From Spirosoma luteum DSM 19990 (GTDB taxonomy: Bacteria; Bacteroidota; Bacteroidia; Cytophagales; Spirosomataceae), in contig NZ_KB893245.1 in assembly GCF_000374065.1 (NCBI RefSeq), positions 992,001 through 1,056,000 on the forward strand: 64,000 nt of DNA, in the 5' to 3' direction. Below, in pieces: positions 1 to 64,000 of this stretch. Each line of letters opens with the position of its first letter. The stretch's first letter is position 1. Made by a program: the position numbers and the translations under genes. Under the pieces are notes generated by a model. It had not been told where the DNA came from. It saw only the letters and a program-made list of their open reading frames with translations, and did no database searches.

Positions 1-1
1 C

Positions 2-397
2 GATCTGACGAATATTACCCGGATGCGGAATGCCTTCGGCAACCGCTTTAAGCTGATGGGCGGTGTGGACACATTGGCACTGGAAGCCCTGTTGCTGGGT
101 TGTGACGGCTGGGTGGGCGGTCTGGTGGACGCCTTCCCACAGGAAACCGTGGCTATTTACAACCTGGCCAAAGCGGGTCAGGTGGCCGAAGCGCTGGAAA
201 TATACCGCTGGTTTATGCCGTTATTGGAACTGGATATTCACCCAAAACTGGTACAATACATTAAACTGGCCGCTCAGGCAACGGGCATCGGTTCGGAACA
301 CGTGCGGGCACCCCGCCTGCCACTCATCGGCGCCGAACGCGAACAGGTGCTGGCTATCATTGAGAAAGCAATGGCGAACCGGCCGGTATTGGTATAA
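2..397 (+). CDS. DapA-family lyase, probable 1-pyrroline-4-hydroxy-2-carboxylate deaminase (5' end missing)
   Basis: Only the C-terminal 131 residues are present; the frame is open from base 2, so the gene starts before the window. The visible part has the C-terminal helices of the dihydrodipicolinate synthase/N-acetylneuraminate lyase family, including the LLGCDGWVGGL stretch that follows the active-site barrel. The catalytic lysine and tyrosine would lie in the missing part. The three functional neighbours downstream are a hydroxyproline epimerase, a FAD amino-acid oxidase and a 2-oxoglutarate semialdehyde dehydrogenase. I infer from them that this member deaminates 1-pyrroline-4-hydroxy-2-carboxylate to 2-oxoglutarate semialdehyde. 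Family membership is well supported; the substrate rests on context. Confidence 0.8.
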   Translation, partial: DLTNITRMRNAFGNRFKLMGGVDTLALEALLLGCDGWVGGLVDAFPQETVAIYNLAKAGQVAEALEIYRWFMPLLELDIHPKLVQYIKLAAQATGIGSEHVRAPRLPLIGAEREQVLAIIEKAMANRPVLV

Positions 398-477
398 AGA
401 GTGAACGTGTGAATGAGTGAAAGAGTGGCTGACACGCCAGCTTTCGCTTACTCACAATTTCGCTCATTCACTTTTTA
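398..477. repeat. Intergenic inverted octamer array (element A)
   Basis: The whole gap between the stop of the DapA-like gene and the epimerase gene is filled. Four tandem 8-base units read AGAGTGAA, CGTGTGAA, TGAGTGAA, AGAGTGGC (398-429). After a spacer of about 10 bases, complementary units run the other way (about 440-477), with several mismatches. It would form a long imperfect hairpin inside the operon. There is no U-run after it, so it does not look like a classical terminator. Confidence 0.75.
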
Positions 478-481
478 AATT

Positions 482-1486
482 ATGGCTGAATTTCATTTTT
501 TCTGCATCGATGCCCATACCTGCGGTAATCCGGTGCGGGTAGTAACGGGGGGCAGCATTCCGTTTTTGTCCGGCGAAAGCATGAGCGAGAAGCGGCAGCA
601 CTTCATGCGTGAGTACGACTGGATTCGGCAGGGGCTGATGTTCGAACCGAGGGGGCACGACATGATGTCGGGCAGCATTCTCTATCCACCTACCGACCCC
701 GCCAATGATGCGGGCGTATTGTTCATCGAAACATCGGGTTGTTTGCCCATGTGCGGGCACGGCACCATTGGGACCGTAACCGTAGCCATCGAGCAGAATC
801 TGATTACGCCCAAAACGCCGGGCATGCTGAATCTGGAAGTGCCCGCCGGACTGGTTCGAGCGGAGTACGTGCAGGAAGGGAAGAAGGTGACGTCAGTGAA
901 AATTACCAATATCAAATCGTATTTGGCAGCTGAAAAACTAACCGTTGAATGCCCGGACCTGGGCGAATTGACTGTCGATGTTGCCTACGGTGGTAATTTC
1001 TACGCTATCGTTGACCCGCAGCCTAATTTCCCCGGCCTGGAACACTATAAAGCCGAGCAACTTATTGGCTGGGCGCGGGAAATGCGCCAGCGTATGAACG
1101 AGCATTACACGTTTGTTCATCCCGAAAACCCAACCATCAATGGTCTGAGTCATATCCTCTGGACGGGGAAGCCACTTCAGGAAACCTCCACCGCCCGCAA
1201 CGCCGTTTTTTATGGCGATAAAGCTATCGATCGGTCGCCGTGTGGTACGGGAACGTCGGCCCGGATGGCGCAGTGGTATGCGCAGGGGCGATTGAAGCCG
1301 GGTGATGTCTTTGTACATGAGAGTATTATCGGGTCTATTTTCAACGGGCGAATCGAAGCCGAAACAGCCTTGGCAGGTCAACCCGCCATTGTACCCAGCA
1401 TTGAAGGATGGGCCAGAATACACGGGTATAATCACCTAATTCTGGACGACGAAGACCCCTACGTTCACGGCTTTCAGGTAATCTAA
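482..1486 (+). CDS. 4-hydroxyproline 2-epimerase (proline racemase family)
   Basis: A 334-residue protein of the proline racemase family, which inverts the alpha carbon with two cysteines acting as acid and base. Both are present: Cys91 in MCGHGTIG and Cys254 in DRSPCGTGTS. Keeping both separates it from the trans-3-hydroxyproline dehydratases, where the second cysteine is replaced by threonine. The neighbours (DapA-like deaminase, FAD oxidase, 2-oxoglutarate semialdehyde dehydrogenase) point to conversion of trans-4-hydroxy-L-proline to cis-4-hydroxy-D-proline rather than to proline racemisation. There is no signal peptide, so it is cytoplasmic. It starts just after repeat element A and is followed by element B. 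Confidence 0.88.
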   Translation: MAEFHFFCIDAHTCGNPVRVVTGGSIPFLSGESMSEKRQHFMREYDWIRQGLMFEPRGHDMMSGSILYPPTDPANDAGVLFIETSGCLPMCGHGTIGTVTVAIEQNLITPKTPGMLNLEVPAGLVRAEYVQEGKKVTSVKITNIKSYLAAEKLTVECPDLGELTVDVAYGGNFYAIVDPQPNFPGLEHYKAEQLIGWAREMRQRMNEHYTFVHPENPTINGLSHILWTGKPLQETSTARNAVFYGDKAIDRSPCGTGTSARMAQWYAQGRLKPGDVFVHESIIGSIFNGRIEAETALAGQPAIVPSIEGWARIHGYNHLILDDEDPYVHGFQVI

Positions 1487-1552
1487 AGAGTGAATGAGCG
1501 AAAGAGCGATTGCTCTGGATATCGCTCTTTCGCTCATTCACTCATTCGCTCT
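1487..1552. repeat. Intergenic inverted octamer array (element B), 24-bp hairpin
   Basis: The left arm has three 8-base units directly after the epimerase stop (1487-1510: AGAGTGAA, TGAGCGAA, AGAGCGAT). The right arm at 1521-1544 is complementary at 23 of 24 positions, across a 10-base loop. One further unit lies outside the stem (1545-1552), and the next start codon is at 1560. This is the cleanest member of the octamer family. It would place a strong stem-loop only 15 bases upstream of the oxidase start. Confidence 0.85.
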
Positions 1553-1559
1553 TTATAAA

Positions 1560-2801
1560 ATGCACATCGGTATTATTGGCGGAGGAATCATCGGCCTGAG
1601 TTCAGCCTATTATCTGCATAAGGCGGGCCACCGCATAACGGTATTTGACCAGGGACCCATTGCCGATGGGTGTTCTCTTGGTAATGCGGGGATGATTGTG
1701 CCCAGCCATATTATTCCGCTCGCCCAGCCGGGTATGATGGCTAAGGGAATGCGCTGGATGCTGAAATCGACCAGCCCCTTTTATGTGAAACCCCGCTTAA
1801 ACGCGGACCTGATGCGATGGGGCTGGTTATTTTACCGGCACTCGACTCCCGAACACGTAGAACGATCTATTCCACTCCTGCGCGATTTGAGTTTGCTTAG
1901 TAAAACGCTATATCAGGATTTGGCGGCTAATGGTGACCTGGATTTTGAATGGCAGGAACGAGGGCTGTTCATGCTCTATAAAACAGCGGCTGCGGAACGC
2001 GAAATGGCCGAAGAAGCCGAAGTAGCTAACCACGCCGGTATTGAAGCTAAGATGCTGAACGGCCAGGAGGTGCAGGATTTTGAACCTCATGCTCGTGTCG
2101 ATGTGCGGGGAGCGGTTTATTACCCCGGCGACGCGCACCTGAATCCCGGCCAGTTAATTCATTCGCTGGTCACTTACCTTAGTAAAGAAGGGGTAACGTT
2201 TCTGGAAAAACATCCCGTAACGGGTTTTGGTACAACGGGGTCACGCATAACCGCCATCCACGCGCGCGGCTCACATGAAGTAGACCAAGTGGTAGTAGCC
2301 TGCGGTGCCTGGTCGCCGGAAATGGCGGAGCAATTAGGGCTGAAGTTGTCGTTGCAGGGTGGGAAAGGATATAGTTTTGTGTTGCAGAACGTAGTTAATA
2401 ATGTTCGGGTACCGGCCATAATGCTCGAAGCCCGTGCCACCGCTACCCCAATGGGCAGCGACCTTCGCTTTGCCGGAACGCTCGAAGTGGCCGGTACCGA
2501 TATGCAGGTAAATATGAACCGGGTGCGAGGTATTGTAGAGGCTATCAATCAGTATTACCCGGAAGCTCCCGTTGCCATGCCTGCCGTCGAACGGGTTTGG
2601 CGGGGGCTGCGTCCGTGCTCGCCGGATGGCCTGCCCTACATTGGTCGCATCCAGAAATACGAGAATGTGATTCTGGCTACAGGGCATGGCATGATGGGAT
2701 TGAGTCTTGGTCCGGCAACCGGTAAATTGGTGAGTGAAGTAGTAGATGGTCCATCAAAAAGTATGGATATTGCCGCTTTCAGCCCAGAACGATTTGCCTG
2801 A
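1560..2801 (+). CDS. FAD-dependent D-amino-acid oxidase/dehydrogenase, probable cis-4-hydroxy-D-proline oxidase
   Basis: A 413-residue DAO-family flavoenzyme. The N-terminus has the Rossmann FAD motif GIIGGGIIGLSSAYYL directly after the start. The C-terminal region has the second FAD-contact stretch with RGLRPCSPDGLPYIG and ATGHGMMGLSLGP. The frame is open back to 1494, but those 22 codons are translated repeat element B and would place an odd hydrophobic leader before a Rossmann fold, so I start at 1560. In the hydroxyproline pathway this step oxidises cis-4-hydroxy-D-proline to 1-pyrroline-4-hydroxy-2-carboxylate, the substrate of the DapA-like enzyme. The family is clear; the substrate comes from context. 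Confidence 0.87.
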   Translation: MHIGIIGGGIIGLSSAYYLHKAGHRITVFDQGPIADGCSLGNAGMIVPSHIIPLAQPGMMAKGMRWMLKSTSPFYVKPRLNADLMRWGWLFYRHSTPEHVERSIPLLRDLSLLSKTLYQDLAANGDLDFEWQERGLFMLYKTAAAEREMAEEAEVANHAGIEAKMLNGQEVQDFEPHARVDVRGAVYYPGDAHLNPGQLIHSLVTYLSKEGVTFLEKHPVTGFGTTGSRITAIHARGSHEVDQVVVACGAWSPEMAEQLGLKLSLQGGKGYSFVLQNVVNNVRVPAIMLEARATATPMGSDLRFAGTLEVAGTDMQVNMNRVRGIVEAINQYYPEAPVAMPAVERVWRGLRPCSPDGLPYIGRIQKYENVILATGHGMMGLSLGPATGKLVSEVVDGPSKSMDIAAFSPERFA

Positions 2802-2876
2802 ATGCATCCAGAGCAATTCCGCTTCCGTGATCCGTTAATGAGTCTTTTTTGTTACTCGCTTCCAACCCATTTTACT

Positions 2877-4613
2877 ATGCAGGCATCACTACATCTACTT
2901 TTCGTGCTGTTCGTTGGTACTCTAGCTGGGGCCATTGCCCAGCCGACCTCGTCCACAAACCAACAAACCAGTGACGTGCATGATCTGCTCACGCAGTACG
3001 AAGCCGATTATGGAAGCCTGAGTCGGTTTTATGTCGTAGATGGTTCGCCCGAAAGGCGGGAGCGGTTTCAAAAACTGAACGTCGACTATCTGAGCCAGCT
3101 ACAGCAATTGAATTTCGATCGGATGTCTACCGACAGCCGGGTCGATTACCTTTTGTTCAGGCGTGACTTGCAGGGAAACGCGCAACAACTGGCGCAGGAA
3201 GCGACCGAACGCAATCAAATAAAGGCTTGGTTTCCCTTCGCTGATTCGTTGTACGCCATCGAAAAACTGCGTCGGCGGGGCCACAAACTGAATGCCCAGG
3301 CGTTGGCCGGAATGCTTAACGCATTGGGTCCCCAGTTGACCACCGCCCGGAAGGAAGTTGAAAAAATGCAGAAACCCGACCCCGCGCTGCTACGTCGGGC
3401 GGAAGAAACCAACCGGGGACTACAGAAAGCACTGAAAAGCATTTACGCTTTTTACAATACCTACGACCCCGATTTTACGTGGTGGCTACAGAAACCCTAT
3501 CCCCAGGCAGACAGTCTGCTGACGGCCTACGGTAAATTTTTCAAGAAGAAAGCGGAACAGGCTGCGCCGGTTAAAGATGATGGCAGCGGCATTGCCGGGA
3601 TAGCCGTGGGACGGGCCGAACTACTCCGTCAGTTGCAGTTTGCTATGATTCCGTACTCGCCGGAGGAACTGGTCGAGATTGCCAACAAAGAGTTTGCCTG
3701 GTGCGACCGGGAACTGCTGAAAGCCTCCCGCGATATGGGATTTGGCGACAACTGGAAATCGGCCCAGGAAAAGGTGAAAAATACCTACGTGCCTGCTGGT
3801 GAACAGCCCGAAATGATTTTGCGGCTCTACAACGAGTCCATTGCGTTTCTGAGAGCTAAAGACCTCATCACCATTCCGCCGATAGCGGAAGAAACCTGGC
3901 GCATGAACATGATGTCGCCCGAACGGCAGCGGGTTTCTCCCTTCTTCCTCGGTGGTGAACAACTACTCATTTCGTACCCCACAGACGATATGAGCCATCC
4001 TGATAAACTGATGAGTATGCGGGGAAACAATCCCCATTTCTCCCGCTCCACGGTACATCATGAACTCATTGCGGGCCACCATTTGCAGGGCTTCATGAAC
4101 AACCGATACAAAACGTACCGCAATTTTGGCACCCCTTTCTGGACCGAAGGATGGTCGTTATACTGGGAAATGTTGCTCTGGGATCAGGGCTTCCCACAAT
4201 CGCCCGAAGACCGGATTGGGATGCTGTTCTGGCGGATGCACCGCTGCGCCCGCATCATTTTTTCGCTCAACTACCACCTCGGCAACTGGTCACCCCAGCA
4301 GTGCATTGATTTTCTGGTGGATCGGGTAGGGCACGAGCGCGCTAATGCCGAGGGCGAAGTAAGGCGGTCGTTTGTAGGAGGTTATCCGCCCTTGTATCAG
4401 TTGGCCTACATGACGGGTGGTTTTCAGTTTCTGGCGTTAAAAAAAGAACTCGTCGATAGTGGTAAAATGACCTACAAGCAGTTTCACGATGCCGTTTTGC
4501 ACCAGAATGCCATGCCAGTAGAAATGGTTCGCGCTATTCTTACCAATCAGACGCTACCCAAAGATTTCAAAACTACCTGGCGATTTTATCCCCTCGGTGC
4601 GGCTTCGCACTGA
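2877..4613 (+). CDS. Exported DUF885 protein, predicted metallopeptidase-like
   Basis: A 578-residue protein of the DUF885 family. The start chosen gives a normal signal peptide (MQASLHLLFVLFVGTLAGAIAQ); the frame is open to an ATG at 2802 directly after the oxidase stop, which would bury the signal. The domain contains HHELIAGHHLQGF (His395-Glu396 and His401-His402), an HExxxGHH arrangement that looks like a zinc peptidase site. A Gln-Leu-rich helical N-terminal half precedes it. It sits between the oxidase and dehydrogenase of the hydroxyproline operon with a 23-base gap downstream. I infer that it could release hydroxyproline from collagen-like or plant glycoprotein peptides in the periplasm. 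Function is not shown for this protein. Confidence 0.82.
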   Translation: MQASLHLLFVLFVGTLAGAIAQPTSSTNQQTSDVHDLLTQYEADYGSLSRFYVVDGSPERRERFQKLNVDYLSQLQQLNFDRMSTDSRVDYLLFRRDLQGNAQQLAQEATERNQIKAWFPFADSLYAIEKLRRRGHKLNAQALAGMLNALGPQLTTARKEVEKMQKPDPALLRRAEETNRGLQKALKSIYAFYNTYDPDFTWWLQKPYPQADSLLTAYGKFFKKKAEQAAPVKDDGSGIAGIAVGRAELLRQLQFAMIPYSPEELVEIANKEFAWCDRELLKASRDMGFGDNWKSAQEKVKNTYVPAGEQPEMILRLYNESIAFLRAKDLITIPPIAEETWRMNMMSPERQRVSPFFLGGEQLLISYPTDDMSHPDKLMSMRGNNPHFSRSTVHHELIAGHHLQGFMNNRYKTYRNFGTPFWTEGWSLYWEMLLWDQGFPQSPEDRIGMLFWRMHRCARIIFSLNYHLGNWSPQQCIDFLVDRVGHERANAEGEVRRSFVGGYPPLYQLAYMTGGFQFLALKKELVDSGKMTYKQFHDAVLHQNAMPVEMVRAILTNQTLPKDFKTTWRFYPLGAASH

Positions 4614-4636
4614 GATACACTTTCTTTCCTGTCGTT

Positions 4637-6193
4637 ATGATGAATGCTCCCGAAAAAACTATGAGTACCGATTCTTTCCAGGGTATCAACCCTGCTACTG
4701 GCCAACCCTTACCCGGCTCCTTTCAGGAAGCAACTGCCGCTGAAGTCGCGCAGGCCTGCGAACAGGCCGCCGTCGCTTTTGTGGAGTATCGAAAAAAATC
4801 AGGGACTGAAAAAGCCGATTTCCTGGAAAAGATAGCGGACGAAATTGACGGCATCGGGGATGAACTATTGCAGCGTGCCCAGGCTGAATCGGGCTTGCCG
4901 CTGCCCCGCCTGACGGGCGAACGCGGACGGACTACCGGGCAGCTTCGGTTGTTCGCCGAATACCTGCGCGAAGGCTCCTGGGTAAACGCCCGCATCGATA
5001 CCGCCCTGCCCGACCGTCAGCCCTTACCCCGCCCCGATTTGCGCCAGATGCTTCGTCCGCTGGGGCCGGTGGGTGTGTTTGGGGCCAGTAATTTTCCGCT
5101 CGCTTTCTCTGTGGCCGGTGGTGATACGGCTTCGGCCCTGGCGGCTGGCTGCCCAATTGTGGTGAAGGGGCATCCGGCGCATCCGGGTACGTCGCAGTTG
5201 GTGGGCGATGCCATTCAGCGGGCCGTTACGGCTTGTGGCATGCCAGCAGGTACGTTTGCGATGGTGCAGGGGCGCACAACGGCTGTAGGCATGGCCATTG
5301 TGGAACATACAGCCATCAAAGCCGTTGGGTTTACGGGTTCGCTGCGGGGGGGGAAAGCACTGTTCGATGCTGCCGCCCGTCGTCCGGAACCCATTCCGGT
5401 TTACGCCGAAATGGGCAGCACTAACCCGGTTTTCTTTTTACCCCAGATTCTTAAGGAAAAGGGAAGTGCGCTGGCCCAGAACTACGTTAGCTCCGTTACG
5501 CTGGGAGCCGGGCAGTTCTGTACCAATCCCGGTGTAGCTGTCCTTCAACAGTCGCCTGAAGCAGATACGTTTATGGAAGTAGCCGCCACGGCAGTTACCG
5601 CCAGCCAACCCGCCACTATGCTCACGCAGAGTATTCAGCGGGCTTTTACGGAAGGAATCAATAAACTGACCCACGCCGAAGGGGTTCAAACACTGGGGCA
5701 GGCAACAGCCGCCGATAGCTTTGCCAACGGTACACCCATATTACTGAAAACCACCGCCGAGACATTGCTGGCCAATCAGGAACTAGCCGAAGAAGTATTT
5801 GGGCCGGGCAGCGTTTTGGTCGAAGCTAACAGCCGGGAACAATTACTGGCTGTAGCGCGGAGTCTGGAGGGGCATCTGACCGCTACGGTATGGGGAACGA
5901 ACGAGGAGCTCCCCGACTACGCGGACCTGCTCGAAATTCTTGAACAGAAAGTAGGTCGCCTGCTAATTAACGGCTTCCCGACGGGTGTGGAGGTTGGCCA
6001 CGCTATGCAGCACGGTGGTCCGTATCCGGCCACCACAGACGCTCGTTCTACCTCCGTGGGCACCAACGCCATCCTTCGATTTGCGCGGCCTGTGTGTTAC
6101 CAAAACTTCCCGGATTCGCTACTGCCCGACGAACTGAAGGCCGCCAACCCGCTGAATATCCAGCGATTGGTTGACGGAAAGTGGACCAGCTAA
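4637..6193 (+). CDS. 2-oxoglutarate semialdehyde (2,5-dioxovalerate) dehydrogenase, ALDH superfamily
   Basis: A 518-residue NAD(P)-dependent aldehyde dehydrogenase. Visible are the nucleotide-site region GPVGVFGASNFPLAF and GFTGSLRGGK, the catalytic glutamate Glu258 in AEMGSTNP and the catalytic cysteine Cys295 in GQFCTNPG. The EMGSTNP form and the lack of a full GGKSP motif are typical of the 2,5-dioxopentanoate branch. As the last gene of the operon it would turn the deaminase product into 2-oxoglutarate for the TCA cycle. ATGs at 4637, 4640 and 4661 are all possible starts. Cytoplasmic. Confidence 0.9.
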   Translation: MMNAPEKTMSTDSFQGINPATGQPLPGSFQEATAAEVAQACEQAAVAFVEYRKKSGTEKADFLEKIADEIDGIGDELLQRAQAESGLPLPRLTGERGRTTGQLRLFAEYLREGSWVNARIDTALPDRQPLPRPDLRQMLRPLGPVGVFGASNFPLAFSVAGGDTASALAAGCPIVVKGHPAHPGTSQLVGDAIQRAVTACGMPAGTFAMVQGRTTAVGMAIVEHTAIKAVGFTGSLRGGKALFDAAARRPEPIPVYAEMGSTNPVFFLPQILKEKGSALAQNYVSSVTLGAGQFCTNPGVAVLQQSPEADTFMEVAATAVTASQPATMLTQSIQRAFTEGINKLTHAEGVQTLGQATAADSFANGTPILLKTTAETLLANQELAEEVFGPGSVLVEANSREQLLAVARSLEGHLTATVWGTNEELPDYADLLEILEQKVGRLLINGFPTGVEVGHAMQHGGPYPATTDARSTSVGTNAILRFARPVCYQNFPDSLLPDELKAANPLNIQRLVDGKWTS

Positions 6194-6228
6194 TACGGAT
6201 GACTTTTGTCTATTTTGGTAATTGATAG

Positions 6229-6297
6229 GTACCCTGGACTTTAGTCTGGCTGTAATTGAGGTGTTGATGCAGGCCGCCGGACTAAAGTCCAGGGTAC
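6229..6297. repeat. Inverted repeat with 22-bp arms (element H), REP-like palindrome
   Basis: The arms at 6229-6250 and 6276-6297 pair over 22 bases, with 18 perfect pairs, one G-T wobble and three more pairs. The core is TACCCTGGACTTTAGTC and its complement. The 25-base loop is GC-rich near the right arm. The element is unlike the octamer arrays: no tandem units, a fixed-looking core. It lies between the hydroxyproline operon and the GH16 gene and ends 15 bases before that start. No U-run follows, so a REP-type mobile palindrome is as likely as a terminator. Confidence 0.8.
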
Positions 6298-6312
6298 TAA
6301 TTTTAGTTATTT

Positions 6313-7170
6313 ATGCGCAAAATCTGCTTTATCTACCCTGCCCTGATGCTGGCCAGTCTTTGTGGATTCGCGCAATCGGCTGCTTCGCCGGGGCAGAAGA
6401 ACACTGGTAATGGCTATACATTGGTATGGGCTGACGAGTTTAACATCGATGGAGCACCGAACCCTGAGAACTGGAAATTTGAAACGGGTTTTGTGCGGAA
6501 TCATGAAATCCAATGGTACCAGCCCGACAATGTACGGTGCAATGATGGCTTTCTCATTATTGAAGGCCGTCGTGAACAAAAGCCCAACCCTGGCTATAAA
6601 CCCAACAGCGCCAATTGGAAAACGAATCGTCCGACCATTGATTATACCGCTTCCAGTTTGTACACCAACGGGCTGCATAGCTGGCAATATGGTCGGTTTG
6701 AAATGAGGGGGCGTATTGATACCAGCCCCGGCATGTGGCCTGCTTTCTGGACGCTGGGCGTAAAAGGGGAGTGGCCTGCCAATGGTGAAATTGATATTAT
6801 GGAGTACTATCGAAACATGCTTCTGGCCAACGTAGCCTGGGGAACAGCCAAACAATATACCGCTGAATGGAGGAGCACTAAAAAGCCGATGGACTCTTTC
6901 AACGACCCCAACTGGTCGAAGAAATTCCACGTCTGGCGGATGGATTGGGACGAAACGGCCATCCGATTGTACGTCGATGATGAATTGCTGAATAGTGTTT
7001 CGCTATCCGAAACCGTCAATAAAGACGGAACTGGTATAAATCCGTTTCGGCAGCACCAATACATGTTATTGAATCTGGCGATTGGTGGCGATAACGGGGG
7101 AGACCCATCGCAAACTTCATTCCCCCAACGGTTTGAAGTTGATTATGTTCGGGTGTACCAGAAAAAATAA
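6313..7170 (+). CDS. Exported glycoside hydrolase family 16 (beta-glucanase type)
   Basis: A 285-residue protein with a signal peptide ending around FAQSAA and one GH16 jelly-roll domain. The catalytic signature E-x-D-x-x-E is seen as GEIDIMEYY: Glu159 (nucleophile), Asp161, Glu164 (acid/base). Aromatic residues around WPAFWTLG line the expected cleft. GH16 members cut beta-1,3/1,4-glucans, laminarin, agars or carrageenans. The sequence here does not settle which, though the general shape is laminarinase-like. No C-terminal sorting domain is evident. A GH39 gene follows 58 bases downstream. Confidence 0.88.
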   Translation: MRKICFIYPALMLASLCGFAQSAASPGQKNTGNGYTLVWADEFNIDGAPNPENWKFETGFVRNHEIQWYQPDNVRCNDGFLIIEGRREQKPNPGYKPNSANWKTNRPTIDYTASSLYTNGLHSWQYGRFEMRGRIDTSPGMWPAFWTLGVKGEWPANGEIDIMEYYRNMLLANVAWGTAKQYTAEWRSTKKPMDSFNDPNWSKKFHVWRMDWDETAIRLYVDDELLNSVSLSETVNKDGTGINPFRQHQYMLLNLAIGGDNGGDPSQTSFPQRFEVDYVRVYQKK

Positions 7171-7228
7171 CTTGCCCCGTCGTTAAAAAGCAGTTCGTCT
7201 GCTCTTCCCTGTCTGACAATCAACTTTT

Positions 7229-8950
7229 ATGATGCAGAAAAAAACAAAGCCCAGGTTAAAGGCACTAATACTTAGTGGCTGGGCAATCAGTTTATTGGCT
7301 CCCAATGCTACACTGGCGCAGACTACCCCTCCACAACCGGTTACGATTGAGGTGGATTTAAACCAGGACAAAGGCCCGTTAGACCCCATTTGGGCCTGGT
7401 TTGGGTACGACGAGCCAAACTATACGTACATGAAGGATGGCAAAAAACTGCTCACGGAAATTTCTCAGTTGAGTCGGATACCCGTCAATGTGCGGGCGCA
7501 CAGCCTGCTCGTAACCGGTGATGGTACTGCGGCCCTGAAATGGGGGTCGACCAATGCCTACACAGAGGATAAGCAGGGAAACCCGGTGTACGACTGGACG
7601 ATTGTCGACAAAATTTTCGATACGTACATTGAGCGGGGGATGAGGCCCATCGCCCAAATCGGGTTTATGCCCGAAGCACTATCCACAAATCCCCAACCGT
7701 ACCGCCATCACTGGAAACCCGGCGATAATTACAACGACATTTACCTGGGCTGGGCCTATCCGCCAAAGGATTATACCAAGTGGGGTGAACTGGTTTTTCA
7801 ATGGGTGAAGCACTCTGTGGCCCGGTACGGCCGTAAAGAGGTAGAAAGCTGGTACTGGGAGTTATGGAATGAGCCGAACATCAGTTACTGGAAAGGTACT
7901 ACCGACGAGTACATTAAGCTGTACGATTACACCGCCGATGCTGTGAAAAGAGCGTTGCCAACGGCTAAAATGGGTGGTCCTGAAGTAACCGGACCCAACT
8001 GGGACGTGTCGGCCAAATTTTTTCGGGCTTTCATGGACCACGTTGTCAGTGGGAAAAACTATGTAACGGGTAAAACGGGTTCGCCCATCGATTTCATTAC
8101 GTTTCACGCCAAAGGGGCTCCCAAACTGGTGGATGGGCATGTGCAGATGAACATGGGCACGCAACTCCGCGATATTGATAAGGGCTTTGAAATCGTAGCC
8201 TCGTACCCGACGCTGAAAAACCTGCCCATCATCATCGGGGAATCGGACCCGGAGGGGTGTGCGGCCTGTTCAGAAGATATGAGTCCGCAAAACGCCTATC
8301 GGAATGGCACCATGTACTCTAGCTATACAGCGGCCTCCTTTGCCCGTAAGTATGATTTAGCGCAGGCGCGTGGCGTCAATTTAGCGGGTGCCGTTACCTG
8401 GGCGTTTGAATTCGAAGACCAGGCCTGGTTTCGGGGTTTCCGCGATTTAGCCACGAACGGAGTAGATAAGCCGGTACTGAACGTGTTTCGGATGTTTGGT
8501 ATGATGACCGGCAACCGGGTAGGAGTGAAAAACGGTCTGGCGTACGACTACGCCCGTATTCGGGACCAGAGCGTGCGGGCCGAGGCCGACATCAACGCCC
8601 TGGCGACTAAGGACGCTAAAACAGCCGCCGTCATGGTCTGGAATTACCACGACGATAACCTGCCAGCTTCCGATACGCCCGTTTCTATTCGTATTTCGGG
8701 TGTACCCGTTCAACGGGTTTTGGTTCAGCATTACCGTATCGATAAGCAGTTCAGCAATTCGTACGAAGCCTGGAAAAAGATGGGATCGCCCAAAACGCCG
8801 ACCTCTGAGCAGATAACCGAACTGGAAAAAGCCGGACAACTCCAGTTACTTACCTCGCCCGAATGGGTAACCGTAAAGGACGGCAACGTAATGCTCACTA
8901 TGGCATTGCCGCGTCAGGGTGTATCATTGTTGAAACTTTCCTGGGAGTAA
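7229..8950 (+). CDS. Exported glycoside hydrolase family 39-like protein
   Basis: A 573-residue protein with a signal peptide ending near NATLAQ, then a TIM-barrel glycosidase domain and a beta-rich C-terminal part. The acid/base glutamate is in WNEPNISYW (Glu215) and a likely nucleophile is Glu338 in IIIGESDPEG; both follow clan GH-A geometry. GH39 includes beta-xylosidases and alpha-L-iduronidases, so a xylan- or uronide-directed role is likely but not fixed. A cysteine pair (CAAC) follows the nucleophile strand. Starts at 7229 and 7232 are equivalent. Probably co-transcribed with the GH16 gene. Confidence 0.83.
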   Translation: MMQKKTKPRLKALILSGWAISLLAPNATLAQTTPPQPVTIEVDLNQDKGPLDPIWAWFGYDEPNYTYMKDGKKLLTEISQLSRIPVNVRAHSLLVTGDGTAALKWGSTNAYTEDKQGNPVYDWTIVDKIFDTYIERGMRPIAQIGFMPEALSTNPQPYRHHWKPGDNYNDIYLGWAYPPKDYTKWGELVFQWVKHSVARYGRKEVESWYWELWNEPNISYWKGTTDEYIKLYDYTADAVKRALPTAKMGGPEVTGPNWDVSAKFFRAFMDHVVSGKNYVTGKTGSPIDFITFHAKGAPKLVDGHVQMNMGTQLRDIDKGFEIVASYPTLKNLPIIIGESDPEGCAACSEDMSPQNAYRNGTMYSSYTAASFARKYDLAQARGVNLAGAVTWAFEFEDQAWFRGFRDLATNGVDKPVLNVFRMFGMMTGNRVGVKNGLAYDYARIRDQSVRAEADINALATKDAKTAAVMVWNYHDDNLPASDTPVSIRISGVPVQRVLVQHYRIDKQFSNSYEAWKKMGSPKTPTSEQITELEKAGQLQLLTSPEWVTVKDGNVMLTMALPRQGVSLLKLSWE

Positions 8951-9025
8951 ATCCGTCTAACGGAAGTCTATCGACAATTAAACCAAACCCTTTTCTCCCT
9001 GTCGAACGTTTATCTAAAAAAATCA

Positions 9026-9643
9026 ATGATGAAAAAATCCCTCGTTTTAGTTTTGCTCGTGCTGCCCCTGTTTTTTAGTCAGTGCAGCGTAAACCAGCAG
9101 ATTTCGCAGGCCAAAACCCTGGGAGACTGTAAATACAATATTGTTTCGGCCGATAGCGTATTGCTGGCGGGGACGGATGTGAGGCAGTTTCAGTTCAGTA
9201 AACTCGAAGACCTGACCCGTTATCCCAGACTGGCGGCCGGTCTGCTTTTACGGAATGTGCCGCTAAGTGCCCGTATCAATCTCGGCATCAGAAACCCTAC
9301 GGCCAAACTAGCGGGCATCAATCAGATGGAGTACAAAATTCTGCTGGCCGGTCAGGAGTTATTCACCGGGTTTTTGAATCAGCGTATCGAGGTGCAACCC
9401 GGTAGTACGACTACCATACCTATTCGGTTAAGTACGAATGCCTATCAGTTGATTACCGACGGAGCTACCCGCGACGCCTTTGTTCAACTGGTACAAAACT
9501 TAGGCGGGGCGGCTGATACCCAACCCTCTAAACTGACGGTTAAACTGAAGCCAACGCTGGCATTGGGCGATAAAGCTGTCAACTATCCGGGGTATATTAC
9601 CATCGAGCAGGAAATAACCAACAAAACTATAACGGGTAATTAA
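9026..9643 (+). CDS. LEA-type-2-like lipoprotein
   Basis: A 205-residue protein with a hydrophobic leader and a cysteine at FFSQCSVN that fits lipidation, although the box is not ideal. The rest resembles a single beta-sandwich of the LEA14/water-stress type: alternating NLGIRNPTAKLAGINQMEYKILLAGQELF and the RIEVQPGSTTTIPI pattern. It has no enzyme signature. Such lipoproteins occur singly in Bacteroidota with no fixed role. It ends 53 bases before a strong terminator, so the GH16-GH39-lipoprotein unit may stop there. Confidence 0.65.
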   Translation: MMKKSLVLVLLVLPLFFSQCSVNQQISQAKTLGDCKYNIVSADSVLLAGTDVRQFQFSKLEDLTRYPRLAAGLLLRNVPLSARINLGIRNPTAKLAGINQMEYKILLAGQELFTGFLNQRIEVQPGSTTTIPIRLSTNAYQLITDGATRDAFVQLVQNLGGAADTQPSKLTVKLKPTLALGDKAVNYPGYITIEQEITNKTITGN

Positions 9644-9696
9644 GGGTATTGTGGCCCTATCTAATCCTTTTACGTTGTATTCGGTAGCATTTGACT

Positions 9697-9728
9697 CGCC
9701 CCGGCTTTTTTTTCCGGGGCGGCTTTTT
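9697..9728 (+). terminator. Intrinsic terminator
   Basis: An 8-bp GC-rich stem (CGCCCCGG and its complement) closes a T-rich loop and is followed by GCTTTTTTA. It lies downstream of the lipoprotein gene and separates it from the DUF6807 gene. Confidence 0.85.
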
Positions 9729-9781
9729 TAGCTTGCTTTAGATTAAGCAATAAATTTTTCATCTTGATCAATTATTAATCA

Positions 9782-10807
9782 ATGCGTTATTACTTTACTG
9801 CCCTGCTGTTATTCAGCCTGATCGCATCGGTCAGTGCTCAATCCAATACGATTCAGATTACGCATAACGAAGCGAAAAAACAGGTTACGGTTACGGTAGA
9901 CGGTAAGCCCTTTACGGCCTACATTTATCCTGGTCCGGCGGTGCTGAAAAAGCCGGTTTTATACCCAATTATGTCGGCTGGCGGTAACTTCATTACGCGG
10001 GGCTGGCCACTCGCCCCCCGCCCGAACGAGCGTACCGATCACCCGCATCATGTGGGCATGTGGTTCAATTATGGCGATGTAAACGGGCATGATTTCTGGA
10101 ATAATTCAAACGAAATCAGCCCCAGTTTCAAAGGGCCTTTCGGGACTATTGTTCATACAGGCGTGAAGTCAATGAAAAGTGGTAAGGGCAAAGGAGTGCT
10201 GGTCGTTACGTCTGACTGGCTCGATAAAGACGGGAAACCCATGCTTCAGGAAACAACAACCTACAATTTTATAGCTAGTACTGACAACCGCACGATTGAG
10301 CGTGTCACCGTGCTAAAAGCCACGGATAAGGACGTTGAATTTAAAGACAACAAAGAAGGTATGATTGCCTTACGAGTGGCCCGCCAGCTGGAACAGCCTT
10401 CCACCAAGCCCGAAGTGTTTACGGATGCCCAGGGTATTGCTACGAAAGTGCCGATGTTGAACAATGAAGGCGTAACGGGTTTATACCACAGTAGTGAGGG
10501 AGTGAAAGGCGATGACGTATGGGGAACCCGGGCTAAATGGATGAAATTGACTGGTAAGGTCAACAACGAAACACTTTCGGTGGCACTGATCGATAATCCA
10601 CAGAATATAGGCTATCCAACCTATTGGCACGCTCGGGGGTATGGTCTGTTTGCGGCCAATCCGCTGGCACCATCCATCATGAGTAGTGGGAAAGACTCTG
10701 CCATGAACTACACGTTACCAGCGGGGAAAGCCGTTACGTTTCGGCATCGGCTGGTGATTCAATCGGGCGAACTGACTGATTCTGCTCTGAGTCAATTGAC
10801 GAAGTAG
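9782..10807 (+). CDS. Exported DUF6807 (PmoA-like) protein
   Basis: A 341-residue protein with a signal peptide ending at SVSAQ. The DUF6807 family is often named methane oxygenase PmoA in databases, but it shows no metal-site relation to particulate methane monooxygenase. Family-typical features are RTDHPHHVGMWFNYGDVNGHDFWNNS, PIMSAGGNFITRGWP and the C-terminal FRHRLVI strand. The family is common beside sugar-utilisation genes in Bacteroidota and its fold is probably a beta-sandwich. The clustered histidines (HPHH) suggest a metal or ligand site. It has its own unit after the 9.7-kb terminator. Confidence 0.75.
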   Translation: MRYYFTALLLFSLIASVSAQSNTIQITHNEAKKQVTVTVDGKPFTAYIYPGPAVLKKPVLYPIMSAGGNFITRGWPLAPRPNERTDHPHHVGMWFNYGDVNGHDFWNNSNEISPSFKGPFGTIVHTGVKSMKSGKGKGVLVVTSDWLDKDGKPMLQETTTYNFIASTDNRTIERVTVLKATDKDVEFKDNKEGMIALRVARQLEQPSTKPEVFTDAQGIATKVPMLNNEGVTGLYHSSEGVKGDDVWGTRAKWMKLTGKVNNETLSVALIDNPQNIGYPTYWHARGYGLFAANPLAPSIMSSGKDSAMNYTLPAGKAVTFRHRLVIQSGELTDSALSQLTK

Positions 10808-10902
10808 TAAAAACCACCCCGTTGGCAAATATCAACAGATGAGTTTTCTGGCATCTTATTTGTAAGTTGGGCTAAACAGTACATCAAATTGTGTAGGTTA
10901 TT

Positions 10903-12438
10903 ATGGCCCGTATTTCTTCCAGGCATTTTCTAAGTTGGATTTATCTGCTTGCTGCTGCCGCTACGCTAACGGTTCCTCAACTCCATGCGCAGCCTCGCAT
11001 CAGACCTACATCCCCAACACTAGCTGCACCAGTTGTAAAGTCGTTACGGCAGGCAGCAGACGGGTTGCAAACGATTGAAAATGATCAGATTAGGGTTGGA
11101 GTCAACACGAATGCTGGTGGAGCTATTACGTACCTTGCTTTTGTTAATAACCAGGGTGGTAATGTGAACACCCGAAACATGGTTAGTAACCCCGATTTAG
11201 GTCGTCAGATTCAGATAGGCCTGTATAGTGGCCCCATTAATTATTCGGACGCTACCGGCTGGACAAACCTGGGGTGGGATCCAATCCAGGCTGGTGACGC
11301 CTTCGGTTATCCGTCAAAGGTGATTGCCTTCGAGCGGGGTGATAATTTGTTGTACGTTAAAACCATACCCAACCAGTGGGGCGTACCGAACGAACCTGGC
11401 GAAGCTACAATTGAACACTGGGTTCGCCTGGAGGGGAATGTGGTGAAGGTGCATGCCAAAGTGGTCATGTTCCGAAGTGATAAAACCCAGTACGTTGCTC
11501 GTCAGCAGGAGCTCCCCTGTGTCTATTTGACCGGCGATTACCATAATATGTGGTATTACAGCCATGGTTCACCCTATACGAATGGCGATTTAACCCTGTC
11601 CCGTATCCAACCACCTGCCACTGCCATGTTTGGGGACGTATTTCCTACCGAGCCCTGGATGGCAACGACTAACGCCAATGGCTATGGGGTTGGATTGTAC
11701 GTGCCGAATAACTTCTCCTGGAAAAGAGGCTATTTCGGATCTGACCTGAGTGGGGATGAACACAGTTTTGAAGCTTCTTATATTGCTGCTACGAACTACG
11801 TTGTTCTTGATCACAACCTGGTTTATGAGTGGGATTACGAATTGATTATGGGAAACCTGAATACGATTCGTTCTTACGTGTACAACAAACCCCGGTCAGC
11901 TTCCGGACCTAATTACGTGTTTGATAATTCGCGCCATGGCTGGTTCTATGAATCGGCGACAGATACCGGATTTCCCCTCTCGGGTAAACTGCACGTTAAT
12001 CTGACCGATGCGTCGCGGTCGCATATCAGCTCACCGTTTGTTTTCTGGAAGGGGCGCGATAATCCTAAGATTTATCTTCGGGCGGCCTTCAAAACGCTCA
12101 GCGATACGTTTCGCATGAAATGGCGACTGAGCGATGAAACGACCACCTATGGCGATAAATTCATTGATTTCCCAATTATCAACGATGGTCAGTTTCATAC
12201 GTACGTCATCGATGTGAGTAACCAGCAAAATTGGCTCAACAGCAACATTGGGCAATTAATGTTCGAAACGACGGCTACGGCAAACGGGAATGACTTATGG
12301 GCAGAATTTGCCTCCATTTCTACCAACACGGATACCCCTGCACCTACCCCCCAGCCCCCTGTGGTTACGATTCCCTGCGACCCTAGCTGTTCTATATTTA
12401 CCGTGCAGAAACTTCAGTACAATCGTCCCAAGCGATAA
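10903..12438 (+). CDS. Exported beta-rich protein, not recognised
   Basis: A 511-residue protein with a signal peptide ending at LHAQ. Residues about 55-330 are beta-rich and look like a large sandwich domain (repeated G-x-Y/W patterns, ENDQIRVGVNTNAGGAITYL, a YLTGDYHNMWYYSHGSPY stretch). Residues about 345-475 look like a separate carbohydrate-binding-type sandwich. A Pro/Thr linker (TDTPAPTPQPP) follows, then a short tail with two cysteines, CDPSC. I find no clear catalytic motif and no obvious type IX sorting domain. The location next to GH16, GH39 and DUF6807 genes suggests work on a polysaccharide. Confidence 0.6.
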   Translation: MARISSRHFLSWIYLLAAAATLTVPQLHAQPRIRPTSPTLAAPVVKSLRQAADGLQTIENDQIRVGVNTNAGGAITYLAFVNNQGGNVNTRNMVSNPDLGRQIQIGLYSGPINYSDATGWTNLGWDPIQAGDAFGYPSKVIAFERGDNLLYVKTIPNQWGVPNEPGEATIEHWVRLEGNVVKVHAKVVMFRSDKTQYVARQQELPCVYLTGDYHNMWYYSHGSPYTNGDLTLSRIQPPATAMFGDVFPTEPWMATTNANGYGVGLYVPNNFSWKRGYFGSDLSGDEHSFEASYIAATNYVVLDHNLVYEWDYELIMGNLNTIRSYVYNKPRSASGPNYVFDNSRHGWFYESATDTGFPLSGKLHVNLTDASRSHISSPFVFWKGRDNPKIYLRAAFKTLSDTFRMKWRLSDETTTYGDKFIDFPIINDGQFHTYVIDVSNQQNWLNSNIGQLMFETTATANGNDLWAEFASISTNTDTPAPTPQPPVVTIPCDPSCSIFTVQKLQYNRPKR

Positions 12439-12449
12439 CATTGGAATAG

Positions 12450-12496
12450 AGAAAAGCGGGTCAGCCTGATGAAACGGTGCTGACCCGCTTTTCTTT
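12450..12496. terminator. Bidirectional hairpin terminator
   Basis: A 16-bp perfect stem (12450-12465 with 12479-12494) sits 12 bases after one gene's stop and before the stop of a converging gene. Pyrimidine-rich tracts follow on both strands. Confidence 0.8.
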
Positions 12497-12550
12497 GGTA
12501 AAAACGCTGCTTACCAAACCGCAGAGCCTGGGCAACAGGGTAGCATCCCG

Positions 12551-12943
12551 CTAATTAAGATGGACCAGGGCCGAACGATAAACACGACCGTCCAGTGATT
12601 GCATCCACGTACGCAAGACCTCATTTTCCTGAGTGGCCCGACCAAGCTCACTGTCAATCTGCCGAAGCAGGAAAAGGAGTTGATGGATGTGTTGCCATTG
12701 AATGTCCAGGGGATCTATACCGCACGTTGTCGGTTGCTTATGAACCTCCTGCGTGAGCTGGCGCAAACTCATCTTAAGGTGATACCGTAATATAATCAGC
12801 CTGCTGGCCATTGGTAGTCCTTTCGGATTACGTTCCAGATGGGAAATGCCCTTGGCCATCACATTATTACGTTGCTGAAGTTGATCGGATACGATCATCC
12901 AGGCATGTTCGGCCTGAAGTAATTCATAAGAAATCCTTTTCAT
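12551..12943 (-). CDS. Small hypothetical helical protein
   Basis: A 130-residue protein I do not recognise. It is predicted mostly helical, with many Gln, Leu and His residues, no signal peptide and no membrane segment. The frame is open four codons further to a GTG at 12955, but the ATG at 12943 is the better start. It is convergent with the 511-residue exported protein and divergent from the DJ-1-like gene across an AT-rich gap (12944-13229). The mix of basic helices could suit a nucleic-acid or protein partner, but nothing specific supports this. Confidence 0.5.
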   Translation of the reverse strand: MKRISYELLQAEHAWMIVSDQLQQRNNVMAKGISHLERNPKGLPMASRLIILRYHLKMSLRQLTQEVHKQPTTCGIDPLDIQWQHIHQLLFLLRQIDSELGRATQENEVLRTWMQSLDGRVYRSALVHLN

Positions 12944-13229
12944 GTCGATTAGCACAGTACGGTATAGTAATAATACAGAACTAAATATACGTTATTTACC
13001 CGGTATATTTGTTAAATCGGCAAATATATATTGGCGAAAAAGTCGTTTCCTGAATTATTATACTAACGATTTACTTGTTTACCCAATATCCGTACAAGGA
13101 ACGTTGGCGCAGCAAACGGTTATCATCAGTTTGTGAACCTGCTTTATCTGCTGATTGGGGGTGGGGAGGTTTACACTAAACTCTTTATATTCGCCCTGAA
13201 TGTGGGGTTTCCCTCAAACTGCCTTTTTT

Positions 13230-13922
13230 ATGGATCCTATCTACCGTGCCCTAATCGTTTGTACAAACCATACGGACTATCCGACCAAGGCCCACAAAAC
13301 AGGTTTATGGCTGAGTGAAGCTACTCATTTCTACGATGAATTAGCCGACCGGAATTTACCTTACGACATTGCCAGTCAAAACGGGGGACCTATAGCCATC
13401 GACGAGAAAAGCGTTGACAGGCGCGATACAACAGACGAAAAATGGTATAACAACCCGATATTTAGATCGAAACTGGCGAATTCCCTAAAGCTGGATGATA
13501 TTGATCCCGCCAATTATCAAATCATCTATTTTACCGGTGGGCACGGTACCATGTGGGACTTTCCCAATAATCAGTCAATCCAGCGAATTACGCAGTATAT
13601 GTACGAAAATGGAGGAATGATAGCCGCTGTTGGTCACGGTGTAAGTGCCTTGCTCAACGTTACCCTGTCTGACGGGAGTTTATTGGTGGAAAACCGCCAG
13701 ATAACGGGTTTCTCCAATACGGAAGAAAAACTCGTTCGACTGGATGGGGAGGTGCCTTTTTTGCTTGAGGATGCTTTACGGCAGAAAAAAGCGCTGTACA
13801 GCAAAAATCTTATTCCGTTTCTGCCCTATATTGAAGTTGACGAACGGCTAGTAACCGGACAAAATCCGTTATCAGCCCGGAAAGTAGGTCGTAAAGTATT
13901 AGAAGAGATGTATGAGAAATAG
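13230..13922 (+). CDS. DJ-1/PfpI superfamily protein lacking the nucleophile cysteine
   Basis: A 230-residue class-I amidotransferase-like protein. The start at 13230 gives MDPIYRALIVCTNH; the open frame before it is spurious. The family layout is clear: Glu30 in GLWLSEATHFYDEL, the GGHGTMWDFP loop at about 103-112, and the nucleophile elbow at 132-138. In active relatives the elbow reads AVCHG; here it is AVGHG (Gly135-His136), codon GGT where TGT would give Cys. The fold residues remain intact, so it looks like a maintained non-catalytic homologue rather than a decayed gene. It converges on rfbC with a 33-base gap. Confidence 0.8.
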   Translation: MDPIYRALIVCTNHTDYPTKAHKTGLWLSEATHFYDELADRNLPYDIASQNGGPIAIDEKSVDRRDTTDEKWYNNPIFRSKLANSLKLDDIDPANYQIIYFTGGHGTMWDFPNNQSIQRITQYMYENGGMIAAVGHGVSALLNVTLSDGSLLVENRQITGFSNTEEKLVRLDGEVPFLLEDALRQKKALYSKNLIPFLPYIEVDERLVTGQNPLSARKVGRKVLEEMYEK

Positions 13923-13955
13923 GCCAGAACAACAGCGTAAATCGTTCTGTATTCC

Positions 13956-14501
13956 TTAAACGACCGATTGAGCCATTACTTCCCGTAAGGTTTTTAATTC
14001 CTGGTCTTTCTCTGAAACAATAGGATCTTCTACGCCCCAGTTGATATTCAGGTCTGGGTCGTTCCAGATAATGCCCGATTCGGCCGCTTTGTTATATACA
14101 TTCGTGCATTTGTAACTGAATACACTGTCTTCCAGTGCTACAAATCCATGCGCAAAACCTTCCGGAACGTACGCCATGTTGGCCAGTTTGGCATCCAGCA
14201 AAAAGGTTTCATACTGACCGAAGGTGGGTGAATCAGGCCGTAGATCAACGGCAATATCCAGAACCTGACCGCTGACAACCCGAACCAGTTTTCCCTGCAC
14301 AAAAGGTTCGTTCTGCATGTGTAACCCCCGCAAAACACCCTTAACAGAAAAGGACTGATTGTCCTGTACGAAATCCATTGGCAAGCCTAAGGATATGAAC
14401 AGGGGCTTGTTATACGACTCAAAAAAATGGCCGCGTTCATCCTCAAATACGCGTGGAATCAATTCAATCAGGCCCTCAATGGCCGTTTGGCGGACTTGCA
14501 T
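13956..14501 (-). CDS. rfbC: dTDP-4-dehydrorhamnose 3,5-epimerase
   Basis: A 181-residue cupin of the RmlC family, the usual length. The catalytic histidine is in VLRGLHMQ (most relatives have GLHYQ). The VSGQVLDIAVDLRPDSPTFGQ strand and the YVPEGFAHGF motif are both present. It converts dTDP-4-keto-6-deoxyglucose to the L-lyxo form on the way to dTDP-L-rhamnose for surface polysaccharide. The other rml genes are not in this window, so it stands alone. It shares an 98-base divergent gap with pyrF. Confidence 0.93.
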   Translation of the reverse strand: MQVRQTAIEGLIELIPRVFEDERGHFFESYNKPLFISLGLPMDFVQDNQSFSVKGVLRGLHMQNEPFVQGKLVRVVSGQVLDIAVDLRPDSPTFGQYETFLLDAKLANMAYVPEGFAHGFVALEDSVFSYKCTNVYNKAAESGIIWNDPDLNINWGVEDPIVSEKDQELKTLREVMAQSVV

Positions 14502-14525
14502 AGAAGTTAGTTACGTGTCTTTAGG

Positions 14526-14562
14526 CAAATTTATGAAACCAATACCGTAAGTCGTACTTTTG
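14526..14562. promoter_or_regulatory. Divergent minus-7 elements for rfbC and pyrF
   Basis: On the plus strand TACTTTTG lies at 14555-14562, 37 bases before the pyrF start, with a weak TTATG 19 bases upstream. On the minus strand TAAATTTG lies at 14533-14526, 24 bases before the rfbC start, without a clear minus-33 box. Both fit the Bacteroidota TAnnTTTG consensus. Confidence 0.4.
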
Positions 14563-14599
14563 GCCCAATCATTTTAGGGTTTTGATTACACGATTTCGC

Positions 14600-15421
14600 A
14601 TGACTTACCAGGAACTGAACCACCAGATTTTTCAAAAACAGTCGTACCTCTGCGTCGGTCTGGACACTGACATCCGTAAAATTCCTTCTCATTTGCTGAC
14701 AGAATCTGATCCTGTCTTTGCTTTTAATAAAGCCATAATTGATGCTACTGCGGATGTAGCTGTGGCGTATAAACCCAATATTGCCTTTTATGAAGCGCAG
14801 GGACCTCGTGGTTGGGAAAGCCTACAGAAAACAATAGAGTATATTCCCCGAACTATCTTCACCATTGCCGATGCTAAACGGGGTGACATTGGTAACACAT
14901 CGGATTTGTACGCCCGTACGTTCTTTGACCCCACGGCTGCGGGTTTAACCTTCGATTCAGTAACGGTAGCTCCGTATATGGGGCATGATTCTGTACTGCC
15001 TTTTCTGAACTACCCGGGCAAGTGGGTTATCTTGCTGGCCCTAACATCAAACCCCGGGAGTGCAGATTTCCAACGGCAATCGGTAGACGACCAGGAGCTT
15101 TTTGAACTGGTTATCGGACAGGCTCAAATCTGGGCCGACCCCGAAAAACTGATGTTTGTGGTAGGCGCTACGCAGGCAAAAGAATTGAAGCGAATTCGGG
15201 AAATAGCGCCCAAAAATTTTCTGCTCGTGCCGGGTGTAGGAGCGCAGGGAGGGTCGCTGGCCGACGTATCCCGTTATGGACTCACCCCCGACGGTGGATT
15301 GCTGGTAAACGCTTCCAGAAGCATTCTGTACGCATCTAGTGGGCCTGATTTTGCGGAGCGGGCGCGAAATAAAGCAGAAATTCTGCAACGAGAAATGGCC
15401 ACCTACTTAGCCGGAATCTGA
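14600..15421 (+). CDS. pyrF: Orotidine 5'-phosphate decarboxylase (type 2)
   Basis: A 273-residue enzyme of the longer type-2 subfamily. The active-site motif DAKRGDIG is at residues 91-98, and the phosphate-binding end reads [11 protein letters not shown]. It catalyses the last step of UMP synthesis. The frame is open to a TTG at 14582, but the ATG at 14600 gives the normal MTYQEL N-terminus. DUF2851 follows after 67 bases. Confidence 0.95.
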
Positions 15422-15488
15422 GTTCCTTAAACCGGTTTTTATTTGTGTATATTAGGGCCTGCCAACGTGGCTGCTGACCCTGTTTACC

Positions 15489-16781
15489 GTGCCTGAATCT
15501 TTCCTTTATTTTATCTGGCAGTACCAGTACTTCAATAAGGCCAGCCTTGCCACTACGGATGGCGAAGTAATACAAGTATTGCACACAGGTTTCAGGAACT
15601 ATGATGCCGGTCCCGATTTTACCCACGCCCGCTTGCTCATCAATGAAGTAGAATGGGTAGGTACGGTAGAAATGCACTGCCGTACGTCGGATTGGCTCTC
15701 GCACCGTCACCAGCATGACCGGGCTTACGATAATGTGATTCTGCATGTTGTATGGCAGGATGACCGGTCTACCAATGGTCGCCGGGTAGATCGCACCAAT
15801 GGAACAGCGCTACCAACACTCGAACTAAGCCCCCTTACCGACGTAGCATTGCTAGACCGGTTTCATGCGCTGAATGATGCGGTGGACAGTATCCCCTGTG
15901 CCGGGCAATTCAGGGCTGTGTCACCCCTGCGTATTACATCCATGCTGGATAAAGCTATGCTGCAACGGCTCGAACGAAAAGCAACGGCTGTGCGGCTTGT
16001 GTTTGAGCAAACGAATGGCGACTGGGAAGAAACAGCCTACCGGATGCTGGCCATAAATATGGGGTTTAAAATTAATGCAGACCCTATGGAACAACTCAGT
16101 CGGGCGGTGCCGCTAAAGGCTATTCTGAAACACCGGGATGCATTGCATCAGGTGGAGGCCCTGTTATTCGGTACCGCTGGCTTGCTGGCCCTGGAGGAGG
16201 CCGATGAGTACATTGTTATGTTGCAGCGGGAGTATCGGTTTCTGGCTGCTAAATATTCCCTTGCAGACAGGCAGGTAGAAGCCCATGCCTGGAAATGGGG
16301 ACGGCTACGACCCGCCAATTTTCCAACGCTGCGTTTGGCTCAGCTAGCCCGCTTATTGACTAATCAGGGTAGCTTATTCTCGCTTTTTGCCGATATGATG
16401 GATACCGAAACACTCTTATCGGTCTTGCAGGTACAGCCATCTGCTTACTGGCAATCGCATTATCGATTCGGTAAAACGACGGAGAAGCCTGCGCCAGCAC
16501 TTGGGCAGACTTCGGCTGAGAATATTGTGGTGAATACCGTGGTGCCGTTACTGGCAGCTTACGCGCACCACCGGGGCGAGCCGGCTTACATTGACCGGGC
16601 TATCAGTTTGCTGGAGGGGCTGCCAGCCGAAAAAAATCACCTGACAGATAAATGGAATACGCTGGGGCTAGGTATCCGAACGGCGTTCGATTCGCAGGCC
16701 GCCATTGAACTTCACAATGAATTTTGCGCCGTTAAAAAGTGCCTGAGTTGCCAGGTAGGCGCGGAGTTGTTAAAAAAATGA
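15489..16781 (+). CDS. DUF2851 family protein
   Basis: A 430-residue cytoplasmic protein of the DUF2851 family, found almost only in Bacteroidota and of unknown role. Typical features are the N-terminal ESFLYFIWQYQYFN and FRNYDAGPDFTHARL, the WVGTVEMHCRTSDW strand, and the C-terminal cysteines in CAVKKCLSCQVG, which could bind a metal. The N-terminal part recalls nuclease-like beta-alpha folds, but I cannot show a catalytic set. Its stop codon lies inside the left arm of the hairpin that follows. Confidence 0.85.
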   Translation: MPESFLYFIWQYQYFNKASLATTDGEVIQVLHTGFRNYDAGPDFTHARLLINEVEWVGTVEMHCRTSDWLSHRHQHDRAYDNVILHVVWQDDRSTNGRRVDRTNGTALPTLELSPLTDVALLDRFHALNDAVDSIPCAGQFRAVSPLRITSMLDKAMLQRLERKATAVRLVFEQTNGDWEETAYRMLAINMGFKINADPMEQLSRAVPLKAILKHRDALHQVEALLFGTAGLLALEEADEYIVMLQREYRFLAAKYSLADRQVEAHAWKWGRLRPANFPTLRLAQLARLLTNQGSLFSLFADMMDTETLLSVLQVQPSAYWQSHYRFGKTTEKPAPALGQTSAENIVVNTVVPLLAAYAHHRGEPAYIDRAISLLEGLPAEKNHLTDKWNTLGLGIRTAFDSQAAIELHNEFCAVKKCLSCQVGAELLKK

Positions 16782-16846
16782 TGAGTTATGAATGATGAAT
16801 AGGTTCGGAAGAAACATCGTTCATCATTCATAACTCATCATTTTTT
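16773..16846. terminator. 27-bp perfect hairpin over two convergent stop codons (element C)
   Basis: Left arm 16773-16799 and right arm 16820-16846 are perfectly complementary over 27 bases with a 20-base loop. The arms are built from 7-base units (ATGATGA, GTTATGA, ATGATGA). The outer ends are A6 and T6, so either strand would give a U-tract after the stem. The TGA of the DUF2851 gene lies in the left arm, and the TAA of the Gfo/Idh/MocA gene overlaps the end of the right arm. Confidence 0.9.
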
Positions 16847-18185
16847 AGCTAATTACCATATCCTGCTTCGTGGCATCCCATGTAACGCGTTTGCCCGTGT
16901 GCAGAGCTGTAGTTGCCATGATGTTGGCCACAGAGTGGTTAAAACCTACCCGGGCAGGTGCATTTGGCTCTTTACGGCTACGTACGCACTCCATCCAGTT
17001 GAGCATGTGCAGGGATGTCATTGGATCACCACCAGTATTGGCCGATGTTTCCATTTTGGCTGCTTCGCCGAGTGACATGGTTGGAAGCAGGTTAGCCTGC
17101 ATGTTCATGTCTTTGGCGTATTTGGCTTCCAGACCACCCTCTGGCGAGATTTTATTCGTGTCGAGGTTAATCATACCCCCGTTTGAGAAATAATATTCCT
17201 TTACCCCACCGGCTTCATTGTTCATGCGGGAGGAGTAGAGCACCTGGAAACCTTTGGTTTTATCATTATCCGGGCCGTAATCAAATACCGCCGTGAAGGT
17301 GTCGGGATTTACCCGGCCATCTTTCCAGCTATAAATACCCCCATTGGCCACTACCGAACGGGGATGATCCAGTCCGCTGAACCAGTGTACAGTATCAATC
17401 TGGTGCGACATCCACTGGCCCGGAATACCCGACGAGTACGGATAGAACAACCGGAATTCGAGGTACTTACGCGGATCCCATTCCGTCTTGGGCCGGTTGA
17501 GCTGATACCGGTCCCAATCCGTATCTTCCTTGCGAATTTCAGAAACTAATTTAGGACGACGCCACCGGCCGGGCTGATTTACATTCCAGGTCATTTCAAC
17601 CATGGTTATATCGCCAAACTTGCCGGACCGGATAAAATCATTGGCCTGGTGGTAATTGGGTGCCGACCGGCGCTGCGAACCAACCTGTACAATCTTCTTT
17701 GAGCTTTCTACGGCCTTAACGGCTTTGCGGGCATCGTCCAGGGCTTCGGCGAAGGGCTTTTCGCAGTAGGCATCCCGTCCCGATTCAACGGCGGCTGCGC
17801 AATGCAATGCGTGCTGAAAATCGGCGGTAGAGATGATAACGGCGTCAACGTCTTTCCGGTCAAGAAGCTCATCATTGTTGCGGGCTTTGAAGAAGGAGCT
17901 ATCGTTAAGCCCTTTACCTTTCAGATACTGTTCTGCTTCGTCGCGACGGCGATTCCAGATGTCGGAAACACCAACGAAGGCAAAGTTCTGGGCTTTTGCA
18001 TGTTCAGCAAAAGCGGGCGCCAGCGACTGCCGGAACCTATCCGAGAAGCCGATGATACCTACCCGAACGCGGTCATTAGAACCTATAATTCGGTTATAAC
18101 TACTGGCCGAGACACCCACCGTTGGTAGTGCCAGCCCCAAACCGGCCACTGCCGATTTCTTTATAAACTCACGACGATTTTCCAT
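16845..18185 (-). CDS. Gfo/Idh/MocA family oxidoreductase with export leader
   Basis: A 446-residue NAD(P)-dependent sugar oxidoreductase family protein. The start at 18185 gives MENRREFIKKSAVAGLGLALP, a twin-arginine-like leader, so it is probably periplasmic; the frame upstream is open but spurious. The Rossmann motif is VRVGIIGFSDRF (glycine-rich, slightly unusual) and the family CEKPFAEAL motif carries the catalytic lysine. As the last gene of the FecR-SusC-SusD-isomerase-DUF1080 operon, it would oxidise glycosides at C3 or reduce the 3-keto product. The family is certain; the reaction is inferred from its neighbours. Confidence 0.88.
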   Translation of the reverse strand: MENRREFIKKSAVAGLGLALPTVGVSASSYNRIIGSNDRVRVGIIGFSDRFRQSLAPAFAEHAKAQNFAFVGVSDIWNRRRDEAEQYLKGKGLNDSSFFKARNNDELLDRKDVDAVIISTADFQHALHCAAAVESGRDAYCEKPFAEALDDARKAVKAVESSKKIVQVGSQRRSAPNYHQANDFIRSGKFGDITMVEMTWNVNQPGRWRRPKLVSEIRKEDTDWDRYQLNRPKTEWDPRKYLEFRLFYPYSSGIPGQWMSHQIDTVHWFSGLDHPRSVVANGGIYSWKDGRVNPDTFTAVFDYGPDNDKTKGFQVLYSSRMNNEAGGVKEYYFSNGGMINLDTNKISPEGGLEAKYAKDMNMQANLLPTMSLGEAAKMETSANTGGDPMTSLHMLNWMECVRSRKEPNAPARVGFNHSVANIMATTALHTGKRVTWDATKQDMVIS

Positions 18186-18252
18186 ATGGTTCAAGCTTAA
18201 TAGAAAGATAGTGTTATATGCACAAAGGCAAAAAACAGGTAAGTTTTGTTCT

Positions 18253-18996
18253 TTATAACGATTTAATCTTGATGTTTCGGAAATAAACCCGATTACCATG
18301 GTCCTGAAGCAGAATATGTCCCCTGGGTGCTTCGCCAAATCGACCATTGGCGTTGTAGGAAGGTGCTTTATATTTGCTCAAAGCTACGGCATCCCGGAAG
18401 TTGGCGCTACCCCGGTCGTAGTCAACAACTTTTTTGCCATTCAGCCAGTGTTCTACGTGATTACCTTTCGAAACGACGCGCCCTGTATTCCACTCCCCAA
18501 TTGGATTGGCTTTTTTACCACTTGCCGGTATCAGATCATACAGTGAACCTACAGTTCGGTTTCCATTACGTCCCAATTTGGCATCAGGGTGTTTGTCATC
18601 ATCCAGAACCTGGTATTCCAGGCCGTAAGCAGATCCCTTCGGTTTGGGTTTTTGTTCCACGACGAAGTACTTGAGGCCACTATTCGCCCCATCCGTTAGT
18701 TTGAAGTCGAACATCAGGTCAAAGTCACTGTATTCACCATCCGTTACAATGTCGCCAAAGCTCTCGGATTCGGAGCCATTGGATTGCTGAATGGTGAGCA
18801 TACCATCCATTACATCCCAGCCTTTTGCCGGAAACTTATCGGTATAAGCACCCCGCCAACCATTCGTCGTTTTACCATCGAAAAGTAGTTTCCAGCCCTC
18901 TTTTTTCTCCTTGGCTGTTAGTGTATTAGGTGTTTGAGGTTCTGTCGCGGCCATCAGACCCGATAACAGAAGACCGAAAACAAGTAGTTTTTTCAT
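18253..18996 (-). CDS. DUF1080 (3-keto-disaccharide hydrolase) domain protein
   Basis: A 247-residue exported protein: a signal peptide (MKKLLVFGLLLSGLMA), then one concanavalin-like DUF1080 domain with WKLLFDGKTTNGWRG, the ANSGLKYFV strand and LEYQVLDDDKHPD. Members of this family have been shown in other Bacteroidota to cleave 3-keto-glycosides. It lies between the TIM-barrel protein (18 bases upstream) and the Gfo/Idh/MocA oxidoreductase. That supports a periplasmic route in which a sugar is oxidised at C3 and then cut by elimination or hydrolysis. Confidence 0.85.
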   Translation of the reverse strand: MKKLLVFGLLLSGLMAATEPQTPNTLTAKEKKEGWKLLFDGKTTNGWRGAYTDKFPAKGWDVMDGMLTIQQSNGSESESFGDIVTDGEYSDFDLMFDFKLTDGANSGLKYFVVEQKPKPKGSAYGLEYQVLDDDKHPDAKLGRNGNRTVGSLYDLIPASGKKANPIGEWNTGRVVSKGNHVEHWLNGKKVVDYDRGSANFRDAVALSKYKAPSYNANGRFGEAPRGHILLQDHGNRVYFRNIKIKSL

Positions 18997-19014
18997 AGTT
19001 GTTATCGCAAAAAC

Positions 19015-19941
19015 TTACAAAGGATGATTCAGTGTCTTAGTGATATACTCCTTATTGATTTCAGCGCACTCCTTTGGGGTTTTATCCTTTTCGGGAACAC
19101 CATCCAGCTCAACGATTCCCCAGCCTTTAAACTTGATATCATCCAGTGCTTTAAATACGGCTGGTACATCCACATTGCCCCGACCCAGTTCCACGAATTT
19201 ATACGCTTTCGTGTTGTCTTTATTATCGGGCAGGGGCGACATTGTATCCTTCAAATGGAGCGCATAAATAATGTCTTTGTATTGTTTTACCGCCTTTTCG
19301 GGCTGACCACCCCCCTGTTTGTAATGGGCAATGTCCAGCTCCAGTTTCACGTATTTCGGATTCATGGCCTGCACAATCACATCTACTTCCTCGGGCGTTT
19401 CGCCAAGCTGGTGCATGTGGTTGTGGTAGGTTGCCTGGACACCTAAATCCGCGGTTTGCTTACCAATCTCGTTCATCACTGTAGCTAACCGCTTTAATTC
19501 CTCTGTAGTAGGCATCCGGTCTTTAGGCCGGGCCGAGTTGGTTAGCTGAATGGCCGACCCTCCCAGGGCTTTCACAAAACTGGCATGAGCAACGTGGGTA
19601 TCAATCGTGCTCTGTTCTTTGGCCGGGTCTATCTCAACATTTCCGCTGGAAAACATAGCCAGCGCCAGGTGATGCTGATCAAGCAGAGCTTTCAATACAG
19701 ACGGTTTAGCTCGATAAGGCCCAAACGTATTGGCCCGAATCTGAATACCATGATAACCAAGTGCCGCCAGATCCGTAATGGCTTGGGCATCATTCCCTCC
19801 CCACGTAATGGAAGAATAGGCTATTTTTAATCCTGGGGCTATAACTGACCGGGCAAACGCCTTATCAGCCGCAAGGGCTAGGCCAAGTGTGGATAGCCCC
19901 GCTGTAGTCAGAAATTGGCGCCTGTTAACAGATTCGTTCAT
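19015..19941 (-). CDS. Exported TIM-barrel sugar isomerase/epimerase-like protein
   Basis: A 308-residue protein with a twin-arginine-like leader (SVNRRQFLTTAGLSTLGLALA) followed by a xylose-isomerase-like TIM barrel of the AP-endonuclease-2 family. Probable metal ligands are in YHNHMHQ, LELDIAHY and GWGIVELDG. In related operons such proteins act on 3-keto sugars or cut 3-keto-glycosides. It starts the enzyme part of the operon, 199 bases after SusD; that gap holds hairpin element D. Confidence 0.82.
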   Translation of the reverse strand: MNESVNRRQFLTTAGLSTLGLALAADKAFARSVIAPGLKIAYSSITWGGNDAQAITDLAALGYHGIQIRANTFGPYRAKPSVLKALLDQHHLALAMFSSGNVEIDPAKEQSTIDTHVAHASFVKALGGSAIQLTNSARPKDRMPTTEELKRLATVMNEIGKQTADLGVQATYHNHMHQLGETPEEVDVIVQAMNPKYVKLELDIAHYKQGGGQPEKAVKQYKDIIYALHLKDTMSPLPDNKDNTKAYKFVELGRGNVDVPAVFKALDDIKFKGWGIVELDGVPEKDKTPKECAEINKEYITKTLNHPL

Positions 19942-20076
19942 GATGCACTGAGAGAATAATAATTAATAGTAACCACTTGTATGGTTACCGATAGTGGTTA
20001 AAATGACACGCTTTCTAAACGAGACTACTTATAATAAGCACAATATGTAGTTGTTCTACTACTGTAAAAGAGCAAA

Positions 20077-20125
20077 AGAGTGAACGAGTTGGAACCTATA
20101 GGGTAGGTTTTCACTCGTTCACTCT
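20077..20125. repeat. Intergenic inverted octamer array (element D)
   Basis: A 13-bp perfect stem pairs AGAGTGAACGAGT (20077-20089) with its complement at 20113-20125. An inner stem, AACCTA with TAGGTT, lies in the loop. Degenerate units continue outside (AAAGAGCA on the left). It lies within the operon between susD and the isomerase gene, ending 15 bases from the susD stop, and may set the lower expression of the enzymes relative to SusC/SusD. Confidence 0.75.
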
Positions 20126-20140
20126 TCGTGCATTCAGTTA

Positions 20141-21832
20141 TTAATAGCCTGGATTCTGCGCAAAACCAGGGCTGCCATCAGCCGCTTTCTCCGTTCGATC
20201 AATCTGGGTTTGCGGAATTGGACGCAGGTTGCTGGTTTCTTTCACGTTAGCAGCTCCGTCGGGGTTATATAACTTAACCCGCTCAACCAAATTTCCCCAC
20301 CGTTTTAAATCCATCCACCGGGTTTGCTCACCGGCCAGTTCGCGGGCCCGCTCCTGATAAATCATTTCCATATTCATTTCAGCAGGGGTAATGATCATGG
20401 CGGCTTCCTTACCTGGGTAGGCAGCTCGCTGACGTACTACATTGATCGCATCTACAGCCGCCTGGGTCTGGCCAAGTCTAAACTGCGCTTCAGCCAGGAT
20501 AAGATACGTTTCAGCTAAACGGAAGGCTAGATAATCGCGGCTGCCAGGCTCATACGTTAAGTCAGGACGCTGTGGATCGAGGAATTTTTGCAGCGTTGGA
20601 AACAGAGCTGCTGTATAGGCACTTGGTACCAACACCTGATAAGGCTTGGCAGCCCGCTGCGCTAATGTCCATTCAACACCCGGAATGTAAATGGCGGTGT
20701 CTCCCGCTTTCAATGTCATCTTGGCCTTACTGTTATCAAAAGAGGTATTAAGGTTGGCGCCGGGGTTGTTGCTCAACCACGTATCTTTAAACGTCTTTTT
20801 ATAGCGCGAATCGTTTACCCGGTCTTTAAAGACGGTTTCAAGCAGGTAAGTCGTTGGACGCAGTCGCTTAAAGGGTCGGTCATTGGCAATATCCCGTTTC
20901 AAACCCGGCTGTACGTCATACTGCATGCCGAAGTACAAATGGAGTTTGTTTCCCTCACCATTGTTCGTATTTAACGAGTTTACGTTCGTTAGCGGGTCTG
21001 AGGTATACTGTACGGCGAAAATGACTTCGTCATTAATTTCCCCGGAGCCTTGTGCAAATACACTGGCAAAATCGGGCAGCAGTTTAAACCCGTAATTTTT
21101 AATGACACTCTGAGCATACGTTACTGCTTTGCTGTAATCATCAGCCGCTTTGGCCGATGAGGTTGCTTTGGTCAGGTACACACGCGCCAGCAGATGTTCA
21201 GCCGCGGGTTTGGTGGCCCGGCCATAATCAGCTGCCCGGATTTTAGGCTCTAAATCGGCAATAGCGGCTTCCAGATCAGCAATGATCGATTTATAAATAT
21301 CTGCTTCAGATGCCCGCTTGGTTACCTTCGTAGGCCCCAGGGTTTCCGTCAACCGCAAGTCGACCCCACCCCATTGCTGAACCAGAATAAAGTAGTAGTG
21401 CGCCCGTAGAAACTTCATTTCAGCCACACGCAGTTTACGGACCGCATCGGAAACCGTAGCGGCCGGAGCGCGTTCAATAACCGCATTACAGGTATTAATA
21501 CCTTTGTACAGTTCTTCCCAAACCTGCTGGAGAATATCCACGAAGCTATTTATTTGGGTGTCGTAAAAATGAAACCCTTTATAACTTCCATCGGCACCAG
21601 CCTGATAAATATCCGTACCATATTCGGTCATGGTCAGTCCACGCTCCGATGCATAGAAATTCCGAAGCGATGAGTAAGCAGCTTTACTGGCATCTTCAAA
21701 ACCTTTCGGGGTATTGATGTAATCATTCCCGATAGCAGAGATTACTTTTTCATCCAGTATATCCTTACACGCCTGCCCACTGAGGAGTAAGGCTGTAAGT
21801 GCCAAAATTCGAATTGATTGTATTGATTTCAT
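20141..21832 (-). CDS. SusD/RagB family glycan-binding lipoprotein
   Basis: A 563-residue outer-membrane lipoprotein. The start at 21832 gives MKSIQSIRILALTALLLSGQACKD with the lipid-modified cysteine in GQAC; nine codons further upstream are open but unlikely. Family features are the TPR-like helices with RAHYYFILVQQWGGVDLRL, the YLAFRLAETYLILAEAQFRLGQ segment, and the C-terminal RARELAGEQTRWMDLKRWG. It binds the glycan or glycoside for import by the SusC partner encoded directly upstream. Confidence 0.93.
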   Translation of the reverse strand: MKSIQSIRILALTALLLSGQACKDILDEKVISAIGNDYINTPKGFEDASKAAYSSLRNFYASERGLTMTEYGTDIYQAGADGSYKGFHFYDTQINSFVDILQQVWEELYKGINTCNAVIERAPAATVSDAVRKLRVAEMKFLRAHYYFILVQQWGGVDLRLTETLGPTKVTKRASEADIYKSIIADLEAAIADLEPKIRAADYGRATKPAAEHLLARVYLTKATSSAKAADDYSKAVTYAQSVIKNYGFKLLPDFASVFAQGSGEINDEVIFAVQYTSDPLTNVNSLNTNNGEGNKLHLYFGMQYDVQPGLKRDIANDRPFKRLRPTTYLLETVFKDRVNDSRYKKTFKDTWLSNNPGANLNTSFDNSKAKMTLKAGDTAIYIPGVEWTLAQRAAKPYQVLVPSAYTAALFPTLQKFLDPQRPDLTYEPGSRDYLAFRLAETYLILAEAQFRLGQTQAAVDAINVVRQRAAYPGKEAAMIITPAEMNMEMIYQERARELAGEQTRWMDLKRWGNLVERVKLYNPDGAANVKETSNLRPIPQTQIDRTEKAADGSPGFAQNPGY

Positions 21833-21880
21833 TTTTGTATACAGATTTACAAACACGTAGGTAAAGAAAGGCCCAGGCGC

Positions 21881-24800
21881 TTAGAATTTTACGTTTAAAC
21901 CGAAGGTAGCAACCCGGGTAGCCGGTACGACGCCGTTACTAATGGTACCATCAGACGTTTCAGGATCCACACCGTTATACGTTGAGCGGTAAGAAGAGAA
22001 AATGAAAGGCTGCTGGATGCTGGTAAATAACCGCAACGACTGCAATCTGAGCTTCGAGGTGATTTTGTTAGGGAACGTATACCCAAAGTTGATATTCCGC
22101 ACCTTTACGAATGACCCATCGAAGTAAATGATAGCTGTGTTATAGACCGGGAACTCCTGGCTGGAGTTAGGACGGGGAAACTCGTTTGTTGGGTTATTTG
22201 GTGTCCAGTAATCAACCTTGATTTGCTGATAACGGCCGGCTAACTGGTTATTGTCCCGGTGGAAACCACTCAGAATGGTCTGGCCAATTCGGGCATAAAC
22301 AAAGAACGACAGGTCAAATCCTTTGTAATTAAACCGGTTGGTAATACCACCACTAAAAGTTGGAATGTCGGAGCCTAAGAATACACGGTCGTCAGCTGTA
22401 ATCTTACCGTCGTTATTAGTGTCCTGTACTTTAATCTGACCAACTGAACTCTGGTACGATTTGGCAGCATCGGCTTCATTGGTCTGCCAGATACCTGCTT
22501 TTTTGTAATCGTAATACTCTGTTAGGGGTTTGCCAATGAACCGCTTATTTCCAACATCATCGATTGGGCCGTTGAACAATGAGATGATAGCTTCTGTGTT
22601 CTTGGTGAACGTAACATCCGTAGTCCACTTAAAACCTCCGCTGGTGTTCATGTTTACCGACGATATACTGGCCTCAAACCCTTTGTTCTGCGTTTCGCCA
22701 ATATTTCGGGTTACCGAGTTAAAGCCAATGGAAGTAGGCAATAAATCAGATAGCAACAGGTCTGTTGTGTTAGTTTGATAGAGCTCCATAGAACCGGCTA
22801 ACCGACCCCGCCAGAAGCTAAAATCAACCCCTACGTTCGTCGTCGTTGATGTTTCCCAGTGCAGGTCATCATTACCAATTGTTTCAGGACGATACCCGTA
22901 AGCTGGCGTATTCCCCCAGGCATATACGGTACGTCCCAGTAATCCCTGCGTTTGATAAGGAGCCACGCCCTGGTTACCCACTGAGCCACGGCTAACCCGT
23001 AATTTCAGCAGGTCGATCCAAGAAATGCTTTTCATGAAATCTTCATTGCTGATATTCCAGCCTAAAGCAATACCAGGGAAGTTACCGTATTTGGTATTTT
23101 CTCCAAACCGGCTCGACCCATCCCGGCGCAGGGTAGCCGTTACCAGGTACTTGTCTTTGTAGTCGTAGTTAATACGGCCCATGTACGAGTTTATCGTCCA
23201 TTGAATCAGGTTACTGCCTACACCCAGTACAGAACTGGCATTGCCTTCATTATAGAACTGCTGCGATTCGGCCGGAACACCCTGCACTGAAATGTTATTC
23301 TGCTCGAAATTATCCCGCTGAATAGACTGTAGAGCTGTTACACCAAAATTGTGATCACCAAATTTCTTATTGTACGTTAATACATTCTCCAGCGTGTAAT
23401 TGAACCCAAATGCGCTCAGGGTCTGGGCTTGAGGGTCACCAAACTTCCGGGCGTTGGTTTGGGCACCAATGAAGCGGCCGAACCGATTGATGGTGAAATC
23501 AGGGCCAAAATTAACCCGGTACTTTAACCCATCAATAATGTCGACTTCTGCATAAATACTGTTGAAAATACGATACTTTTTTCTATTTTCCACTTGAGCG
23601 CCCGGCACAATTTCGGCAAGTGGATTGGTTAGTAAAGCATCATTTGTTGGCGAGAAAATCAGATTCCCGTTGTCATCGTAGGGGCGGCCAAGTGGATTTT
23701 GCTGAAGAGTAAAGTTGTACGGGTTCAGGCCCTCTCCATTTCGCACACTGTACATCATATACGATGAAAGTCCCACTTTGAGTACCTTATTAATCCGGTG
23801 GTCAATATTAGCACGCAACGAGTAGCGGGTGAAATCAAGTAAAGGCATGATGCCTTTATCCAGGAAGTATCCTGCTGAAATGTAGAATTGCGTTTTCTCA
23901 TTACCGCCCTGCACACCCAGCGAGTGATTCTGCTGAAAGCCCTGCTTCAAAATTAACGATTGCCAATCTGTGTTCCGACCAGCGGCAATACCGGCCGCTA
24001 CGTTCGGGTCACCACCTAAAACGGCAACTTTAGAGTCAGCATACGCATCGGTTACGCCCGTCGGAACAGGATTGCCATTGGCATCTTTATAGTTGCCCGT
24101 AGTACGATAAGCCTCACGAACATATTCCGCAAATTCGGGACCACTAAACAGGTGTACTTTATCCAGGGCATTTGTAACACCAGCATAAGTATCGTAACTG
24201 ATTACGGTTTTACCCACCGAGTTGCCCCGTTTTGTTGTTACCAGCACAACGCCATTGGCACCCCGTGCGCCATAGATAGCGGTGGCGGTAGCATCTTTCA
24301 GGATTTCCATCGACGCGATGTCGTTGGGGTTAATATCCTCGTAACCTGCTGACAGGGGGATTCCGTCCACTACGTACAGTGGATCGTTACCCGCATTAAA
24401 CGAACGACGACCCCGAATCCGAATGGTTGGCACCGAACCAGGGCGGCTTCCAGATTGTGCTACGTCAACCCCGGCTACCCGTCCCTGCATGGCCTGACCC
24501 AGGTTCGTGATAGGCATTTCGGTAATTTGCTTCGACGAAACGGTCGATATTGCCCCGGTAGTCTGGCTTTTTTTCTGAGAACCGTAACCCACAACGATAA
24601 CTTCATTCAGCGCACGGGTATCGGTCTCAACTTTAACGTTGATAGTCGACTTGTTACCTACTGTAATTTCCTGGGTTATAGAACCCACGGATGAAAACAC
24701 CAGAACGGCTTGTGCGTTAGGGACGCTGATGCTGTAATCCCCATTGGCATCGGTAGTAGTACCACGTGTGGTGCCTTTTACGGCTACGTTTACGCCTGGT

Positions 24801-24985
24801 AATGGCGTGTTGTCATCTGCTGAAAGGACTCTACCCGATACAGAGCGATCCTGAGCAGGGTTTTCGGTTACTGGCCGGCCTGTAGGTGGCGCGCTAAATG
24901 CTGGCTGACCGACAAGCGTAAGCGCTGTCAGACCAAGCATTGGAAGCCACGACCGCCGTGAAAAGTGAGTAATTGTTGTCTGCAT
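21881..24985 (-). CDS. SusC/RagA family TonB-dependent transporter
   Basis: A 1034-residue outer-membrane transporter. In order: a signal peptide (to about residue 31), a carboxypeptidase-regulatory-like domain (SGRVLSADDNTPLPGVNVAVKG, about 48-125), the SusC signature NEVIVVGYGSQKK, a plug domain with GRVAGVDV and IRIRG, then the 22-strand barrel ending in a terminal Phe (LNVKF). It has no N-terminal STN domain, so it is unlikely to signal to the FecR protein encoded upstream. It pairs with SusD 48 bases downstream. Confidence 0.95.
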   Translation of the reverse strand: MQTTITHFSRRSWLPMLGLTALTLVGQPAFSAPPTGRPVTENPAQDRSVSGRVLSADDNTPLPGVNVAVKGTTRGTTTDANGDYSISVPNAQAVLVFSSVGSITQEITVGNKSTINVKVETDTRALNEVIVVGYGSQKKSQTTGAISTVSSKQITEMPITNLGQAMQGRVAGVDVAQSGSRPGSVPTIRIRGRRSFNAGNDPLYVVDGIPLSAGYEDINPNDIASMEILKDATATAIYGARGANGVVLVTTKRGNSVGKTVISYDTYAGVTNALDKVHLFSGPEFAEYVREAYRTTGNYKDANGNPVPTGVTDAYADSKVAVLGGDPNVAAGIAAGRNTDWQSLILKQGFQQNHSLGVQGGNEKTQFYISAGYFLDKGIMPLLDFTRYSLRANIDHRINKVLKVGLSSYMMYSVRNGEGLNPYNFTLQQNPLGRPYDDNGNLIFSPTNDALLTNPLAEIVPGAQVENRKKYRIFNSIYAEVDIIDGLKYRVNFGPDFTINRFGRFIGAQTNARKFGDPQAQTLSAFGFNYTLENVLTYNKKFGDHNFGVTALQSIQRDNFEQNNISVQGVPAESQQFYNEGNASSVLGVGSNLIQWTINSYMGRINYDYKDKYLVTATLRRDGSSRFGENTKYGNFPGIALGWNISNEDFMKSISWIDLLKLRVSRGSVGNQGVAPYQTQGLLGRTVYAWGNTPAYGYRPETIGNDDLHWETSTTTNVGVDFSFWRGRLAGSMELYQTNTTDLLLSDLLPTSIGFNSVTRNIGETQNKGFEASISSVNMNTSGGFKWTTDVTFTKNTEAIISLFNGPIDDVGNKRFIGKPLTEYYDYKKAGIWQTNEADAAKSYQSSVGQIKVQDTNNDGKITADDRVFLGSDIPTFSGGITNRFNYKGFDLSFFVYARIGQTILSGFHRDNNQLAGRYQQIKVDYWTPNNPTNEFPRPNSSQEFPVYNTAIIYFDGSFVKVRNINFGYTFPNKITSKLRLQSLRLFTSIQQPFIFSSYRSTYNGVDPETSDGTISNGVVPATRVATFGLNVKF

Positions 24986-25010
24986 TGTAGGTATAAGTAA
25001 GAGTTGATTT

Positions 25011-25799
25011 TTAAGGTAAAGATTTGGTTAAATCACTGGCTATCTCAATCGAATCGCCGGGTTTGAGTTGAATTGATTGCTGTTTTTTAAGTAGTACGTT
25101 CACCTGCCCGGAGGCCAGTGCTACACAGGTGCCCGTTGGGTTTTGCCGCACCCGAAAGGCTGTACCTACTGCTTCTATAGTAAAGTCGGGCAAATGCACC
25201 CGAAACAACCGGGAGGAGGAGGTATCATTTCGGTGTGCAATCGAAAAGTCAGCTTCTCCATTCAGCCATACTGCCCTGGGGGTTTCATCGGCCCACCGGC
25301 GTGCGTATCGAACCGTACTGTTCGGATGCAGCGTCATGTATGAATTGTCAGGCAACCGTATTTCTTTGGTCTGATTGGCCGGTGTACTAATCGTCCAGAC
25401 ATTTTGGTCGGGTCCATACTGCATCCAGAGAGCCCAGCCAACCAATAGCAATACGCCCAACAGGGCCGCAACGGTTCTAATAAAATACCACCATCCAATA
25501 ACCGCTCTTACATCGGCTTGTAAAGGGCGCAAATCTTCCAGCGTTTGTAACGAACCCCGGATTCGGCCCCAAAGTGACGAAACTTCTTCTATTGATAAAG
25601 CTGGTAATATGGACTGGCCTCCTTCATCAATCAGCCTTCGAGCCGTTTCAGCCGTTTCAGCACAATCCGGGTTTTGGTTCAACCAGTTTTGCCAATAAGC
25701 CTCTACCTCGTCGTCGTCGGGAAATTGTACCCAACGAACAAAGAGGTCATCGAGGGCAAGCTCCTCAACGCTATAGGCAGAGTATGGCTTATTTGACAC
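25011..25799 (-). CDS. FecR-type anti-sigma factor, short form
   Basis: A 262-residue inner-membrane regulator. The N-terminal cytoplasmic part (LDDLFVRWVQFPDDDEVEAYW) is of the usual anti-sigma type, one membrane helix follows at about 104-122, and the periplasmic FecR domain runs from QTKEIRLPDNSYMTLHPNS to about residue 250. It ends directly after the FecR domain, while most Bacteroidota relatives continue with a DUF4974/STN-like domain that touches the receptor. There is no ECF sigma-factor gene next to it in the 483 bases upstream. First gene of the operon, 25 bases from susC. Confidence 0.85.
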   Translation of the reverse strand: MSNKPYSAYSVEELALDDLFVRWVQFPDDDEVEAYWQNWLNQNPDCAETAETARRLIDEGGQSILPALSIEEVSSLWGRIRGSLQTLEDLRPLQADVRAVIGWWYFIRTVAALLGVLLLVGWALWMQYGPDQNVWTISTPANQTKEIRLPDNSYMTLHPNSTVRYARRWADETPRAVWLNGEADFSIAHRNDTSSSRLFRVHLPDFTIEAVGTAFRVRQNPTGTCVALASGQVNVLLKKQQSIQLKPGDSIEIASDLTKSLP

Positions 25800-26282
25800 G
25801 GCGTATGACTAGTTCGTGTTAACCAAAGCCACTATTCTAAGGGTTTCTACTCACTATAAACTTTATCCTTCCTCGAAAACTACCATTGGTGAAATGGGGT
25901 TAATTGTGGACAATTCTTTGATATGGTCTTTATCTATGTTATTGGACTTTATCGAAATGTACATATAATATTGAATAGAAAATAAGATATAACGAATATT
26001 TTATCTGGTTTTTTTTATGCAAACGTTACCGGCAACGCTACCGGATAGGAAATGCACAAGAATTAATTGTGCAGAATAGCTAAGAAAGTACTCACTAGAA
26101 ATTTTTGGAGTGCCATAAGACGCAAAATATGATGCTAAAAAATTGTATTTATCTAAGATAGCGTACCAGATGAAGATGCACATTCGGATAGATGTTTGAC
26201 GATAGGTAACCGGTAATGGAGTGGCTCTGTCCAACCATTCAACCTGTCCATTGTTACAAGTGGTGTAAATGATACACAACTC
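25800..26282. other. AT-rich divergent intergenic region upstream of the FecR-SusC operon
   Basis: 483 bases without a convincing gene. It should hold the promoters of the leftward FecR-SusC-SusD operon and of the rightward barrel gene at 26283. The middle is very AT-rich. A near-palindrome, CGTTACCGGCAACG, is described separately. A minus-strand frame of 95 codons (26001-26288) has no family features, odd composition, and overlaps the next gene's start, so I do not call it. Confidence 0.6.
26021..26037. promoter_or_regulatory. Possible operator, LacI/GalR-like palindrome
   Basis: The site AAACGTTACCGGCAACG contains a 14-base palindrome with six of seven pairs matching around a central CCGG, the form typical of LacI-family operators. 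It is 222 bases upstream of the FecR start, in the only regulatory gap of the SusCD operon. No LacI-type gene is in the window. Confidence 0.3.
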
Positions 26283-27065
26283 ATGCAATTCAAGTGGATT
26301 TTAGGCGGACTCTGTATAAGCTTGCTTTATTTAGGTTCTGGTACAGGTGCTTCCGCTCAGTCTGCTACGGATATTGAACCACCCACTGCCCCAACCGCCG
26401 AAACTTCTCAAAGCAGTAGTCCCAATTCACTAACGTTTACGGCTTCGACAGACCAGCGGTTCTTTTTCTTCAATGACACTCGTACGGAAGATAATCGACG
26501 GGTTCCGGTGAGTGTTTATGGGATACGCGCTGGATTCTTGTTTCCCGCCCAGCGCGAACGCCCGGCTCTTGGAAGTGAACGGGTAGCCAGTTTTAAGGCA
26601 GGGGCAGGATTTTATTTTGTAAATCAGCGTCTCGATATACCAGGGTTATTACCGGGTACATTAGAATCAGTTACGCGCCATTTACGCATTGCTACGGTTT
26701 ACTATGAACGCTTCCTGTTGCGCCGGAAGGCCTTCGAAGTAAGTATGCCTGTGGAGTTTGGTTATGGCCATTCGCGTTACGAACGCATTGATGACCAGGC
26801 TAATAAGTATGAAGTGGCCCGAGGGATATTTCTCCCTTTGGGGGTAGGGGTCTCTGCCAGTTATCAGTTTCCACCCATCCGCTGGTTTCGACCGATACAC
26901 TGGTTTGGTATAAATGTACTGACGGGGTATCGGTTTATCCTTAAAAAGGATATTCCTGATAGCCAGATTAACTACACAGGCTTGTATATATCGGTTGGAC
27001 CATCCTTCTTTCTCGAAAACCTGGTGGCAGATGTTAAACAATGGCGTCAAAAACGAAAAAAGTAG
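26283..27065 (+). CDS. Putative outer-membrane beta-barrel protein
   Basis: A 260-residue exported protein not assigned to a named family. After a signal peptide (to about GASAQ) comes a Pro/Ser/Thr-rich stretch. Then alternating aromatic-hydrophobic strands follow (FKAGAGFYFVNQRL, IATVYYERFLLRR, FGINVLTGYRFIL, YTGLYISVGPSFFL), as in small eight-strand porin-like barrels. The C-terminus is basic (KQWRQKRKK), which is unusual for a barrel that normally ends in an aromatic strand. Convergent with osmC. Confidence 0.6.
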   Translation: MQFKWILGGLCISLLYLGSGTGASAQSATDIEPPTAPTAETSQSSSPNSLTFTASTDQRFFFFNDTRTEDNRRVPVSVYGIRAGFLFPAQRERPALGSERVASFKAGAGFYFVNQRLDIPGLLPGTLESVTRHLRIATVYYERFLLRRKAFEVSMPVEFGYGHSRYERIDDQANKYEVARGIFLPLGVGVSASYQFPPIRWFRPIHWFGINVLTGYRFILKKDIPDSQINYTGLYISVGPSFFLENLVADVKQWRQKRKK

Positions 27066-27111
27066 TCGGCTGATACTCCCTGATGCGCTGCCATTTTGAT
27101 AAAGCGAGTGG

Positions 27112-27555
27112 TCAGGCCATTACGCCTTCTTCCCAGCGAAGACTCACTTTTTGCTCGATATCGGGGTGTAGGCTAATGGCCACAGGGCAAGTGTGAGTGA
27201 TAGTCTCCAGCCGGGTTCGAATGGCTTCTTCAGGAATAAAAGGTGTACCATTGTGACTGGCACGTAGAACCAAGTCTATGTCAATACGAGCAATGCGTCG
27301 GGGTGGCTCACTGGTCATTACTTTGGTTACGGCTAACTGACTGCCTTTTAGGTCGATGTCTTCCCGTCGGGCAAAGATAGCCATGGTCGTTATAATGCAG
27401 GTGCCGAGCGCGTTGGCCACCAGATCAGTGGGCGAAAAGGCTTCGCCTAAACCCTGATTATCAGTTGGGGCATCTGTGTTTATGTGTGTGCCGGACTGTA
27501 TGTGTACACAATCGGTACGTAGCCCACCCAGGTAATCAATATGAATCGTTGCCAT
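27112..27555 (-). CDS. OsmC family peroxiredoxin-like protein
   Basis: A 147-residue OsmC/Ohr family protein. The start at 27555 gives MATIHIDYLGG; the upstream open frame is spurious. Both redox cysteines are seen: Cys53 in GTCIITTM and Cys123 in HTCPVAISLHP. The family reduces organic hydroperoxides with thiol cofactors. The first cysteine context (ALGTC) fits the OsmC/YhfA branch rather than Ohr. Cytoplasmic, transcribed alone. Confidence 0.88.
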   Translation of the reverse strand: MATIHIDYLGGLRTDCVHIQSGTHINTDAPTDNQGLGEAFSPTDLVANALGTCIITTMAIFARREDIDLKGSQLAVTKVMTSEPPRRIARIDIDLVLRASHNGTPFIPEEAIRTRLETITHTCPVAISLHPDIEQKVSLRWEEGVMA

Positions 27556-27739
27556 AGAAAAAAGGAAGTTGATCAGCGGGACGGTAGTAGCTGACGCATC
27601 AACTCTTACCAACTGACTCACAGGTCGACTTGTTAACTGGGTTCAAACATATGAATAATGGGATAGTTACACTAATTGTGGGAGTGGATTTTGTGAATAA
27701 TAGTAAAATTGAGTAGCTTTAATTCAGGATTTTACGGCA

Positions 27740-28525
27740 ATGCGAACACTATACAGATTACTTGGACTTTCGATTGGTTACCTGTTACTGTCAGGGCAAA
27801 TTTCCAATGCGCAAAACAATGATGGCGAGGATGACAATTACCCAACGGTAACCACATTCGGCCTGACCACGAATACAAATTCGGGTATTGTGGGCGGCTT
27901 CTCTTTTCGGAAAGTGAAGCTGTTGCCGGGTACGCTTTTGGGAATGCCCCAGTATAGTTACCTCAGCGTTGAACTGGTGAATGTAAAGCACCCCAAAGAA
28001 ATTCAATCATCCCTCAATAATATTGGGTCACGCTACATTGATGGCAAAGAAAATTATTTGTTTGTCCTCCGTCCGCAGTATGGCCGGGAGATACGGTTGT
28101 TCCAGCGAAATAGTGATGAAGGCATTGCTGTCAGCGGGATTTTGGCCGCTGGCCCTTCGCTGGGTATCATCAAGCCCTACTATGTAGAAGTAACCTCAGG
28201 GAACACCTCCCGGAATGTGCCGGTTTCACAGTTGAATGGGTCTACAACTGCCACCGGCGAGGTAATTACCGGGGCGGGTGGATTCTTCCAGGGGCTGAGT
28301 GATTCCAAACTAACCGTCGGGTTAAACGTAAAGGCGGCATTAAGTTTTGAACTCAGCGCTTTTAGAGCCAATACGACCGGGGTAGAGGTAGGGTTCCTGG
28401 CCGAAGCATTTCCAAATAAAATTCTTATCATTCCCAATAACAGCCCCAATGGTAACCGTTCAGACGGAAACCGAAGTTTCTTCACCTCTGCTTATATTAC
28501 CCTGTTTTTCGGAAGTAAAAAATGA
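27740..28525 (+). CDS. Exported hypothetical protein, probable beta-barrel
   Basis: A 261-residue protein with a signal peptide ending near SNAQ and a Gly- and Ser-rich, strand-like sequence (VTTFGLTTNTNSGIVGGFSFRK, SYLSVELVNVKHP, LFVLRPQYGREIRLF, FFTSAYITLFFGSKK). The last strand, AYITLFFGSKK, could be a barrel closing strand. It may be related to the protein at 26283 in build, but I see no close sequence match. The role is unknown. It is followed by repeat element E. Confidence 0.6.
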   Translation: MRTLYRLLGLSIGYLLLSGQISNAQNNDGEDDNYPTVTTFGLTTNTNSGIVGGFSFRKVKLLPGTLLGMPQYSYLSVELVNVKHPKEIQSSLNNIGSRYIDGKENYLFVLRPQYGREIRLFQRNSDEGIAVSGILAAGPSLGIIKPYYVEVTSGNTSRNVPVSQLNGSTTATGEVITGAGGFFQGLSDSKLTVGLNVKAALSFELSAFRANTTGVEVGFLAEAFPNKILIIPNNSPNGNRSDGNRSFFTSAYITLFFGSKK

Positions 28526-28529
28526 ATCA

Positions 28530-28620
28530 GTTAGGTACCGGTGAGTTAGCCGGTAAGCTGGCTACATGACCAACTAATTGACTCACTGGCCAACTAATCA
28601 GCTGACCAACTCTTTAATCA
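28530..28620. repeat. Degenerate inverted short-unit array (element E)
   Basis: The gap before lipA holds repeated, partly complementary words: GTGAGTTAGCCGGTAAGCTGGC on the left side and, on the right, 8-base units ACTGGCCA, ACTAATCA, GCTGACCA, ACTCTTTA. Pairing is looser than in the other elements, but the layout (facing arrays of a short unit starting right after a stop codon) is the same. Confidence 0.45.
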
Positions 28621-28674
28621 TTTCCTGAACTTTACGGGCGAAAAACGAATTTTCCTGAAAAGGATTGAGGAGCT

Positions 28675-29628
28675 ATGATTGAATTACCCATAATACCCTC
28701 TCAGGTACAAACGAACCGGTCGGGAAGCCGCATCCCGGGGATTGGCACCTCGGAAAGCCATATCTCTACCGATGCGGAGCCTGTACGGAGGAAACGCCCT
28801 GACTGGTTACGCGTGAAACTGCCAATCGGACCGGAATACGCCAAAGTCCGCAAATTGGTTGATGAGCACAAACTGCATACGATTTGTGAGAGTGGAAACT
28901 GTCCGAATATGGGTGAATGCTGGGGCGCTGGTACTGCTACGTTCATGATTCTGGGCAATGTTTGTACCCGGAGCTGCACGTTCTGTGCAGTGGCAACCGG
29001 CCGACCAAACGAATATGATACTGACGAACCCCGGCGCGTGGCCGAAGCCATTGTGCTGATGAAGGTCAAACACGCTGTTATCACATCGGTCAATCGGGAT
29101 GAATTAAAAGACCGGGGTGCCGAAATCTGGTACCAAACCGTCCGACTGATTAAAGAAGCATCGCCCACTACCACCATCGAAACCCTTATTCCCGATACAA
29201 AAGGAAACTGGGAAGCCCTTGAACGAATGATTTCAGCCGGGCAGGAGGTTGTTTCGCACAACATGGAAACCGTGGAACGACTATACCGTCGTGTACGCCC
29301 GCAAGCCCGCTACGAACGGAGCCTGGAGCAAATTCGCCGGACGAAGAGCTACGGGCAGCGCACGAAGTCGGGAATTATGCTTGGTTTGGGCGAAACGCCG
29401 GAAGAAGTATTTAAGGCGATGGACGATTTGGTCAGTAACGGACTCGATATTCTTACCCTGGGCCAGTACCTTCAACCGACAAAAATGCACCACGAAGTCA
29501 TCGAATGGATTCACCCCGAAACGTTTGCCATGTATAAAGAAGAAGGGCTGAAGCGTGGGTTAAAGTACGTGGAATCAGGCCCCCTGGTCAGGTCGAGCTA
29601 CCACGCTGAGAAGCACGTAGACGTGTAA
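28675..29628 (+). CDS. lipA: Lipoyl synthase
   Basis: A 317-residue radical-SAM enzyme. Both iron-sulfur motifs are present: the auxiliary cluster in [13 protein letters not shown] and the radical-SAM cluster in [13 protein letters not shown]. The C-terminal [13 protein letters not shown] includes the RSSY serine ligand. It inserts two sulfurs into octanoyl groups on 2-oxoacid dehydrogenase E2 and GcvH proteins. The start is the ATG at 28675; the N-terminal 35 residues are variable as usual. Confidence 0.97.
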
Positions 29629-29715
29629 CGCAGGGTATCATTTAAAAACAACTAAGCTTTTCTATTACTTAAAGAAGTGAGTCCGGGCCGGGAGTTCGGA
29701 CTTTTTCTTTACTGC

Positions 29716-30867
29716 ATGAAAAAATACGACTTTATCATTGCCGGAGGGGGCATGGCAGGATTGAGTCTGGCTTATCACCTAAGTCAGTCACCATTGCGTG
29801 ACCGTAGTATACTCATCCTGGACCGGGAGTCGAAGGACCGTAACGACCGAACCTGGTGTTTTTGGGAGCGAGCGCCCGGTCCGTTTGAGTCTATTCTGTT
29901 TAGAACCTGGAATAATGTCAGCTTTCATGGCACCACGTATGCCGGGCAATTGGGTATGGGACCGTATCAGTACAAAATGCTGCGCGGTATTGACTTCTAC
30001 GACTTCGTGAAAGCAGAGCTGGCCAAATACCCGAATATTGAGCAAAAACAGGCTACTATCGAACGGATCAGAGACACACCACAGGGAGCTTTTGTAATCG
30101 CTGCGGAGGAGCCATATATTGCCGACTATGTGTTTGATAGTACATTCTCGCTCCAACTGAACAGGCCCGAAAACCACAATCTGCTCCAACATTTTAAAGG
30201 CTGGTTTATTACCACAGAAAAGCCCTGTTTCAACCCGGCTCAACCCGAAATTATGGACTTCCGGACTGAGCAGCACGGCGATTGTCGTTTCCTGTATGTG
30301 TTACCTTTCGATGAAAAAACGGCCTTAGTTGAGTTTACGCTCTTTAACGACAAACTCCTGACGGATGCTGAATATGAAACCGAATTGCGCCAGTACATCG
30401 ATCGGTTTCTGGATGCGGGCACCTACAGTATTTATGATACCGAGTATGGGGTTATTCCGATGTCGGATGTGCCAACACAGGAGAACCCATCCGACCACAT
30501 CGTTCGAATTGGTACATCAGGCGGATTTACCAAACCGTCTTCAGGGTATACATTTCAGCGTACCCAACGGTATTTGCAGTGTATTGTCCAGAACTTGGCT
30601 GCTACTGGCAAACCGCATCGGTCCTTACCCTGGTTCAAGAGCCGCTTTTTGCTATATGATAGTATTTTCCTGAACGTACTGGAAAAACATCGCTACCCTG
30701 CCGATGATATTTTTACCAGAGTGTACACGAGAAACCCAGGTCGCGTTTTTACCTTTTTAGACGAAGACACGCGGTTTTTTGAGGAACTGAGGCTGTTTTC
30801 CACCATGCCTAAATGGCCATTTATCGTCGCGTTTTTCGATGTAATGCGCCGTAAATTATTCGGTTAG
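29716..30867 (+). CDS. crtY: Lycopene beta-cyclase (CrtY type)
   Basis: A 383-residue flavoprotein. The start at 29716 places the FAD motif IIAGGGMAGLSLAY at the N-terminus; an upstream open frame is spurious. The cyclase signature NDRTWCFWE follows, with GTSGGFTKPSSGY in the middle. It turns the ends of lycopene into beta rings. Other carotenoid genes are not in the window, so it is detached from a crt cluster. It lies between lipA and metK. Confidence 0.92.
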   Translation: MKKYDFIIAGGGMAGLSLAYHLSQSPLRDRSILILDRESKDRNDRTWCFWERAPGPFESILFRTWNNVSFHGTTYAGQLGMGPYQYKMLRGIDFYDFVKAELAKYPNIEQKQATIERIRDTPQGAFVIAAEEPYIADYVFDSTFSLQLNRPENHNLLQHFKGWFITTEKPCFNPAQPEIMDFRTEQHGDCRFLYVLPFDEKTALVEFTLFNDKLLTDAEYETELRQYIDRFLDAGTYSIYDTEYGVIPMSDVPTQENPSDHIVRIGTSGGFTKPSSGYTFQRTQRYLQCIVQNLAATGKPHRSLPWFKSRFLLYDSIFLNVLEKHRYPADDIFTRVYTRNPGRVFTFLDEDTRFFEELRLFSTMPKWPFIVAFFDVMRRKLFG

Positions 30868-30889
30868 CAAATGAGGTGCTAATTCATCG

Positions 30890-30920
30890 TTTGACCCTTG
30901 CTCATAAACGTGTAGCTTTG
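30890..30920 (+). promoter_or_regulatory. Bacteroidota-type promoter of metK
   Basis: TTTG at 30890-30893, exactly 19 bases of spacer, and TAGCTTTG at 30913-30920 match the TTTG-N19-TAnnTTTG consensus. The metK start is 32 bases further on. Confidence 0.7.
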
Positions 30921-30951
30921 CGGTTTAAAATCAAGCTATACGCAAAGCGAA

Positions 30952-32229
30952 ATGCCTTATCTTTTCACTTCCGAGTCTGTTTCCGAGGGACATCCCGACA
31001 AAGTCGCTGATCAAATCTCCGACGCATTAATTGATAACTTTCTGGCGTTTGATCCTTCCAGCAAGGTAGCCTGCGAAACACTCGTGACAACGGGCCAGGT
31101 TGTATTGGCCGGCGAGATTAAAACCGACACGTATCTGGACGTTCAAAAAATCACGCGTGAGGTAATCCGTAAAATAGGCTATACCAAAAGCGAATACATG
31201 TTCGAGGCTAACTCGTGTGGTATTTTTTCGGCCCTGCATGACCAGTCGGCCGATATTAACCAGGGTGTTGACCGGGAGGTAGCCAAAGACGATTTTGAGT
31301 CGAAAGCCAACGCTCAGGGCGCGGGTGATCAGGGTATGATGTTTGGATACGCCACCAACGAGACGGACAATTACATGCCGTTACCGCTTGATCTGGCCCA
31401 TGCCATCCTGCGGGAAATGTCGCATATTCGCAACAACGAAAGTGATCTGATGCCTTATCTGCGACCCGATGCCAAATCGCAGGTAACGATTGAATATTCA
31501 GATGACGACCAGCCAACCCGTATCGATACGATCGTTGTATCGACTCAGCACGACGATTTTGCAGATGACGACACGATGCTGGCCAAAATCAAAGAGGACA
31601 TCATCAACATCGTAATTCCTCGGGTCAAAGCCGCACAGAAAGCTGAATTACAAGGTTTGTTTGACGGTGATATTACGTATTATATCAATCCAACCGGCAA
31701 GTTTGTTATCGGTGGTCCCCACGGCGATACGGGGCTAACCGGTCGTAAAATTATTGTAGATACATACGGCGGTAAAGGTGCTCACGGTGGTGGTGCCTTT
31801 TCGGGTAAAGACCCGTCTAAAGTAGACCGGTCGGCGGCCTATGCAACGCGGCACATTGCCAAAAATCTTGTCGCTGCCGGTCTGTGCGATCAGGTGTTGG
31901 TGCAGGTATCCTACGCCATTGGTGTTGCCAAGCCCTGTGGTTTATATGTCAATACGTACGGCACCTCCAAGGTGGATATAAATGATGGTGCTATTGCCGA
32001 AAAGGTGGCTGAAATTTTCGATATGCGTCCCTACGCTATCGAGCAACGTCTCAAACTTCGTAACCCTATCTACTCAGAAACCGCTGCCTATGGTCACATG
32101 GGGCGTAAAAACGAAGTAGTGAAAAAAACCTTCGGTTCCAATGGTCAGATGATTGAATTGGAGGTTGAGTTGTTTACCTGGGAAAAGCTGGATTTTGTTG
32201 ATAAAATAAAAGCTGCTTTTAGCCTGTAA
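30952..32229 (+). CDS. metK: S-adenosylmethionine synthetase
   Basis: A 425-residue enzyme making S-adenosylmethionine from methionine and ATP. The N-terminus [20 protein letters not shown], the central [10 protein letters not shown] and the C-terminal [19 protein letters not shown] are all intact. The length is slightly above that of E. coli MetK, as usual for this phylum. It has its own promoter and ends before a long hairpin shared with hpf. Confidence 0.97.
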
Positions 32230-32255
32230 GAGATTGTAAAGCAGGTTATATCACG

Positions 32256-32305
32256 CCTACAATAGCGAAAGCCACTCCGTATGGAGTGGCTTTCGCTATT
32301 GTAGG
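32256..32305. terminator. 23-bp perfect hairpin between metK and hpf
   Basis: Arms 32256-32278 and 32283-32305 pair perfectly over 23 bases around a 4-base loop (GTAT). It lies between convergent genes. There is no immediate U-tract on either side, so its action as a terminator, if any, would rest on the stem alone. Confidence 0.8.
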
Positions 32306-32320
32306 ATTCGTTAAATTTTC

Positions 32321-32698
32321 CTACAACTCATCCGACTCATAAATCTCATCCTCTACGTCTACCTGCGATTTGGCTTCAGTAATGGCTGGACTGGATATGT
32401 TGTTGCGCTTCTGTTTGAACCGAACGAGTTTGTCTTTCAAAACATCCATTATTCGATCCGTTGCGCATTCAAAGCTTTTATCTTGTTCTTTGACGAATAA
32501 CTCTTTGCCAGGCAGCAGTAGTCTAACCTCAACTACTTTGTCTTTGACCTTGTTGGAGTCGGCGCCTTCTAATCTTAGAAACACCTCTCCACTAATAATT
32601 CGGTCGTGGAATGTGTCTAACTTATCAAGTTTAGCCTGGATGAAATCTAACAGGCTCTGATCTGCCGTAAACTTAACGGCGTGCATTTGTAGTCTCAT
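32321..32698 (-). CDS. hpf: Ribosome hibernation promoting factor (HPF/RaiA, short form)
   Basis: A 125-residue protein. The start at 32698 gives MRLQMHAVKFTADQSLLDFI; 26 further codons upstream are open but not family-like. It has the beta-alpha-beta-beta-beta-alpha layout of the HPF family, with conserved KLDKLDTFHDRI and ELFVKEQDKSFECATD. The tail is acidic (DVEDEIYESDEL). It binds the decoding region of 30S and helps form or stabilise inactive ribosomes under stress. The long-form dimerisation domain is absent. Confidence 0.9.
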   Translation of the reverse strand: MRLQMHAVKFTADQSLLDFIQAKLDKLDTFHDRIISGEVFLRLEGADSNKVKDKVVEVRLLLPGKELFVKEQDKSFECATDRIMDVLKDKLVRFKQKRNNISSPAITEAKSQVDVEDEIYESDEL

Positions 32699-32906
32699 TG
32701 TGTCGCGTTTTAAGTGAATTGATACGAAGAACATCAATGGACTGCCTAAGTTTGGCGTTATGAACCATAAAGTCAAGGCACTCTACGAAAGGTCCAAGTC
32801 TGTATATCACTGGTTATGGCAATAGATAAGATAAGATGCTGATAACGTTATCTTTCTAAATAGAGTAGGGTTAGCCAATCGTGAAAATTCCTTTTATAAT
32901 CTAATT

Positions 32907-34271
32907 TCAAGGTTGAGACAATGTTACCCAAACCGGTTGTTTGGGCCGTAATGTAATCAACGGTTGCATGGTAACGCGCTGATTAGCCAATGGTTGTATA
33001 TCGAATTCACGGATTAGCATTGCCAGTAAAATCTGCATCTCCATCAGGGCAAACTGGTTACCAATGCATAAACGGGGGCCACCGCCAAAGGGCAGATAAG
33101 CATAGGAATGAAGCTGGTCTCTTGGGCCGTTTGGCGCAAATCGGTCCGGGTCAAACCGTTCGGGGTCAGGCCAGTTAACGGGGTCGCGGTGGAGTAAGTA
33201 AGGGGCAATGAGCGCCGTACCCCCCGCCGGAATAGTATAAGGGCCAAGATGGTCATCCTGCAACGCCAGACGACTCATGATCCAGGCTGGTGGGTATAAG
33301 CGCATGGATTCCTGAATGACCTGCATCGTGTAAGTAAGTGACCGAAACACACTGGGCGACGGGCTGGCTACATCCCCCAAAACGGCCTTGCTTTCAGCCT
33401 TGAGTTTAGCCAGCACTGCTGGATGCTGACTTAATAAATACAGCGTCCAGGCCATGGACACCGATGTTGTTTCATGTCCGGCTGCAAACAGCGTTACGCA
33501 CTCGTCGCGCAGTTGCTGATCAGACATACGCTCGCCCGTTTCCTCGTCTTCAGCTGCCAACAACATACCAAGCAAATCATCACTATCGCCTGCCTTTAGC
33601 CGACGCTGGTCAATGACGCTATAAATAAAGGAATTTACCTGCGTCCCGGCCTGCTGAAAGCGTACATTAGCCGGGGTTGGCCAGTGTAAAGGAAACCGAA
33701 TGATCGATAGTAGCCGGTCATTCGCCATGTAATTGAGCGTGTCCAGTGCCAGGGATAGTCCGTCCAGTTTACCAATGACGTCGGCGCCAAACAGGGTTTT
33801 ACAGACAATTCGCATGGTCACATCCATAAATGCCTGGGAGATATTGACAGGCTGTTGTCGATTAAGGTGTTTCAGTTCATTAATCCACGCGGTAGTTTCG
33901 TCAATCATTGTTTGCGCCAATGCAGCCAGCTTTTGCCGGTGGAAGGCCGGTTGGGCCAGTCGCCGTTGGCGTCGCCAGAAATCGCCCTCGCTGGTGAGCA
34001 GGCCATTTCCGAGAAAAATCTTCAACACTTCGAAAGCGGGCGACCGGCCATAATTTCGATTGTTCTCCTGCAAGATGTATTTGGCGTCTTCCGGCTGGAA
34101 AACCAGATACTGATGCCTGCCGCCAATGCGAAAATGGATCAGGCGTTCTCCCTGACGTTGTGCAGTTTGCAACGTACCGAGTGAGTCACGCAAAAACGCC
34201 AGTGTATTACCCACCAGGGGTAAGCCCGGATGGAGTGGTACAGGAAGGGAAGAACTAACTATTGATTCCAT
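32907..34271 (-). CDS. Cytochrome P450
   Basis: A 454-residue soluble P450 without a membrane anchor. The I-helix oxygen motif AGHETTS, the ExxR motif in ESMRLYPPAW and the heme loop FGGGPRLCIG with Cys402 are all intact. The general form recalls bacterial fatty-acid or carotenoid hydroxylases of the CYP102/CYP110-like group. No ferredoxin or reductase gene is next to it, so the electron partner is unknown. It is divergent from the GMC oxidoreductase gene across 149 bases. Confidence 0.93.
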   Translation of the reverse strand: MESIVSSSLPVPLHPGLPLVGNTLAFLRDSLGTLQTAQRQGERLIHFRIGGRHQYLVFQPEDAKYILQENNRNYGRSPAFEVLKIFLGNGLLTSEGDFWRRQRRLAQPAFHRQKLAALAQTMIDETTAWINELKHLNRQQPVNISQAFMDVTMRIVCKTLFGADVIGKLDGLSLALDTLNYMANDRLLSIIRFPLHWPTPANVRFQQAGTQVNSFIYSVIDQRRLKAGDSDDLLGMLLAAEDEETGERMSDQQLRDECVTLFAAGHETTSVSMAWTLYLLSQHPAVLAKLKAESKAVLGDVASPSPSVFRSLTYTMQVIQESMRLYPPAWIMSRLALQDDHLGPYTIPAGGTALIAPYLLHRDPVNWPDPERFDPDRFAPNGPRDQLHSYAYLPFGGGPRLCIGNQFALMEMQILLAMLIREFDIQPLANQRVTMQPLITLRPKQPVWVTLSQP

Positions 34272-34420
34272 AAAAAACCGTTCTGAATTGGGTTTCTGAA
34301 CAGGTATAAAGATACGGTTGCCTGCTAGAAATCAATGTAATTGATGGCTTCGCTACCGTTGTATCAAACTGGGATTTTGAGCGACATAAATCATTGGTTA
34401 TTTTTATAGTGAAAGAACAA

Positions 34421-36169
34421 ATGCTTATGAACATTACAGGCGACGCTAAAGCGGCCCGAACGTACGATGCCATTGTTATTGGCTCTGGTATTAGTGGGGG
34501 TTGGGCGGCTAAGGAATTGTGTGGTAAAGGGTTACGTACGCTTGTACTGGAGCGTGGACGCGATGTCCGGCATATTGTCGATTACCCAACTGCCACGCAG
34601 AACCCGTGGGACTTCCCACACCGTAACCGGATGCCGGAAGCGTTCGATCAGGCCAACCCGATTGCGACCAAGTGCTACGCCCTGGACGAAGCAACCCAGC
34701 AGTTTTTCGTGAAAGACGCCGAGCATCCGTACGTGCAGGAAAAACCGTTCGACTGGATTCGGGGGTATCAGGTAGGCGGTAAGTCGCTGATTTGGGCGCG
34801 CCAAACGCAGCGGTGGAGTAAATTTGATTTTGAGGCCAATGCCCGTGACGGGGCCGCTGTCGACTGGCCCATTCGTTACGAAGATGTTGCACCTTGGTAC
34901 AGCTACGTAGAAAAATTCGTGGGCATCAGTGGCAATAAAGATGGGCTGGAGACCCTACCCGATGGTGAATTTCTGAAACCGTGGGAGTTGAACTGCGTGG
35001 AGAAGCATATTCAGAAGCGGGTAGCCGAAAGCTATAACGACCGGAATGTGATTATCGGTCGGTGCGCCCACCTGACCGAACCCAGACAAATTCATTACGA
35101 CCAGGGACGTGCGCAGTGTCAGGCCAGGCATTTGTGCTACCGGGGTTGCCCCTACGGCGGGTATTTCAGCAGTAACTCATCCACTATTCCCTGGGCAGCC
35201 AAAACGGGTAAGTTGACCCTGCGCCCGGATTCTGTAGTACATTCAATTATTTACGATGAAGGAAAAACCGGGGCCAGGTCCGGCCGGGCGACTGGGGTTC
35301 GCGTGATTGATACGCACACAAAACAAATGACGGAGTATTATGCCCGAATCATTTTTGTGAATGCTGCCTGTTTGAATACCAACCTTATTCTGCTCAATTC
35401 TACGTCAAAACGATTCCCAAACGGATTGGGTAATGACAACGGGTTGCTTGGCCGATACGTCGCCTTCCATAACTATCGGGGTAATATTATGGCCGATTAT
35501 GAAGGGTACGAGGATGGATACTACTACGGTCGACGACCCACAACGGCGTTTATGCCCAATTTCAGAAATGTCCGGAAGCAGGAGACGAGCGGTCCGGCGT
35601 CCCGGTTTCAGCGGGGTTACATGGTCGCTTTTAGTGCATCCCGTGGAGGCTGGCAGCGTGGCAACGCACAGCCTGGCTTCGGAGCTGATTTCAAGGATAA
35701 CTTAAGTGACCCCGGCTCCTGGCATGTATTTATGATGATGCAGGCCGAAACCGTTCCGCGTTACGAAAATCTCGTTCGGCTTAGTACCGACCATAAAGAC
35801 CCCTGGGGGATTCCGCAACTGGTTACGGACATCGACTATACGGATAATGATCTGAAAATGATGAACGATTTCCTGGTGCAGGGGGCAGAAATGCTGGACA
35901 AATCAGGTTGCAAAAACATCAGGCCTTACGATGACCATCGGAATCCTGGTCTCGATATCCACGAAATGGGGGGAGTACGCATGGGCCGCGATCCTAAAAC
36001 GTCGTTGCTCAACGCTAATAACCAACTTCACAGTGTGAAAAATGTGTTTGTTACCGATGGAGCGGCTATGACTTCTACTGGTTCACAAAATCCGTCTATT
36101 ACCTTTATGGCGCTTACCGCACGGGCTGCCGATTTTGCGGTTAAAGAGATGAAAAAAGGAAATTTATAG
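34421..36169 (+). CDS. GMC family FAD-dependent oxidoreductase
   Basis: A 582-residue flavoprotein of the GMC family. The FAD motif IVIGSGISGGWAAKEL is close to the N-terminus, GGKSLIWARQ is the flavin-contact segment, and the C-terminal DGAAMTSTGSQNPSITFMALTA holds the usual active-site region. The ATG at 34421 or 34427 fits; the open frame to 34394 is unlikely. The family oxidises sugars or alcohols; here the substrate is unknown. There is no signal peptide. The gene ends one base before the start of the GreA-like gene, so the two are translated together. Confidence 0.87.
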   Translation: MLMNITGDAKAARTYDAIVIGSGISGGWAAKELCGKGLRTLVLERGRDVRHIVDYPTATQNPWDFPHRNRMPEAFDQANPIATKCYALDEATQQFFVKDAEHPYVQEKPFDWIRGYQVGGKSLIWARQTQRWSKFDFEANARDGAAVDWPIRYEDVAPWYSYVEKFVGISGNKDGLETLPDGEFLKPWELNCVEKHIQKRVAESYNDRNVIIGRCAHLTEPRQIHYDQGRAQCQARHLCYRGCPYGGYFSSNSSTIPWAAKTGKLTLRPDSVVHSIIYDEGKTGARSGRATGVRVIDTHTKQMTEYYARIIFVNAACLNTNLILLNSTSKRFPNGLGNDNGLLGRYVAFHNYRGNIMADYEGYEDGYYYGRRPTTAFMPNFRNVRKQETSGPASRFQRGYMVAFSASRGGWQRGNAQPGFGADFKDNLSDPGSWHVFMMMQAETVPRYENLVRLSTDHKDPWGIPQLVTDIDYTDNDLKMMNDFLVQGAEMLDKSGCKNIRPYDDHRNPGLDIHEMGGVRMGRDPKTSLLNANNQLHSVKNVFVTDGAAMTSTGSQNPSITFMALTARAADFAVKEMKKGNL

Positions 36170-36170
36170 C

Positions 36171-36635
36171 GTGCACGAACTAGCTCAGAACACCAAATCT
36201 GCCCTTTTTAGCCTTTGCCAGCAATACGTAAAGCAACGGATTGATACGGCCCGGCAAGCAATGGAAGCCGCGCAGGAAGCGGCCAACTCCGAATCGAAAA
36301 GCAGTGCGGGCGACAAGTACGAAACAGGCCGTGCTATGGCTCAACTCGAACGCGACCGAAATGCTCAACTCCTGGCCGGTGCTTTACAGCTGGAACGTGA
36401 TCTTCAGCAGATTACAATTGATAAAACCTACGAATCCGTTCAGCCGGGGAGTATCGTCACAACTAATCGAGGAGCGTATTTCATTAGCATTGGTGCTGGT
36501 AAATTGTTACTCGGTGACGATGCTTATTTTGGCGTATCGGCCGGATCGCCTATTGCTGTAGCATTGGCAGGACGGAAAGCAGGAGAGGTTGCAGCGTTCA
36601 ATAAAATGATGTATGAGGTGCTGAGTGTGGTTTAA
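36171..36635 (+). CDS. GreA/GreB-like protein coupled to the GMC oxidoreductase
   Basis: A 154-residue protein starting at a GTG one base after the GMC stop. Residues 1-75 are helical and Ala/Glu-rich with SSAGDKYETGRAMAQ, which recalls the coiled-coil tip of Gre factors. Residues about 85-150 (VQPGSIVTTNRGAYFISIGAGKLLLGDDAYFGVS) look like the FKBP-like C-terminal domain. Bacteroidota homologues are often labelled 3-oxoacyl-ACP synthase, which the sequence does not support: it is too short and has no thiolase motif. Whether it acts on RNA polymerase is unknown. Confidence 0.7.
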   Translation: MHELAQNTKSALFSLCQQYVKQRIDTARQAMEAAQEAANSESKSSAGDKYETGRAMAQLERDRNAQLLAGALQLERDLQQITIDKTYESVQPGSIVTTNRGAYFISIGAGKLLLGDDAYFGVSAGSPIAVALAGRKAGEVAAFNKMMYEVLSVV

Positions 36636-36676
36636 ATGCAAAGGGTGATCAATAAAACGAACTACAATCGCACACG

Positions 36677-37966
36677 CTACTCAATCGTCAGCAGTTTGTC
36701 AATCCGCTTAATTGACTGAATAACCGATCGTACAGTATGGTAGTTTATTTTCCAGGAATGGCTCATGTGTGTCCAGATGGGTATACCCTGCCGGGTCATT
36801 AACGGCCACCATTCTCCCACCGGGTGATTGATCATTTTGTCTAGTACAAACCGGTGAACATTTTCGTAAGCCTTCCCGTATTTTTCATCCCCAAAAATCC
36901 GCCAGGCGTCTAGAAAACCAATCAAGACTTCCGCCTGCTGCCAGAATTCCTTTTCGCGGTCATACACCCCGCCACTGTGCGAACCTTCCACAAAAATACC
37001 CCCAAAGGTCCAGTCGACGCCGTAATCGACTGCGTGCGAAAAGGATTTCAGGAGTTGGTCCCCGTAGGTATCGTGTGGCACGTCCAGCACATCGAGCGCG
37101 TGTAGCAGCAGCCAGGCAAACTCAGCATTATGACCATAGCTGGTGTTATCCTCCGCCGACTGTTTACTGCCCTCCTCAGTAAACCGATCCCAGCCCCAGA
37201 TGATGTCGAACTTAATTTGCGGAGCCACCTCCCAGTTGGCCCAAAACTGCGGAATGCCGGTGCCGTAAACCGGGTGCATAATTTTATGGACCAGCAGGTC
37301 AATTACCTCCAGCAGTTTCCGGCGATGGATGGGTTGCCGGGTGCATTCGTACAGGGTTGTGTATGCTTCCATCAGGTGCATGTGTGCGTCGAGCGTTTTG
37401 TGGTCGCCCCCGCCCGAACACGGCTCTTTTAGTGTCCAGTCCCGATAAAACATTTCGAAATAACCGCCGTAACAGGCATCTGACGCATATTTCTGTAATA
37501 GGTCGAATACTTTTTGAGCATACTCAATACCACGTGTATCGCCCGTGGCCAGTGTATATTCACTCAGGCAGTAAATGGCGAAGCTCTGACCGTACACTAT
37601 TTTCTGGTCATTCATCACGTTGCCTTTCCGATTGGTCATCCAGTAAAACCCGCCGTTTTCGTGGTCCCACATTTGGGTGAGCAGGTAATCGACCCCATGC
37701 CGTGCCAGTTTAGCCAGTTCGCCGTTGCCATAGCCTGCCCGGTGCGCCGACGCGTAGGTATATATGGAACGGGTCTGGGCAATGAGTGATTTTTCGTCCT
37801 CACCCGAATCAGTACCGAACTGGTCAAAATGCGTAATAAAACCGCCGTGTTCATGGTCGGCCGTACGGGATGTCCAAAAGGGTAATAACTCGTGGGTCAA
37901 GTGCTGGTGCCACTCCTGGCGCCAATGGGAAAGCAGTTCGTTACGCATGATATTGGTGTTCATCAT
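36677..37966 (-). CDS. AGE family sugar 2-epimerase
   Basis: A 429-residue protein of the N-acylglucosamine 2-epimerase/cellobiose 2-epimerase family, a single (alpha/alpha)6 barrel. Typical segments are WDHENGGFYW, KIVYGQSFAIYCLSEY, DAHMHLMEAYTTLYE and GHNAEFAWLLLHA with the catalytic-type histidines, and KEFWQQAEVLIGFLDA. The length of over 400 residues fits the cellobiose/mannose 2-epimerase side. The start at 37966 overlaps the kinase gene by 26 bases; 37948 would overlap by 8. The overlap implies joint translation with the kinase. Confidence 0.88.
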   Translation of the reverse strand: MMNTNIMRNELLSHWRQEWHQHLTHELLPFWTSRTADHEHGGFITHFDQFGTDSGEDEKSLIAQTRSIYTYASAHRAGYGNGELAKLARHGVDYLLTQMWDHENGGFYWMTNRKGNVMNDQKIVYGQSFAIYCLSEYTLATGDTRGIEYAQKVFDLLQKYASDACYGGYFEMFYRDWTLKEPCSGGGDHKTLDAHMHLMEAYTTLYECTRQPIHRRKLLEVIDLLVHKIMHPVYGTGIPQFWANWEVAPQIKFDIIWGWDRFTEEGSKQSAEDNTSYGHNAEFAWLLLHALDVLDVPHDTYGDQLLKSFSHAVDYGVDWTFGGIFVEGSHSGGVYDREKEFWQQAEVLIGFLDAWRIFGDEKYGKAYENVHRFVLDKMINHPVGEWWPLMTRQGIPIWTHMSHSWKINYHTVRSVIQSIKRIDKLLTIE

Positions 37967-38951
37967 GAAGGATAAGAATTTCTGTCAGGCTGGCCGTTCC
38001 GGTCTGGCCAAGTTTCTGCACAGTGACGCCAGCAGCTAGGTTGGCCATTTCCAGCCCCTGTTTAGGTGTGGCTCCGGCTCCCATGCAGGCAGCCCAGGAG
38101 GCTACAACGGTGTCGCCAGCTCCAACGGTGTCCAGTTCACCCCGTAGAGTTAACCCATCGATTGACTCTGTTCCAGTCTCATCCATGTATAAAATACCGG
38201 CCTGCCCACGTGTAATCAATAAGGGGACGTTTACCTGTTTTCGGAAAGTAATTCCCTGCTCCATACACCAGTTCAGGTCAGGATGTTCGGGTAGGTCGGT
38301 ACCCAAAAAATAAGCTAGTTCGGCGGTGTTAACTTTTAGCGTGGCGCCCCGAATGTGCATCCCAACGTTACGCATATCCGCCACGACCCGAACCCTGGGA
38401 AAGCGGGCTATCAACGCATTCAGTGCGGCTACTCGGTTGGCCGTGAGTAAAGGATTTGAAAATTGCTGGTTGATGATCAGCACATCCAGGGTAGGCAGGC
38501 ATTGCTCCAGACCCGCCATGAGGTTGTCAAAAAGGTGATCGGTGAGGGCATTGGCGGTGCCAAAATCAATTCGGTTCAATTCCTGATGTTGCCGGTTCGG
38601 CTTGGTATATAGACAGGTAGTCCATTCATCAGCGAGTAGCACGTGTTGGGTATTCACCCCCAGCGAATTAAACTGGTGTACCATTTCACGCCCAAACAGG
38701 TCATCGCCTACGCATCCTATAGCCCAACAATGTTTCACGCCTAGCGCATGCAAGTTCTGCACCACATTACCGGCGGCTCCCAGTGAGGCACGGGGCTGGC
38801 TTCCCCAGAAAACTTCCCGGCCTGTTTCGAGTGAATACTCACCGGTGCGCGTCTGTATGTCGAAGTATAAATCAAGGGCAAAATCGCCAATCACGCCTGC
38901 CTTCAGAGAGGTAAAGCGTTGAGAGAGGGCCGTAATAGCGGAACCAGTCAT
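37941..38951 (-). CDS. PfkB family carbohydrate kinase (RfaE-like)
   Basis: A 336-residue ribokinase-fold kinase. The glycine-rich sugar site is GAAGNVVQNLHALG and the ATP/anion-hole motif is DTVGAGDTVVAS with the catalytic aspartate. The general form is like the heptose-7-phosphate kinase domain of HldE/RfaE, but no nucleotidyltransferase domain follows. Start at 38951 (MTGSAITALS). Overlap with the AGE epimerase gene suggests a two-step route: epimerise a sugar, then phosphorylate it. The substrate is unknown. Confidence 0.87.
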   Translation of the reverse strand: MTGSAITALSQRFTSLKAGVIGDFALDLYFDIQTRTGEYSLETGREVFWGSQPRASLGAAGNVVQNLHALGVKHCWAIGCVGDDLFGREMVHQFNSLGVNTQHVLLADEWTTCLYTKPNRQHQELNRIDFGTANALTDHLFDNLMAGLEQCLPTLDVLIINQQFSNPLLTANRVAALNALIARFPRVRVVADMRNVGMHIRGATLKVNTAELAYFLGTDLPEHPDLNWCMEQGITFRKQVNVPLLITRGQAGILYMDETGTESIDGLTLRGELDTVGAGDTVVASWAACMGAGATPKQGLEMANLAAGVTVQKLGQTGTASLTEILILHDEHQYHA

Positions 38952-39121
38952 TAGGTCTGAATCGGGTTTGGTAAAGCAAAAAGCCACATACACTACCCTG
39001 ACTACTCGATTTTCATTTTCCGAAAAATACCTTCTCGTTGCCTGCCAAATCCATACTTGCTTACGGGAGTACTGGTAATCATTACCTTTGCTCTCCTAAA
39101 CCTGTTTATAGCTTTCTTGTC

Positions 39122-40177
39122 ATGTCTTTGTCTGTACCGCCCGATCCGGCTCCCATTACCCGCCACCTGCGTGCCATGTTTGGCTCCCGATTACTACTGG
39201 CCGCTATTCATCATATTCCCGTTTTTGAGGAGTTAAGTGTAGGCCCTCTCTCCTTATCTGAACTGCGTCATCAACTCCATCTGAATAAGCGACCCGCTAT
39301 GGTACTCTTTCCGGCTTTGTGCGCTATGGGGCTGCTGGCTTATGACGCAGCCGGTCGGCTATACATTACGGAACTGGGTGAGTATGTTACTACAGGGCAT
39401 ATCCCTGATTTAACTGGATACACGGGTTTGGAAAAGAATGATCCGGGCGTAATCGATATGGCCACCCTACTCCGGAACGACGGACCACTCGACACAAACA
39501 AGGGGTTTTCATTCGTGAAAGAAGGAAGTACGCCTTCGCCGATGGATGACTTGAAACTGGCTCGCACGCTTACCCTGGGTCTGGCGGGTCGTGCCCGGCA
39601 CCTGGCTCCTCTGGTGGCGGCAGCACTACCGGAGAGTAGCGGCCATCTGCTCGATGTTGCCTGTGGTACAGGTTACTATTCCTATGAATGGCTGCTACGA
39701 AACCCTATTGCCACCGCCACCCTGTTTGACCGCCCGGCTGTGCTTGCCGTGGCCGCTGAACTACTGGATGAATTTAGCCAAGGTGGAAGAGAAGGCGCCG
39801 AGACAGTGAAAGGACGGGTTACCTTTTTGCCCGGCGATATGCTGACAGATACCCTCCCAGAAACGAATATCATCCTGGCCGCAAGTCTCTTTCACGATTG
39901 GCCCACGCCAACCTGTATTGAGTTGGCCAGTCGGTTTGCCGATGCGCTTCGTCCGGGTGGTGAACTCTGGGTCCATGATTCGTTCCTGAATGACACGCTC
40001 GATGGACCACTGGCGGTTACGGATTACTCTGCCCAGCTTTTCTGCGTAACGAAAGGACGTGCCTACAGCCGGGCGGAGTACCGAAACTGGTTTGCACAAA
40101 TGGGGTTAATAAATACCCCGGATACAATAGCCACTCAAATGGATTACGGATTGATTTGGGCAGAGAAGCCCCAATAA
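39122..40177 (+). CDS. SAM-dependent O-methyltransferase (plant-type fold)
   Basis: A 351-residue protein with an N-terminal winged-helix dimerisation domain and a C-terminal Rossmann methyltransferase domain. SAM motif I is LLDVACGTGYYSYEW, with FDRPAVLAVA, FLPGDML and LFHDWPTPTCIELASRFADALRPGGELWVHD following in the usual order. The HD in FHDW matches the catalytic histidine of small-molecule O-methyltransferases. The start at 39122 fits; a TACCTTTG minus-7 element lies at 39083-39090. The substrate could be a quinone, a carotenoid or a phenolic compound. Confidence 0.85.
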   Translation: MSLSVPPDPAPITRHLRAMFGSRLLLAAIHHIPVFEELSVGPLSLSELRHQLHLNKRPAMVLFPALCAMGLLAYDAAGRLYITELGEYVTTGHIPDLTGYTGLEKNDPGVIDMATLLRNDGPLDTNKGFSFVKEGSTPSPMDDLKLARTLTLGLAGRARHLAPLVAAALPESSGHLLDVACGTGYYSYEWLLRNPIATATLFDRPAVLAVAAELLDEFSQGGREGAETVKGRVTFLPGDMLTDTLPETNIILAASLFHDWPTPTCIELASRFADALRPGGELWVHDSFLNDTLDGPLAVTDYSAQLFCVTKGRAYSRAEYRNWFAQMGLINTPDTIATQMDYGLIWAEKPQ

Positions 40178-40219
40178 ACGCGAAGCCCGTGCAATACCCA
40201 GACACGATAGGAAGGGTAC

Positions 40220-40270
40220 AAAAAAACAGACAGCCTGGCACGCCGTTTAATTAATTGGCAGACAGGCTGT
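40220..40270 (-). terminator. Minus-strand intrinsic terminator
   Basis: The stem ACAGCCTG/CAGGCTGT (40230-40237 with 40263-40270) is followed, on the minus strand, by CTGTTTTTTT. It is about 190 bases after the 59-residue gene and converges on the methyltransferase gene. Confidence 0.55.
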
Positions 40271-40461
40271 ATACTGGTGCGCTAATGATCGAAAAGGACA
40301 TTAACTGAATTGATATGCCGGAATCCGGTGCTATGCCGCAGGGGCAAAACCAAAAAAAATAGCATACCGTACCAACAAAAAGGCAGCACTTCGTGAGCAG
40401 GCCCCATTGACGGAGCTTGTCGTTTCAATCGCCTTTCAGAAGCAGGTGAAAATGTTCGCCG

Positions 40462-40641
40462 TTACTTTTTACGTTTCGGCGATGTGCGGGCAGCTACTTC
40501 GGCCTGAAATTTAATCTTGAGTTTACGATCAAGCTCTCTATCCCGGGGGACATAAATACTGGTTTTCCCGTCCGAGAATTTGAGCATCCAGTAAACGTTG
40601 TCGGTGGTGGGGGGGATGGAGGTGTAAATCGGCTTACTCAT
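40462..40641 (-). CDS. 59-residue basic hypothetical protein
   Basis: A short open frame, ATG at 40641 to TAA at 40462. The protein starts MSKPIYTSIPPTTDNVYW, continues with MLKFSDGKTSIYVPRDREL, and ends in a very basic tail (ARTSPKRKK). The first part looks like a small beta unit, the rest helical. Codon use matches its neighbours. It lies on the same strand as the cold-shock-domain gene, 135 bases downstream, and is followed by a minus-strand terminator. I do not recognise the family; the basic tail would suit RNA or ribosome binding. Confidence 0.55.
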   Translation of the reverse strand: MSKPIYTSIPPTTDNVYWMLKFSDGKTSIYVPRDRELDRKLKIKFQAEVAARTSPKRKK

Positions 40642-40776
40642 AATATAGATGGTATTGATGGAGCTGGTGTCCGCGTTGGCACCTGGCTTTATTGGACAAC
40701 GAGGATTGACCGTCGTTGGTACTTATAATTTCTGGAAGTAGCTGGCAGAATCCGTATAGTAGCTGATTCGCTTACG

Positions 40777-41220
40777 CTAAACGACTTTTTTTACATCAAC
40801 GGCATTTAGCCCCTTTGGGGTCCTTGTGACTTCGAAGGTTACTTTGTCCTGTTCGCCTACTGCATCAATTAAACCGTTCATGTGTACGAATATACTCTCC
40901 TGCGTTTGCAGATCGCGGATGAACCCGTATCCTTTAGAGGCATTAAAAAAAGTCACAATTCCTTGGCGAACTGCATCCTGCGCTTCAACGGCTTCTTGTC
41001 TGGATACGCCGATCTGGATATCTTCCTGATCAATAATTCGCTTTTTTCGGGGATCAGGTGGTGTAGAAGTAATGTTTCCATTCTCATCCACATAGGCCAT
41101 CATCAAGTCAAGTGCCTGCCCTTTCTGCGCACTTGCTTTGCGTTCTTCCTTTTTTTCCTCTTTGTCTTTTCTCTTTTTCTGTCTTGCTTTTTCTTTTTCT
41201 TTTTTACTAAATGTCTCCAT
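40777..41220 (-). CDS. Cold-shock-domain protein with charged N-terminal extension
   Basis: A 147-residue protein. Residues 1-35 are a dense Lys/Glu helix (SKKEKEKARQKKRKDKEEKK), then a linker, then a C-terminal cold-shock domain at about 85-147. RNP1 is KGYGFI, RNP2 is SIFVHM, and GEQDKVTFEV closes the barrel. Classical CspA proteins have only the last part. The domain binds single-stranded RNA or DNA, and the charged helix could bind the ribosome or RNA. A perfect inverted repeat lies just upstream of the start. Confidence 0.88.
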   Translation of the reverse strand: METFSKKEKEKARQKKRKDKEEKKEERKASAQKGQALDLMMAYVDENGNITSTPPDPRKKRIIDQEDIQIGVSRQEAVEAQDAVRQGIVTFFNASKGYGFIRDLQTQESIFVHMNGLIDAVGEQDKVTFEVTRTPKGLNAVDVKKVV

Positions 41221-41597
41221 TCTTTATTGGTTTACGTACGAATAACCTGTTTACTGTAAACAGGTTATGGTTTTTGAGGGGAGTGTTTCGTATTAAACGG
41301 TTATCGATTCATGCAAAATCGCCCGTCCTACTACTAGTCAACCGTATAAAATCAAAATTAGTTGTTTGATATACGTTTAATATTTAAACATAGAATTCAC
41401 TAACTCTATGTTCCCATGTTTGGGACTCTATTCGCAGCTTAACAGAACTTATTTCTCTATACCTAAATATCACTGCTTTTTCTAGAATTCCATACTAGAC
41501 CCAGTTGAGTTTATGGTTACGTATGAGTATGTGCGCTTAGTTTCTGGCATGGCCTTTGCAAACGTGGTTTTATAAATCAAACTACACAATAATCATT
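41221..41597. other. Divergent AT-rich intergenic region
   Basis: 377 bases without a gene between the cold-shock-domain gene (leftward) and the lipoprotein gene (rightward). It holds the inverted repeat at 41242-41268 and several AT-rich palindromic words such as GTTTAATATTTAAAC. I see no clear TAnnTTTG box. Confidence 0.5.
41242..41268 (-). promoter_or_regulatory. Perfect 12-bp inverted repeat in the cold-shock gene leader
   Basis: ATAACCTGTTTA and its complement are separated by three bases. On the minus strand the stem ends about 21 bases before the ATG of the cold-shock-domain gene. It could be a protein-binding palindrome or a leader hairpin over the ribosome-binding region. Confidence 0.6.
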
Positions 41598-42134
41598 ATG
41601 AAGAAGTCCCTATTGCTAATGACTCGTATCAAGCACGTTGCAGGTACGCTGCTTCTCGTAGCATCATTAGGTTTGTTGCAGGCCTGTAGCTCCGACGGAA
41701 AGAAAGAATCACGCACGGAGGATGCCGTCGAGAACACGGGGGATGCAATGTCTGCCGATGCTAATGATGCAGCCGATAAAGCTGATGCAAAAACGGATGA
41801 AATGGCCGGCGATTTCAAGCGGGAACGCGATGAAGCCGTAGAGAAAATGAAAGTGCAAAAAGATAAGCTGGACGCTGAAATAGACGAATTACAGGCAAAA
41901 GCTGAAAAGCAAAGCGATAAAGCAAAAGCTGAAACAGAGCGTCAGAAAGCCAAACTGGAGGAGCAACGGAAGGAGCTGGACGACGATATGGATAAGGCAA
42001 AGAATGCTACTGCCGATGCCTGGCAGGATGTGAAAAGCGGCTTTAAGCAGGCTGGTCGTGAAATCGGTGATGCCTTTGATAAAGCGGGTAACAAAATCGA
42101 AAGAGCAGGTGACAAAATCGACGGTAAAAACTAA
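41598..42134 (+). CDS. Coiled-coil lipoprotein
   Basis: A 178-residue lipoprotein. The start at 41598 gives MKKSLLLMTRIKHVAG with a lipobox cysteine in LLQACSS. The remainder is almost entirely charged helix, rich in Asp, Lys, Ala and Glu with heptad spacing (DEMAGDFKRERDEAVEKMKVQKD, KAEKQSDKAKAETERQKAKLEEQRKELDDDMDKAKN). An amphipathic tail repeats the pattern GREIGDAFDKAGNKIERAGDKI. It resembles LEA- or apolipoprotein-type stress proteins. Probably anchored to the outer or inner membrane on the periplasmic side. Confidence 0.7.
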   Translation: MKKSLLLMTRIKHVAGTLLLVASLGLLQACSSDGKKESRTEDAVENTGDAMSADANDAADKADAKTDEMAGDFKRERDEAVEKMKVQKDKLDAEIDELQAKAEKQSDKAKAETERQKAKLEEQRKELDDDMDKAKNATADAWQDVKSGFKQAGREIGDAFDKAGNKIERAGDKIDGKN

Positions 42135-42148
42135 CGTTTCTACTAGTG

Positions 42149-42206
42149 CATTTCACACAAAAAGCGTAGGCTGATTCACTTTAGCCGACGCTTTTTGTGT
42201 GAAATG
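42149..42206. terminator. 24-bp hairpin between convergent genes
   Basis: Arms 42149-42172 and 42183-42206 pair at 23 of 24 positions with a 10-base loop. An A5/T5 run lies inside the stem. It separates the lipoprotein gene from topoisomerase IB. Confidence 0.8.
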
Positions 42207-42366
42207 TGGAGTGATTTCCCCACTATTGTTGATTGTTTTGCAGATTTGGGCTGCTAAAATTTAGTTCGGTTCTCTTGGAATACTATTGTTGGTTTTATTC
42301 CCGAAAATCAGTTATTTTTATCCTCTGTTCGTCTGTTATTTAAGCAAAATTGCCTGTCGTTGGTGC

Positions 42367-43512
42367 TCAACGCTTCTGAGTTTGGTCTTTCAGAAACTTT
42401 AGTAACAATTTTTCGGTGCCATCCAGCCCCTGTGCGTCCGTTTGTCTAAAACGGGCTTTCTGTTTGATATAAGGCATTAAATCCTGGCATTCGTAAGCTT
42501 CCAGAATTTGGGGATGTATATAGTGTTTTCGGCAAACGGTACGGGTATTCCCTAACTTATGGGATACTTCGTCCAATATTGTGTTCACGTTCTTCTTCCG
42601 TTCCTTTTCAGTTTCGCAGGGATTCAGTTCGGCTAGCAGTCGAAACGCGTTTACGGTACCAGCCCAAGTCCGGAAATCCTTCGCCGAGAAATCGTCGCCC
42701 ATCGTCTCGTGCAGGTAATCATTCACCATACCTGAGTCGATTGGATGGCGCTTACCCTCCGCATCGAAGTACTGAAATAGCTCCTTGCCCGGAATATCCC
42801 GGCAGGCTTTTACCAGACGTGATAACCGCCGGTCACTCAGGGTTATATCATGATAAATACCTTTTTTACCTTTAAAACTAAATCGTACTTCACGCCCATC
42901 CATTTTTACATGGCGGTCCTTGAGCGTGGTAAGCCCGTAGGAACCATATTCTTTTTCATAAGCCGCATTACCAACCCGAATGAGCGTCTGCTCCATAACA
43001 CTCAGGGCAATAGCAATTACTTTTTCGCGGGTGAGTGACTCGACTCTCAGATCTTTGGCTAACCGGGAACGAAGCAGTGGCAGGGCCTGACCAAAGGCCA
43101 CCATTCGGAAAAACTTCGTCTGACTTCGAATCGCGTTCCATTTTGGGTGGTAGCGGTACTGTTTTCGGTTTTTAGTGTCGATTCCCGTTGCCTGCAAATG
43201 GCTATTGGTTTTCGGGCTAATCCAGACATTTTCCCAGGCAGGGGGCAGGGCCATGCTCTGGATTCGGGTCAGGGTGTCGGAGTCGGTCAACTCATTGCCT
43301 TTGGTATCAAAATACTGGAACAGACTTTCGTTGCGCTGTCGCTGAATACCCGGCATGGTATCTGACACATAAACCAGTCGGGCTGCCCGCGCCGTTTCGA
43401 CGGGGTCATGGAGTAACTCGGATGCATTCACGGTTGTTGAGTAGGTAAAAAATGCGTCACTGAGTAACTGCTGTATCCGCCAAATAGTTATCAGATTATC
43501 CTTCCTGCACAC
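42367..43512 (-). CDS. DNA topoisomerase IB (bacterial/viral type)
   Basis: A protein of about 381 residues. It has the bacterial TopIB order: an N-terminal domain with LVYVSDTMPGIQRQR and QSMALPPAWENVWI, then the catalytic domain with FRFxFKGKKG-type strands, DFRTWAGTVNAFRLL and the nucleophilic tyrosine in CRKHYIHP. It relaxes supercoils through a 3'-phosphotyrosine link. The start is uncertain: the frame is open to 43680 inside the upstream gene, and GTG at 43512 (just after that gene's stop) or 43431 fit best. There is no ATG in the likely region. Confidence 0.85.
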   Translation of the reverse strand: MCRKDNLITIWRIQQLLSDAFFTYSTTVNASELLHDPVETARAARLVYVSDTMPGIQRQRNESLFQYFDTKGNELTDSDTLTRIQSMALPPAWENVWISPKTNSHLQATGIDTKNRKQYRYHPKWNAIRSQTKFFRMVAFGQALPLLRSRLAKDLRVESLTREKVIAIALSVMEQTLIRVGNAAYEKEYGSYGLTTLKDRHVKMDGREVRFSFKGKKGIYHDITLSDRRLSRLVKACRDIPGKELFQYFDAEGKRHPIDSGMVNDYLHETMGDDFSAKDFRTWAGTVNAFRLLAELNPCETEKERKKNVNTILDEVSHKLGNTRTVCRKHYIHPQILEAYECQDLMPYIKQKARFRQTDAQGLDGTEKLLLKFLKDQTQKR

Positions 43513-43526
43513 GACAAAAAATGGCT

Positions 43527-44117
43527 TTACCGCAATCTCACGCGCCAATCGGAGGCTTTCCCGAAAAACCAGAGAGCCAGCGCCGTGGCGTACTGGTAAA
43601 AATCCGTTGGGTGAATGAGTGAGTAAAACGCTTCTGCTTTGGTAGCCAGCCCCATCATCATAGCGGCCAACACGATCCAAAGCCCTCGTTTGTTGCGTTG
43701 AAGTAATGAAAACACCGCCAGTAGTACCAAAACCAATATACCCAGTGATGGTACGATAGGGGTGAAAACGCGTACGCGGGGTAATAGTAATGAAGTAAAC
43801 AGAAATAAACCAAACGCTACCGTGGCAACAAATGGAAACAAGGAAAGTGTACGCTGATTAAGCAATGCATATACTGCCGACACCACGCATACAATACCCA
43901 GCGTATCGGACAGAATAATCATGGAACGATGCAACGGTTCCAGCGATTCGTTTCCCGAAAAGCGGATCACTCCCATCAGAGCGGCCAGGGAAATGGTTAA
44001 GAAAAAGAATCCCCAAAGCAGTCGGTTGAGCAGGGGAATACGTCCGAAAAAGTGCCAGAACACCCCAACGCCCACTCCGGCCAGAACAGAGCCAGAAAGG
44101 ATATGCGAAAAAATCAT
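43527..44117 (-). CDS. Multi-pass membrane protein, unknown
   Basis: A 196-residue protein with six or seven hydrophobic segments and short basic loops. Starts at 44153 and 44117 are open; 44117 keeps clear of the sucD promoter box. It shows no transport or enzyme motif. It ends 14 bases before the likely topoisomerase IB start, so the two may be co-transcribed. I do not recognise the family. Confidence 0.6.
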   Translation of the reverse strand: MIFSHILSGSVLAGVGVGVFWHFFGRIPLLNRLLWGFFFLTISLAALMGVIRFSGNESLEPLHRSMIILSDTLGIVCVVSAVYALLNQRTLSLFPFVATVAFGLFLFTSLLLPRVRVFTPIVPSLGILVLVLLAVFSLLQRNKRGLWIVLAAMMMGLATKAEAFYSLIHPTDFYQYATALALWFFGKASDWRVRLR

Positions 44118-44140
44118 CACGTAATTTAGGAAGTTTCGGC

Positions 44141-44148
44141 TACTTTTG
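44141..44148 (+). promoter_or_regulatory. Minus-7 element upstream of sucD
   Basis: TACTTTTG matches TAnnTTTG. It lies 117 bases before the sucD start, which would leave a leader of about 110 bases. No good minus-33 box is seen. Confidence 0.35.
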
Positions 44149-44265
44149 CCCAACTTTCTACCAGAAGCAGGAAGGGCCGATAAACGACTAAAGATAGCTG
44201 GTTAAATGCTATTTTTCGGCTTCCTTCCGTATGTCCGTGTTGCCAACGATTTCCAAATTCCTGTT

Positions 44266-45141
44266 ATGTCTGTTCTAGTTAACAAAGATTCAAAAATTAT
44301 CGTCCAGGGCTTCACCGGCTCAGAAGGCAGTTTTCATGCTCAGCAGATGATTGAATACGGCACTAACGTTGTTGGTGGGGTAACGCCGGGAAAAGGAGGG
44401 CAAACGCACCTCGACCGCCCTGTTTTCAATACAGTTCAGCAGGCTGTTGATCAGGCTGGCGCCAATGTATCCATCATTTTTGTGCCGCCTGCTTTTGCTG
44501 CCGATGCTATTATGGAGGCTGCAGAAGCGGGTATAAATGTGATTATCTGCATTACGGAAGGTATTCCAACGGAAGATATGGTAGCGGTGAAAAACTACCT
44601 GAACGACAAAGATGTGACGCTGATCGGGCCCAACTGCCCCGGTGTCATGACCGCCGAAGAATGTAAAGTAGGAATCATGCCCGGCTTTATTTTCAAGAAA
44701 GGGCGTATCGGAATCGTTTCCAAGTCGGGTACATTAACCTACGAAGCTGTTGACCAGCTTACCAAAGCTGGTCTTGGACAATCGACAGCTATTGGTATCG
44801 GTGGCGACCCAATTATTGGTACCACTACCAAGCAGGCAGTTGAACTTCTTATGAACGATCCGGAAACCGATGCTATCGTTATGATTGGCGAAATAGGTGG
44901 CGGCATGGAAGCAGAGGCTGCTAACTGGATCAAGGCTGATGGCAATCGTAAACCCGTTGTTGGTTTCATTGCCGGACAAACGGCCCCCAAGGGTCGTCGG
45001 ATGGGCCATGCCGGTGCTATTGTTGGTGGCGCAGATGATACAGCAGCCGCCAAAATGGCTATTATGCGGGAGTGTGGTATCCACGTAGTTGAATCACCCG
45101 CTCTTATCGGTGATACAATGCTGAAGGCGCTGGGGAAATAA
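44266..45141 (+). CDS. sucD: Succinyl-CoA synthetase alpha subunit
   Basis: A 291-residue subunit. The CoA-binding N-terminal domain reads [22 protein letters not shown]. The phosphohistidine loop is [13 protein letters not shown] near the C-terminus. The start at 44266 ([10 protein letters not shown]) is standard; 20 more codons upstream are open but not family-like. With the beta subunit, which is not in the window, it makes ATP or GTP from succinyl-CoA in the TCA cycle. Repeat element F follows the stop. Confidence 0.96.
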
Positions 45142-45148
45142 ATTCTAA

Positions 45149-45270
45149 AGAGCGAAAGAGCGAATGAATGAAAGAGCGAAAGAGCGGCCAACGATAACCA
45201 GAATAACTAGTGACTATTTCCGTGACGCTCTTTCACTCTTTTTTACTCTTTCACTTTTTTACTCTTTCGC
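45149..45270. repeat. Inverted octamer array partly inside a coding region (element F)
   Basis: Five 8-base units (AGAGCGAA, AGAGCGAA, TGAATGAA, AGAGCGAA, AGAGCGGC) fill 45149-45188. Facing units (CGCTCTTT, CACTCTTT, TTTACTCT and similar) fill about 45226-45270. The inner stem, 45173-45186 with 45226-45239, has a single G-T wobble. The ATG of the DUF4271 gene lies within the left array, and the right array is translated as its hydrophobic signal sequence. Confidence 0.8.
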
Positions 45271-46384
45271 CACTGCCCAACCTCGCCAGACAGGTATTGG
45301 ACCGGGTGAAACATACTATCCCGTTCACAATTTTCACGACGACTTTCAGGTGTACGACGAAAGGGCAAAAGCTTACGTACCCTACATCGTTGAGAAACAT
45401 GCCGACCAAACAGCCCTGAGCGTATATGTGGACCTGGAGAGTAATCGGCACTACAGCCTGCTCATTGCAACCCGGCAAGACGGATACCTGTTTATCAACG
45501 CTGCCCTTAAACGAAAACTCCGTGCCGAACGCTGGCAGGTACTAAACATCGATAGCCTGTATAAGGTCTATCGTCAGCCAGAACTATTCCTCACCATCTA
45601 CGGCAGTCCCGGCCTGGACAATAAACAATTATTTATTGGTTACCCAAAATCCGCAACGCAGACACCCGTTCTGTTGCGGGATGATAATTTGAGTGTACGC
45701 CCCCGTCCCAGCACTATATACAAAGACTTTCTGGGACTGGGTTTATTGTTTTTATTGACCACCCACAGTTTTCTGTTTACATTTTATCGGCGCGCTTTTT
45801 TGCGATTTTATAACCTGCGTGATCTATTATCTGTCCGGTCACAGGACGAATCGTTTCTAATTAATCGTCCATTGAGTGGTGCCAATACCCTTTTTGCCCT
45901 CAATCTGAGTTTTGTCATTGCTTATCTGATTGTCTTCTTGCAGAGCCTGAACTTAGCGGTGTTTACATCGGGGACATTGTTAATAACGGGGCAAAATATA
46001 GGTGGGTTGTTGAGTGAGTTTTTTCTGCTGAGTGGTGTCACCTTCTTAAGTCTTCTGGGTAAGTATATCTCTCTGGAGGTGATGGGGGGGCTGTATAAGT
46101 TGCAGGAGGTGGTCAACATTCACTATTTCAAAATACTACAGTCATCCCTATTATTTTTTACGTTTCTAACTCTTCTACTATCCATACTGACGTACAATAC
46201 CTGGGTCGCATCATGGTCGCAGGAAGTCTTGTTGGTGTCAGTAGTTATGTTTTATGCTGCCCGCTTAACCCTGCTATACTTCGTCATACGTAGCCTTGAG
46301 CCTATCAAAAATCTTTATTTATTTTCGTACCTTTGTATCGTCGAATTGATTCCACTAATCATTGGTTTGCGTTTTGCGCTATGA
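45164..46384 (+). CDS. DUF4271 membrane protein with repeat-derived signal peptide
   Basis: A 406-residue protein. A signal peptide with core ALSLFFTLSLFYSFA ends near ATA-Q; it and the start codon are encoded by repeat element F. A periplasmic part of about 150 residues follows (to about residue 185). The C-terminal half is DUF4271 with about seven membrane helices, including LGLLFLLTTHSFLFTFYRR and LYFVIRSLEPIKNLYLFSYLC. DUF4271 genes commonly precede hemD in Bacteroidota, as here (75 bases). The function is unknown. No other in-frame ATG gives a signal peptide. Confidence 0.82.
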   Translation: MNERAKERPTITRITSDYFRDALSLFFTLSLFYSFATAQPRQTGIGPGETYYPVHNFHDDFQVYDERAKAYVPYIVEKHADQTALSVYVDLESNRHYSLLIATRQDGYLFINAALKRKLRAERWQVLNIDSLYKVYRQPELFLTIYGSPGLDNKQLFIGYPKSATQTPVLLRDDNLSVRPRPSTIYKDFLGLGLLFLLTTHSFLFTFYRRAFLRFYNLRDLLSVRSQDESFLINRPLSGANTLFALNLSFVIAYLIVFLQSLNLAVFTSGTLLITGQNIGGLLSEFFLLSGVTFLSLLGKYISLEVMGGLYKLQEVVNIHYFKILQSSLLFFTFLTLLLSILTYNTWVASWSQEVLLVSVVMFYAARLTLLYFVIRSLEPIKNLYLFSYLCIVELIPLIIGLRFAL

Positions 46385-46459
46385 TGGGTGGGCTTTCAGT
46401 TAGCATAGTATAGTTGGTGGATATTTCCTTTATTATCCAGTTCGTACCACCAATTCCTA

Positions 46460-47263
46460 ATGACCCCGAGTAACGATTCAATGAACGAGACAAGCATGCA
46501 ACCCGCCGAAGCCAGGATCACGAAAGTAAACCGGCTCTTAGTGTCCCAATCTCGACCCGCCGACGATAAATCTCCTTATTTTGATTTAGCTAGCAAGTAC
46601 AATATCCAGATTGAGTTTCGCCCGTTTATCCAGATTCAGGGTGAGTCGTTTAAGGATTTTCGTCGTCAGAAAATCAATATTCTGGCCCATACCGCTATTA
46701 TTTTCACCAGCCGAAATGCCATAGATCACTTTTTTCGTATTTGTCAGGAAGGACGCGTCGATGTGCCTGCAGATATGAAGTATTTCTGTATTTCGGAACA
46801 GACAGCTAACTATCTACAGAAATACATCGTTATTCGGAAGCGCAAGATTTTCAACGGTACGAAGACTGCAACCGAACTGTTTGACTTAATCAAGAAGCAT
46901 AAGAGCGAAAAGTTCCTGTTTCCCTGTTCAAACATCCGTCGAAATGATATTCCTGAGTTTATGGATACAAGTGGTCTTCATTTTACGGAGGCTGAGATGT
47001 ACGAAACTGTTTCCACTAACCTGTCAGACCTGGAAATCAGTAGTTACGATATAATTGCCCTTTTTAGCCCATCAGGTGTAAACTCGTTACTTGTTAATTT
47101 TCCCGATTTCGATCAGAACGGAACACGTATCGCTGCTTTCGGGCCTACTACTGCCAAGGCCGTTATTGAAGCGGGCCTGACACTTGATATTGAAGCTCCG
47201 CTTCCCAACGCGCCATCTATGACGGGGGCTTTGGATTTGTACCTTAAAAAGACCAACCCGTAA
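46460..47263 (+). CDS. hemD: Uroporphyrinogen-III synthase family protein
   Basis: A 267-residue protein of the HemD family with the two-lobe alpha/beta layout. Seen are IIFTSRNAIDHFF in lobe one, and IIALFSPSGVNSLLVNF with IAAFGPTTAKAVIEAG in lobe two. These strands line the cleft where hydroxymethylbilane is closed to uroporphyrinogen III. HemD is weakly conserved and Bacteroidota copies are divergent. In-frame ATGs at 46460, 46481 and 46496 compete; the conserved part begins at about VNRLLVSQ. It lies between DUF4271 and porP. Confidence 0.85.
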   Translation: MTPSNDSMNETSMQPAEARITKVNRLLVSQSRPADDKSPYFDLASKYNIQIEFRPFIQIQGESFKDFRRQKINILAHTAIIFTSRNAIDHFFRICQEGRVDVPADMKYFCISEQTANYLQKYIVIRKRKIFNGTKTATELFDLIKKHKSEKFLFPCSNIRRNDIPEFMDTSGLHFTEAEMYETVSTNLSDLEISSYDIIALFSPSGVNSLLVNFPDFDQNGTRIAAFGPTTAKAVIEAGLTLDIEAPLPNAPSMTGALDLYLKKTNP

Positions 47264-47429
47264 TCAGTGATGCGGTGTTTCCCTTTGTGCCGGAACCGGG
47301 TGATACTGCTCATTTCCGGCATTTTGCTTTATTTTTCAGGCCAATAATTTGCTCTTACATGCGTTTAACTGTAAACTGTGATGAAATTTCTGTCGAACTC
47401 CCTTATCACTGATATAGAAGCTAGTAAGA

Positions 47430-47500
47430 ACAAACAGAAGAGAAGAGTCGCTTTTTATTGAAAATCAACTAATTGATGTTGACTCCTTCTGCTCTTTTTT
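47430..47500 (+). terminator. Probable terminator after hemD
   Basis: An imperfect stem joins ACAAACAGAAGAGAAGAGTC with the pyrimidine-rich GACTCCTTCTGCTC, ending in TTTTTT. A small inner stem ATCAA/TTGAT lies in the loop. It would separate hemD from the porP-gld unit. Confidence 0.45.
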
Positions 47501-47545
47501 GTCGTATGTGTGTATAAAAGTCTTTTTGAATATTGTCCAGGCCGT

Positions 47546-48520
47546 ATGATTCGCATACTATACGTTTACGCCTTTTTACTGGTTGTGCTTGCTACGCCAA
47601 TGGCTCTGGCCCAACAGGACCCACAGTTTAGCTTGTATATGTACAACCCGCTTTATTATAACCCGGCAGCGGCTGGCTCGGAGGGGGTATCTCGTCTACA
47701 ACTTACGCAGCGAACGCAATATCTGGGTTATCAGACAATTGGTAATGGCGATGGTAGTGCGGCTCAGAATACGCAGATGATATCATTCAATATGCCATTG
47801 GCTAAAATCAAGAGTGGTATTGGTATTTATGCCCTGAATGATAAGTACGGCCCGTCTATCAATCAGGCGGTGCAATTGTCTTATGCTTACCGATTGGCCT
47901 TAAAGAACGGAACGCTGGCGCTGGGTGTACAGGCGGGTATGTTTAACCGGGGGTTCGACTTTGGTCAGTTTCGCGCTACCGACCCAGGCGACCCGCTTAT
48001 TCCAACCGGACGTATCAATCAGTTTAAACCGGATATTGGTGCCGGTATTTATTACAATACTACCGACTACTGGGTTGGCTTGAGTATGACACACCTGAAT
48101 AAGGCAGCCTACAGCTACGTTGTTGGCCGGTCACTTGACCCTTCCGAACCAAAAGCCTATCTGTCGGCTGGTTACCGCCTGGGGTTAGGGTATAATATTG
48201 ATATACAGCCATCTGTACTGGTACAATACAGTACAAAACAGGGTATTCCCGGATCGGTAGCTTCGGTCAACTTAGTGGGAACATACGATAACCGCATCTG
48301 GGCGGGTCTGGGATATCGGTTAAAAGACGCAGTGATGGCCACTGCTGGCATCAACCTGATGCGAAACAATGCACTGCGTATTGGAGCAGCACTGGATATT
48401 ACTACGGGAGGAGCACAAATAAAAAGTCCTGCATCGTACGAAATTTTAGTAGGCTATGCCCTGCCTGCTCCCGATGCACGTAAGAAACCAATTGTACGCA
48501 CACCCCGTTTCCGCTATTGA
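47546..48520 (+). CDS. PorP/SprF family type IX secretion membrane protein
   Basis: A 324-residue outer-membrane barrel. The signal peptide ends at ALAQ and is followed by the family hallmark QQDPQFSLYMYNPLYYNPAAAGSEG. The rest is barrel strands (GLGYNIDIQPSVLVQYST, IWAGLGYRLKDAVMATAGINL). The start at 47546 gives the signal peptide; an upstream GTG at 47510 is in frame. PorP binds type IX machinery and some adhesin-linked copies (SprF) work with one substrate. Its place directly before gldK suggests it is the core PorP copy. Confidence 0.9.
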   Translation: MIRILYVYAFLLVVLATPMALAQQDPQFSLYMYNPLYYNPAAAGSEGVSRLQLTQRTQYLGYQTIGNGDGSAAQNTQMISFNMPLAKIKSGIGIYALNDKYGPSINQAVQLSYAYRLALKNGTLALGVQAGMFNRGFDFGQFRATDPGDPLIPTGRINQFKPDIGAGIYYNTTDYWVGLSMTHLNKAAYSYVVGRSLDPSEPKAYLSAGYRLGLGYNIDIQPSVLVQYSTKQGIPGSVASVNLVGTYDNRIWAGLGYRLKDAVMATAGINLMRNNALRIGAALDITTGGAQIKSPASYEILVGYALPAPDARKKPIVRTPRFRY

Positions 48521-48778
48521 TATAGCTGAGTGCAGAGAAAAGGCAATATTTTGCTCATTTGAGCAGTATTGGCAATATTCTTGTTACGCAGTTTGCAACA
48601 GGAAACTTACTGTTTGGACGACAGATTGACCTAAAGTTGAACTAGTTCGTCCAAAGCAGAAATAAACGTTCAATCAGGATATTGACGGAAAATTTTTCAG
48701 AACCTGACAGAACATACAATAACTAAATAGATTTTCGTTTTTAGTCTGGTCTCGCACAAGAAGAAGAAAAGTTTTACG

Positions 48779-49918
48779 ATGATGAAGTATAACTGGTTAA
48801 CAGGCAACGCAACCCGGGTAGTGATGGTCGCAATAGTAGTGTTGCTGATGCAGGGTTGCGGCTTTTTGAAGTCAAAATTTGGCGGCAAAAGTGGCAAGGG
48901 AGGAGAAATAGGTATGACAAATGGGGAAGTTACCGCTACCGGGCGTAAAGGCTGGCGGCAACCCACACCGTACGGAATGGTACTGGTGCCATCCGGTTCA
49001 TTTATAATGGGACAGGCCGACGAGGATGTGGCGGCTACTCAGATTAATATGAATCGTCAGGTAACCATCAGTTCATTCTACATGGACGATGCTGAAATCT
49101 CCAACCATGAGTATCGACAGTACATCAACGCCCTGCTGGCCGATTCAGTCTCGGTGCTGGGCGAAGAAGACATCATGGCTAAGTACTACCCTGATACAAC
49201 CGTATGGAAAAACGATTTCACCTACCACAATGGTGATCCAATGCTGGAGCATTACTATGCTCACCCCGCCTTTGACACCTATCCGGTAGTAGGCGTAAGC
49301 TGGGTTGCGGCTAACCACTTTTGTAAGTGGCGCACCAATACCTTGGATGATTTTCGTACCAAGGAAGGAAATTACCGTTCCTTTGGGTACCGGCTTCCCT
49401 CAGAAGCAGAATGGGAATGGGCTGCCCGTGGTGGCAAGCAGGGGGCTAAATACCCTTGGGGAAACCCTTACGTAGCTAATGGCAAAGGTTGTTATCTGGC
49501 CAACTTCAAACCACAGCGGGGTAATTACGACGCCGATGGTTACCCGTATACCGCACCGGCAACTGCTTATAGTCCTAACGACTACAATCTTTATAATATG
49601 GCTGGTAACGTAGCAGAATGGTGCCGGGATGCTTATGCTGACAACACAAACGCTATTGTATGGGACATGAACCCAGACAATCAAAATGCCGACGAGCCAA
49701 GAAAAATAGTTCGGGGCGGCTCATGGAAAGATATTGCCTATTACCTCGAAACGGGCACCCGGTCATACGAATACGAAGATCAGAAGCGCTCATACATCGG
49801 CTTCCGCTGTGTTATGGATAATCTGGAAGGACGTGCAGCATCAGTACGGGGTGGCAGAGCCAGCAAAGCTGGTGGAAGCAGCAAAAGCAGCAAAAAAACG
49901 AAAGCCAGTAAAATTTAA
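48779..49918 (+). CDS. gldK: Gliding motility/type IX secretion lipoprotein GldK
   Basis: A 379-residue lipoprotein. The lipobox cysteine is in LLMQGCGF. A formylglycine-generating-enzyme-like (sulfatase-modifying factor) domain follows: MVLVPSGSFIMGQADED, YPVVGVSWVAANHFCKWR, RLPSEAEWEWAARGG, GNVAEWCRDAY, VRGGSWKD. The tail is Ser/Lys-rich. GldJ shares this domain, but the position directly before gldL, gldM and gldN marks it as GldK. With GldN it forms the periplasmic ring under the outer membrane. Confidence 0.93.
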   Translation: MMKYNWLTGNATRVVMVAIVVLLMQGCGFLKSKFGGKSGKGGEIGMTNGEVTATGRKGWRQPTPYGMVLVPSGSFIMGQADEDVAATQINMNRQVTISSFYMDDAEISNHEYRQYINALLADSVSVLGEEDIMAKYYPDTTVWKNDFTYHNGDPMLEHYYAHPAFDTYPVVGVSWVAANHFCKWRTNTLDDFRTKEGNYRSFGYRLPSEAEWEWAARGGKQGAKYPWGNPYVANGKGCYLANFKPQRGNYDADGYPYTAPATAYSPNDYNLYNMAGNVAEWCRDAYADNTNAIVWDMNPDNQNADEPRKIVRGGSWKDIAYYLETGTRSYEYEDQKRSYIGFRCVMDNLEGRAASVRGGRASKAGGSSKSSKKTKASKI

Positions 49919-49953
49919 AAAGTCAACACCCTATATCAATTAACACGCTTATC

Positions 49954-50766
49954 ATGGCAGCAGATAAATCAACGAATTTCTTTTGGGATCGCTTGGTTCC
50001 AACCCTTTATAGTGCAGGAGCCGCCGTCGTTATCTTTGGAGCCTGGGCTAAAATTACCCACAATGAACAGTTCGGGTTTATGTTGACAGTTGGTCTGTTA
50101 ACGGAAGTAGTGATTTTTGCTTTGTACGCTGTACAGAGTTTTACAATGCCCGCTGCTGGAGACGATGGATATGCCTGGGAACGTGTGTATCCTGAGTTGG
50201 CAGATGATTATAAAGGAGAAGCCCGTAAACCTGCACCACAAGCCAACGGACTTACAGGGAATATGGATCAAATGCTGGCCCAGGCTAAAGTAACGCCCGA
50301 TGTATTTGAACGCCTTGGGTCCGGTTTCCGCAACCTGAACGATACGGTAGCAAAACTGACGGATCTGACTGATGCAACTGTGGCAACCAACGATTACGCC
50401 CGTAATGTAAAAACAGCTGCTGGTTCTATTACTGAAATGAATAAGTCGTACGGCACGGCAATCACGGCTATGAACTCAATGGCTGATGCCACCTCTGAGG
50501 CTAAAGATTACCGCGACCAGTTTCAGAAAGTGACCAAGAATATGGGTGCATTGAACGCTGTGTACGAATTGGAATTGCAGGATACAAACAAGCACCTGAA
50601 GGCAATGAATGCTTTCTATGGTAGTTTGACTGCAGCGATGGAAAATATGAGTGATGCCAGCCGTGATACACAACAGTTCAAGAACGAACTGGCTAAGCTA
50701 ACCGGTAATCTAGCATCTCTCAACGGTGTGTACGGTAGCATGCTGACCGCTATGCGCGGAAATTAA
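49954..50766 (+). CDS. gldL: Type IX secretion motor protein GldL
   Basis: A 270-residue inner-membrane protein. Two membrane helices lie at the N-terminus (TLYSAGAAVVIFGAWAKI and FGFMLTVGLLTEVVIFALYAVQSF); the glutamate in LLTEVVIF is the conserved charged residue of the proton path. The remaining 190 residues form a cytoplasmic helical domain with repeated AMN-x-x-x-x-SLTAAMENMSDA-like units. With GldM it makes the proton-driven motor for secretion and gliding. 35 bases after gldK; followed by repeat element G. Confidence 0.93.
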   Translation: MAADKSTNFFWDRLVPTLYSAGAAVVIFGAWAKITHNEQFGFMLTVGLLTEVVIFALYAVQSFTMPAAGDDGYAWERVYPELADDYKGEARKPAPQANGLTGNMDQMLAQAKVTPDVFERLGSGFRNLNDTVAKLTDLTDATVATNDYARNVKTAAGSITEMNKSYGTAITAMNSMADATSEAKDYRDQFQKVTKNMGALNAVYELELQDTNKHLKAMNAFYGSLTAAMENMSDASRDTQQFKNELAKLTGNLASLNGVYGSMLTAMRGN

Positions 50767-50773
50767 GCCACAA

Positions 50774-50868
50774 AAGTAGTAAGTTATAAGTCGTAAGTGC
50801 TGGCGTAGGAATGCTCCGGCGGCAGCACTTACGACTCCCTGACTTTTTCAACTTACGACTTTTTCATT
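50774..50868. repeat. Inverted heptamer array between gldL and gldM (element G)
   Basis: Four 7-base units AAGTAGT, AAGTTAT, AAGTCGT, AAGTGCT (50774-50801) face complementary units. The inner 14-bp stem, 50789-50802 with 50823-50836, is perfect. A second complementary copy (ACTTACGACTT) lies further right, so two alternative foldings are possible. It sits inside the gld operon, 22 bases before gldM. Confidence 0.85.
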
Positions 50869-50890
50869 ATTATAATTCTCCACTAACTAA

Positions 50891-52480
50891 ATGGCAGGCA
50901 CAAAAGAGACACCCCGTCAGAAAATGATCGGGATGATGTATCTGGTATTGACCGCATTGTTGGCTTTGCAGGTTACTTCCGCTATTCTGGACAAATTTGT
51001 TTTGTTAAATAATAGCTTGGAACAAACTTCCGCTGAGGCAAACAAGGTGAACCAGCAGGTAATAAATAGTATCAAAGCCACCGTCGAAAAATCGGGTAAT
51101 CGGGCTACTGACCTGGAAATTGTAAAGCAGGCTGATCAGGTCCGAAAAGAAACATCGGAAGTTATCGCACAAATAGATGGGCTTAAGCAGCGTATTATTA
51201 CGGAAGCAGGCGGTGGTCTTGACGAAACAGGAACCGTCAAAAATCTAAGTGAGGAAGAAAAAGTAGCCCAGATAATGGTTGGCGGCAACCATAACGGAGA
51301 AGCTTATACGTTGAAGAAGAAACTGGATGATTATGTTGCTGGTCTGTCGAAGTATAGTCCTGCTAAGTATTCATCGCTGGCTATGAACGCTAAAGATGAC
51401 CCGATCTCCAGCCGGTCGCCGGAGCAGCGTAACAAAGATTTCGGTGAGCTTAACTTCGCTCAAACGCCGGTACCGGCTGCTTTGGCGGTATTAAGCCAGC
51501 GGCAAACCGATGTTCGCCGTATTGAAGGGGAAGTATTAAGCGTACTGGCTAGTAAAGTAGGTGCCCAGGATGTTAAGTTCGACAAGATTATTGCCAAACT
51601 GAGCATGGACTCTAAGGTGGTGGTAGCGGGTACGAAGTTTAAAGGAGAGATGTTTTTGTCAGCATCTTCATCTGGTATTCAGCCCCGCATGAGTTTGAAT
51701 GGTGGGCCAGTTCGTATAGTGGATGGTACGGGCCTGATCGAATTTACCGCGCAGGGGGGCTCATATGATAAAAACGGTTTAGCGAAGAGGACCCTGACGG
51801 GAAGTATCAGTTACGATTCGCCAGGTGGTCCCAAAACAGTTCCCCTAACGGCTGAGTACTTTGTGGCCAAGCCTTCGTATCAGATTGAAACGGGAACACT
51901 GCCACCTTTATACCTGGGATGTGCCAACAAACTCAGCATTCAAAGCCCACAGTTGGGTGCGCTGTGGAGTCCAAACATTTCGGCTGACGGTGCTTCAGTT
52001 ATTCAGTCGGGTGAAAAAGGTAAGATTACGATAGTGCCTAGTGCCGCTAATGTTTCTCTGAATATCAGTAACGGTGGCAGTTTGTTAGGAACGGAACGGT
52101 TCCGGGTTAGCAAAGTCCCTCGCCCAACTATTGAAATATTCATAGGGGGAACTCGTGCCAATGATCCCCGTGGTGTTCCGGTATCATCCGCCCGTAGTGT
52201 TAGAATACAGGCAGTTTCCGATCCAAGCTTTGCTGCTTTCTCACCCGACGATGCCAATTTCCGTACGACGGGTGCCACCATATCGCTGGTACGTGGTACA
52301 AGGCGAGTGAAGGCGGCAAACGTGGGTGCCGGGGGAGGTTCCATTAGCGACATTGCCGGTGAAGCCCAACCTGGAGACCGAATAATTGTTGAGGTGAATG
52401 GAGTACAACGCCGGAATTTCCGGGGAGAGATCAGTGATGTGCCGGTAGGCAACGCACCTGTGCAGGTTTCCTTATATTAG
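50891..52480 (+). CDS. gldM: Type IX secretion motor protein GldM
   Basis: A 529-residue protein anchored by one N-terminal helix (MIGMMYLVLTALLALQVTSAIL) that sits in the GldL pentamer. The periplasmic part has a helical section with N-terminal coiled coil (to about residue 225), then three beta domains typical of the GldM shaft (VVVAGTKFKGEMFLSASSSG, YLGCANKLSIQSP, PRPTIEIFIGGTRANDPRG). The shaft passes torque from the inner membrane to the GldK/N ring. Confidence 0.94.
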   Translation: MAGTKETPRQKMIGMMYLVLTALLALQVTSAILDKFVLLNNSLEQTSAEANKVNQQVINSIKATVEKSGNRATDLEIVKQADQVRKETSEVIAQIDGLKQRIITEAGGGLDETGTVKNLSEEEKVAQIMVGGNHNGEAYTLKKKLDDYVAGLSKYSPAKYSSLAMNAKDDPISSRSPEQRNKDFGELNFAQTPVPAALAVLSQRQTDVRRIEGEVLSVLASKVGAQDVKFDKIIAKLSMDSKVVVAGTKFKGEMFLSASSSGIQPRMSLNGGPVRIVDGTGLIEFTAQGGSYDKNGLAKRTLTGSISYDSPGGPKTVPLTAEYFVAKPSYQIETGTLPPLYLGCANKLSIQSPQLGALWSPNISADGASVIQSGEKGKITIVPSAANVSLNISNGGSLLGTERFRVSKVPRPTIEIFIGGTRANDPRGVPVSSARSVRIQAVSDPSFAAFSPDDANFRTTGATISLVRGTRRVKAANVGAGGGSISDIAGEAQPGDRIIVEVNGVQRRNFRGEISDVPVGNAPVQVSLY

Positions 52481-52538
52481 TGTACTAAAGCGGTTTTGCA
52501 GCCGTTACTATACTGAATTGAACAACAAAGAAAGAGCC

Positions 52539-53591
52539 ATGATACAATACAAAACGATAGGATATACCAGCGTGATTGCCGTAGCTGTGCTGGCTCTGGC
52601 AGGTGGGCAGGTAACGGCCCAGGAAAGGGCGAGTACCGGCATGAATGCCAACTCGACCCGGCCTATCAATGAGAATGACATTATGATGAAGAAAACCCTT
52701 TGGCGTCGAATCGACCTGAAGGAGAAGCAGAATCAGTCGATGTTCTCAAAGAATAATGAGATTTCGAAGTACCTGATGGAAGCTGTAAAAGCGGGTTTGA
52801 TCGATGCTTATACGAATGACTCGCTAACGACGAAGATAGACCCGCAGAAGTTTCATGAAAACCTGTTGATACCAAACACGGGGGGCGGTTTATCGGCCGA
52901 AGAAATAGCAGCTGGTTTTAAGGAAGATACCGGTGGCGGTGGCGATGGTTGGGACAAGCCTAAGAAGGCAGACCAAAAAGCGGCCGATGATGGCTGGGGA
53001 GCACCGAAGAAGGCAGCTGCCAAAGCAGAACCAGTTGATGATGGCTGGGGAGCACCCAAAAAGAAAACAGCTGTAGCCAAAACAACGAAAGGTAAAAAAG
53101 GTGCCAAAATAGCACAGCCGATTGTAGAGGAAAAGAAAGATACAGTAGCAGTTGCTCAGGGTCCTACTTTTTCGGGCGACGAATACTTCCCGAAAGAGTT
53201 GAACATTCTGGAGGTGAAAGAAGACTGGATTTTTGATCGGAAACGTTCGCGTTTGTATTACGATATTCAGTCTGTAACACTGCTATTGCCTGCGGACAAA
53301 AACGCGGCTGGCTTCGAAAAGCCTATTGCTTCCTTCAAGTATAAGGATTTGGACAAGCTGTTCCGTAGTGACCCTAAAAAGTTCATCTGGTACAATCCGC
53401 AGAACCAGGCTCAACACAAAAACCTGGCCGATGCCTTCGACCTACGCCTGTTTTATGGCCGGATTACAAAAGTAGCTAATCCTGGCGACACAGATTTAGT
53501 TGGTATGTACGGAGACCGGGAGGGTTTGTTGAAGTCGTACCAGACGGAGTATGAACTGATGGAGACCGAACACGGCCTTTGGGAATACTAG
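52539..53591 (+). CDS. gldN: Type IX secretion ring protein GldN, with a repeat insertion
   Basis: A 350-residue exported protein. The signal peptide ends near VTAQ. The N-terminal GldN part reads NENDIMMKKTLWRRIDLKEKQN, and the C-terminal conserved part contains VKEDWIFDRKRSRLYYDIQSVTLLLP and RLFYGRITKVANPGD. Between them, residues about 130-205 are a low-complexity Lys/Ala/Gly segment with three units of the form DGW-x-x-PKK. This is not a usual feature of the family. The start at 52539 is preferred over the TTG at 52518. Last gene of the gld operon. Confidence 0.92.
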   Translation: MIQYKTIGYTSVIAVAVLALAGGQVTAQERASTGMNANSTRPINENDIMMKKTLWRRIDLKEKQNQSMFSKNNEISKYLMEAVKAGLIDAYTNDSLTTKIDPQKFHENLLIPNTGGGLSAEEIAAGFKEDTGGGGDGWDKPKKADQKAADDGWGAPKKAAAKAEPVDDGWGAPKKKTAVAKTTKGKKGAKIAQPIVEEKKDTVAVAQGPTFSGDEYFPKELNILEVKEDWIFDRKRSRLYYDIQSVTLLLPADKNAAGFEKPIASFKYKDLDKLFRSDPKKFIWYNPQNQAQHKNLADAFDLRLFYGRITKVANPGDTDLVGMYGDREGLLKSYQTEYELMETEHGLWEY

Positions 53592-53613
53592 AGGTACCGT
53601 TAACGTAATACAT

Positions 53614-53657
53614 AAAATTGCCTGTTTTGGGATAAGTACCCGAAACAGGCAATTTTT
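53614..53657 (+). terminator. Intrinsic terminator after gldN
   Basis: The stem AAATTGCCTGTTT (one mismatch) and its complement around the loop GGGATAAGTACCC is followed by TTTTTCTTT. It ends the gld operon and faces the carbonic anhydrase gene. Confidence 0.85.
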
Positions 53658-53727
53658 CTTTGGTAAGAGTAAGAGATAATACTGCTACTTGCTTGCGGTG
53701 GCTAGTTCGGCAGTGCGTTGAAACGTG

Positions 53728-54357
53728 CTAATCCACTCGAAATAACGCTAACTCCTCTTCAAAATTAGCCATGTTGATATTCATGTCACGAACAATTCCG
53801 TGGCTCATGTCATACACCCAACCGTGAATACGCGGATATTCGCCCTCAGCTCTGGCCTGTTGCACAAATGACAGCTTCATGATGTTCAGGCATTGCTCCT
53901 GAACATTTAATTCAACCAGCCGACGGAAGCGGGCCGCGTCATCGGGCAGGGCATCCATTTCCAGACGATGAAGGCGGTGTACATCGCCGATGTTCCGAAT
54001 CCAGGAGTTAAGTGCACCCAAATCTTTACGATCCATAGCGGCCTTAATACCTCCGCACCCATAATGACCACACACGATTATATGCTTGACTTTCAGAAAT
54101 TTGACGGCGTACTGTAATACGGAGTAAGAATTGGTATCATTGTTAGGTACCAGATTCGCAATGTTCCGATGGACAAATACTTCGCCCGGTTTTACACCCA
54201 TGAAATCTTCCGGTTGTACGCGGCTGTCAGAACAGCCAATGTAGAGGAACTCCGGCTCCTGGCCATCGGCCATCCGGCTGAAATAGTCAGCATTTCCCTC
54301 TAATTGTTGAGCAACCCATTGCCGGTTGTGGTTAAATACACTCTCGTATAAAGTCAT
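53728..54357 (-). CDS. can: Beta-class carbonic anhydrase
   Basis: A 209-residue enzyme interconverting CO2 and bicarbonate. Zinc ligands are Cys42 in CSDSR (with Asp44), His98 and Cys101 in HYGCGG. GEVFVHRNIAN is the dimer and active-site segment. The start at 54357 (MTLYESVFNH) fits the family; ten further codons are open upstream. Cytoplasmic. Its own promoter is seen upstream. Confidence 0.95.
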   Translation of the reverse strand: MTLYESVFNHNRQWVAQQLEGNADYFSRMADGQEPEFLYIGCSDSRVQPEDFMGVKPGEVFVHRNIANLVPNNDTNSYSVLQYAVKFLKVKHIIVCGHYGCGGIKAAMDRKDLGALNSWIRNIGDVHRLHRLEMDALPDDAARFRRLVELNVQEQCLNIMKLSFVQQARAEGEYPRIHGWVYDMSHGIVRDMNINMANFEEELALFRVD

Positions 54358-54715
54358 ATTGTACGCAGTTATTGATTGATCGATCACTACACAAAGCGTA
54401 AAGCTATGTCAGCTAATTTAGGCAAAAGTAGAACGTAAATTGATTCATTCAACATGCATAACTATTGAATAGGTCAAGGTAGGTTACCCACAGGTTAAAT
54501 TGAAAAATGGCTCGTACAGTTTCGTCTAACAGGATAGACAACTGAATTACAGGTCGAATAAGGCCTGCTGTTGTGCGTTAGTTACCGCCAAATCGACCCT
54601 ATAGTTACGCCCTACCGAATACAGATGAACTGCACCGGGGAAGTTCCGGCTGGGTTGCCCTGAGTATTCATGAGGTTCCCAGGCTGATTAGGAAAATGAC
54701 CTGGTATTTTTGTAG
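54358..54715. other. Intergenic region between can and the LytTR regulator gene
   Basis: 358 bases without a gene. It holds the can promoter at 54423-54452. The part near the LytTR stop has a weak CCAGG/CCTGG stem without a U-run. I see nothing else that I can support. Confidence 0.5.
54423..54452 (-). promoter_or_regulatory. Bacteroidota-type promoter of can
   Basis: On the minus strand TTG (54452-54450), 19 bases of spacer and TACTTTTG (54430-54423) match the consensus. The start codon is 65 bases further on. Confidence 0.6.
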
Positions 54716-55477
54716 CTACAGCCAGCGGCTGATGAACTGGCTAAAAACGTCTTTGTACTGATCACTGACCGGAATCATAACCGATCCAATCTGTACGGAG
54801 TTGCGCGTGACGGCATTGATCCGATCCAGTGACACAATAAATGACCGATGTACGCGCATAAACTGTTTGGGTGGCAGTTTGTCTTCGAGTGCCTTTAGGC
54901 TCGTCAGAGAGAGGAGTGGTTTTTCCGGTTCCATTTGTCGGTACACCTTTACGTAATCTTTCAATCCCTCTACGTATAGGATGTCTTTGTACGCGATGCG
55001 CACCAACTGGTATTCGACTTTCAGGAACAGGTAATCCTCTGCCGCTTCGCCGGGAGTAGCTATCGGCAGGGCTACTGGCGAAGGTTCTGTTCGATAAATC
55101 AGGTCAAAATAAGTCCGGGCTTTGCTGGCTGCCCGCAAAAACTCTTCGTAGTTGAACGGTTTGAGCAAATAATCCAGCGCATCGACCCGGAAGCCATCGA
55201 GGGCAAACTGGTCGAAGGCGGTGGTAAAGATGATTCGGGTAGTATGCGCCCCCCGGTGGCTGCGTTCCAGCACGCGGGCTAGTTCCAGCCCGGTCAGGTC
55301 AGGCATTTGGATGTCCAGGAAAATAACGTCTACCGGCCCGGCCATTAATCCCTGTAATGCTTCCACGGCACTGCTATACTGCCCTTTTAATTCCAGAAAG
55401 GGCGTTTTTTCGATAAACGCACAAACCAGTCCCAGGGCCAAGGGCTCATCATCAACCGCAATACAGGAAAGTTTCAT
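54716..55477 (-). CDS. LytTR family response regulator
   Basis: A 253-residue regulator: receiver domain at 1-125 with the phosphorylated Asp55 in VIFLDIQMPD, and a LytTR DNA-binding domain at about 150-250 (FLKVEYQLVRIAYKDILYVEGLKDYVKVY, FMRVHRSFIVSLDRINAV). It starts four bases inside the end of the histidine kinase gene (ATGA overlap), so the pair is translated together. The divergent TonB-dependent receptor gene is a likely but unproved target. Confidence 0.93.
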   Translation of the reverse strand: MKLSCIAVDDEPLALGLVCAFIEKTPFLELKGQYSSAVEALQGLMAGPVDVIFLDIQMPDLTGLELARVLERSHRGAHTTRIIFTTAFDQFALDGFRVDALDYLLKPFNYEEFLRAASKARTYFDLIYRTEPSPVALPIATPGEAAEDYLFLKVEYQLVRIAYKDILYVEGLKDYVKVYRQMEPEKPLLSLTSLKALEDKLPPKQFMRVHRSFIVSLDRINAVTRNSVQIGSVMIPVSDQYKDVFSQFISRWL

Positions 55478-56541
55478 GATAGGTCGAGGGCCAGGTGAAC
55501 ATGGTATTCGCCAGAGGAGGTGTATTCGTTGATTTGCAGGGTATATCGCTCAGGATACAGTAAATCCAGTCGTCGGCGAGTGTTAGTCAGGCCGATACCA
55601 TTGCCCACTTCGAGGGAGGGCGCTTTTTCGATAAAGACCGTATTTTCAACAGCCAGAATCAAATTATTTTGCTGTTGCTGAACACCAATATGAATTCGGC
55701 TTGGCTGCGTGGCACTAACACCGTGCTTAAAGGCATTTTCAACAAAAGGCAGCAGAATCATGGGTGCCACGGGCTGGTCGTGCAGAGGACTTGGCGTACT
55801 AAACGTAACCGCCACTTTATCGGTTAGTCGCAGTTGCATGAGCTGGATATAATCGCCGACAAATGCTAATTCCTTACTCAGCATGGTGGTGCCCGTCTGG
55901 GTATCGTAGAGGATATAGCGCATCATACGCGAGAGCCGGTGTATGGCTTCGCGGGCCGTTTCGGTGTCAATAAGCGTCAGAGCGTAGATGTTATTGAGCG
56001 TATTGAAAAAGAAATGGGGGTTAATCTGGGCCTTCAAAAAGGATAATTCGGATGCAGTTTTGGCCTGTTCCAACGCCAGCCGAAGCGTCGTTTCGGTCTG
56101 CCACTTTTGCAACATAGCCAGGCTGGTGCTGATACCCAAAACCAGCAGAATGGTGAACAGGGCCGGCTGAATCCATCCGTATAATTTGGGTTGTCCTTTA
56201 CCATCCGGGTGAAAAGCCCGGTGCATAAGAATCGGCAGGTTGAACCACGTTTCGACCGCAAATAAAACCAGGACAATAAACACCACAACACCCAGCAGAG
56301 CGGCCGCATACCGACCCGTTTGATTCTTTAACAATAGGTGTGGCACCAGTACCTGTGAATTCAGGTAAAAAGTCCCGACCATCAGGCAAAGAAAAATACC
56401 CTGCCTCACCCAGAATAAATCGGGCAACCGGAGTTCAGACCTGAACGACTGAGAAAAGAAAAGCAGATAGCTCAGAAGTCCCCAGCCTAGTACATGGCTC
56501 AGCAGTGAAACGTAACGACGGGAGAAAGGGATAGCGGCCAT
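55474..56541 (-). CDS. LytS-type sensor histidine kinase
   Basis: A 355-residue membrane kinase. Four membrane helices lie within residues 12-145 and form the sensor. The His-kinase domain (PF06580 type) has His176 in AQINPHFFFNTLNNIYAL, and the ATPase part has LLPFVENAFKHGVS and GNGIGLTNTRRRLDLLY. There is no separate periplasmic sensor domain, so the signal is probably sensed in or at the membrane. Partner of the overlapping LytTR regulator. Confidence 0.93.
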   Translation of the reverse strand: MAAIPFSRRYVSLLSHVLGWGLLSYLLFFSQSFRSELRLPDLFWVRQGIFLCLMVGTFYLNSQVLVPHLLLKNQTGRYAAALLGVVVFIVLVLFAVETWFNLPILMHRAFHPDGKGQPKLYGWIQPALFTILLVLGISTSLAMLQKWQTETTLRLALEQAKTASELSFLKAQINPHFFFNTLNNIYALTLIDTETAREAIHRLSRMMRYILYDTQTGTTMLSKELAFVGDYIQLMQLRLTDKVAVTFSTPSPLHDQPVAPMILLPFVENAFKHGVSATQPSRIHIGVQQQQNNLILAVENTVFIEKAPSLEVGNGIGLTNTRRRLDLLYPERYTLQINEYTSSGEYHVHLALDLS

Positions 56542-56630
56542 CAGTGTCTGGAAAGCTACAAGTTTAGACTAAAAAGTAATGCCCGCTGCGATAAATCGGT
56601 TTACGGCCCGAATTCACCGACGGGAGGGGA

Positions 56631-56696
56631 GTTTCAACCGACGAACGCCCGTTGTCTGACAGGTACCTGACCAGGATGGCTTCTGTCGGTTGAAAC
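56631..56696. promoter_or_regulatory. Nested inverted repeats in a divergent control region
   Basis: The outer arms GTTTCAACCGAC (56631-56642) and its exact complement (56685-56696) enclose 42 bases whose centre is the perfect palindrome CAGGTACCTG (56660-56669). It lies between the LytS gene and the TonB-dependent receptor gene, about 95 bases before the latter's start. Confidence 0.6.
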
Positions 56697-56790
56697 GGGG
56701 AATTGGCCGATGTTCTCCGCTTCTCTGTCTATTGCGTTTTTTGGACTTAGGAACATGTTGTTGCTTTGCCTCATTAATCTCCCGATACGA

Positions 56791-59421
56791 ATGAAAAAGC
56801 ACTTCTTCTTTCTGTTACTCACCCTGGGTCTTTTTGCCCAAACCCCGGCACTGTTTGCTCAGTTTGGTCCTCCGGGCGGTGGGCCCGGTGGCCCTCCGGG
56901 TGGTGGTTTCGGTCGGGATCAGCGTAAGAAAGAATTTACGGGTGTAACGGAAGATATCCCAAAAGGTAACGGCAAAATAGCCGGTATCCTGATTGATTCT
57001 ATTTCGGGCAAACCCGTTGAATTTGCAACGGTTGCCCTGATGAATGTAAAAACCAACAAACCCATTGATGGGACCACGTCCGATGCTAAAGGGCAGTTCT
57101 CGATGAATAAACTGGCCCCCGGCGACTACCGGCTTCAGTATTCCTTTATCGGCTATAAAAACGTTGACTCCCAACCCTTCACCATTGTCAAAGGGACCGA
57201 CCTGAATATGGGAGCGGTAAAACTCCCGGCCGACATTCGCACGCTGGGCGAAGTAGTGGTAACGGGACAAGCCGCCCTGATTGAAGAAAAAGTGGACCGG
57301 CTGGTGTTCAACGCCGATAAAGACATGACCTCGAAGGGGGGCGACGCGTCGGATGTGCTGAAACGCGTGCCTATGCTGTCCGTTGACCTGGATGGTAATG
57401 TCAGCCTGCGGGGTAGTCAGAACATCCGGGTGCTGATTAACAACAAACCCTCTACCATCGTAGCGTCCAGTGTGGCCGATGCCCTGAAGCAAATTCCTGC
57501 CGATATGATTAAGACGGTGGAAGTGATTACCAGCCCATCCGCCAAATACGATGCAGAAGGCGCAGCGGGTATCATCAACATCGTTACCAAAAAAATTACT
57601 CTGCACGGCCTGACGCTGAATGTGGATGCGGGTGTGGGTTTGCGGGCTTCTAACCTGGGCCTGAACGGGTCTTTCCGCCAGGGTAAACTGGGCATCAGCT
57701 TGGGCGGTTTTGGACGGGCTATGTATAACCGGGCTTCCTCAACCCTGGACCAGACAACCCTGGTTGGCGCGCAACTCCTGCGTACCAGCCAGCAGGCTAC
57801 GGCTTTCGATAAACCCGTATTTGGTCAATATACGATGGGGTTTGATTATGATTTGGCCAAAAACCAGTCGTTAACGGCTAACGTTCGGTACGGTACCCGC
57901 AATTTCATTCAGCAACAGCAGCAGCTAACCAGTACATACACCCAAACTTCGCGGAGTATCGACTCGTTACTGAGCATGACTAATCGCGATGTAAACCGAA
58001 GAGACCTTTCCAACTCGGTCGATATGAATCTGGATTACATTCACACCTTCAAGCCGCAGCAGGAGTGGTCCATTTCAACGCAGTACAGCCGTACGGGGTT
58101 GACAAATAATTTTTACGCCGACCTGCTCAACAACATGGGAACGCTGACGGGTCGCCAGCGAAACCTGAACAACAATACCAACCAGGAAATGACCATCCAG
58201 ACGGACTACCAGACGCCCATCCGGAAAAACCAGTTACTGGAGTTCGGGGGAAAAGCCATCATGCGGCAGGTGGACAGTCATTACCAGTATCAGGTGGGGA
58301 GTAGCACAGGGGAGTTACGCTTCGACCCAACCAATCCGGCAGGCTCGCTGCTGTACAGCCAGAACATTGGAGCCGGTTACATGTCATACACCTACGTAAC
58401 GCCCAGCAAGTACACCTTCAAGGTAGGGACACGCTACGAGCATACAGGAATAACGGCGACTCAATCGACGGAGCAAAGAGGAAATATTCCCCTCGTCATT
58501 CCTGCTTACGGCAATCTGGTGCCCAGCATCAACGTATCGAAAAGTCTGAAAGGTGGTACGACCCTCAAAGCCGCCTACAACCGCCGGATTCAGCGTCCGG
58601 GTCTGCAGCAGTTGAATCCGAATCCGAACTCCGCTAACCCGCAGATGGTGATGGTCGGAAATCCCACCCTGAAACCCGAACTGACGGATAACGCTGAACT
58701 GAGTTTGAGTTCGACTATCAAAAAAACGTACATCAATGCCGCTCTGTTTGGCCGACTGACTAACAACGCCATTACGCAAATCCGGCTTCCGTCCGACACC
58801 CTGGCTGGGGGAATTATCACAACCTACCAGAACATTGGGGTACAACGGACCGTGGGAGCCAACATTTTCTTCAACACCAACCTGACCCCGAAGTGGAGTC
58901 TCAACGGTGGCCTTGACGGGTACTACGTGTACATGCAGGGACTGACACCGGGAGCAGACGGTAAATCCATGATGATAAGCAATACGGGTGTCAGCATTGG
59001 GGGCCGACTGATGAGTCAGCTACAACTCGACAAAGGCTGGAGTGCACAGGTATTCAGCTTTTTCCGGGGCCCCAGCCCCCAGTTGCAGGGCACCCAGGGT
59101 AGTTTTTATATGTACTCGCTGGGCGTTCGGAAAGACCTGGCCAGTAAGCGGGGCAGCATTGGGCTGGCGGCCGAAAACTTTGCCGGAAACGGGATAACTA
59201 TGCGCACTACCCTGAACTCGCCCCTGATTTCGCAGGTGAATGTCACCCACTTATACAATGCCAACCTGAAAGTGACGTTTACGTATCGAATTGGCAAGAT
59301 GAGTTTTGAAGAACCCCGTCGTAAGGCTCGTTCGGTGAGCAACGACGACGTAAAAGGGGGAGATGGTGGCGATGGAGGTGGTCAGCCACAGGCCGCGCCA
59401 GCCGCCAATCGGCCAAGATAA
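56791..59421 (+). CDS. TonB-dependent outer-membrane receptor-like protein (OMP beta-barrel 3 type)
   Basis: An 876-residue protein. The start at 56791 gives a signal peptide (to about LFAQ); the upstream frame is spurious. Then come a Gly/Pro-rich stretch (FGPPGGGPGGPPGGGFG), a carboxypeptidase-regulatory-like domain (GILIDSISGKPVEFATVALMN), a plug-like domain (ALIEEKVDRLVFNADKDMTSKGG, ASDVLKRVPMLSVDLDGNVSLRG) and a long barrel. It ends with a Gly/Gln/Pro tail rather than an aromatic residue. It is not SusC-like and has no SusD partner. The divergent LytS/LytTR pair may control it. Confidence 0.87.
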   Translation: MKKHFFFLLLTLGLFAQTPALFAQFGPPGGGPGGPPGGGFGRDQRKKEFTGVTEDIPKGNGKIAGILIDSISGKPVEFATVALMNVKTNKPIDGTTSDAKGQFSMNKLAPGDYRLQYSFIGYKNVDSQPFTIVKGTDLNMGAVKLPADIRTLGEVVVTGQAALIEEKVDRLVFNADKDMTSKGGDASDVLKRVPMLSVDLDGNVSLRGSQNIRVLINNKPSTIVASSVADALKQIPADMIKTVEVITSPSAKYDAEGAAGIINIVTKKITLHGLTLNVDAGVGLRASNLGLNGSFRQGKLGISLGGFGRAMYNRASSTLDQTTLVGAQLLRTSQQATAFDKPVFGQYTMGFDYDLAKNQSLTANVRYGTRNFIQQQQQLTSTYTQTSRSIDSLLSMTNRDVNRRDLSNSVDMNLDYIHTFKPQQEWSISTQYSRTGLTNNFYADLLNNMGTLTGRQRNLNNNTNQEMTIQTDYQTPIRKNQLLEFGGKAIMRQVDSHYQYQVGSSTGELRFDPTNPAGSLLYSQNIGAGYMSYTYVTPSKYTFKVGTRYEHTGITATQSTEQRGNIPLVIPAYGNLVPSINVSKSLKGGTTLKAAYNRRIQRPGLQQLNPNPNSANPQMVMVGNPTLKPELTDNAELSLSSTIKKTYINAALFGRLTNNAITQIRLPSDTLAGGIITTYQNIGVQRTVGANIFFNTNLTPKWSLNGGLDGYYVYMQGLTPGADGKSMMISNTGVSIGGRLMSQLQLDKGWSAQVFSFFRGPSPQLQGTQGSFYMYSLGVRKDLASKRGSIGLAAENFAGNGITMRTTLNSPLISQVNVTHLYNANLKVTFTYRIGKMSFEEPRRKARSVSNDDVKGGDGGDGGGQPQAAPAANRPR

Positions 59422-59481
59422 TTAGTGTATTCTGTTCGTTTTATTGTCGTTTAACCATTTTTTACTAATCAAATTTTACAC

Positions 59482-60078
59482 ATGAAATCATTCGTATTCA
59501 CCGTTGCTGCGTTCCTTACTTTTTCGGTTGCCAACGCACAAACCTGGGCAGTAGACAAAGCCCACTCCAAAGTAGGTTTTGCAGTTACCCACCTGATGCT
59601 GTCGGAAGTAGACGGTAATTTCAAAACGTTCGATGCCAAAATCATATCTGCTAAGCCTGACCTGTCCGATGCGATGATCGAGCTGACCGCCGACATAAAC
59701 AGCATTGACACCGATAACGATCGGCGTGACGGGCACCTGAAAACCCCCGATTGGTTCGATGCGGCTAAATACCCGACGCTGACATTCAAAAGCACCTCCT
59801 TCAAGAAAGTGGATGGCAAGAAATACAGCCTTACCGGCGACCTCACCATGCACGGCGTTACGAAGCCCGTAACCCTTGATGCTGTTCTGACGGGACCCGT
59901 AACGATGGAGAATCCTCGCGGTAAGCAGGAGAAAGCGGGCCTGAAAATCAGCGGTACAATCAAGCGTTCCGATTTTGGCGTGGGATCTTCGTCTACGGCT
60001 GTAGTGAGTGAAGAGGTAGAAATCAAAGCTGCCGGTGAATTTGTGAAGCAGGATACGGCGGTAGCCGACAAGAAGTAA
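59482..60078 (+). CDS. YceI family periplasmic protein
   Basis: A 198-residue protein with a signal peptide ending at ANAQ and one YceI lipocalin-like barrel: TWAVDKAHSKVGFAVTHLMLSEVDGNF, DRRDGHLKTPDWFDAAKYPTLTF, LTGDLTMHGVTKPVTL. The family binds isoprenoid-type lipids such as quinone precursors. It lies 60 bases after the receptor gene and may share its transcript. A terminator follows. Confidence 0.92.
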   Translation: MKSFVFTVAAFLTFSVANAQTWAVDKAHSKVGFAVTHLMLSEVDGNFKTFDAKIISAKPDLSDAMIELTADINSIDTDNDRRDGHLKTPDWFDAAKYPTLTFKSTSFKKVDGKKYSLTGDLTMHGVTKPVTLDAVLTGPVTMENPRGKQEKAGLKISGTIKRSDFGVGSSSTAVVSEEVEIKAAGEFVKQDTAVADKK

Positions 60079-60150
60079 CAACCCCGAATGCGTATACCGA
60101 CAAATACGTTTGTGCTGGTATACCCCTCTTTTTCTATCCCCATCCTTAGT

Positions 60151-60178
60151 AAAAGACAGGTATAATAGCCTGTCTTTT
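60151..60178 (+). terminator. Intrinsic terminator after yceI
   Basis: A 10-bp perfect stem, AAAAGACAGG with CCTGTCTTTT, has an 8-base loop. The A-run before and the T-run after allow use in both directions. Confidence 0.75.
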
Positions 60179-60256
60179 ATGCTTTTGGGACCGTAGTAAA
60201 CCTGTTTCGGAATAGCAGGAGTCGACTAAACCAATTAACGCTATTAACGTAAGCCA

Positions 60257-61294
60257 ATGAAAAATCAACCATCACGCCGTCAGTTCCTGGGTGCCACGGC
60301 AGCCCTTGTGTCGGGAGCCGTTCTCAGCACCAACAACGTGTTCGGCGCACCCGCCTATATCCGTAATCTGGGCAAACCAAATTCACTGATAAATGGTGTA
60401 CAGATTGGTGCCATTACGTATTCTTTCCGGGATATGCCCGACCAAAGTGCTGAAGCCACGTTAAAGTACGTACTGGATAGCGGCATTAGTGCTATCGAAC
60501 TGATGGGTGGTCCGGCGGAGTCATTTGCGGGGGCGCCAAAAAATACGGTCAATATGCAAACGGTATTCCCGCTGATGCGGAAACGGCGCGAAAAGCAGGA
60601 ATTAACTGCGGATGAGAATAAAATGCTGGATGAAGCCGAGGCTCAGATGAAAGCGTACCGGCAGGAAATAGCCAAATGGCGGCTGTCGGCTCCCATGAGC
60701 AAATTTGAGCAGATGCGGAAGATGTACAACCAGGCAGGGGTTCAGATCTATGCGTTTAAGCCCGACACCTTTAACGTGCAGAGTACTGACGCGGAGATTG
60801 AGTATGGTTTAAAAGCGGCTAAACTGCTGGGTGCCAATCAGGTTACGTTGGAGCATCCTGGTAATGATGCCCATACGCTGCGGTTAGGCACCCTAGCGCA
60901 GAAACAGGGCATGAAAGTAGCGTACCACGGCCATGAGCAGCAGACGCCCACTTTTTGGGATACGGCCCTGGCTCAGTCGCCGGCCAATATGCTGAACCTG
61001 GACTTAGGCCATTTCGTGGCCGCTGGCAACACCGACCCGCTGGGGTTTGTTAAGCTTAAGCATGACCGGATTGCCAGTATGCACATCAAAGACCGTCAAA
61101 CGCCCGAACATGAAAAAGGAAACCTACCCTGGGGACAGGGGGATACGCCGTTGCTCCAGGTGCTGAAACTGATGCGTGATCAGAAGTATACCTTCCCCGC
61201 TACGGTTGAACTGGAATATAAGATTCCTGCTGGCTCGACCTCCGTAGCTGAGGTGAAAAAATGTCTGGACTACTGCCGAAACGCGCTGAGTTAA
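60257..61294 (+). CDS. Exported TIM-barrel sugar isomerase/epimerase-like protein
   Basis: A 345-residue protein with a twin-arginine-like leader (PSRRQFLGATAALVSGAVLS) and an AP-endonuclease-2-type TIM barrel. Likely metal-site segments are VTLEHPGNDAH, KVAYHGHEQ, MLNLDLGHFVAAG and PATVELEY. Compared with the protein at 19015 it has a charged helical insertion at about residues 105-150 (RKRREKQELTADENKMLDEAEAQ). It may act on rhamnose-linked or 3-keto sugars, since a GH78 gene follows, but the substrate is unknown. Confidence 0.8.
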   Translation: MKNQPSRRQFLGATAALVSGAVLSTNNVFGAPAYIRNLGKPNSLINGVQIGAITYSFRDMPDQSAEATLKYVLDSGISAIELMGGPAESFAGAPKNTVNMQTVFPLMRKRREKQELTADENKMLDEAEAQMKAYRQEIAKWRLSAPMSKFEQMRKMYNQAGVQIYAFKPDTFNVQSTDAEIEYGLKAAKLLGANQVTLEHPGNDAHTLRLGTLAQKQGMKVAYHGHEQQTPTFWDTALAQSPANMLNLDLGHFVAAGNTDPLGFVKLKHDRIASMHIKDRQTPEHEKGNLPWGQGDTPLLQVLKLMRDQKYTFPATVELEYKIPAGSTSVAEVKKCLDYCRNALS

Positions 61295-61407
61295 CCCTCG
61301 GCCCAATCAGTCATTGCCAGACGGTGGTCAATCGGAATGGCAAAAACCAGGGCTATTGATGGCTGAAAAAGAGACGTTTACCTAGTGAGCAGTAGTCCTG
61401 CCTGCTC

Positions 61408-61469
61408 AAAAAAACTGCCTGTTGCGTGTGCGAAGCAAACTAACCCTGCAACGCATCCGCAATAGGCAG
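61408..61469 (-). terminator. Intrinsic terminator pointing leftward
   Basis: The stem CTGCCTGTTGCG (61415-61426) pairs with 61458-61469 except for one base. On the minus strand it is followed directly by seven U. There is no minus-strand gene nearby, since both flanking genes are on the plus strand. Confidence 0.6.
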
Positions 61470-61522
61470 CACCAATCTTACCACGTCATAATCCGTCAAA
61501 AAAGAGCCGTTAATTATTTCCA

Positions 61523-64000
61523 ATGAAAGTAAGTATTCTACCGTTTCTTATCCTGTTCACAATCGTTAGTACGGCTCTGGCCAACGTTTCCATTGATAGC
61601 CTGACCGTTGATTACCAGCCAACGCCGTTGGGAGTCGACCAGCCAACGCCCCATTTTTCGTGGCAGATGAAAGCCCTGGACAATAGACAGGGCTATGTAC
61701 AGAAAGCCTGGCAGGTTGTGGTAACGGATGCTAAAAACCAGATCGTCTGGGATTCAAAAAAAGTAGACTCGGGGATTTCGCTGGGCGTTGAGTACGCGGG
61801 GCAGCCGCTAAAACCCACGACCCGCTACAACTGGAAGGTACTGGTTTGGGACAACACGGGCCAAATGTCGACCAGTACATCCTGGTTTGAAACGGGCCTG
61901 ATGAACCCGGATATCTCGGCCTGGTCGGGTGCGACATGGATTGGTGGAGGGGATGAGGATCTGGTTCTTTACTCGCACTATTTATCGGTCTTTAAGTTCC
62001 AGTTCGGCCTTCAATTGGACAAAGCAGGTAACTCGACCAAAGCGGCTTTCGTGATTGGTGCCAACGACCGTCGGCTCATGAACAAAGACCTCAATTTGAT
62101 GGGGGTGCAGAATGGAAAGGATCAAAGTTACATCGCTTTTGAGCTGGATATTTCGGGGGTAAATAGTACCCCCACCGGCCTGGCCAAGCTCAATCTGTAT
62201 CGGGTGGGATATGACAAAACGGATAAGCCGGGTGTACCGGTTAAAAGCCTCGATATCCCCCAGAGTCTGATCAATGGAGCCAATAAGTACGCTAAACATA
62301 CAGTATTCGCCGACTGTAATTTTGGCTTGTTTGAGCTGTTCGTAGATGGTAGAGAAGACGCCAATAAACTGAAAGAAAAGACGAACGAGCCGCCCTCCCG
62401 CTTTGGTCCACGGGGCATCAACCTCAATCCGGTTGGTGTCGGCAATAACTTTATTAGTTTTCCGATGGTAGCCGATATCGGGTTCCGGGTTCCTGAGAAT
62501 CAGACGGCCTATTTTTCGGGGGTAGAAATCAGGAATTTCCGGTATCCATCCAACCCGTTGTTTACCGAAAATCTTAGTCGGCAGCCCTATACCGGTATTT
62601 TTAAGTCGGGTAATCTGACCGTCGACAACGGGCAGTACACGGTTAAAGGAGGTGCCTTAATCACCGCTGACCCAAGCCGAAACGCGGCTCCCATGCTCCG
62701 AAATACATTCACTACTCAAAATAAACCCATTGCAAAAGCGCGGCTGTACGTAACGGCACGGGGTATTTATGAGGTGTATCTGAACGGAAACCGGGTGAGC
62801 AATGACTACTTCAATCCGGGTTTGACCCAGTACAACAAACACCATATGTACCAGACCTACGATATTACCCCTGCGGTAAAGTCAGGGCAAAAAAATGCGG
62901 TCGGTGCCTGGTTGAGCGAAGGGTGGTGGAGTGGCAATATTACGTACAGTGGCGAGAACTGGAATTATTTCGGCGACCGGCAGTCCCTGTTGAGCAAACT
63001 GGTAATTACTTATACCGATGGTTCCGAACAGGTTGTCACCTCTACACCGACCGAGTGGAAATTATTCACGAATGGGCCGGTACGCTACGGTTCGTTCTTT
63101 CAGGGCGAAGTGTACGATGCCACGAAAGAAGCGCTGGTGAAAAACTGGTCGACGCCCGGCTATAACGATACGAACTGGAAAGCAACCGTTGCCGTGCCGT
63201 TGGAAGGGACGGCCTACAAGGGGAGCTTCACCGACCCACTGGGTCGCACATCAACGCTGGATTACAGTGCGTTCAAACTCATCAGTCAGATGGGGGATAA
63301 CGCAGGTCTGGTAAAAACTATGCCAGCCCTCAGCGTAGAGCAGGTTCGTTCGGGCGTATTTGTATACGACATGGGGCAGAACATGGTCGGCTTCCCGCAG
63401 GTCCTGATTAAAAACGGCAAAAAAGGGCAGGTCATTACCATGCGATACGCCGAAGTGAAATACCCGAATCTGGCCGAATATAAAGACAACACGGGCATGG
63501 TGATGATGGAAAATATCCGGGCTGCCCTAACGCAGGACCTGTACATCCTGAAAGGGGGCGATGAGACCATTCAGCCCCGCTTCACCTTCCATGGGTACCG
63601 GTATCTGGAGCTAACCGGTATGGATCAGGCTATCCCGGTTTCCGCTGTTAAAGGGCTTGTTATCAGTTCAATATCAGTCCTTTCGTCGCACTACGAAACC
63701 TCGAATGCGCTGGTCAACAAACTGTGGCAGAACATTACCTGGTCGCTGCGTAGTAATTTTCTTTCCATTCCTACGGATACCCCCGCCCGCAATGAGCGGA
63801 TGGGCTGGAGCGGGGATATTTCGGTATTTTCCCGCAGCGCTACCTACCTCACCAACGCCGATTTGTTCCTGCGTCGGCATCTGCTGGCCATGCGGGATGT
63901 ACAGGCCGAAAACGGTCGGTTTACCGATGTCGCTCCCATGGGGGGCGGCTTTGGTGGTACGCTTTGGGGCAGTGCGGGTATTGTGGTAGCCTGGGAAGCC
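61523..64000 (+). CDS. Alpha-L-rhamnosidase, GH78 (3' end missing)
   Basis: The first 826 codons of a gene that continues past the window. The start at 61523 gives a signal peptide (MKVSILPFLILFTIVSTALA). An N-terminal fibronectin-like domain follows (LTVDYQPTPLGVDQPTPHFSW), then the rhamnosidase N-terminal sandwich domains (ARLYVTARGIYEVYLNGNRVS, VYDMGQNMVGFPQV, FTFHGYRYLELTG), and then the start of the alpha/alpha barrel with PTDTPARNERMGWSGDI, which holds the family's acidic active-site residues. It would release terminal L-rhamnose from plant or microbial glycans in the periplasm or outside. Confidence 0.93.
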   Translation, partial: MKVSILPFLILFTIVSTALANVSIDSLTVDYQPTPLGVDQPTPHFSWQMKALDNRQGYVQKAWQVVVTDAKNQIVWDSKKVDSGISLGVEYAGQPLKPTTRYNWKVLVWDNTGQMSTSTSWFETGLMNPDISAWSGATWIGGGDEDLVLYSHYLSVFKFQFGLQLDKAGNSTKAAFVIGANDRRLMNKDLNLMGVQNGKDQSYIAFELDISGVNSTPTGLAKLNLYRVGYDKTDKPGVPVKSLDIPQSLINGANKYAKHTVFADCNFGLFELFVDGREDANKLKEKTNEPPSRFGPRGINLNPVGVGNNFISFPMVADIGFRVPENQTAYFSGVEIRNFRYPSNPLFTENLSRQPYTGIFKSGNLTVDNGQYTVKGGALITADPSRNAAPMLRNTFTTQNKPIAKARLYVTARGIYEVYLNGNRVSNDYFNPGLTQYNKHHMYQTYDITPAVKSGQKNAVGAWLSEGWWSGNITYSGENWNYFGDRQSLLSKLVITYTDGSEQVVTSTPTEWKLFTNGPVRYGSFFQGEVYDATKEALVKNWSTPGYNDTNWKATVAVPLEGTAYKGSFTDPLGRTSTLDYSAFKLISQMGDNAGLVKTMPALSVEQVRSGVFVYDMGQNMVGFPQVLIKNGKKGQVITMRYAEVKYPNLAEYKDNTGMVMMENIRAALTQDLYILKGGDETIQPRFTFHGYRYLELTGMDQAIPVSAVKGLVISSISVLSSHYETSNALVNKLWQNITWSLRSNFLSIPTDTPARNERMGWSGDISVFSRSATYLTNADLFLRRHLLAMRDVQAENGRFTDVAPMGGGFGGTLWGSAGIVVAWEA

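What the first reader, a model, noticed from the sequence alone, without database searches (positions are those of the whole stretch)
45149..45270. Hairpin repeat recruited as a signal peptide
Seen directly: the DUF4271 gene's ATG (45164) lies in the left octamer array, and the right array is read in frame as ALSLFFTLSLFYSFAT, followed by a cleavage-like ATAQ. The protein needs a signal because about 150 residues with a soluble look follow before the membrane helices. So one piece of DNA appears to be an RNA hairpin and the code of an export signal. The unit CTCTTTCA reads Leu-Phe-His, Ser-Leu-Ser or Ala-Leu-Ser-Leu-Phe by frame, so hydrophobicity follows from the repeat itself. A period of 8 also shifts frame at each unit.
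Basis: partly seen in the sequence, partly recalled or inferred. Interest (0 to 1): 0.78.

Follow-up and report, generated by a model that had tools for sequence, protein, structure and literature searches.

The report
Gene-spacer repeat doubling as export signal
In a genus of environmental bacteria, a short repeated hairpin that normally just separates two genes also appears to be read as the start of the next protein, where it spells the tag that sends the protein out of the cell.

Summary
In this Spirosoma genome an inverted array of octamers (AAAGAGCG... / ...CTCTTTCA) fills the gap between sucD and a DUF4271 gene. The only in-frame ATG/GTG/TTG before the first invariant residue is ATG 45164, inside the left arm. 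The right arm is codons 22-36, the hydrophobic core of a signal peptide ending ATA|Q. I classed 28 of 34 Spirosoma orthologues, and 9 of 30 examined loci from other genera, as having the leader read through a hairpin arm. In these 37, a start in an open frame lies upstream of the arm in 36 for the protein's frame, against 28 of 74 for the other two frames. Two more exported-looking proteins have octamer-coded signals in many species. Because 8 mod 3 = 2, a perfect octamer array reads one 8-residue cycle in all three frames. Raw arrays are only mildly hydrophobic, so arms used as leaders have been tuned. Six Spirosoma species have decayed hairpins or ordinary leaders, and in one gene the signal arm usually stands without its partner, so hairpin and signal are separable. 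Export and RNA structure are inferred, not measured.

The parts
44206..45141 (+). sucD (succinyl-CoA ligase alpha subunit), upstream gene (longest ORF); stop codon TAA 45139-45141
   Evidence: Pfam CoA_binding 2.4e-30 and Ligase_CoA 2.5e-23; ORF
45147..45186 (+). left (purine) arm, five octamers AAAGAGCG/AATGAATG; in the gene's frame it reads charged residues (RAKERMNERAKER)
45164..45166 (+). only in-frame ATG/GTG/TTG start of the DUF4271 gene, inside the left arm
45187..45225 (+). loop between the arms
45226..45270 (+). right (pyrimidine) arm, CTCTTTCA-type octamers
45227..45271 (+). hydrophobic core of the predicted signal peptide, codons 22-36 (ALSLFFTLSLFYSFA), encoded by the right arm
   Evidence: translation; hydropathy
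45164..45277 (+). predicted signal peptide, residues 1-38, cleavage-like ATA|Q (by eye, no predictor at hand)
45278..46384 (+). mature DUF4271 protein with stop: beta-rich stretch, then DUF4271 membrane domain (residues 193-404)
   Evidence: Pfam 1.3e-15, low-confidence model
396..476 (.). another octamer hairpin array of the same kind, in a gene junction; next ATG 5 nt after it
1485..1554 (.). another octamer hairpin array; its open frame MSERAIALDIALSLIHSFALYK runs into an ATG 5 nt after the array
20067..20126 (.). another, shorter octamer hairpin array, genes on the minus strand

Best explanation
The element belongs to a genome-wide family of inverted tandem-octamer arrays that sit in gene junctions, usually from the stop codon of one gene to a few bases before the start of the next. 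At the sucD-DUF4271 junction the downstream gene has no usable start after the array. Translation starts in the left arm (ATG or GTG, supplied by GAATGAGC- or GAGTGAAA-type units), runs through the loop, and reads the pyrimidine arm as the hydrophobic core of a Sec signal peptide, cleaved just after the array at A-x-A|Q. An inverted purine/pyrimidine array naturally spells a charged Lys/Arg/Glu stretch, then a Leu/Phe/Ser/Ala stretch. Since 8 mod 3 = 2, the pyrimidine arm reads the same 8-residue cycle (LFRSFALS, LFHSFTLS) in all three frames, so it is a ready-made, frame-tolerant leader that selection then tunes. Shown by sequence: the position, the start, the kept frame, and recurrence in relatives and in two further proteins. 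Inferred: cleavage and export, and the RNA hairpin. The hairpin is probably the successor of the sucD end hairpin seen in outgroups, with the downstream start having moved back into it.
For: Only in-frame start is in the left arm; invariant residues begin at G44. I classed 28 of 34 Spirosoma loci as arm-encoded by reading sequence and fold; these 28 have fold z from -3.0 to -18.2. Nine of 30 examined loci from other genera were classed so too. Start in an open frame upstream of the right arm: 36 of 37 in the protein's frame, 17 of 37 and 11 of 37 in the others; 44 of 90 for 15 other arrays; Fisher p 1.5e-10, uncorrected for ancestry. Second gene, a TPR lipoprotein (...FALSLFLMA|CNDDNRQ): octamer arm in the signal of 17 of 28 loci, 15 with the partner arm upstream; frame test, on the 11 with strong folds, 11 of 11 against 8 of 22. 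Third gene: 14 of 30. Background: 13 of 776 other genes of the contig, about 9 of them, by my reading, arrays lying before a better-placed ATG. Perfect octamer arrays give one peptide cycle in three frames; stops occur in 3 of 93 arm-frames against 36% of 3000 random genomic 36-mers, or 11 of 90 when arms are taken from folds. Tree: arm-encoding needs 6 changes against a mean of 20.9 in shuffles.
Against: No proteomics, ribosome profiling or signal-peptide predictor. Start codons other than ATG/GTG/TTG were not excluded. One of 37 loci (L006) has no in-frame start. Frame counts are not corrected for shared ancestry, and the arm class was assigned by me. This leader is weakly hydrophobic (best 9-residue value 2.06, lowest but one of the 37). 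The 'palindromised' hydropathy test (observed higher in 34 of 43, lower in 6, equal in 3; other arrays higher in 49 and lower in 32 of 90) is confounded: the six loci in it that I do not class as arm-encoded all go the same way. Pairwise covariation within close relatives is weak: 13 compensated pairs against 80 broken over 11 comparisons. Six of the 17 octamer-coded lipoprotein leaders have fold z above -2 (L192, L198, L201, L202, L210, L211), and in the third gene 12 of 14 lack the left arm, so a hairpin is not needed for the leader.
Confidence: 0.82

Rival explanations
1. Ordinary leader, coincidental hairpin. The signal peptide is an ordinary one whose Leu/Phe/Ser-rich coding strand is pyrimidine-rich and pairs by chance with purine-rich DNA upstream.
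For: Signal-coding DNA is generally T- and C-rich (recalled). In one search, 2 of 159 crude signal-like genes on the contig reached 39 of 66 leader bases paired upstream.
Against: The median there is 14 and the 99th percentile 36.7 (this gene itself fell below that rule's hydropathy cut and is not among the 159). This locus has 37 by the slightly different count, and 27 of the 37 arm-encoded loci have more (range 16-53). The leader is not just pyrimidine-rich: it matches the genome's octamer family (score at least 12 in 26 of 34 DUF4271 leaders against 13 of 776 genes). In one species (L028) it matches a heptamer family with 83+77 matches in that genome (reversed-pattern control 6+10) but 1 to 8 in the four other Spirosoma genomes tested.
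Confidence: 0.05
2. Transcription device first, leader second. The array is mainly an intergenic terminator, attenuator or mRNA-stabilising hairpin for sucD; translation through it is a tolerated by-product that lets ribosomes open the hairpin and couple DUF4271 output to sucD.
For: Many outgroup loci show a terminator-like hairpin after sucD with a DUF4271 start behind it (by eye). 13 of 16 arrays on the contig lie between co-directional genes, and in 12 of these 13 the array overlaps or begins within 5 nt of the upstream gene's stop. In 24 of 37 loci the only in-frame starts lie in or before the left arm.
Against: No transcript data. The terminator scan calls nothing at this array. It does not compete with the leader role; it concerns what else the DNA does.
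Confidence: 0.4
3. Repeat rather than hairpin is what was recruited. Octamer tracts arise in leaders on their own, and the inverted partner is added later by template switching, or is lost.
For: In the third gene 12 of 14 octamer-coded leaders lack the left arm. C1:538700-539560 (MKKSFVLTLLFTLSLTYSFTFAQ) is another octamer-rich leader without one.
Against: For DUF4271, 25 of 26 and for the lipoprotein 15 of 17 octamer-coded leaders have the partner. The sister clade of DUF4271 loci has the hairpin before a start, which suggests hairpin first there.
Confidence: 0.3

Closest known systems
Rickettsia palindromic elements (RPE); passages of PMC10969869 seen
   Same: Palindromic repeats read in frame as part of host proteins; several element families in one genome
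   Different: RPEs are about 150 bp, inserted into existing ORFs; here a gene-junction array supplies start codon, n-region and hydrophobic core of a leader, with 8-nt tandem units
PARCEL, palindromic amphipathic repeat coding elements (PMC2996958, abstract and outline seen)
   Same: DNA repeats with dyad symmetry that code for patterned hydrophobic peptide; linked to membrane proteins
   Different: PARCELs are 25-residue tandem protein domains inside ORFs, not leaders, and not intergenic arrays
Intergenic TAACTGA heptamer arrays (PMC4679880, passages seen)
   Same: Short tandem units in gene junctions near start or stop codons, also in some Bacteroidetes
   Different: Direct repeats (one inverted case noted in that genome), proposed as regulator binding sites; forward repeats make stops in all three frames, whereas this octamer's pyrimidine arm is mostly open in all frames
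Signal peptide gain by whole-leader insertion in Enterobacterales (PMC5952966, passages seen)
   Same: Leaders gained as whole N-terminal blocks
   Different: No transposable elements were found near those N-termini; here a source sequence is visible

Membership tests
Sec signal peptide (type I) | positively charged n-region, hydrophobic core, A-x-A cleavage site at the N-terminus | tested here: met
   by eye: MNERAKERPTITRITSDYFRD-ALSLFFTLSLFYSFATA|Q; best 9-residue hydropathy 2.06, lowest but one among the 37 arm-encoded loci; rule recalled, no predictor run
Sec signal peptide (type I) | protein is exported and cleaved | not testable with these tools
   needs proteomics or fusions
Lipoprotein signal (second gene, G000:C22:56957-58273) | lipobox ending in Cys after the hydrophobic core | tested here: met
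   FALSLFLMA|CNDDNRQ; pattern C..[DEN][DNE]RQ found in 28 of 30 loci; rule recalled
Octamer inverted-array family of this genome | purine arm of GAAHGAGY units, then pyrimidine arm, in a gene junction | tested here: met
   16 paired arrays on C1, 16 of 16 purine arm first, 13 between co-directional genes; arm pattern present in 36 of 36 Spirosoma genomes
Rickettsia palindromic elements | insertion inside an existing ORF, in frame | tested here: not met
   array spans a gene junction and carries the start codon; sequence relation to RPEs not tested
Intrinsic terminator | G+C-rich stem followed at once by a U run | tested here: not met
   scan (loops of 3-8 nt only) finds none at the array; longest T run in the leader is 6
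Phase-variable simple repeat | unit number differs between strains of one species | not testable with these tools
   one genome per species is held

The most novel reading that the evidence does not exclude
The genome-wide octamer hairpins are a portable, frame-independent reservoir of export signals: any downstream gene whose start slips into the array gains a charged n-region and a hydrophobic core whatever the frame, so proteins can be moved to or kept in the export route by array spread alone, with species swapping in their own repeat type.
Probability: 0.35. Interest if true: 0.87.

Novelty: new variant of a known kind. Interest (0 to 1): 0.74.

Why it matters
Where new signal peptides come from is open; in the Enterobacterales study no mobile element was found near gained or lost leaders (passages). 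Here a source sequence is visible, recurs in three genes, and simple arithmetic (8-nt period, 3-nt codons) explains why a repeat can give the same leader in any frame. It also bears on annotation: of 17 genes downstream of arrays on this contig, 8 besides DUF4271 have an in-frame start inside or overlapping the array, so automatic start calls there may be wrong in either direction.

Tried and rejected
Frame-proof as a whole: rejected. The right arm is frame-tolerant, but only 28 of 74 off-frames have a start in an open frame, because GAGTGAAA units carry TGA.

Covariation of the arms between close relatives: tried, weak, not claimed.

'Palindromised arm' hydropathy test: done, confounded, given little weight.

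Array load of the genome predicts the arm state: 28 arm-encoded species have 18 to 592 pattern matches (27 of them 33 or more); the six others have 7, 13, 14, 15, 20 and 130. Fisher p is 1.3e-4, with a cut chosen after seeing the counts, but only four phylogenetically independent pairs exist (on average 2.9 agree, 0 disagree, 1.1 tie; sign test median p 0.25), so it is a lead only.

Local unit type follows the genome's own type: clear only for L028's heptamer. A-, T- and C-type octamer counts gave no general rule by eye.

The class 'arm-encoded' was assigned by me from sequence and fold, not by a blind rule. The automatic filter took all 37 and six more (L024, L027, L029, L072, L073, L088). 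Of the eight 'hairpin before start' loci, L069, L074 and L093 also have in-frame starts in or before the hairpin, so their class is less sure.

Family search: 149 of 150 genomes had a DUF4271 match, but I examined only 30 loci from outside the genus. In one search, two of 30 lipoprotein loci (L191, L209) were dropped for lack of the Cys motif; L191 has a leader read through a different hairpin, by eye. The leader windows end at the mature start for the three genes but begin at the longest-ORF start for the 776 background genes, so the two are not exactly alike.

Literature: searches (open-access library only). In the rows shown (lists capped except, the last with no paper) I saw none on octamer hairpin arrays in Spirosoma or on signal peptides coded by intergenic repeats; the two papers with DUF4271 are on animals by title.

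Full report
WHAT IS THERE. The window lies in contig C1 (992001-1056000) of a 6.6-Mb genome. Named relatives found by protein match are Spirosoma spitsbergense, S. validum, S. utsteinense, S. endophyticum and Fibrisoma montanum; the four Spirosoma contigs have the lengths of contigs of G030, G035, G034 and G006, which are listed as the window's own genus, so the genus is Spirosoma by inference. Between the sucD stop (TAA 45139) and the DUF4271 gene lies an inverted array of octamers: left arm 45147-45186, loop 39 nt, right arm 45226-45270. As RNA it folds at -39 kcal/mol with z -4.4, none of 200 shuffles as low.

WHERE TRANSLATION STARTS. The reading frame is open from 45149 and holds one ATG/GTG/TTG before the mature region, ATG 45164 in the left arm; the next is GTG 45350. 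In an alignment of 24 of the loci the first invariant columns are G44, G46, P47 and D60, all before the codon at 45350 (residue V63). A start after the array would cut off invariant residues. Rare start codons such as ATA were not excluded.

WHAT THE ARM ENCODES. Codons 22-36 are ALSLFFTLSLFYSFA, then TA|Q. Perfect arrays of GCTCTTTC and ACTCTTTC read the cycles ALSLFRSF and TLSLFHSF in all three frames; the arm complementary to GCTCTTTC reads ERAKERKS, and that to ACTCTTTC has a stop in every cycle. So the inverted array gives a charged stretch followed by a hydrophobic one. In 31 other arms (15 other arrays both ways, and this array's reverse direction) stops occur in 3 of 93 arm-frames (11 of 90 if arms are taken from folds), against 36% of 3000 random genomic 36-mers; the 9-residue hydropathy maximum has median 1.03 against 0.04 for random DNA. 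Arms of the DUF4271 family reach a median of 2.34 (43 loci, the 37 arm-encoded and six others). They are therefore tuned; the raw repeat is a head start, not a finished leader.

RELATIVES. 34 of 36 Spirosoma genomes have the gene; the two misses are 80-82% complete genomes. I examined all 34. By my reading, in 28 the leader is read through a hairpin arm after sucD (fold z -3.0 to -18.2), in 3 the hairpin has decayed (L024, L025, L029), and in 3 there is a small terminator-like hairpin and then an ATG with an ordinary leader (L021, L023, L027). The repeats differ: octamers of several types, octamers with a nested CCGCAACGG or CGCCGAAGCGG module, and in L028 a heptamer AAAAATG array. The L028 genome holds 83+77 matches to that heptamer (reversed-pattern control 6+10), while four other Spirosoma genomes hold 1 to 8. 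Among 30 loci of other genera, 9 are arm-encoded, 8 have a hairpin and then a start with an ordinary leader (three of these less surely), and in 13 I saw neither pattern, mostly a terminator-like hairpin or none and an ordinary leader. On a tree of 64 mature proteins the eight hairpin-before-start loci form one clade (support 100/98) beside the clade that holds all arm-encoded loci, and arm-encoding needs 6 changes against a mean of 20.9 for shuffled labels. The simplest story is one gain and several losses, with a branch of weak support (80/28) at the base.

IS THE FRAME UNDER SELECTION? In 36 of 37 arm-encoded loci a start lies in an open frame upstream of the right arm in the protein's frame; in the other two frames 17 and 11 of 37; in 15 other arrays, both directions and three frames, 44 of 90. 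Fisher p for 36/37 against 28/74 is 1.5e-10, uncorrected for ancestry. In 24 of 37 the only starts are in or before the left arm, in 12 one lies in the loop, and one locus (L006) has none.

OTHER GENES. On C1 there are 16 paired octamer arrays, 16 of 16 purine arm first; 13 lie between co-directional genes, 2 between divergent, 1 between convergent ones. Of 17 genes downstream of these arrays, 12 have a start 4 to 9 nt after the array (10 of them ATG). In 33 more arrays from elsewhere in the genome (a sample: listed pattern matches, purine-first pairs only) two further leaders appeared. One is a TPR lipoprotein whose leader carries an octamer arm in 17 of 28 species loci, 15 of them with the partner arm. 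Only 11 of the 28 pass a cut of fold z -2.5 and 19 paired leader bases; six of the 17 have z above -2. Other species have ordinary leaders with fold z from -0.7 to 1.3 (L203, L205, L206, L207, L212, L213, L215). The frame test on those 11 gives 11 of 11 against 8 of 22. The other is an unassigned protein with HVGSSGV at the mature start: 14 of 30 leaders are octamer-coded, but only 2 (this genome and its sister) have the partner arm, and hairpin z lies between -0.9 and 1.8 in the other 28. Against this, 13 of 776 other C1 genes have an octamer tract in their first 84 nt, about 9 of them because the longest ORF runs into an array before a better ATG (by eye). So hairpin and leader can come apart, and the repeat, rather than the hairpin, is what the export route would use.

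CHANCE CONTROLS. Of 159 crude signal-like genes on C1, the leader's last 66 bases pair with upstream DNA at a median of 14 positions, 99th percentile 36.7, maximum 39; this gene fell below the hydropathy cut of that rule and is not among them. By the slightly different count this locus has 37, and 27 of the 37 arm-encoded loci have more (range 16 to 53).

MECHANISM, WITH STEPS MARKED. Shown: the start is in the array (for ATG/GTG/TTG), the arm is the leader core, the arrangement recurs, and the frame is kept. From family knowledge (recalled): A-x-A|Q and lipobox leaders are Sec and lipoprotein signals; ribosomes can open hairpins. Inferred: sucD once ended in a terminator-like hairpin (as in outgroups), the DUF4271 start moved back into it, and selection then kept a start, an open frame and hydrophobicity in the arm. 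Whether the hairpin still controls sucD or DUF4271 output is unknown.

KNOWN OR NEW. Repeats read as protein are known: RPEs (PMC10969869, passages), PARCELs (PMC2996958, abstract). Short intergenic arrays are known (PMC4679880, passages). Signal gain as whole blocks is known without a source (PMC5952966, passages). In the rows shown by the searches I saw no paper on a gene-junction array serving as a leader. I rate it a new variant of a known kind.

On re-reading the calls I mended the shuffle control (one strand, one shuffle), the count of starts after arrays (12 of 17), the pairing ranges, the weaker folds among lipoprotein loci, and the scope of the literature lists.

Noticed in passing
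G000:C22:56957-58273 (L186; L187-L215): TPR lipoprotein whose signal is octamer-coded in 17 of 28 Spirosoma loci and not in the rest: the same gene done both ways.
   Followed up: partly
G000:C35:211871-213595 (L216-L245): Protein with octamer-coded leader in 14 of 30 loci; only this genome and its sister (L217) have the complementary left arm.
   Followed up: partly
G000:C1:538700-539560: Leader MKKSFVLTLLFTLSLTYSFTFAQ is octamer-rich without a partner arm; possibly a fourth case.
   Followed up: no
L006 (G008): Arm-encoded leader frame has no in-frame start; a run of nine T lies in the leader. Could be a sequencing error, a frameshift or slippage.
   Followed up: no
G000:C1:750167-750260: Array whose last bases supply the only nearby start (TTG) of the downstream gene, whose N-terminus looks like an RsgA-type GTPase (by eye).
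   Followed up: no
C1 contig, 16 paired arrays: All 16 octamer arrays are purine arm first, so both strands read purine then pyrimidine; reason unknown.
   Followed up: no
L002, L003, L007, L011, L013, L015, L016, L026, L030: Short modules such as GTGCCGCAACGGATGTTGA, GGAACGCCGAAGCGGAATG or (L002) GATCGGGTCGCCGAACCGGAAGG occur inside these arrays, on both arms in L002, L013 and L015; they look like further palindromic elements.
   Followed up: no
G063:C335 from 8449 to at least 8886: Very long TGAATAA heptamer array (over 400 nt) in a related genus.
   Followed up: no

What the first reader, a model, noticed from the sequence alone, without database searches (positions are those of the whole stretch)
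45149..45270. Hairpin repeat recruited as a signal peptide
Seen directly: the DUF4271 gene's ATG (45164) lies in the left octamer array, and the right array is read in frame as ALSLFFTLSLFYSFAT, followed by a cleavage-like ATAQ. The protein needs a signal because about 150 residues with a soluble look follow before the membrane helices. So one piece of DNA appears to be an RNA hairpin and the code of an export signal. The unit CTCTTTCA reads Leu-Phe-His, Ser-Leu-Ser or Ala-Leu-Ser-Leu-Phe by frame, so hydrophobicity follows from the repeat itself. A period of 8 also shifts frame at each unit.
Basis: partly seen in the sequence, partly recalled or inferred. Interest (0 to 1): 0.78.

Follow-up and report, generated by a model that had tools for sequence, protein, structure and literature searches.

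The report
Hairpin arm encodes a signal peptide
In soil bacteria of the genus Spirosoma, a repeat that can fold into a hairpin between two genes also appears to be read as the export signal of the next gene's membrane protein, so one stretch of DNA seems to do two jobs and the signal changes when the repeat changes.

Summary
An octamer hairpin (45145-45270) starts 4 nt after sucD; the DUF4271 ATG (45164) is in its left arm and the right arm reads ALSLFFTLSLFYSF, then ATA|Q. The fold is stable (z -4.9). The next in-frame start is GTG 45350, inside the conserved protein.

It is not peculiar to this genome. In 27 of 34 Spirosoma genomes with the gene, and 9 of 25 sampled genomes of other genera, the leader lies in the hairpin's right arm. 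In 24 of those 27 with octamer arms, an in-frame start precedes the right array in the coding frame in 23, in the shifted frames in 11 and 6. The 27 leaders are more hydrophobic (2.35) than other hairpin arms of this genome (1.01) or pure CTCTTTCR arrays (1.44-1.65): the repeat supplies a rough signal, apparently improved by selection. Some relatives have ordinary leaders; one uses another repeat, abundant only in its own genome among 36.

Translation, cleavage and any RNA role are inferred. A Yersinia palindromic element in a predicted signal peptide is a precedent: new variant of a known kind.

The parts
44206..45141 (+). sucD (succinyl-CoA ligase alpha subunit; longest ORF, start not checked), the gene in front; the hairpin begins 4 nt after it
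   Evidence: ORF; Pfam CoA_binding, Ligase_CoA, Succ_CoA_lig
45145..45186 (+). left arm: purine-rich octamer array (AAAGAGCG-type)
   Evidence: TRF; pairs with the right arm
45164..45166 (+). ATG, the only in-frame start in the open frame upstream of the right array
   Evidence: one start, -38 codons from Q; next in-frame start GTG 45350
45187..45225 (+). loop region, read as residues ~9-21, the rest of the n-region
   Evidence: fold; translation
45226..45270 (+). right arm: pyrimidine-rich octamer array (CTCTTTCA-type, with two T-rich units)
   Evidence: TRF; fold; letters
45227..45268 (+). codons of the hydrophobic core ALSLFFTLSLFYSF (residues 22-35) of the predicted signal peptide
   Evidence: translation; best 12-residue mean 1.82
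45269..45280 (+). A-T-A|Q, predicted type I signal peptidase site with Q at +1
   Evidence: translation; Q at this place in 34 of 34 Spirosoma rows; Q-rule, abstract of PMC10653852
45164..46384 (+). DUF4271 membrane protein gene
   Evidence: Pfam PF14093 E 1.3e-15
46460..47263 (+). hemD (uroporphyrinogen-III synthase), next gene
   Evidence: Pfam PF02602 E 2.2e-39

Best explanation
A genome-wide family of octamer hairpins (left arm AAAGAGYG repeats, right arm CTCTTTCR repeats) sits in gaps between genes in Spirosoma. The copy between sucD and the DUF4271 gene is also the 5' end of that gene. Ribosomes start in the left arm or the loop (ATG 45164 here) and read what follows as a polar n-region. 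They then read the right arm as the hydrophobic core of a Sec signal peptide, which type I signal peptidase cuts before a glutamine. This exports a beta-rich domain ahead of the membrane helices. Purine codons on one arm and their complements on the other give a polar stretch followed by a hydrophobic one almost for free, and selection on this frame has raised the hydrophobicity further. Shown by sequence: the hairpin, the frame continuity, the hydrophobicity, the Q site and the spread across species. Inferred: translation from this start, export, cleavage, and any RNA role of the hairpin (my guess is a weak terminator or 3'-end barrier for sucD, opened by translating ribosomes).
For: Hairpin and ORF verified. 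No other in-frame start before GTG 45350, by which point invariant residues G46 and P47 have passed. By the stated rule, 27 of 34 Spirosoma and 9 of 25 other-genus genomes have the leader in the right arm; the 16 other-genus rows that fail pair 8-25 of 54 nt (threshold 27). A start precedes the right array in 23 of 24 in the coding frame, 11 and 6 of 24 in the shifted frames. Best 12-residue mean: 2.35 +/- 0.43 in the 27 arm leaders (coding frame highest of three in 23 of 27), 2.31 in all 34, 1.01 +/- 0.70 in 165 frames of 55 other right arms of this genome (34 leaders versus 165 frames, Mann-Whitney p 8e-17). Q follows in 34 of 34, with A or G before it in 33 of 34. G017's leader lies in a TTTTCAT-type hairpin, and G017 is the only one of 36 genomes with more than two matches of that repeat (22, three of them at this locus).
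Against: No protein or RNA data. G032's open frame has no start at all: its ATG frame reads the arm in another frame and stops. Six of 34 have ordinary or decayed leaders, and G005's leader arrays lie outside the main stem. In 7 of 34 no ATG lies upstream of the hydrophobic core, so GTG or TTG would have to serve; G032 has no start. Two genomes counted as met have weak folds (G023 z -2.9, G074 z -2.6, 50 shuffles each). Leaders outside the arms are about as hydrophobic (2.16 in the other 7 Spirosoma), so hydrophobicity shows selection for a signal, not for the hairpin. 9 of 55 other arms also have a frame with a start and a mean of 1.8 or more. The species are related, so p-values are too small. 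Compatible double changes in 12 close pairs never outnumber broken pairs.
Confidence: 0.82

Rival explanations
1. The arm is an untranslated spacer; the true start is downstream and the open frame is a by-product of an array without stop codons. Many other octamer hairpins of this genome end just before an ordinary start.
For: 68 of 165 frames of other right arms are open back to a start codon; 45 of 109 sampled arms abut the start of an ORF of at least 90 codons.
Against: The next in-frame start is 45350, after invariant residues G46 and P47. Openness to a start in the coding frame exceeds that of the shifted frames, and hydrophobicity exceeds that of other arms.
Confidence: 0.06
2. The hydrophobic segment is an uncleaved N-terminal anchor, not a cleaved signal peptide.
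For: The n-region in this genome is long (21 residues, net charge about +1) and no signal-peptide predictor was available.
Against: Q at +1 in 34 of 34 with A or G at -1 in 33 of 34, as the Bacteroidetes Q-rule expects.
Confidence: 0.12
3. It is chiefly a phase-variable switch: octamer loss or gain moves the start out of frame and turns export on and off.
For: A shift of frame leaves no in-frame start in 13 of 24 or 18 of 24 genomes, by direction; G032 is off frame in its assembly.
Against: 23 of 24 assemblies are on frame. No strain-level data. Right arrays hold only 1-5 recognisable units where any are found, short for fast slippage.
Confidence: 0.12
4. An ordinary leader whose T-rich codons resemble the array by chance, with no hairpin family involved.
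For: Hydrophobic codons are T-rich; outgroup leaders with no array exist.
Against: 162 array matches genome-wide against 1 for the control; a matching left array; fold z -4.9 here and down to -12.8 in relatives with the leader in the arm.
Confidence: 0.01

Closest known systems
RU-2 / YAPL palindromic element forming part of the predicted signal peptide of YPO1552 in Yersinia (Delihas 2007, PMC2759123 and PMC2229807; passages seen)
   Different: There a ~168-bp MITE-like element. Here arms of octamer arrays, the same gene position in 27 of 34 Spirosoma genomes, and arm sequence that turns over between species.
Rickettsia palindromic elements (RPE) in protein-coding genes (review PMC10969869, passages seen; the original paper of 2000 not read)
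   Same: Palindromic DNA that is also coding sequence.
   Different: RPEs are ~150-bp elements in many unrelated genes. Here one gene's N-terminus, built of 8-nt tandem units.
GCAGA-repeat leader peptide and terminator of the pil1 locus in Streptococcus gallolyticus (PMC3894217, passages seen)
   Same: Short tandem repeat whose unit is not a multiple of three, translated next to a stem-loop; slippage changes the frame.
   Different: There a separate leader peptide controls a terminator by attenuation; here the repeat is the stem and encodes the start of the protein itself. No phase variation shown here.
REP elements (PMC3733652, start of abstract seen in a listing)
   Same: Dispersed extragenic palindromes, hypothesised to terminate transcription or stabilise mRNA.
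   Different: REPs are 20-40 bp with a tagged end; here the arms are tandem octamers. The tags and REP-linked transposase genes were not searched for.

Membership tests
Sec / SPase I signal peptide with Bacteroidetes Q-rule | positive or polar n-region then hydrophobic core | tested here: met
   Residues 2-21 mostly polar (net charge about +1, long), 22-35 hydrophobic; best 12-residue mean 1.82
Sec / SPase I signal peptide with Bacteroidetes Q-rule | small residues at -3/-1 and Q at +1 | tested here: met
   A-T-A|Q; Q in 34 of 34, A/G at -1 in 33 of 34 (site picked by a rule seeking [AGSPC]Q)
Sec / SPase I signal peptide with Bacteroidetes Q-rule | export and cleavage | not testable with these tools
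   No experiment; no signal-peptide predictor available
MITE-like palindromic element read as protein (RPE, RU-2) | dispersed family of related palindromes in the genome | tested here: met
   84+78 array matches, control 0+1
MITE-like palindromic element read as protein (RPE, RU-2) | terminal inverted repeats with target-site duplication and a transposase source | not tested
   No empty-site comparison made; arms vary in length and unit
MITE-like palindromic element read as protein (RPE, RU-2) | in-frame fusion with a host gene | tested here: met
   Coding frame open to a start in 23 of 24, shifted frames 11 and 6
Intrinsic terminator | GC-rich stem with short loop followed by a T run | tested here: inconclusive
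   No terminator-like site at the hairpin, but the scan allows loops of 3-8 nt only
Known Rfam RNA | match above gathering score | tested here: not met
   Nine matches, all far below gathering score, all to microRNA or snoRNA families
Repeat-based phase-variable gene | repeat-number variation within a strain or species switches expression | not testable with these tools
   One genome per species held; frame effect computed only

The most novel reading that the evidence does not exclude
The export signal of an old conserved membrane protein is rewritten by a genome-wide non-coding hairpin family. Each lineage's leader takes the unit ('dialect') of its own genome's hairpins, and arm-to-arm copying within the hairpin supplies new codons. 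The signal peptide thus evolves as a nucleic-acid structure first and as a peptide second, possibly with on/off switching by octamer slippage.
Probability: 0.25. Interest if true: 0.85.

Novelty: new variant of a known kind. Interest (0 to 1): 0.64.

Why it matters
It is a case, found across a genus and in neighbouring genera, of a folded dispersed repeat that appears to serve as a working protein-targeting signal. It makes testable the idea that signal peptides, having loose sequence needs, can be taken over and replaced by repeats. Purine/pyrimidine hairpins naturally encode 'polar then hydrophobic', the grammar of a signal peptide. It also warns gene finders: in this genus true starts can lie inside hairpin arms, while many other hairpins end just before an ordinary start.

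Tried and rejected
Rfam gave only sub-threshold microRNA and snoRNA families. Promoter and terminator scans found nothing at the hairpin. A PDB fold search of the model gave no match at E <= 0.001, best 7.5e-3. The genome's A- versus T-type octamer share did not predict the locus's own (Spearman 0.28, p 0.17, 25 genomes), which speaks against a fine-grained 'dialect'. The six Spirosoma genomes without any array leader have fewer octamers (4, 8, 10, 11, 11, 78 against 4-548 in the other 28; p 6e-4), but only 4 phylogenetically independent pairs exist (31 of 34 genomes on the tree); 1.2 to 3.0 of the 4 go the expected way, by cut-off, not significant. Arm-to-arm correction: in 12 close pairs compatible double changes (0-7) never outnumber broken pairs (2-8), so it is not shown. 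Hairpin orientation: 22 tandem, 4 divergent, 2 convergent of 28, against 188/65/40 for gaps of 60-400 nt; the small tandem excess was not tested and the gene calls were crude. Other genes with hairpin-coded leaders in this genome: in 109 oriented arms DUF4271 was the only clear case; nine other rows without an abutting start were not resolved one by one. One search (genome contigs) found only one relative. Literature searches listed no paper that, by title or start of abstract, reports these octamer hairpins or DUF4271's leader; several listings were capped at 10-20 of hundreds, the two papers holding 'DUF4271' are on animals and were not read, and subscription papers are not held.

Full report
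What is there. The window lies in a genome of 6.6 Mb. Its nearest relative in the same genus, G025, has the gene on a contig of 97,461 bases, the length of NZ_KB893433.1, Spirosoma spitsbergense DSM 19989; so I take the genus to be Spirosoma. Four bases after the sucD stop (45141) a hairpin region begins: AAAGAGCG-type units at 45145-45186, a loop, CTCTTTCA-type units at 45226-45270. It folds at -39 kcal/mol, z -4.9, better than all of 200 shuffles. The DUF4271 ORF (Pfam E 1.3e-15) starts at 45164 inside the left arm and reads the right arm as ALSLFFTLSLFYSF, then ATA and Q39.

The hairpin family. The two-unit pattern with up to one mismatch matches 162 places in this genome, against 1 for the reversed control, and is present in 36 of 36 genus genomes, in 4 to 548 places (controls 0-4). 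Of 28 distinct hairpins in the sample, 23 have no more than 15 nt between the hairpin and the called gene on either side (overlaps counted, crude gene calls); 22 lie between co-directional genes. Behind 56 oriented right arms, 25 frames stay open for at least 100 codons, and in 20 of them a start codon lies within 4 codons of the arm's end. DUF4271 is the one clear exception. The other four are L055-, which runs back over sucD, and L077+, L078- and L080+, which were not resolved.

Relatives. The gene is found in 34 of 36 genus genomes; the two misses are 80 and 82% complete. In the family sample it is in 149 of 150. I read from the sucD end to the Q site in all 34 plus 25 genomes of other genera, hand-picked from the family list (in five of the 25 sucD was not recognised and 170 nt were used; for four no z was computed). 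The rule was: at least 27 of the 54 nt before the site paired upstream, and either two or more octamers in each arm or fold z <= -5 (z from 50 shuffles). 27 of 34 Spirosoma genomes meet it (24 by octamers, 3 by z: G025, G001, G017), and 9 of 25 others. The thresholds were set after seeing the data. The seven Spirosoma that fail are G005 (octamer leader outside the main stem), G015, G008 and G013 (ordinary leader; another short stem lies upstream), G010, G007 and G006 (no recognisable right octamers). On a 51-row tree of the mature protein (31 of the 34 Spirosoma, 20 others) the trait needs 11 changes. Such counts cannot tell gain from loss; since array leaders also occur in neighbouring genera (for example G094, G109, G110), an old origin with several losses is my reading, by eye.

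Evidence that the arm is translated. First, frame: in the 24 of those 27 with two or more right octamers, a start codon lies upstream of the right array without an intervening stop in the coding frame in 23, in the shifted frames in 11 and 6. Second, hydrophobicity: the best 12-residue mean is 2.35 +/- 0.43 in the 27 arm leaders (coding frame highest in 23) and 2.16 in the other 7 (highest in 2); it is 1.01 +/- 0.70 in 165 frames of 55 other arms of this genome and 1.44-1.65 in pure CTCTTTCR arrays, but 2.28 and 2.57 in the two pure TTTTCAT-type arrays tried. In the window's own genome the three frames are nearly equal (1.82, 1.92, 1.82), so there the array alone explains most of it. Nine of the 55 other arms also have a frame with a start and a mean of 1.8 or more: ready-made leader-like frames are not rare. 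Third, the Q site: Q in 34 of 34, A or G before it in 33 of 34, matching the Q-rule (abstract of PMC10653852). These counts are not independent across related species.

Turnover. G000 and G025 share 92% of the mature protein, yet their intergenic stretch aligns at 52%: G025 has an extra block in both arms, the right copy falling in the leader. G014 and G034 share a 15-nt block in the left arm whose complement is present only in G014's right arm (five codons). G017's leader uses a TTTTCAT-type hairpin; G017 holds 22 matches to that repeat (three at this locus), the other 35 genomes 0-2; it also holds 95 octamer matches. This suggests that the leader is drawn from the hairpins current in its genome. 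A finer test (A- versus T-type octamers) was not significant, and arm-to-arm copying was not shown.

How it probably works. Complementary purine and pyrimidine arms encode polar and hydrophobic residues respectively, so a hairpin read through from its left arm gives a crude signal peptide. Export is needed because a beta-rich stretch (51-161) precedes the membrane helices in the model. A hairpin over the start codon would hinder initiation unless ribosomes finishing sucD, 22 nt upstream, re-open it; this coupling is inference. No standard terminator was found at the hairpin, though the scan allows only short loops.

What is known. [quoted passage not shown] The present case differs in unit, in spread across a genus, and in turnover. 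Hence a new variant of a known kind.

Noticed in passing
G032:C1, DUF4271 leader (loci L006, L107): The open frame of the mature protein has no start codon; the upstream ATG frame enters the hairpin arm in another frame and stops just past a run of nine T. Either an assembly error or an off-frame variant.
   Followed up: partly
window 394-478, 1483-1556, 20065-20129: Other octamer hairpins; the first two fill the gap between co-directional genes from stop codon to ATG.
   Followed up: partly
window 16773-16846: Perfect 27-nt inverted repeat with ATGATGA-like units, 20-nt loop.
   Followed up: no
L103 (G025), L104/L105 (G014/G034), L111, L114, L117, L118: 15-20 nt blocks inside the hairpins, some recurring in several species (for example GTGCCGCAACGGATGTTGAA), as if hairpins were modular.
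   Followed up: no
L120, L122, L126 (G015, G008, G013): A different short stem (GCCGAAA...TTTCGGC, then T's) sits before the ordinary leader, the ATG lying right after the T's.
   Followed up: no
L077 + 1556-1588; L080 + 1500-1532; L078 - 1492-1524: Right arms with a long open frame and no start for 12-17 codons; possible further coding uses or antisense frames.
   Followed up: no
window 43527-44153 (-): DUF6962 protein (Pfam E 1.2e-7) on the opposite strand upstream of sucD.
   Followed up: no
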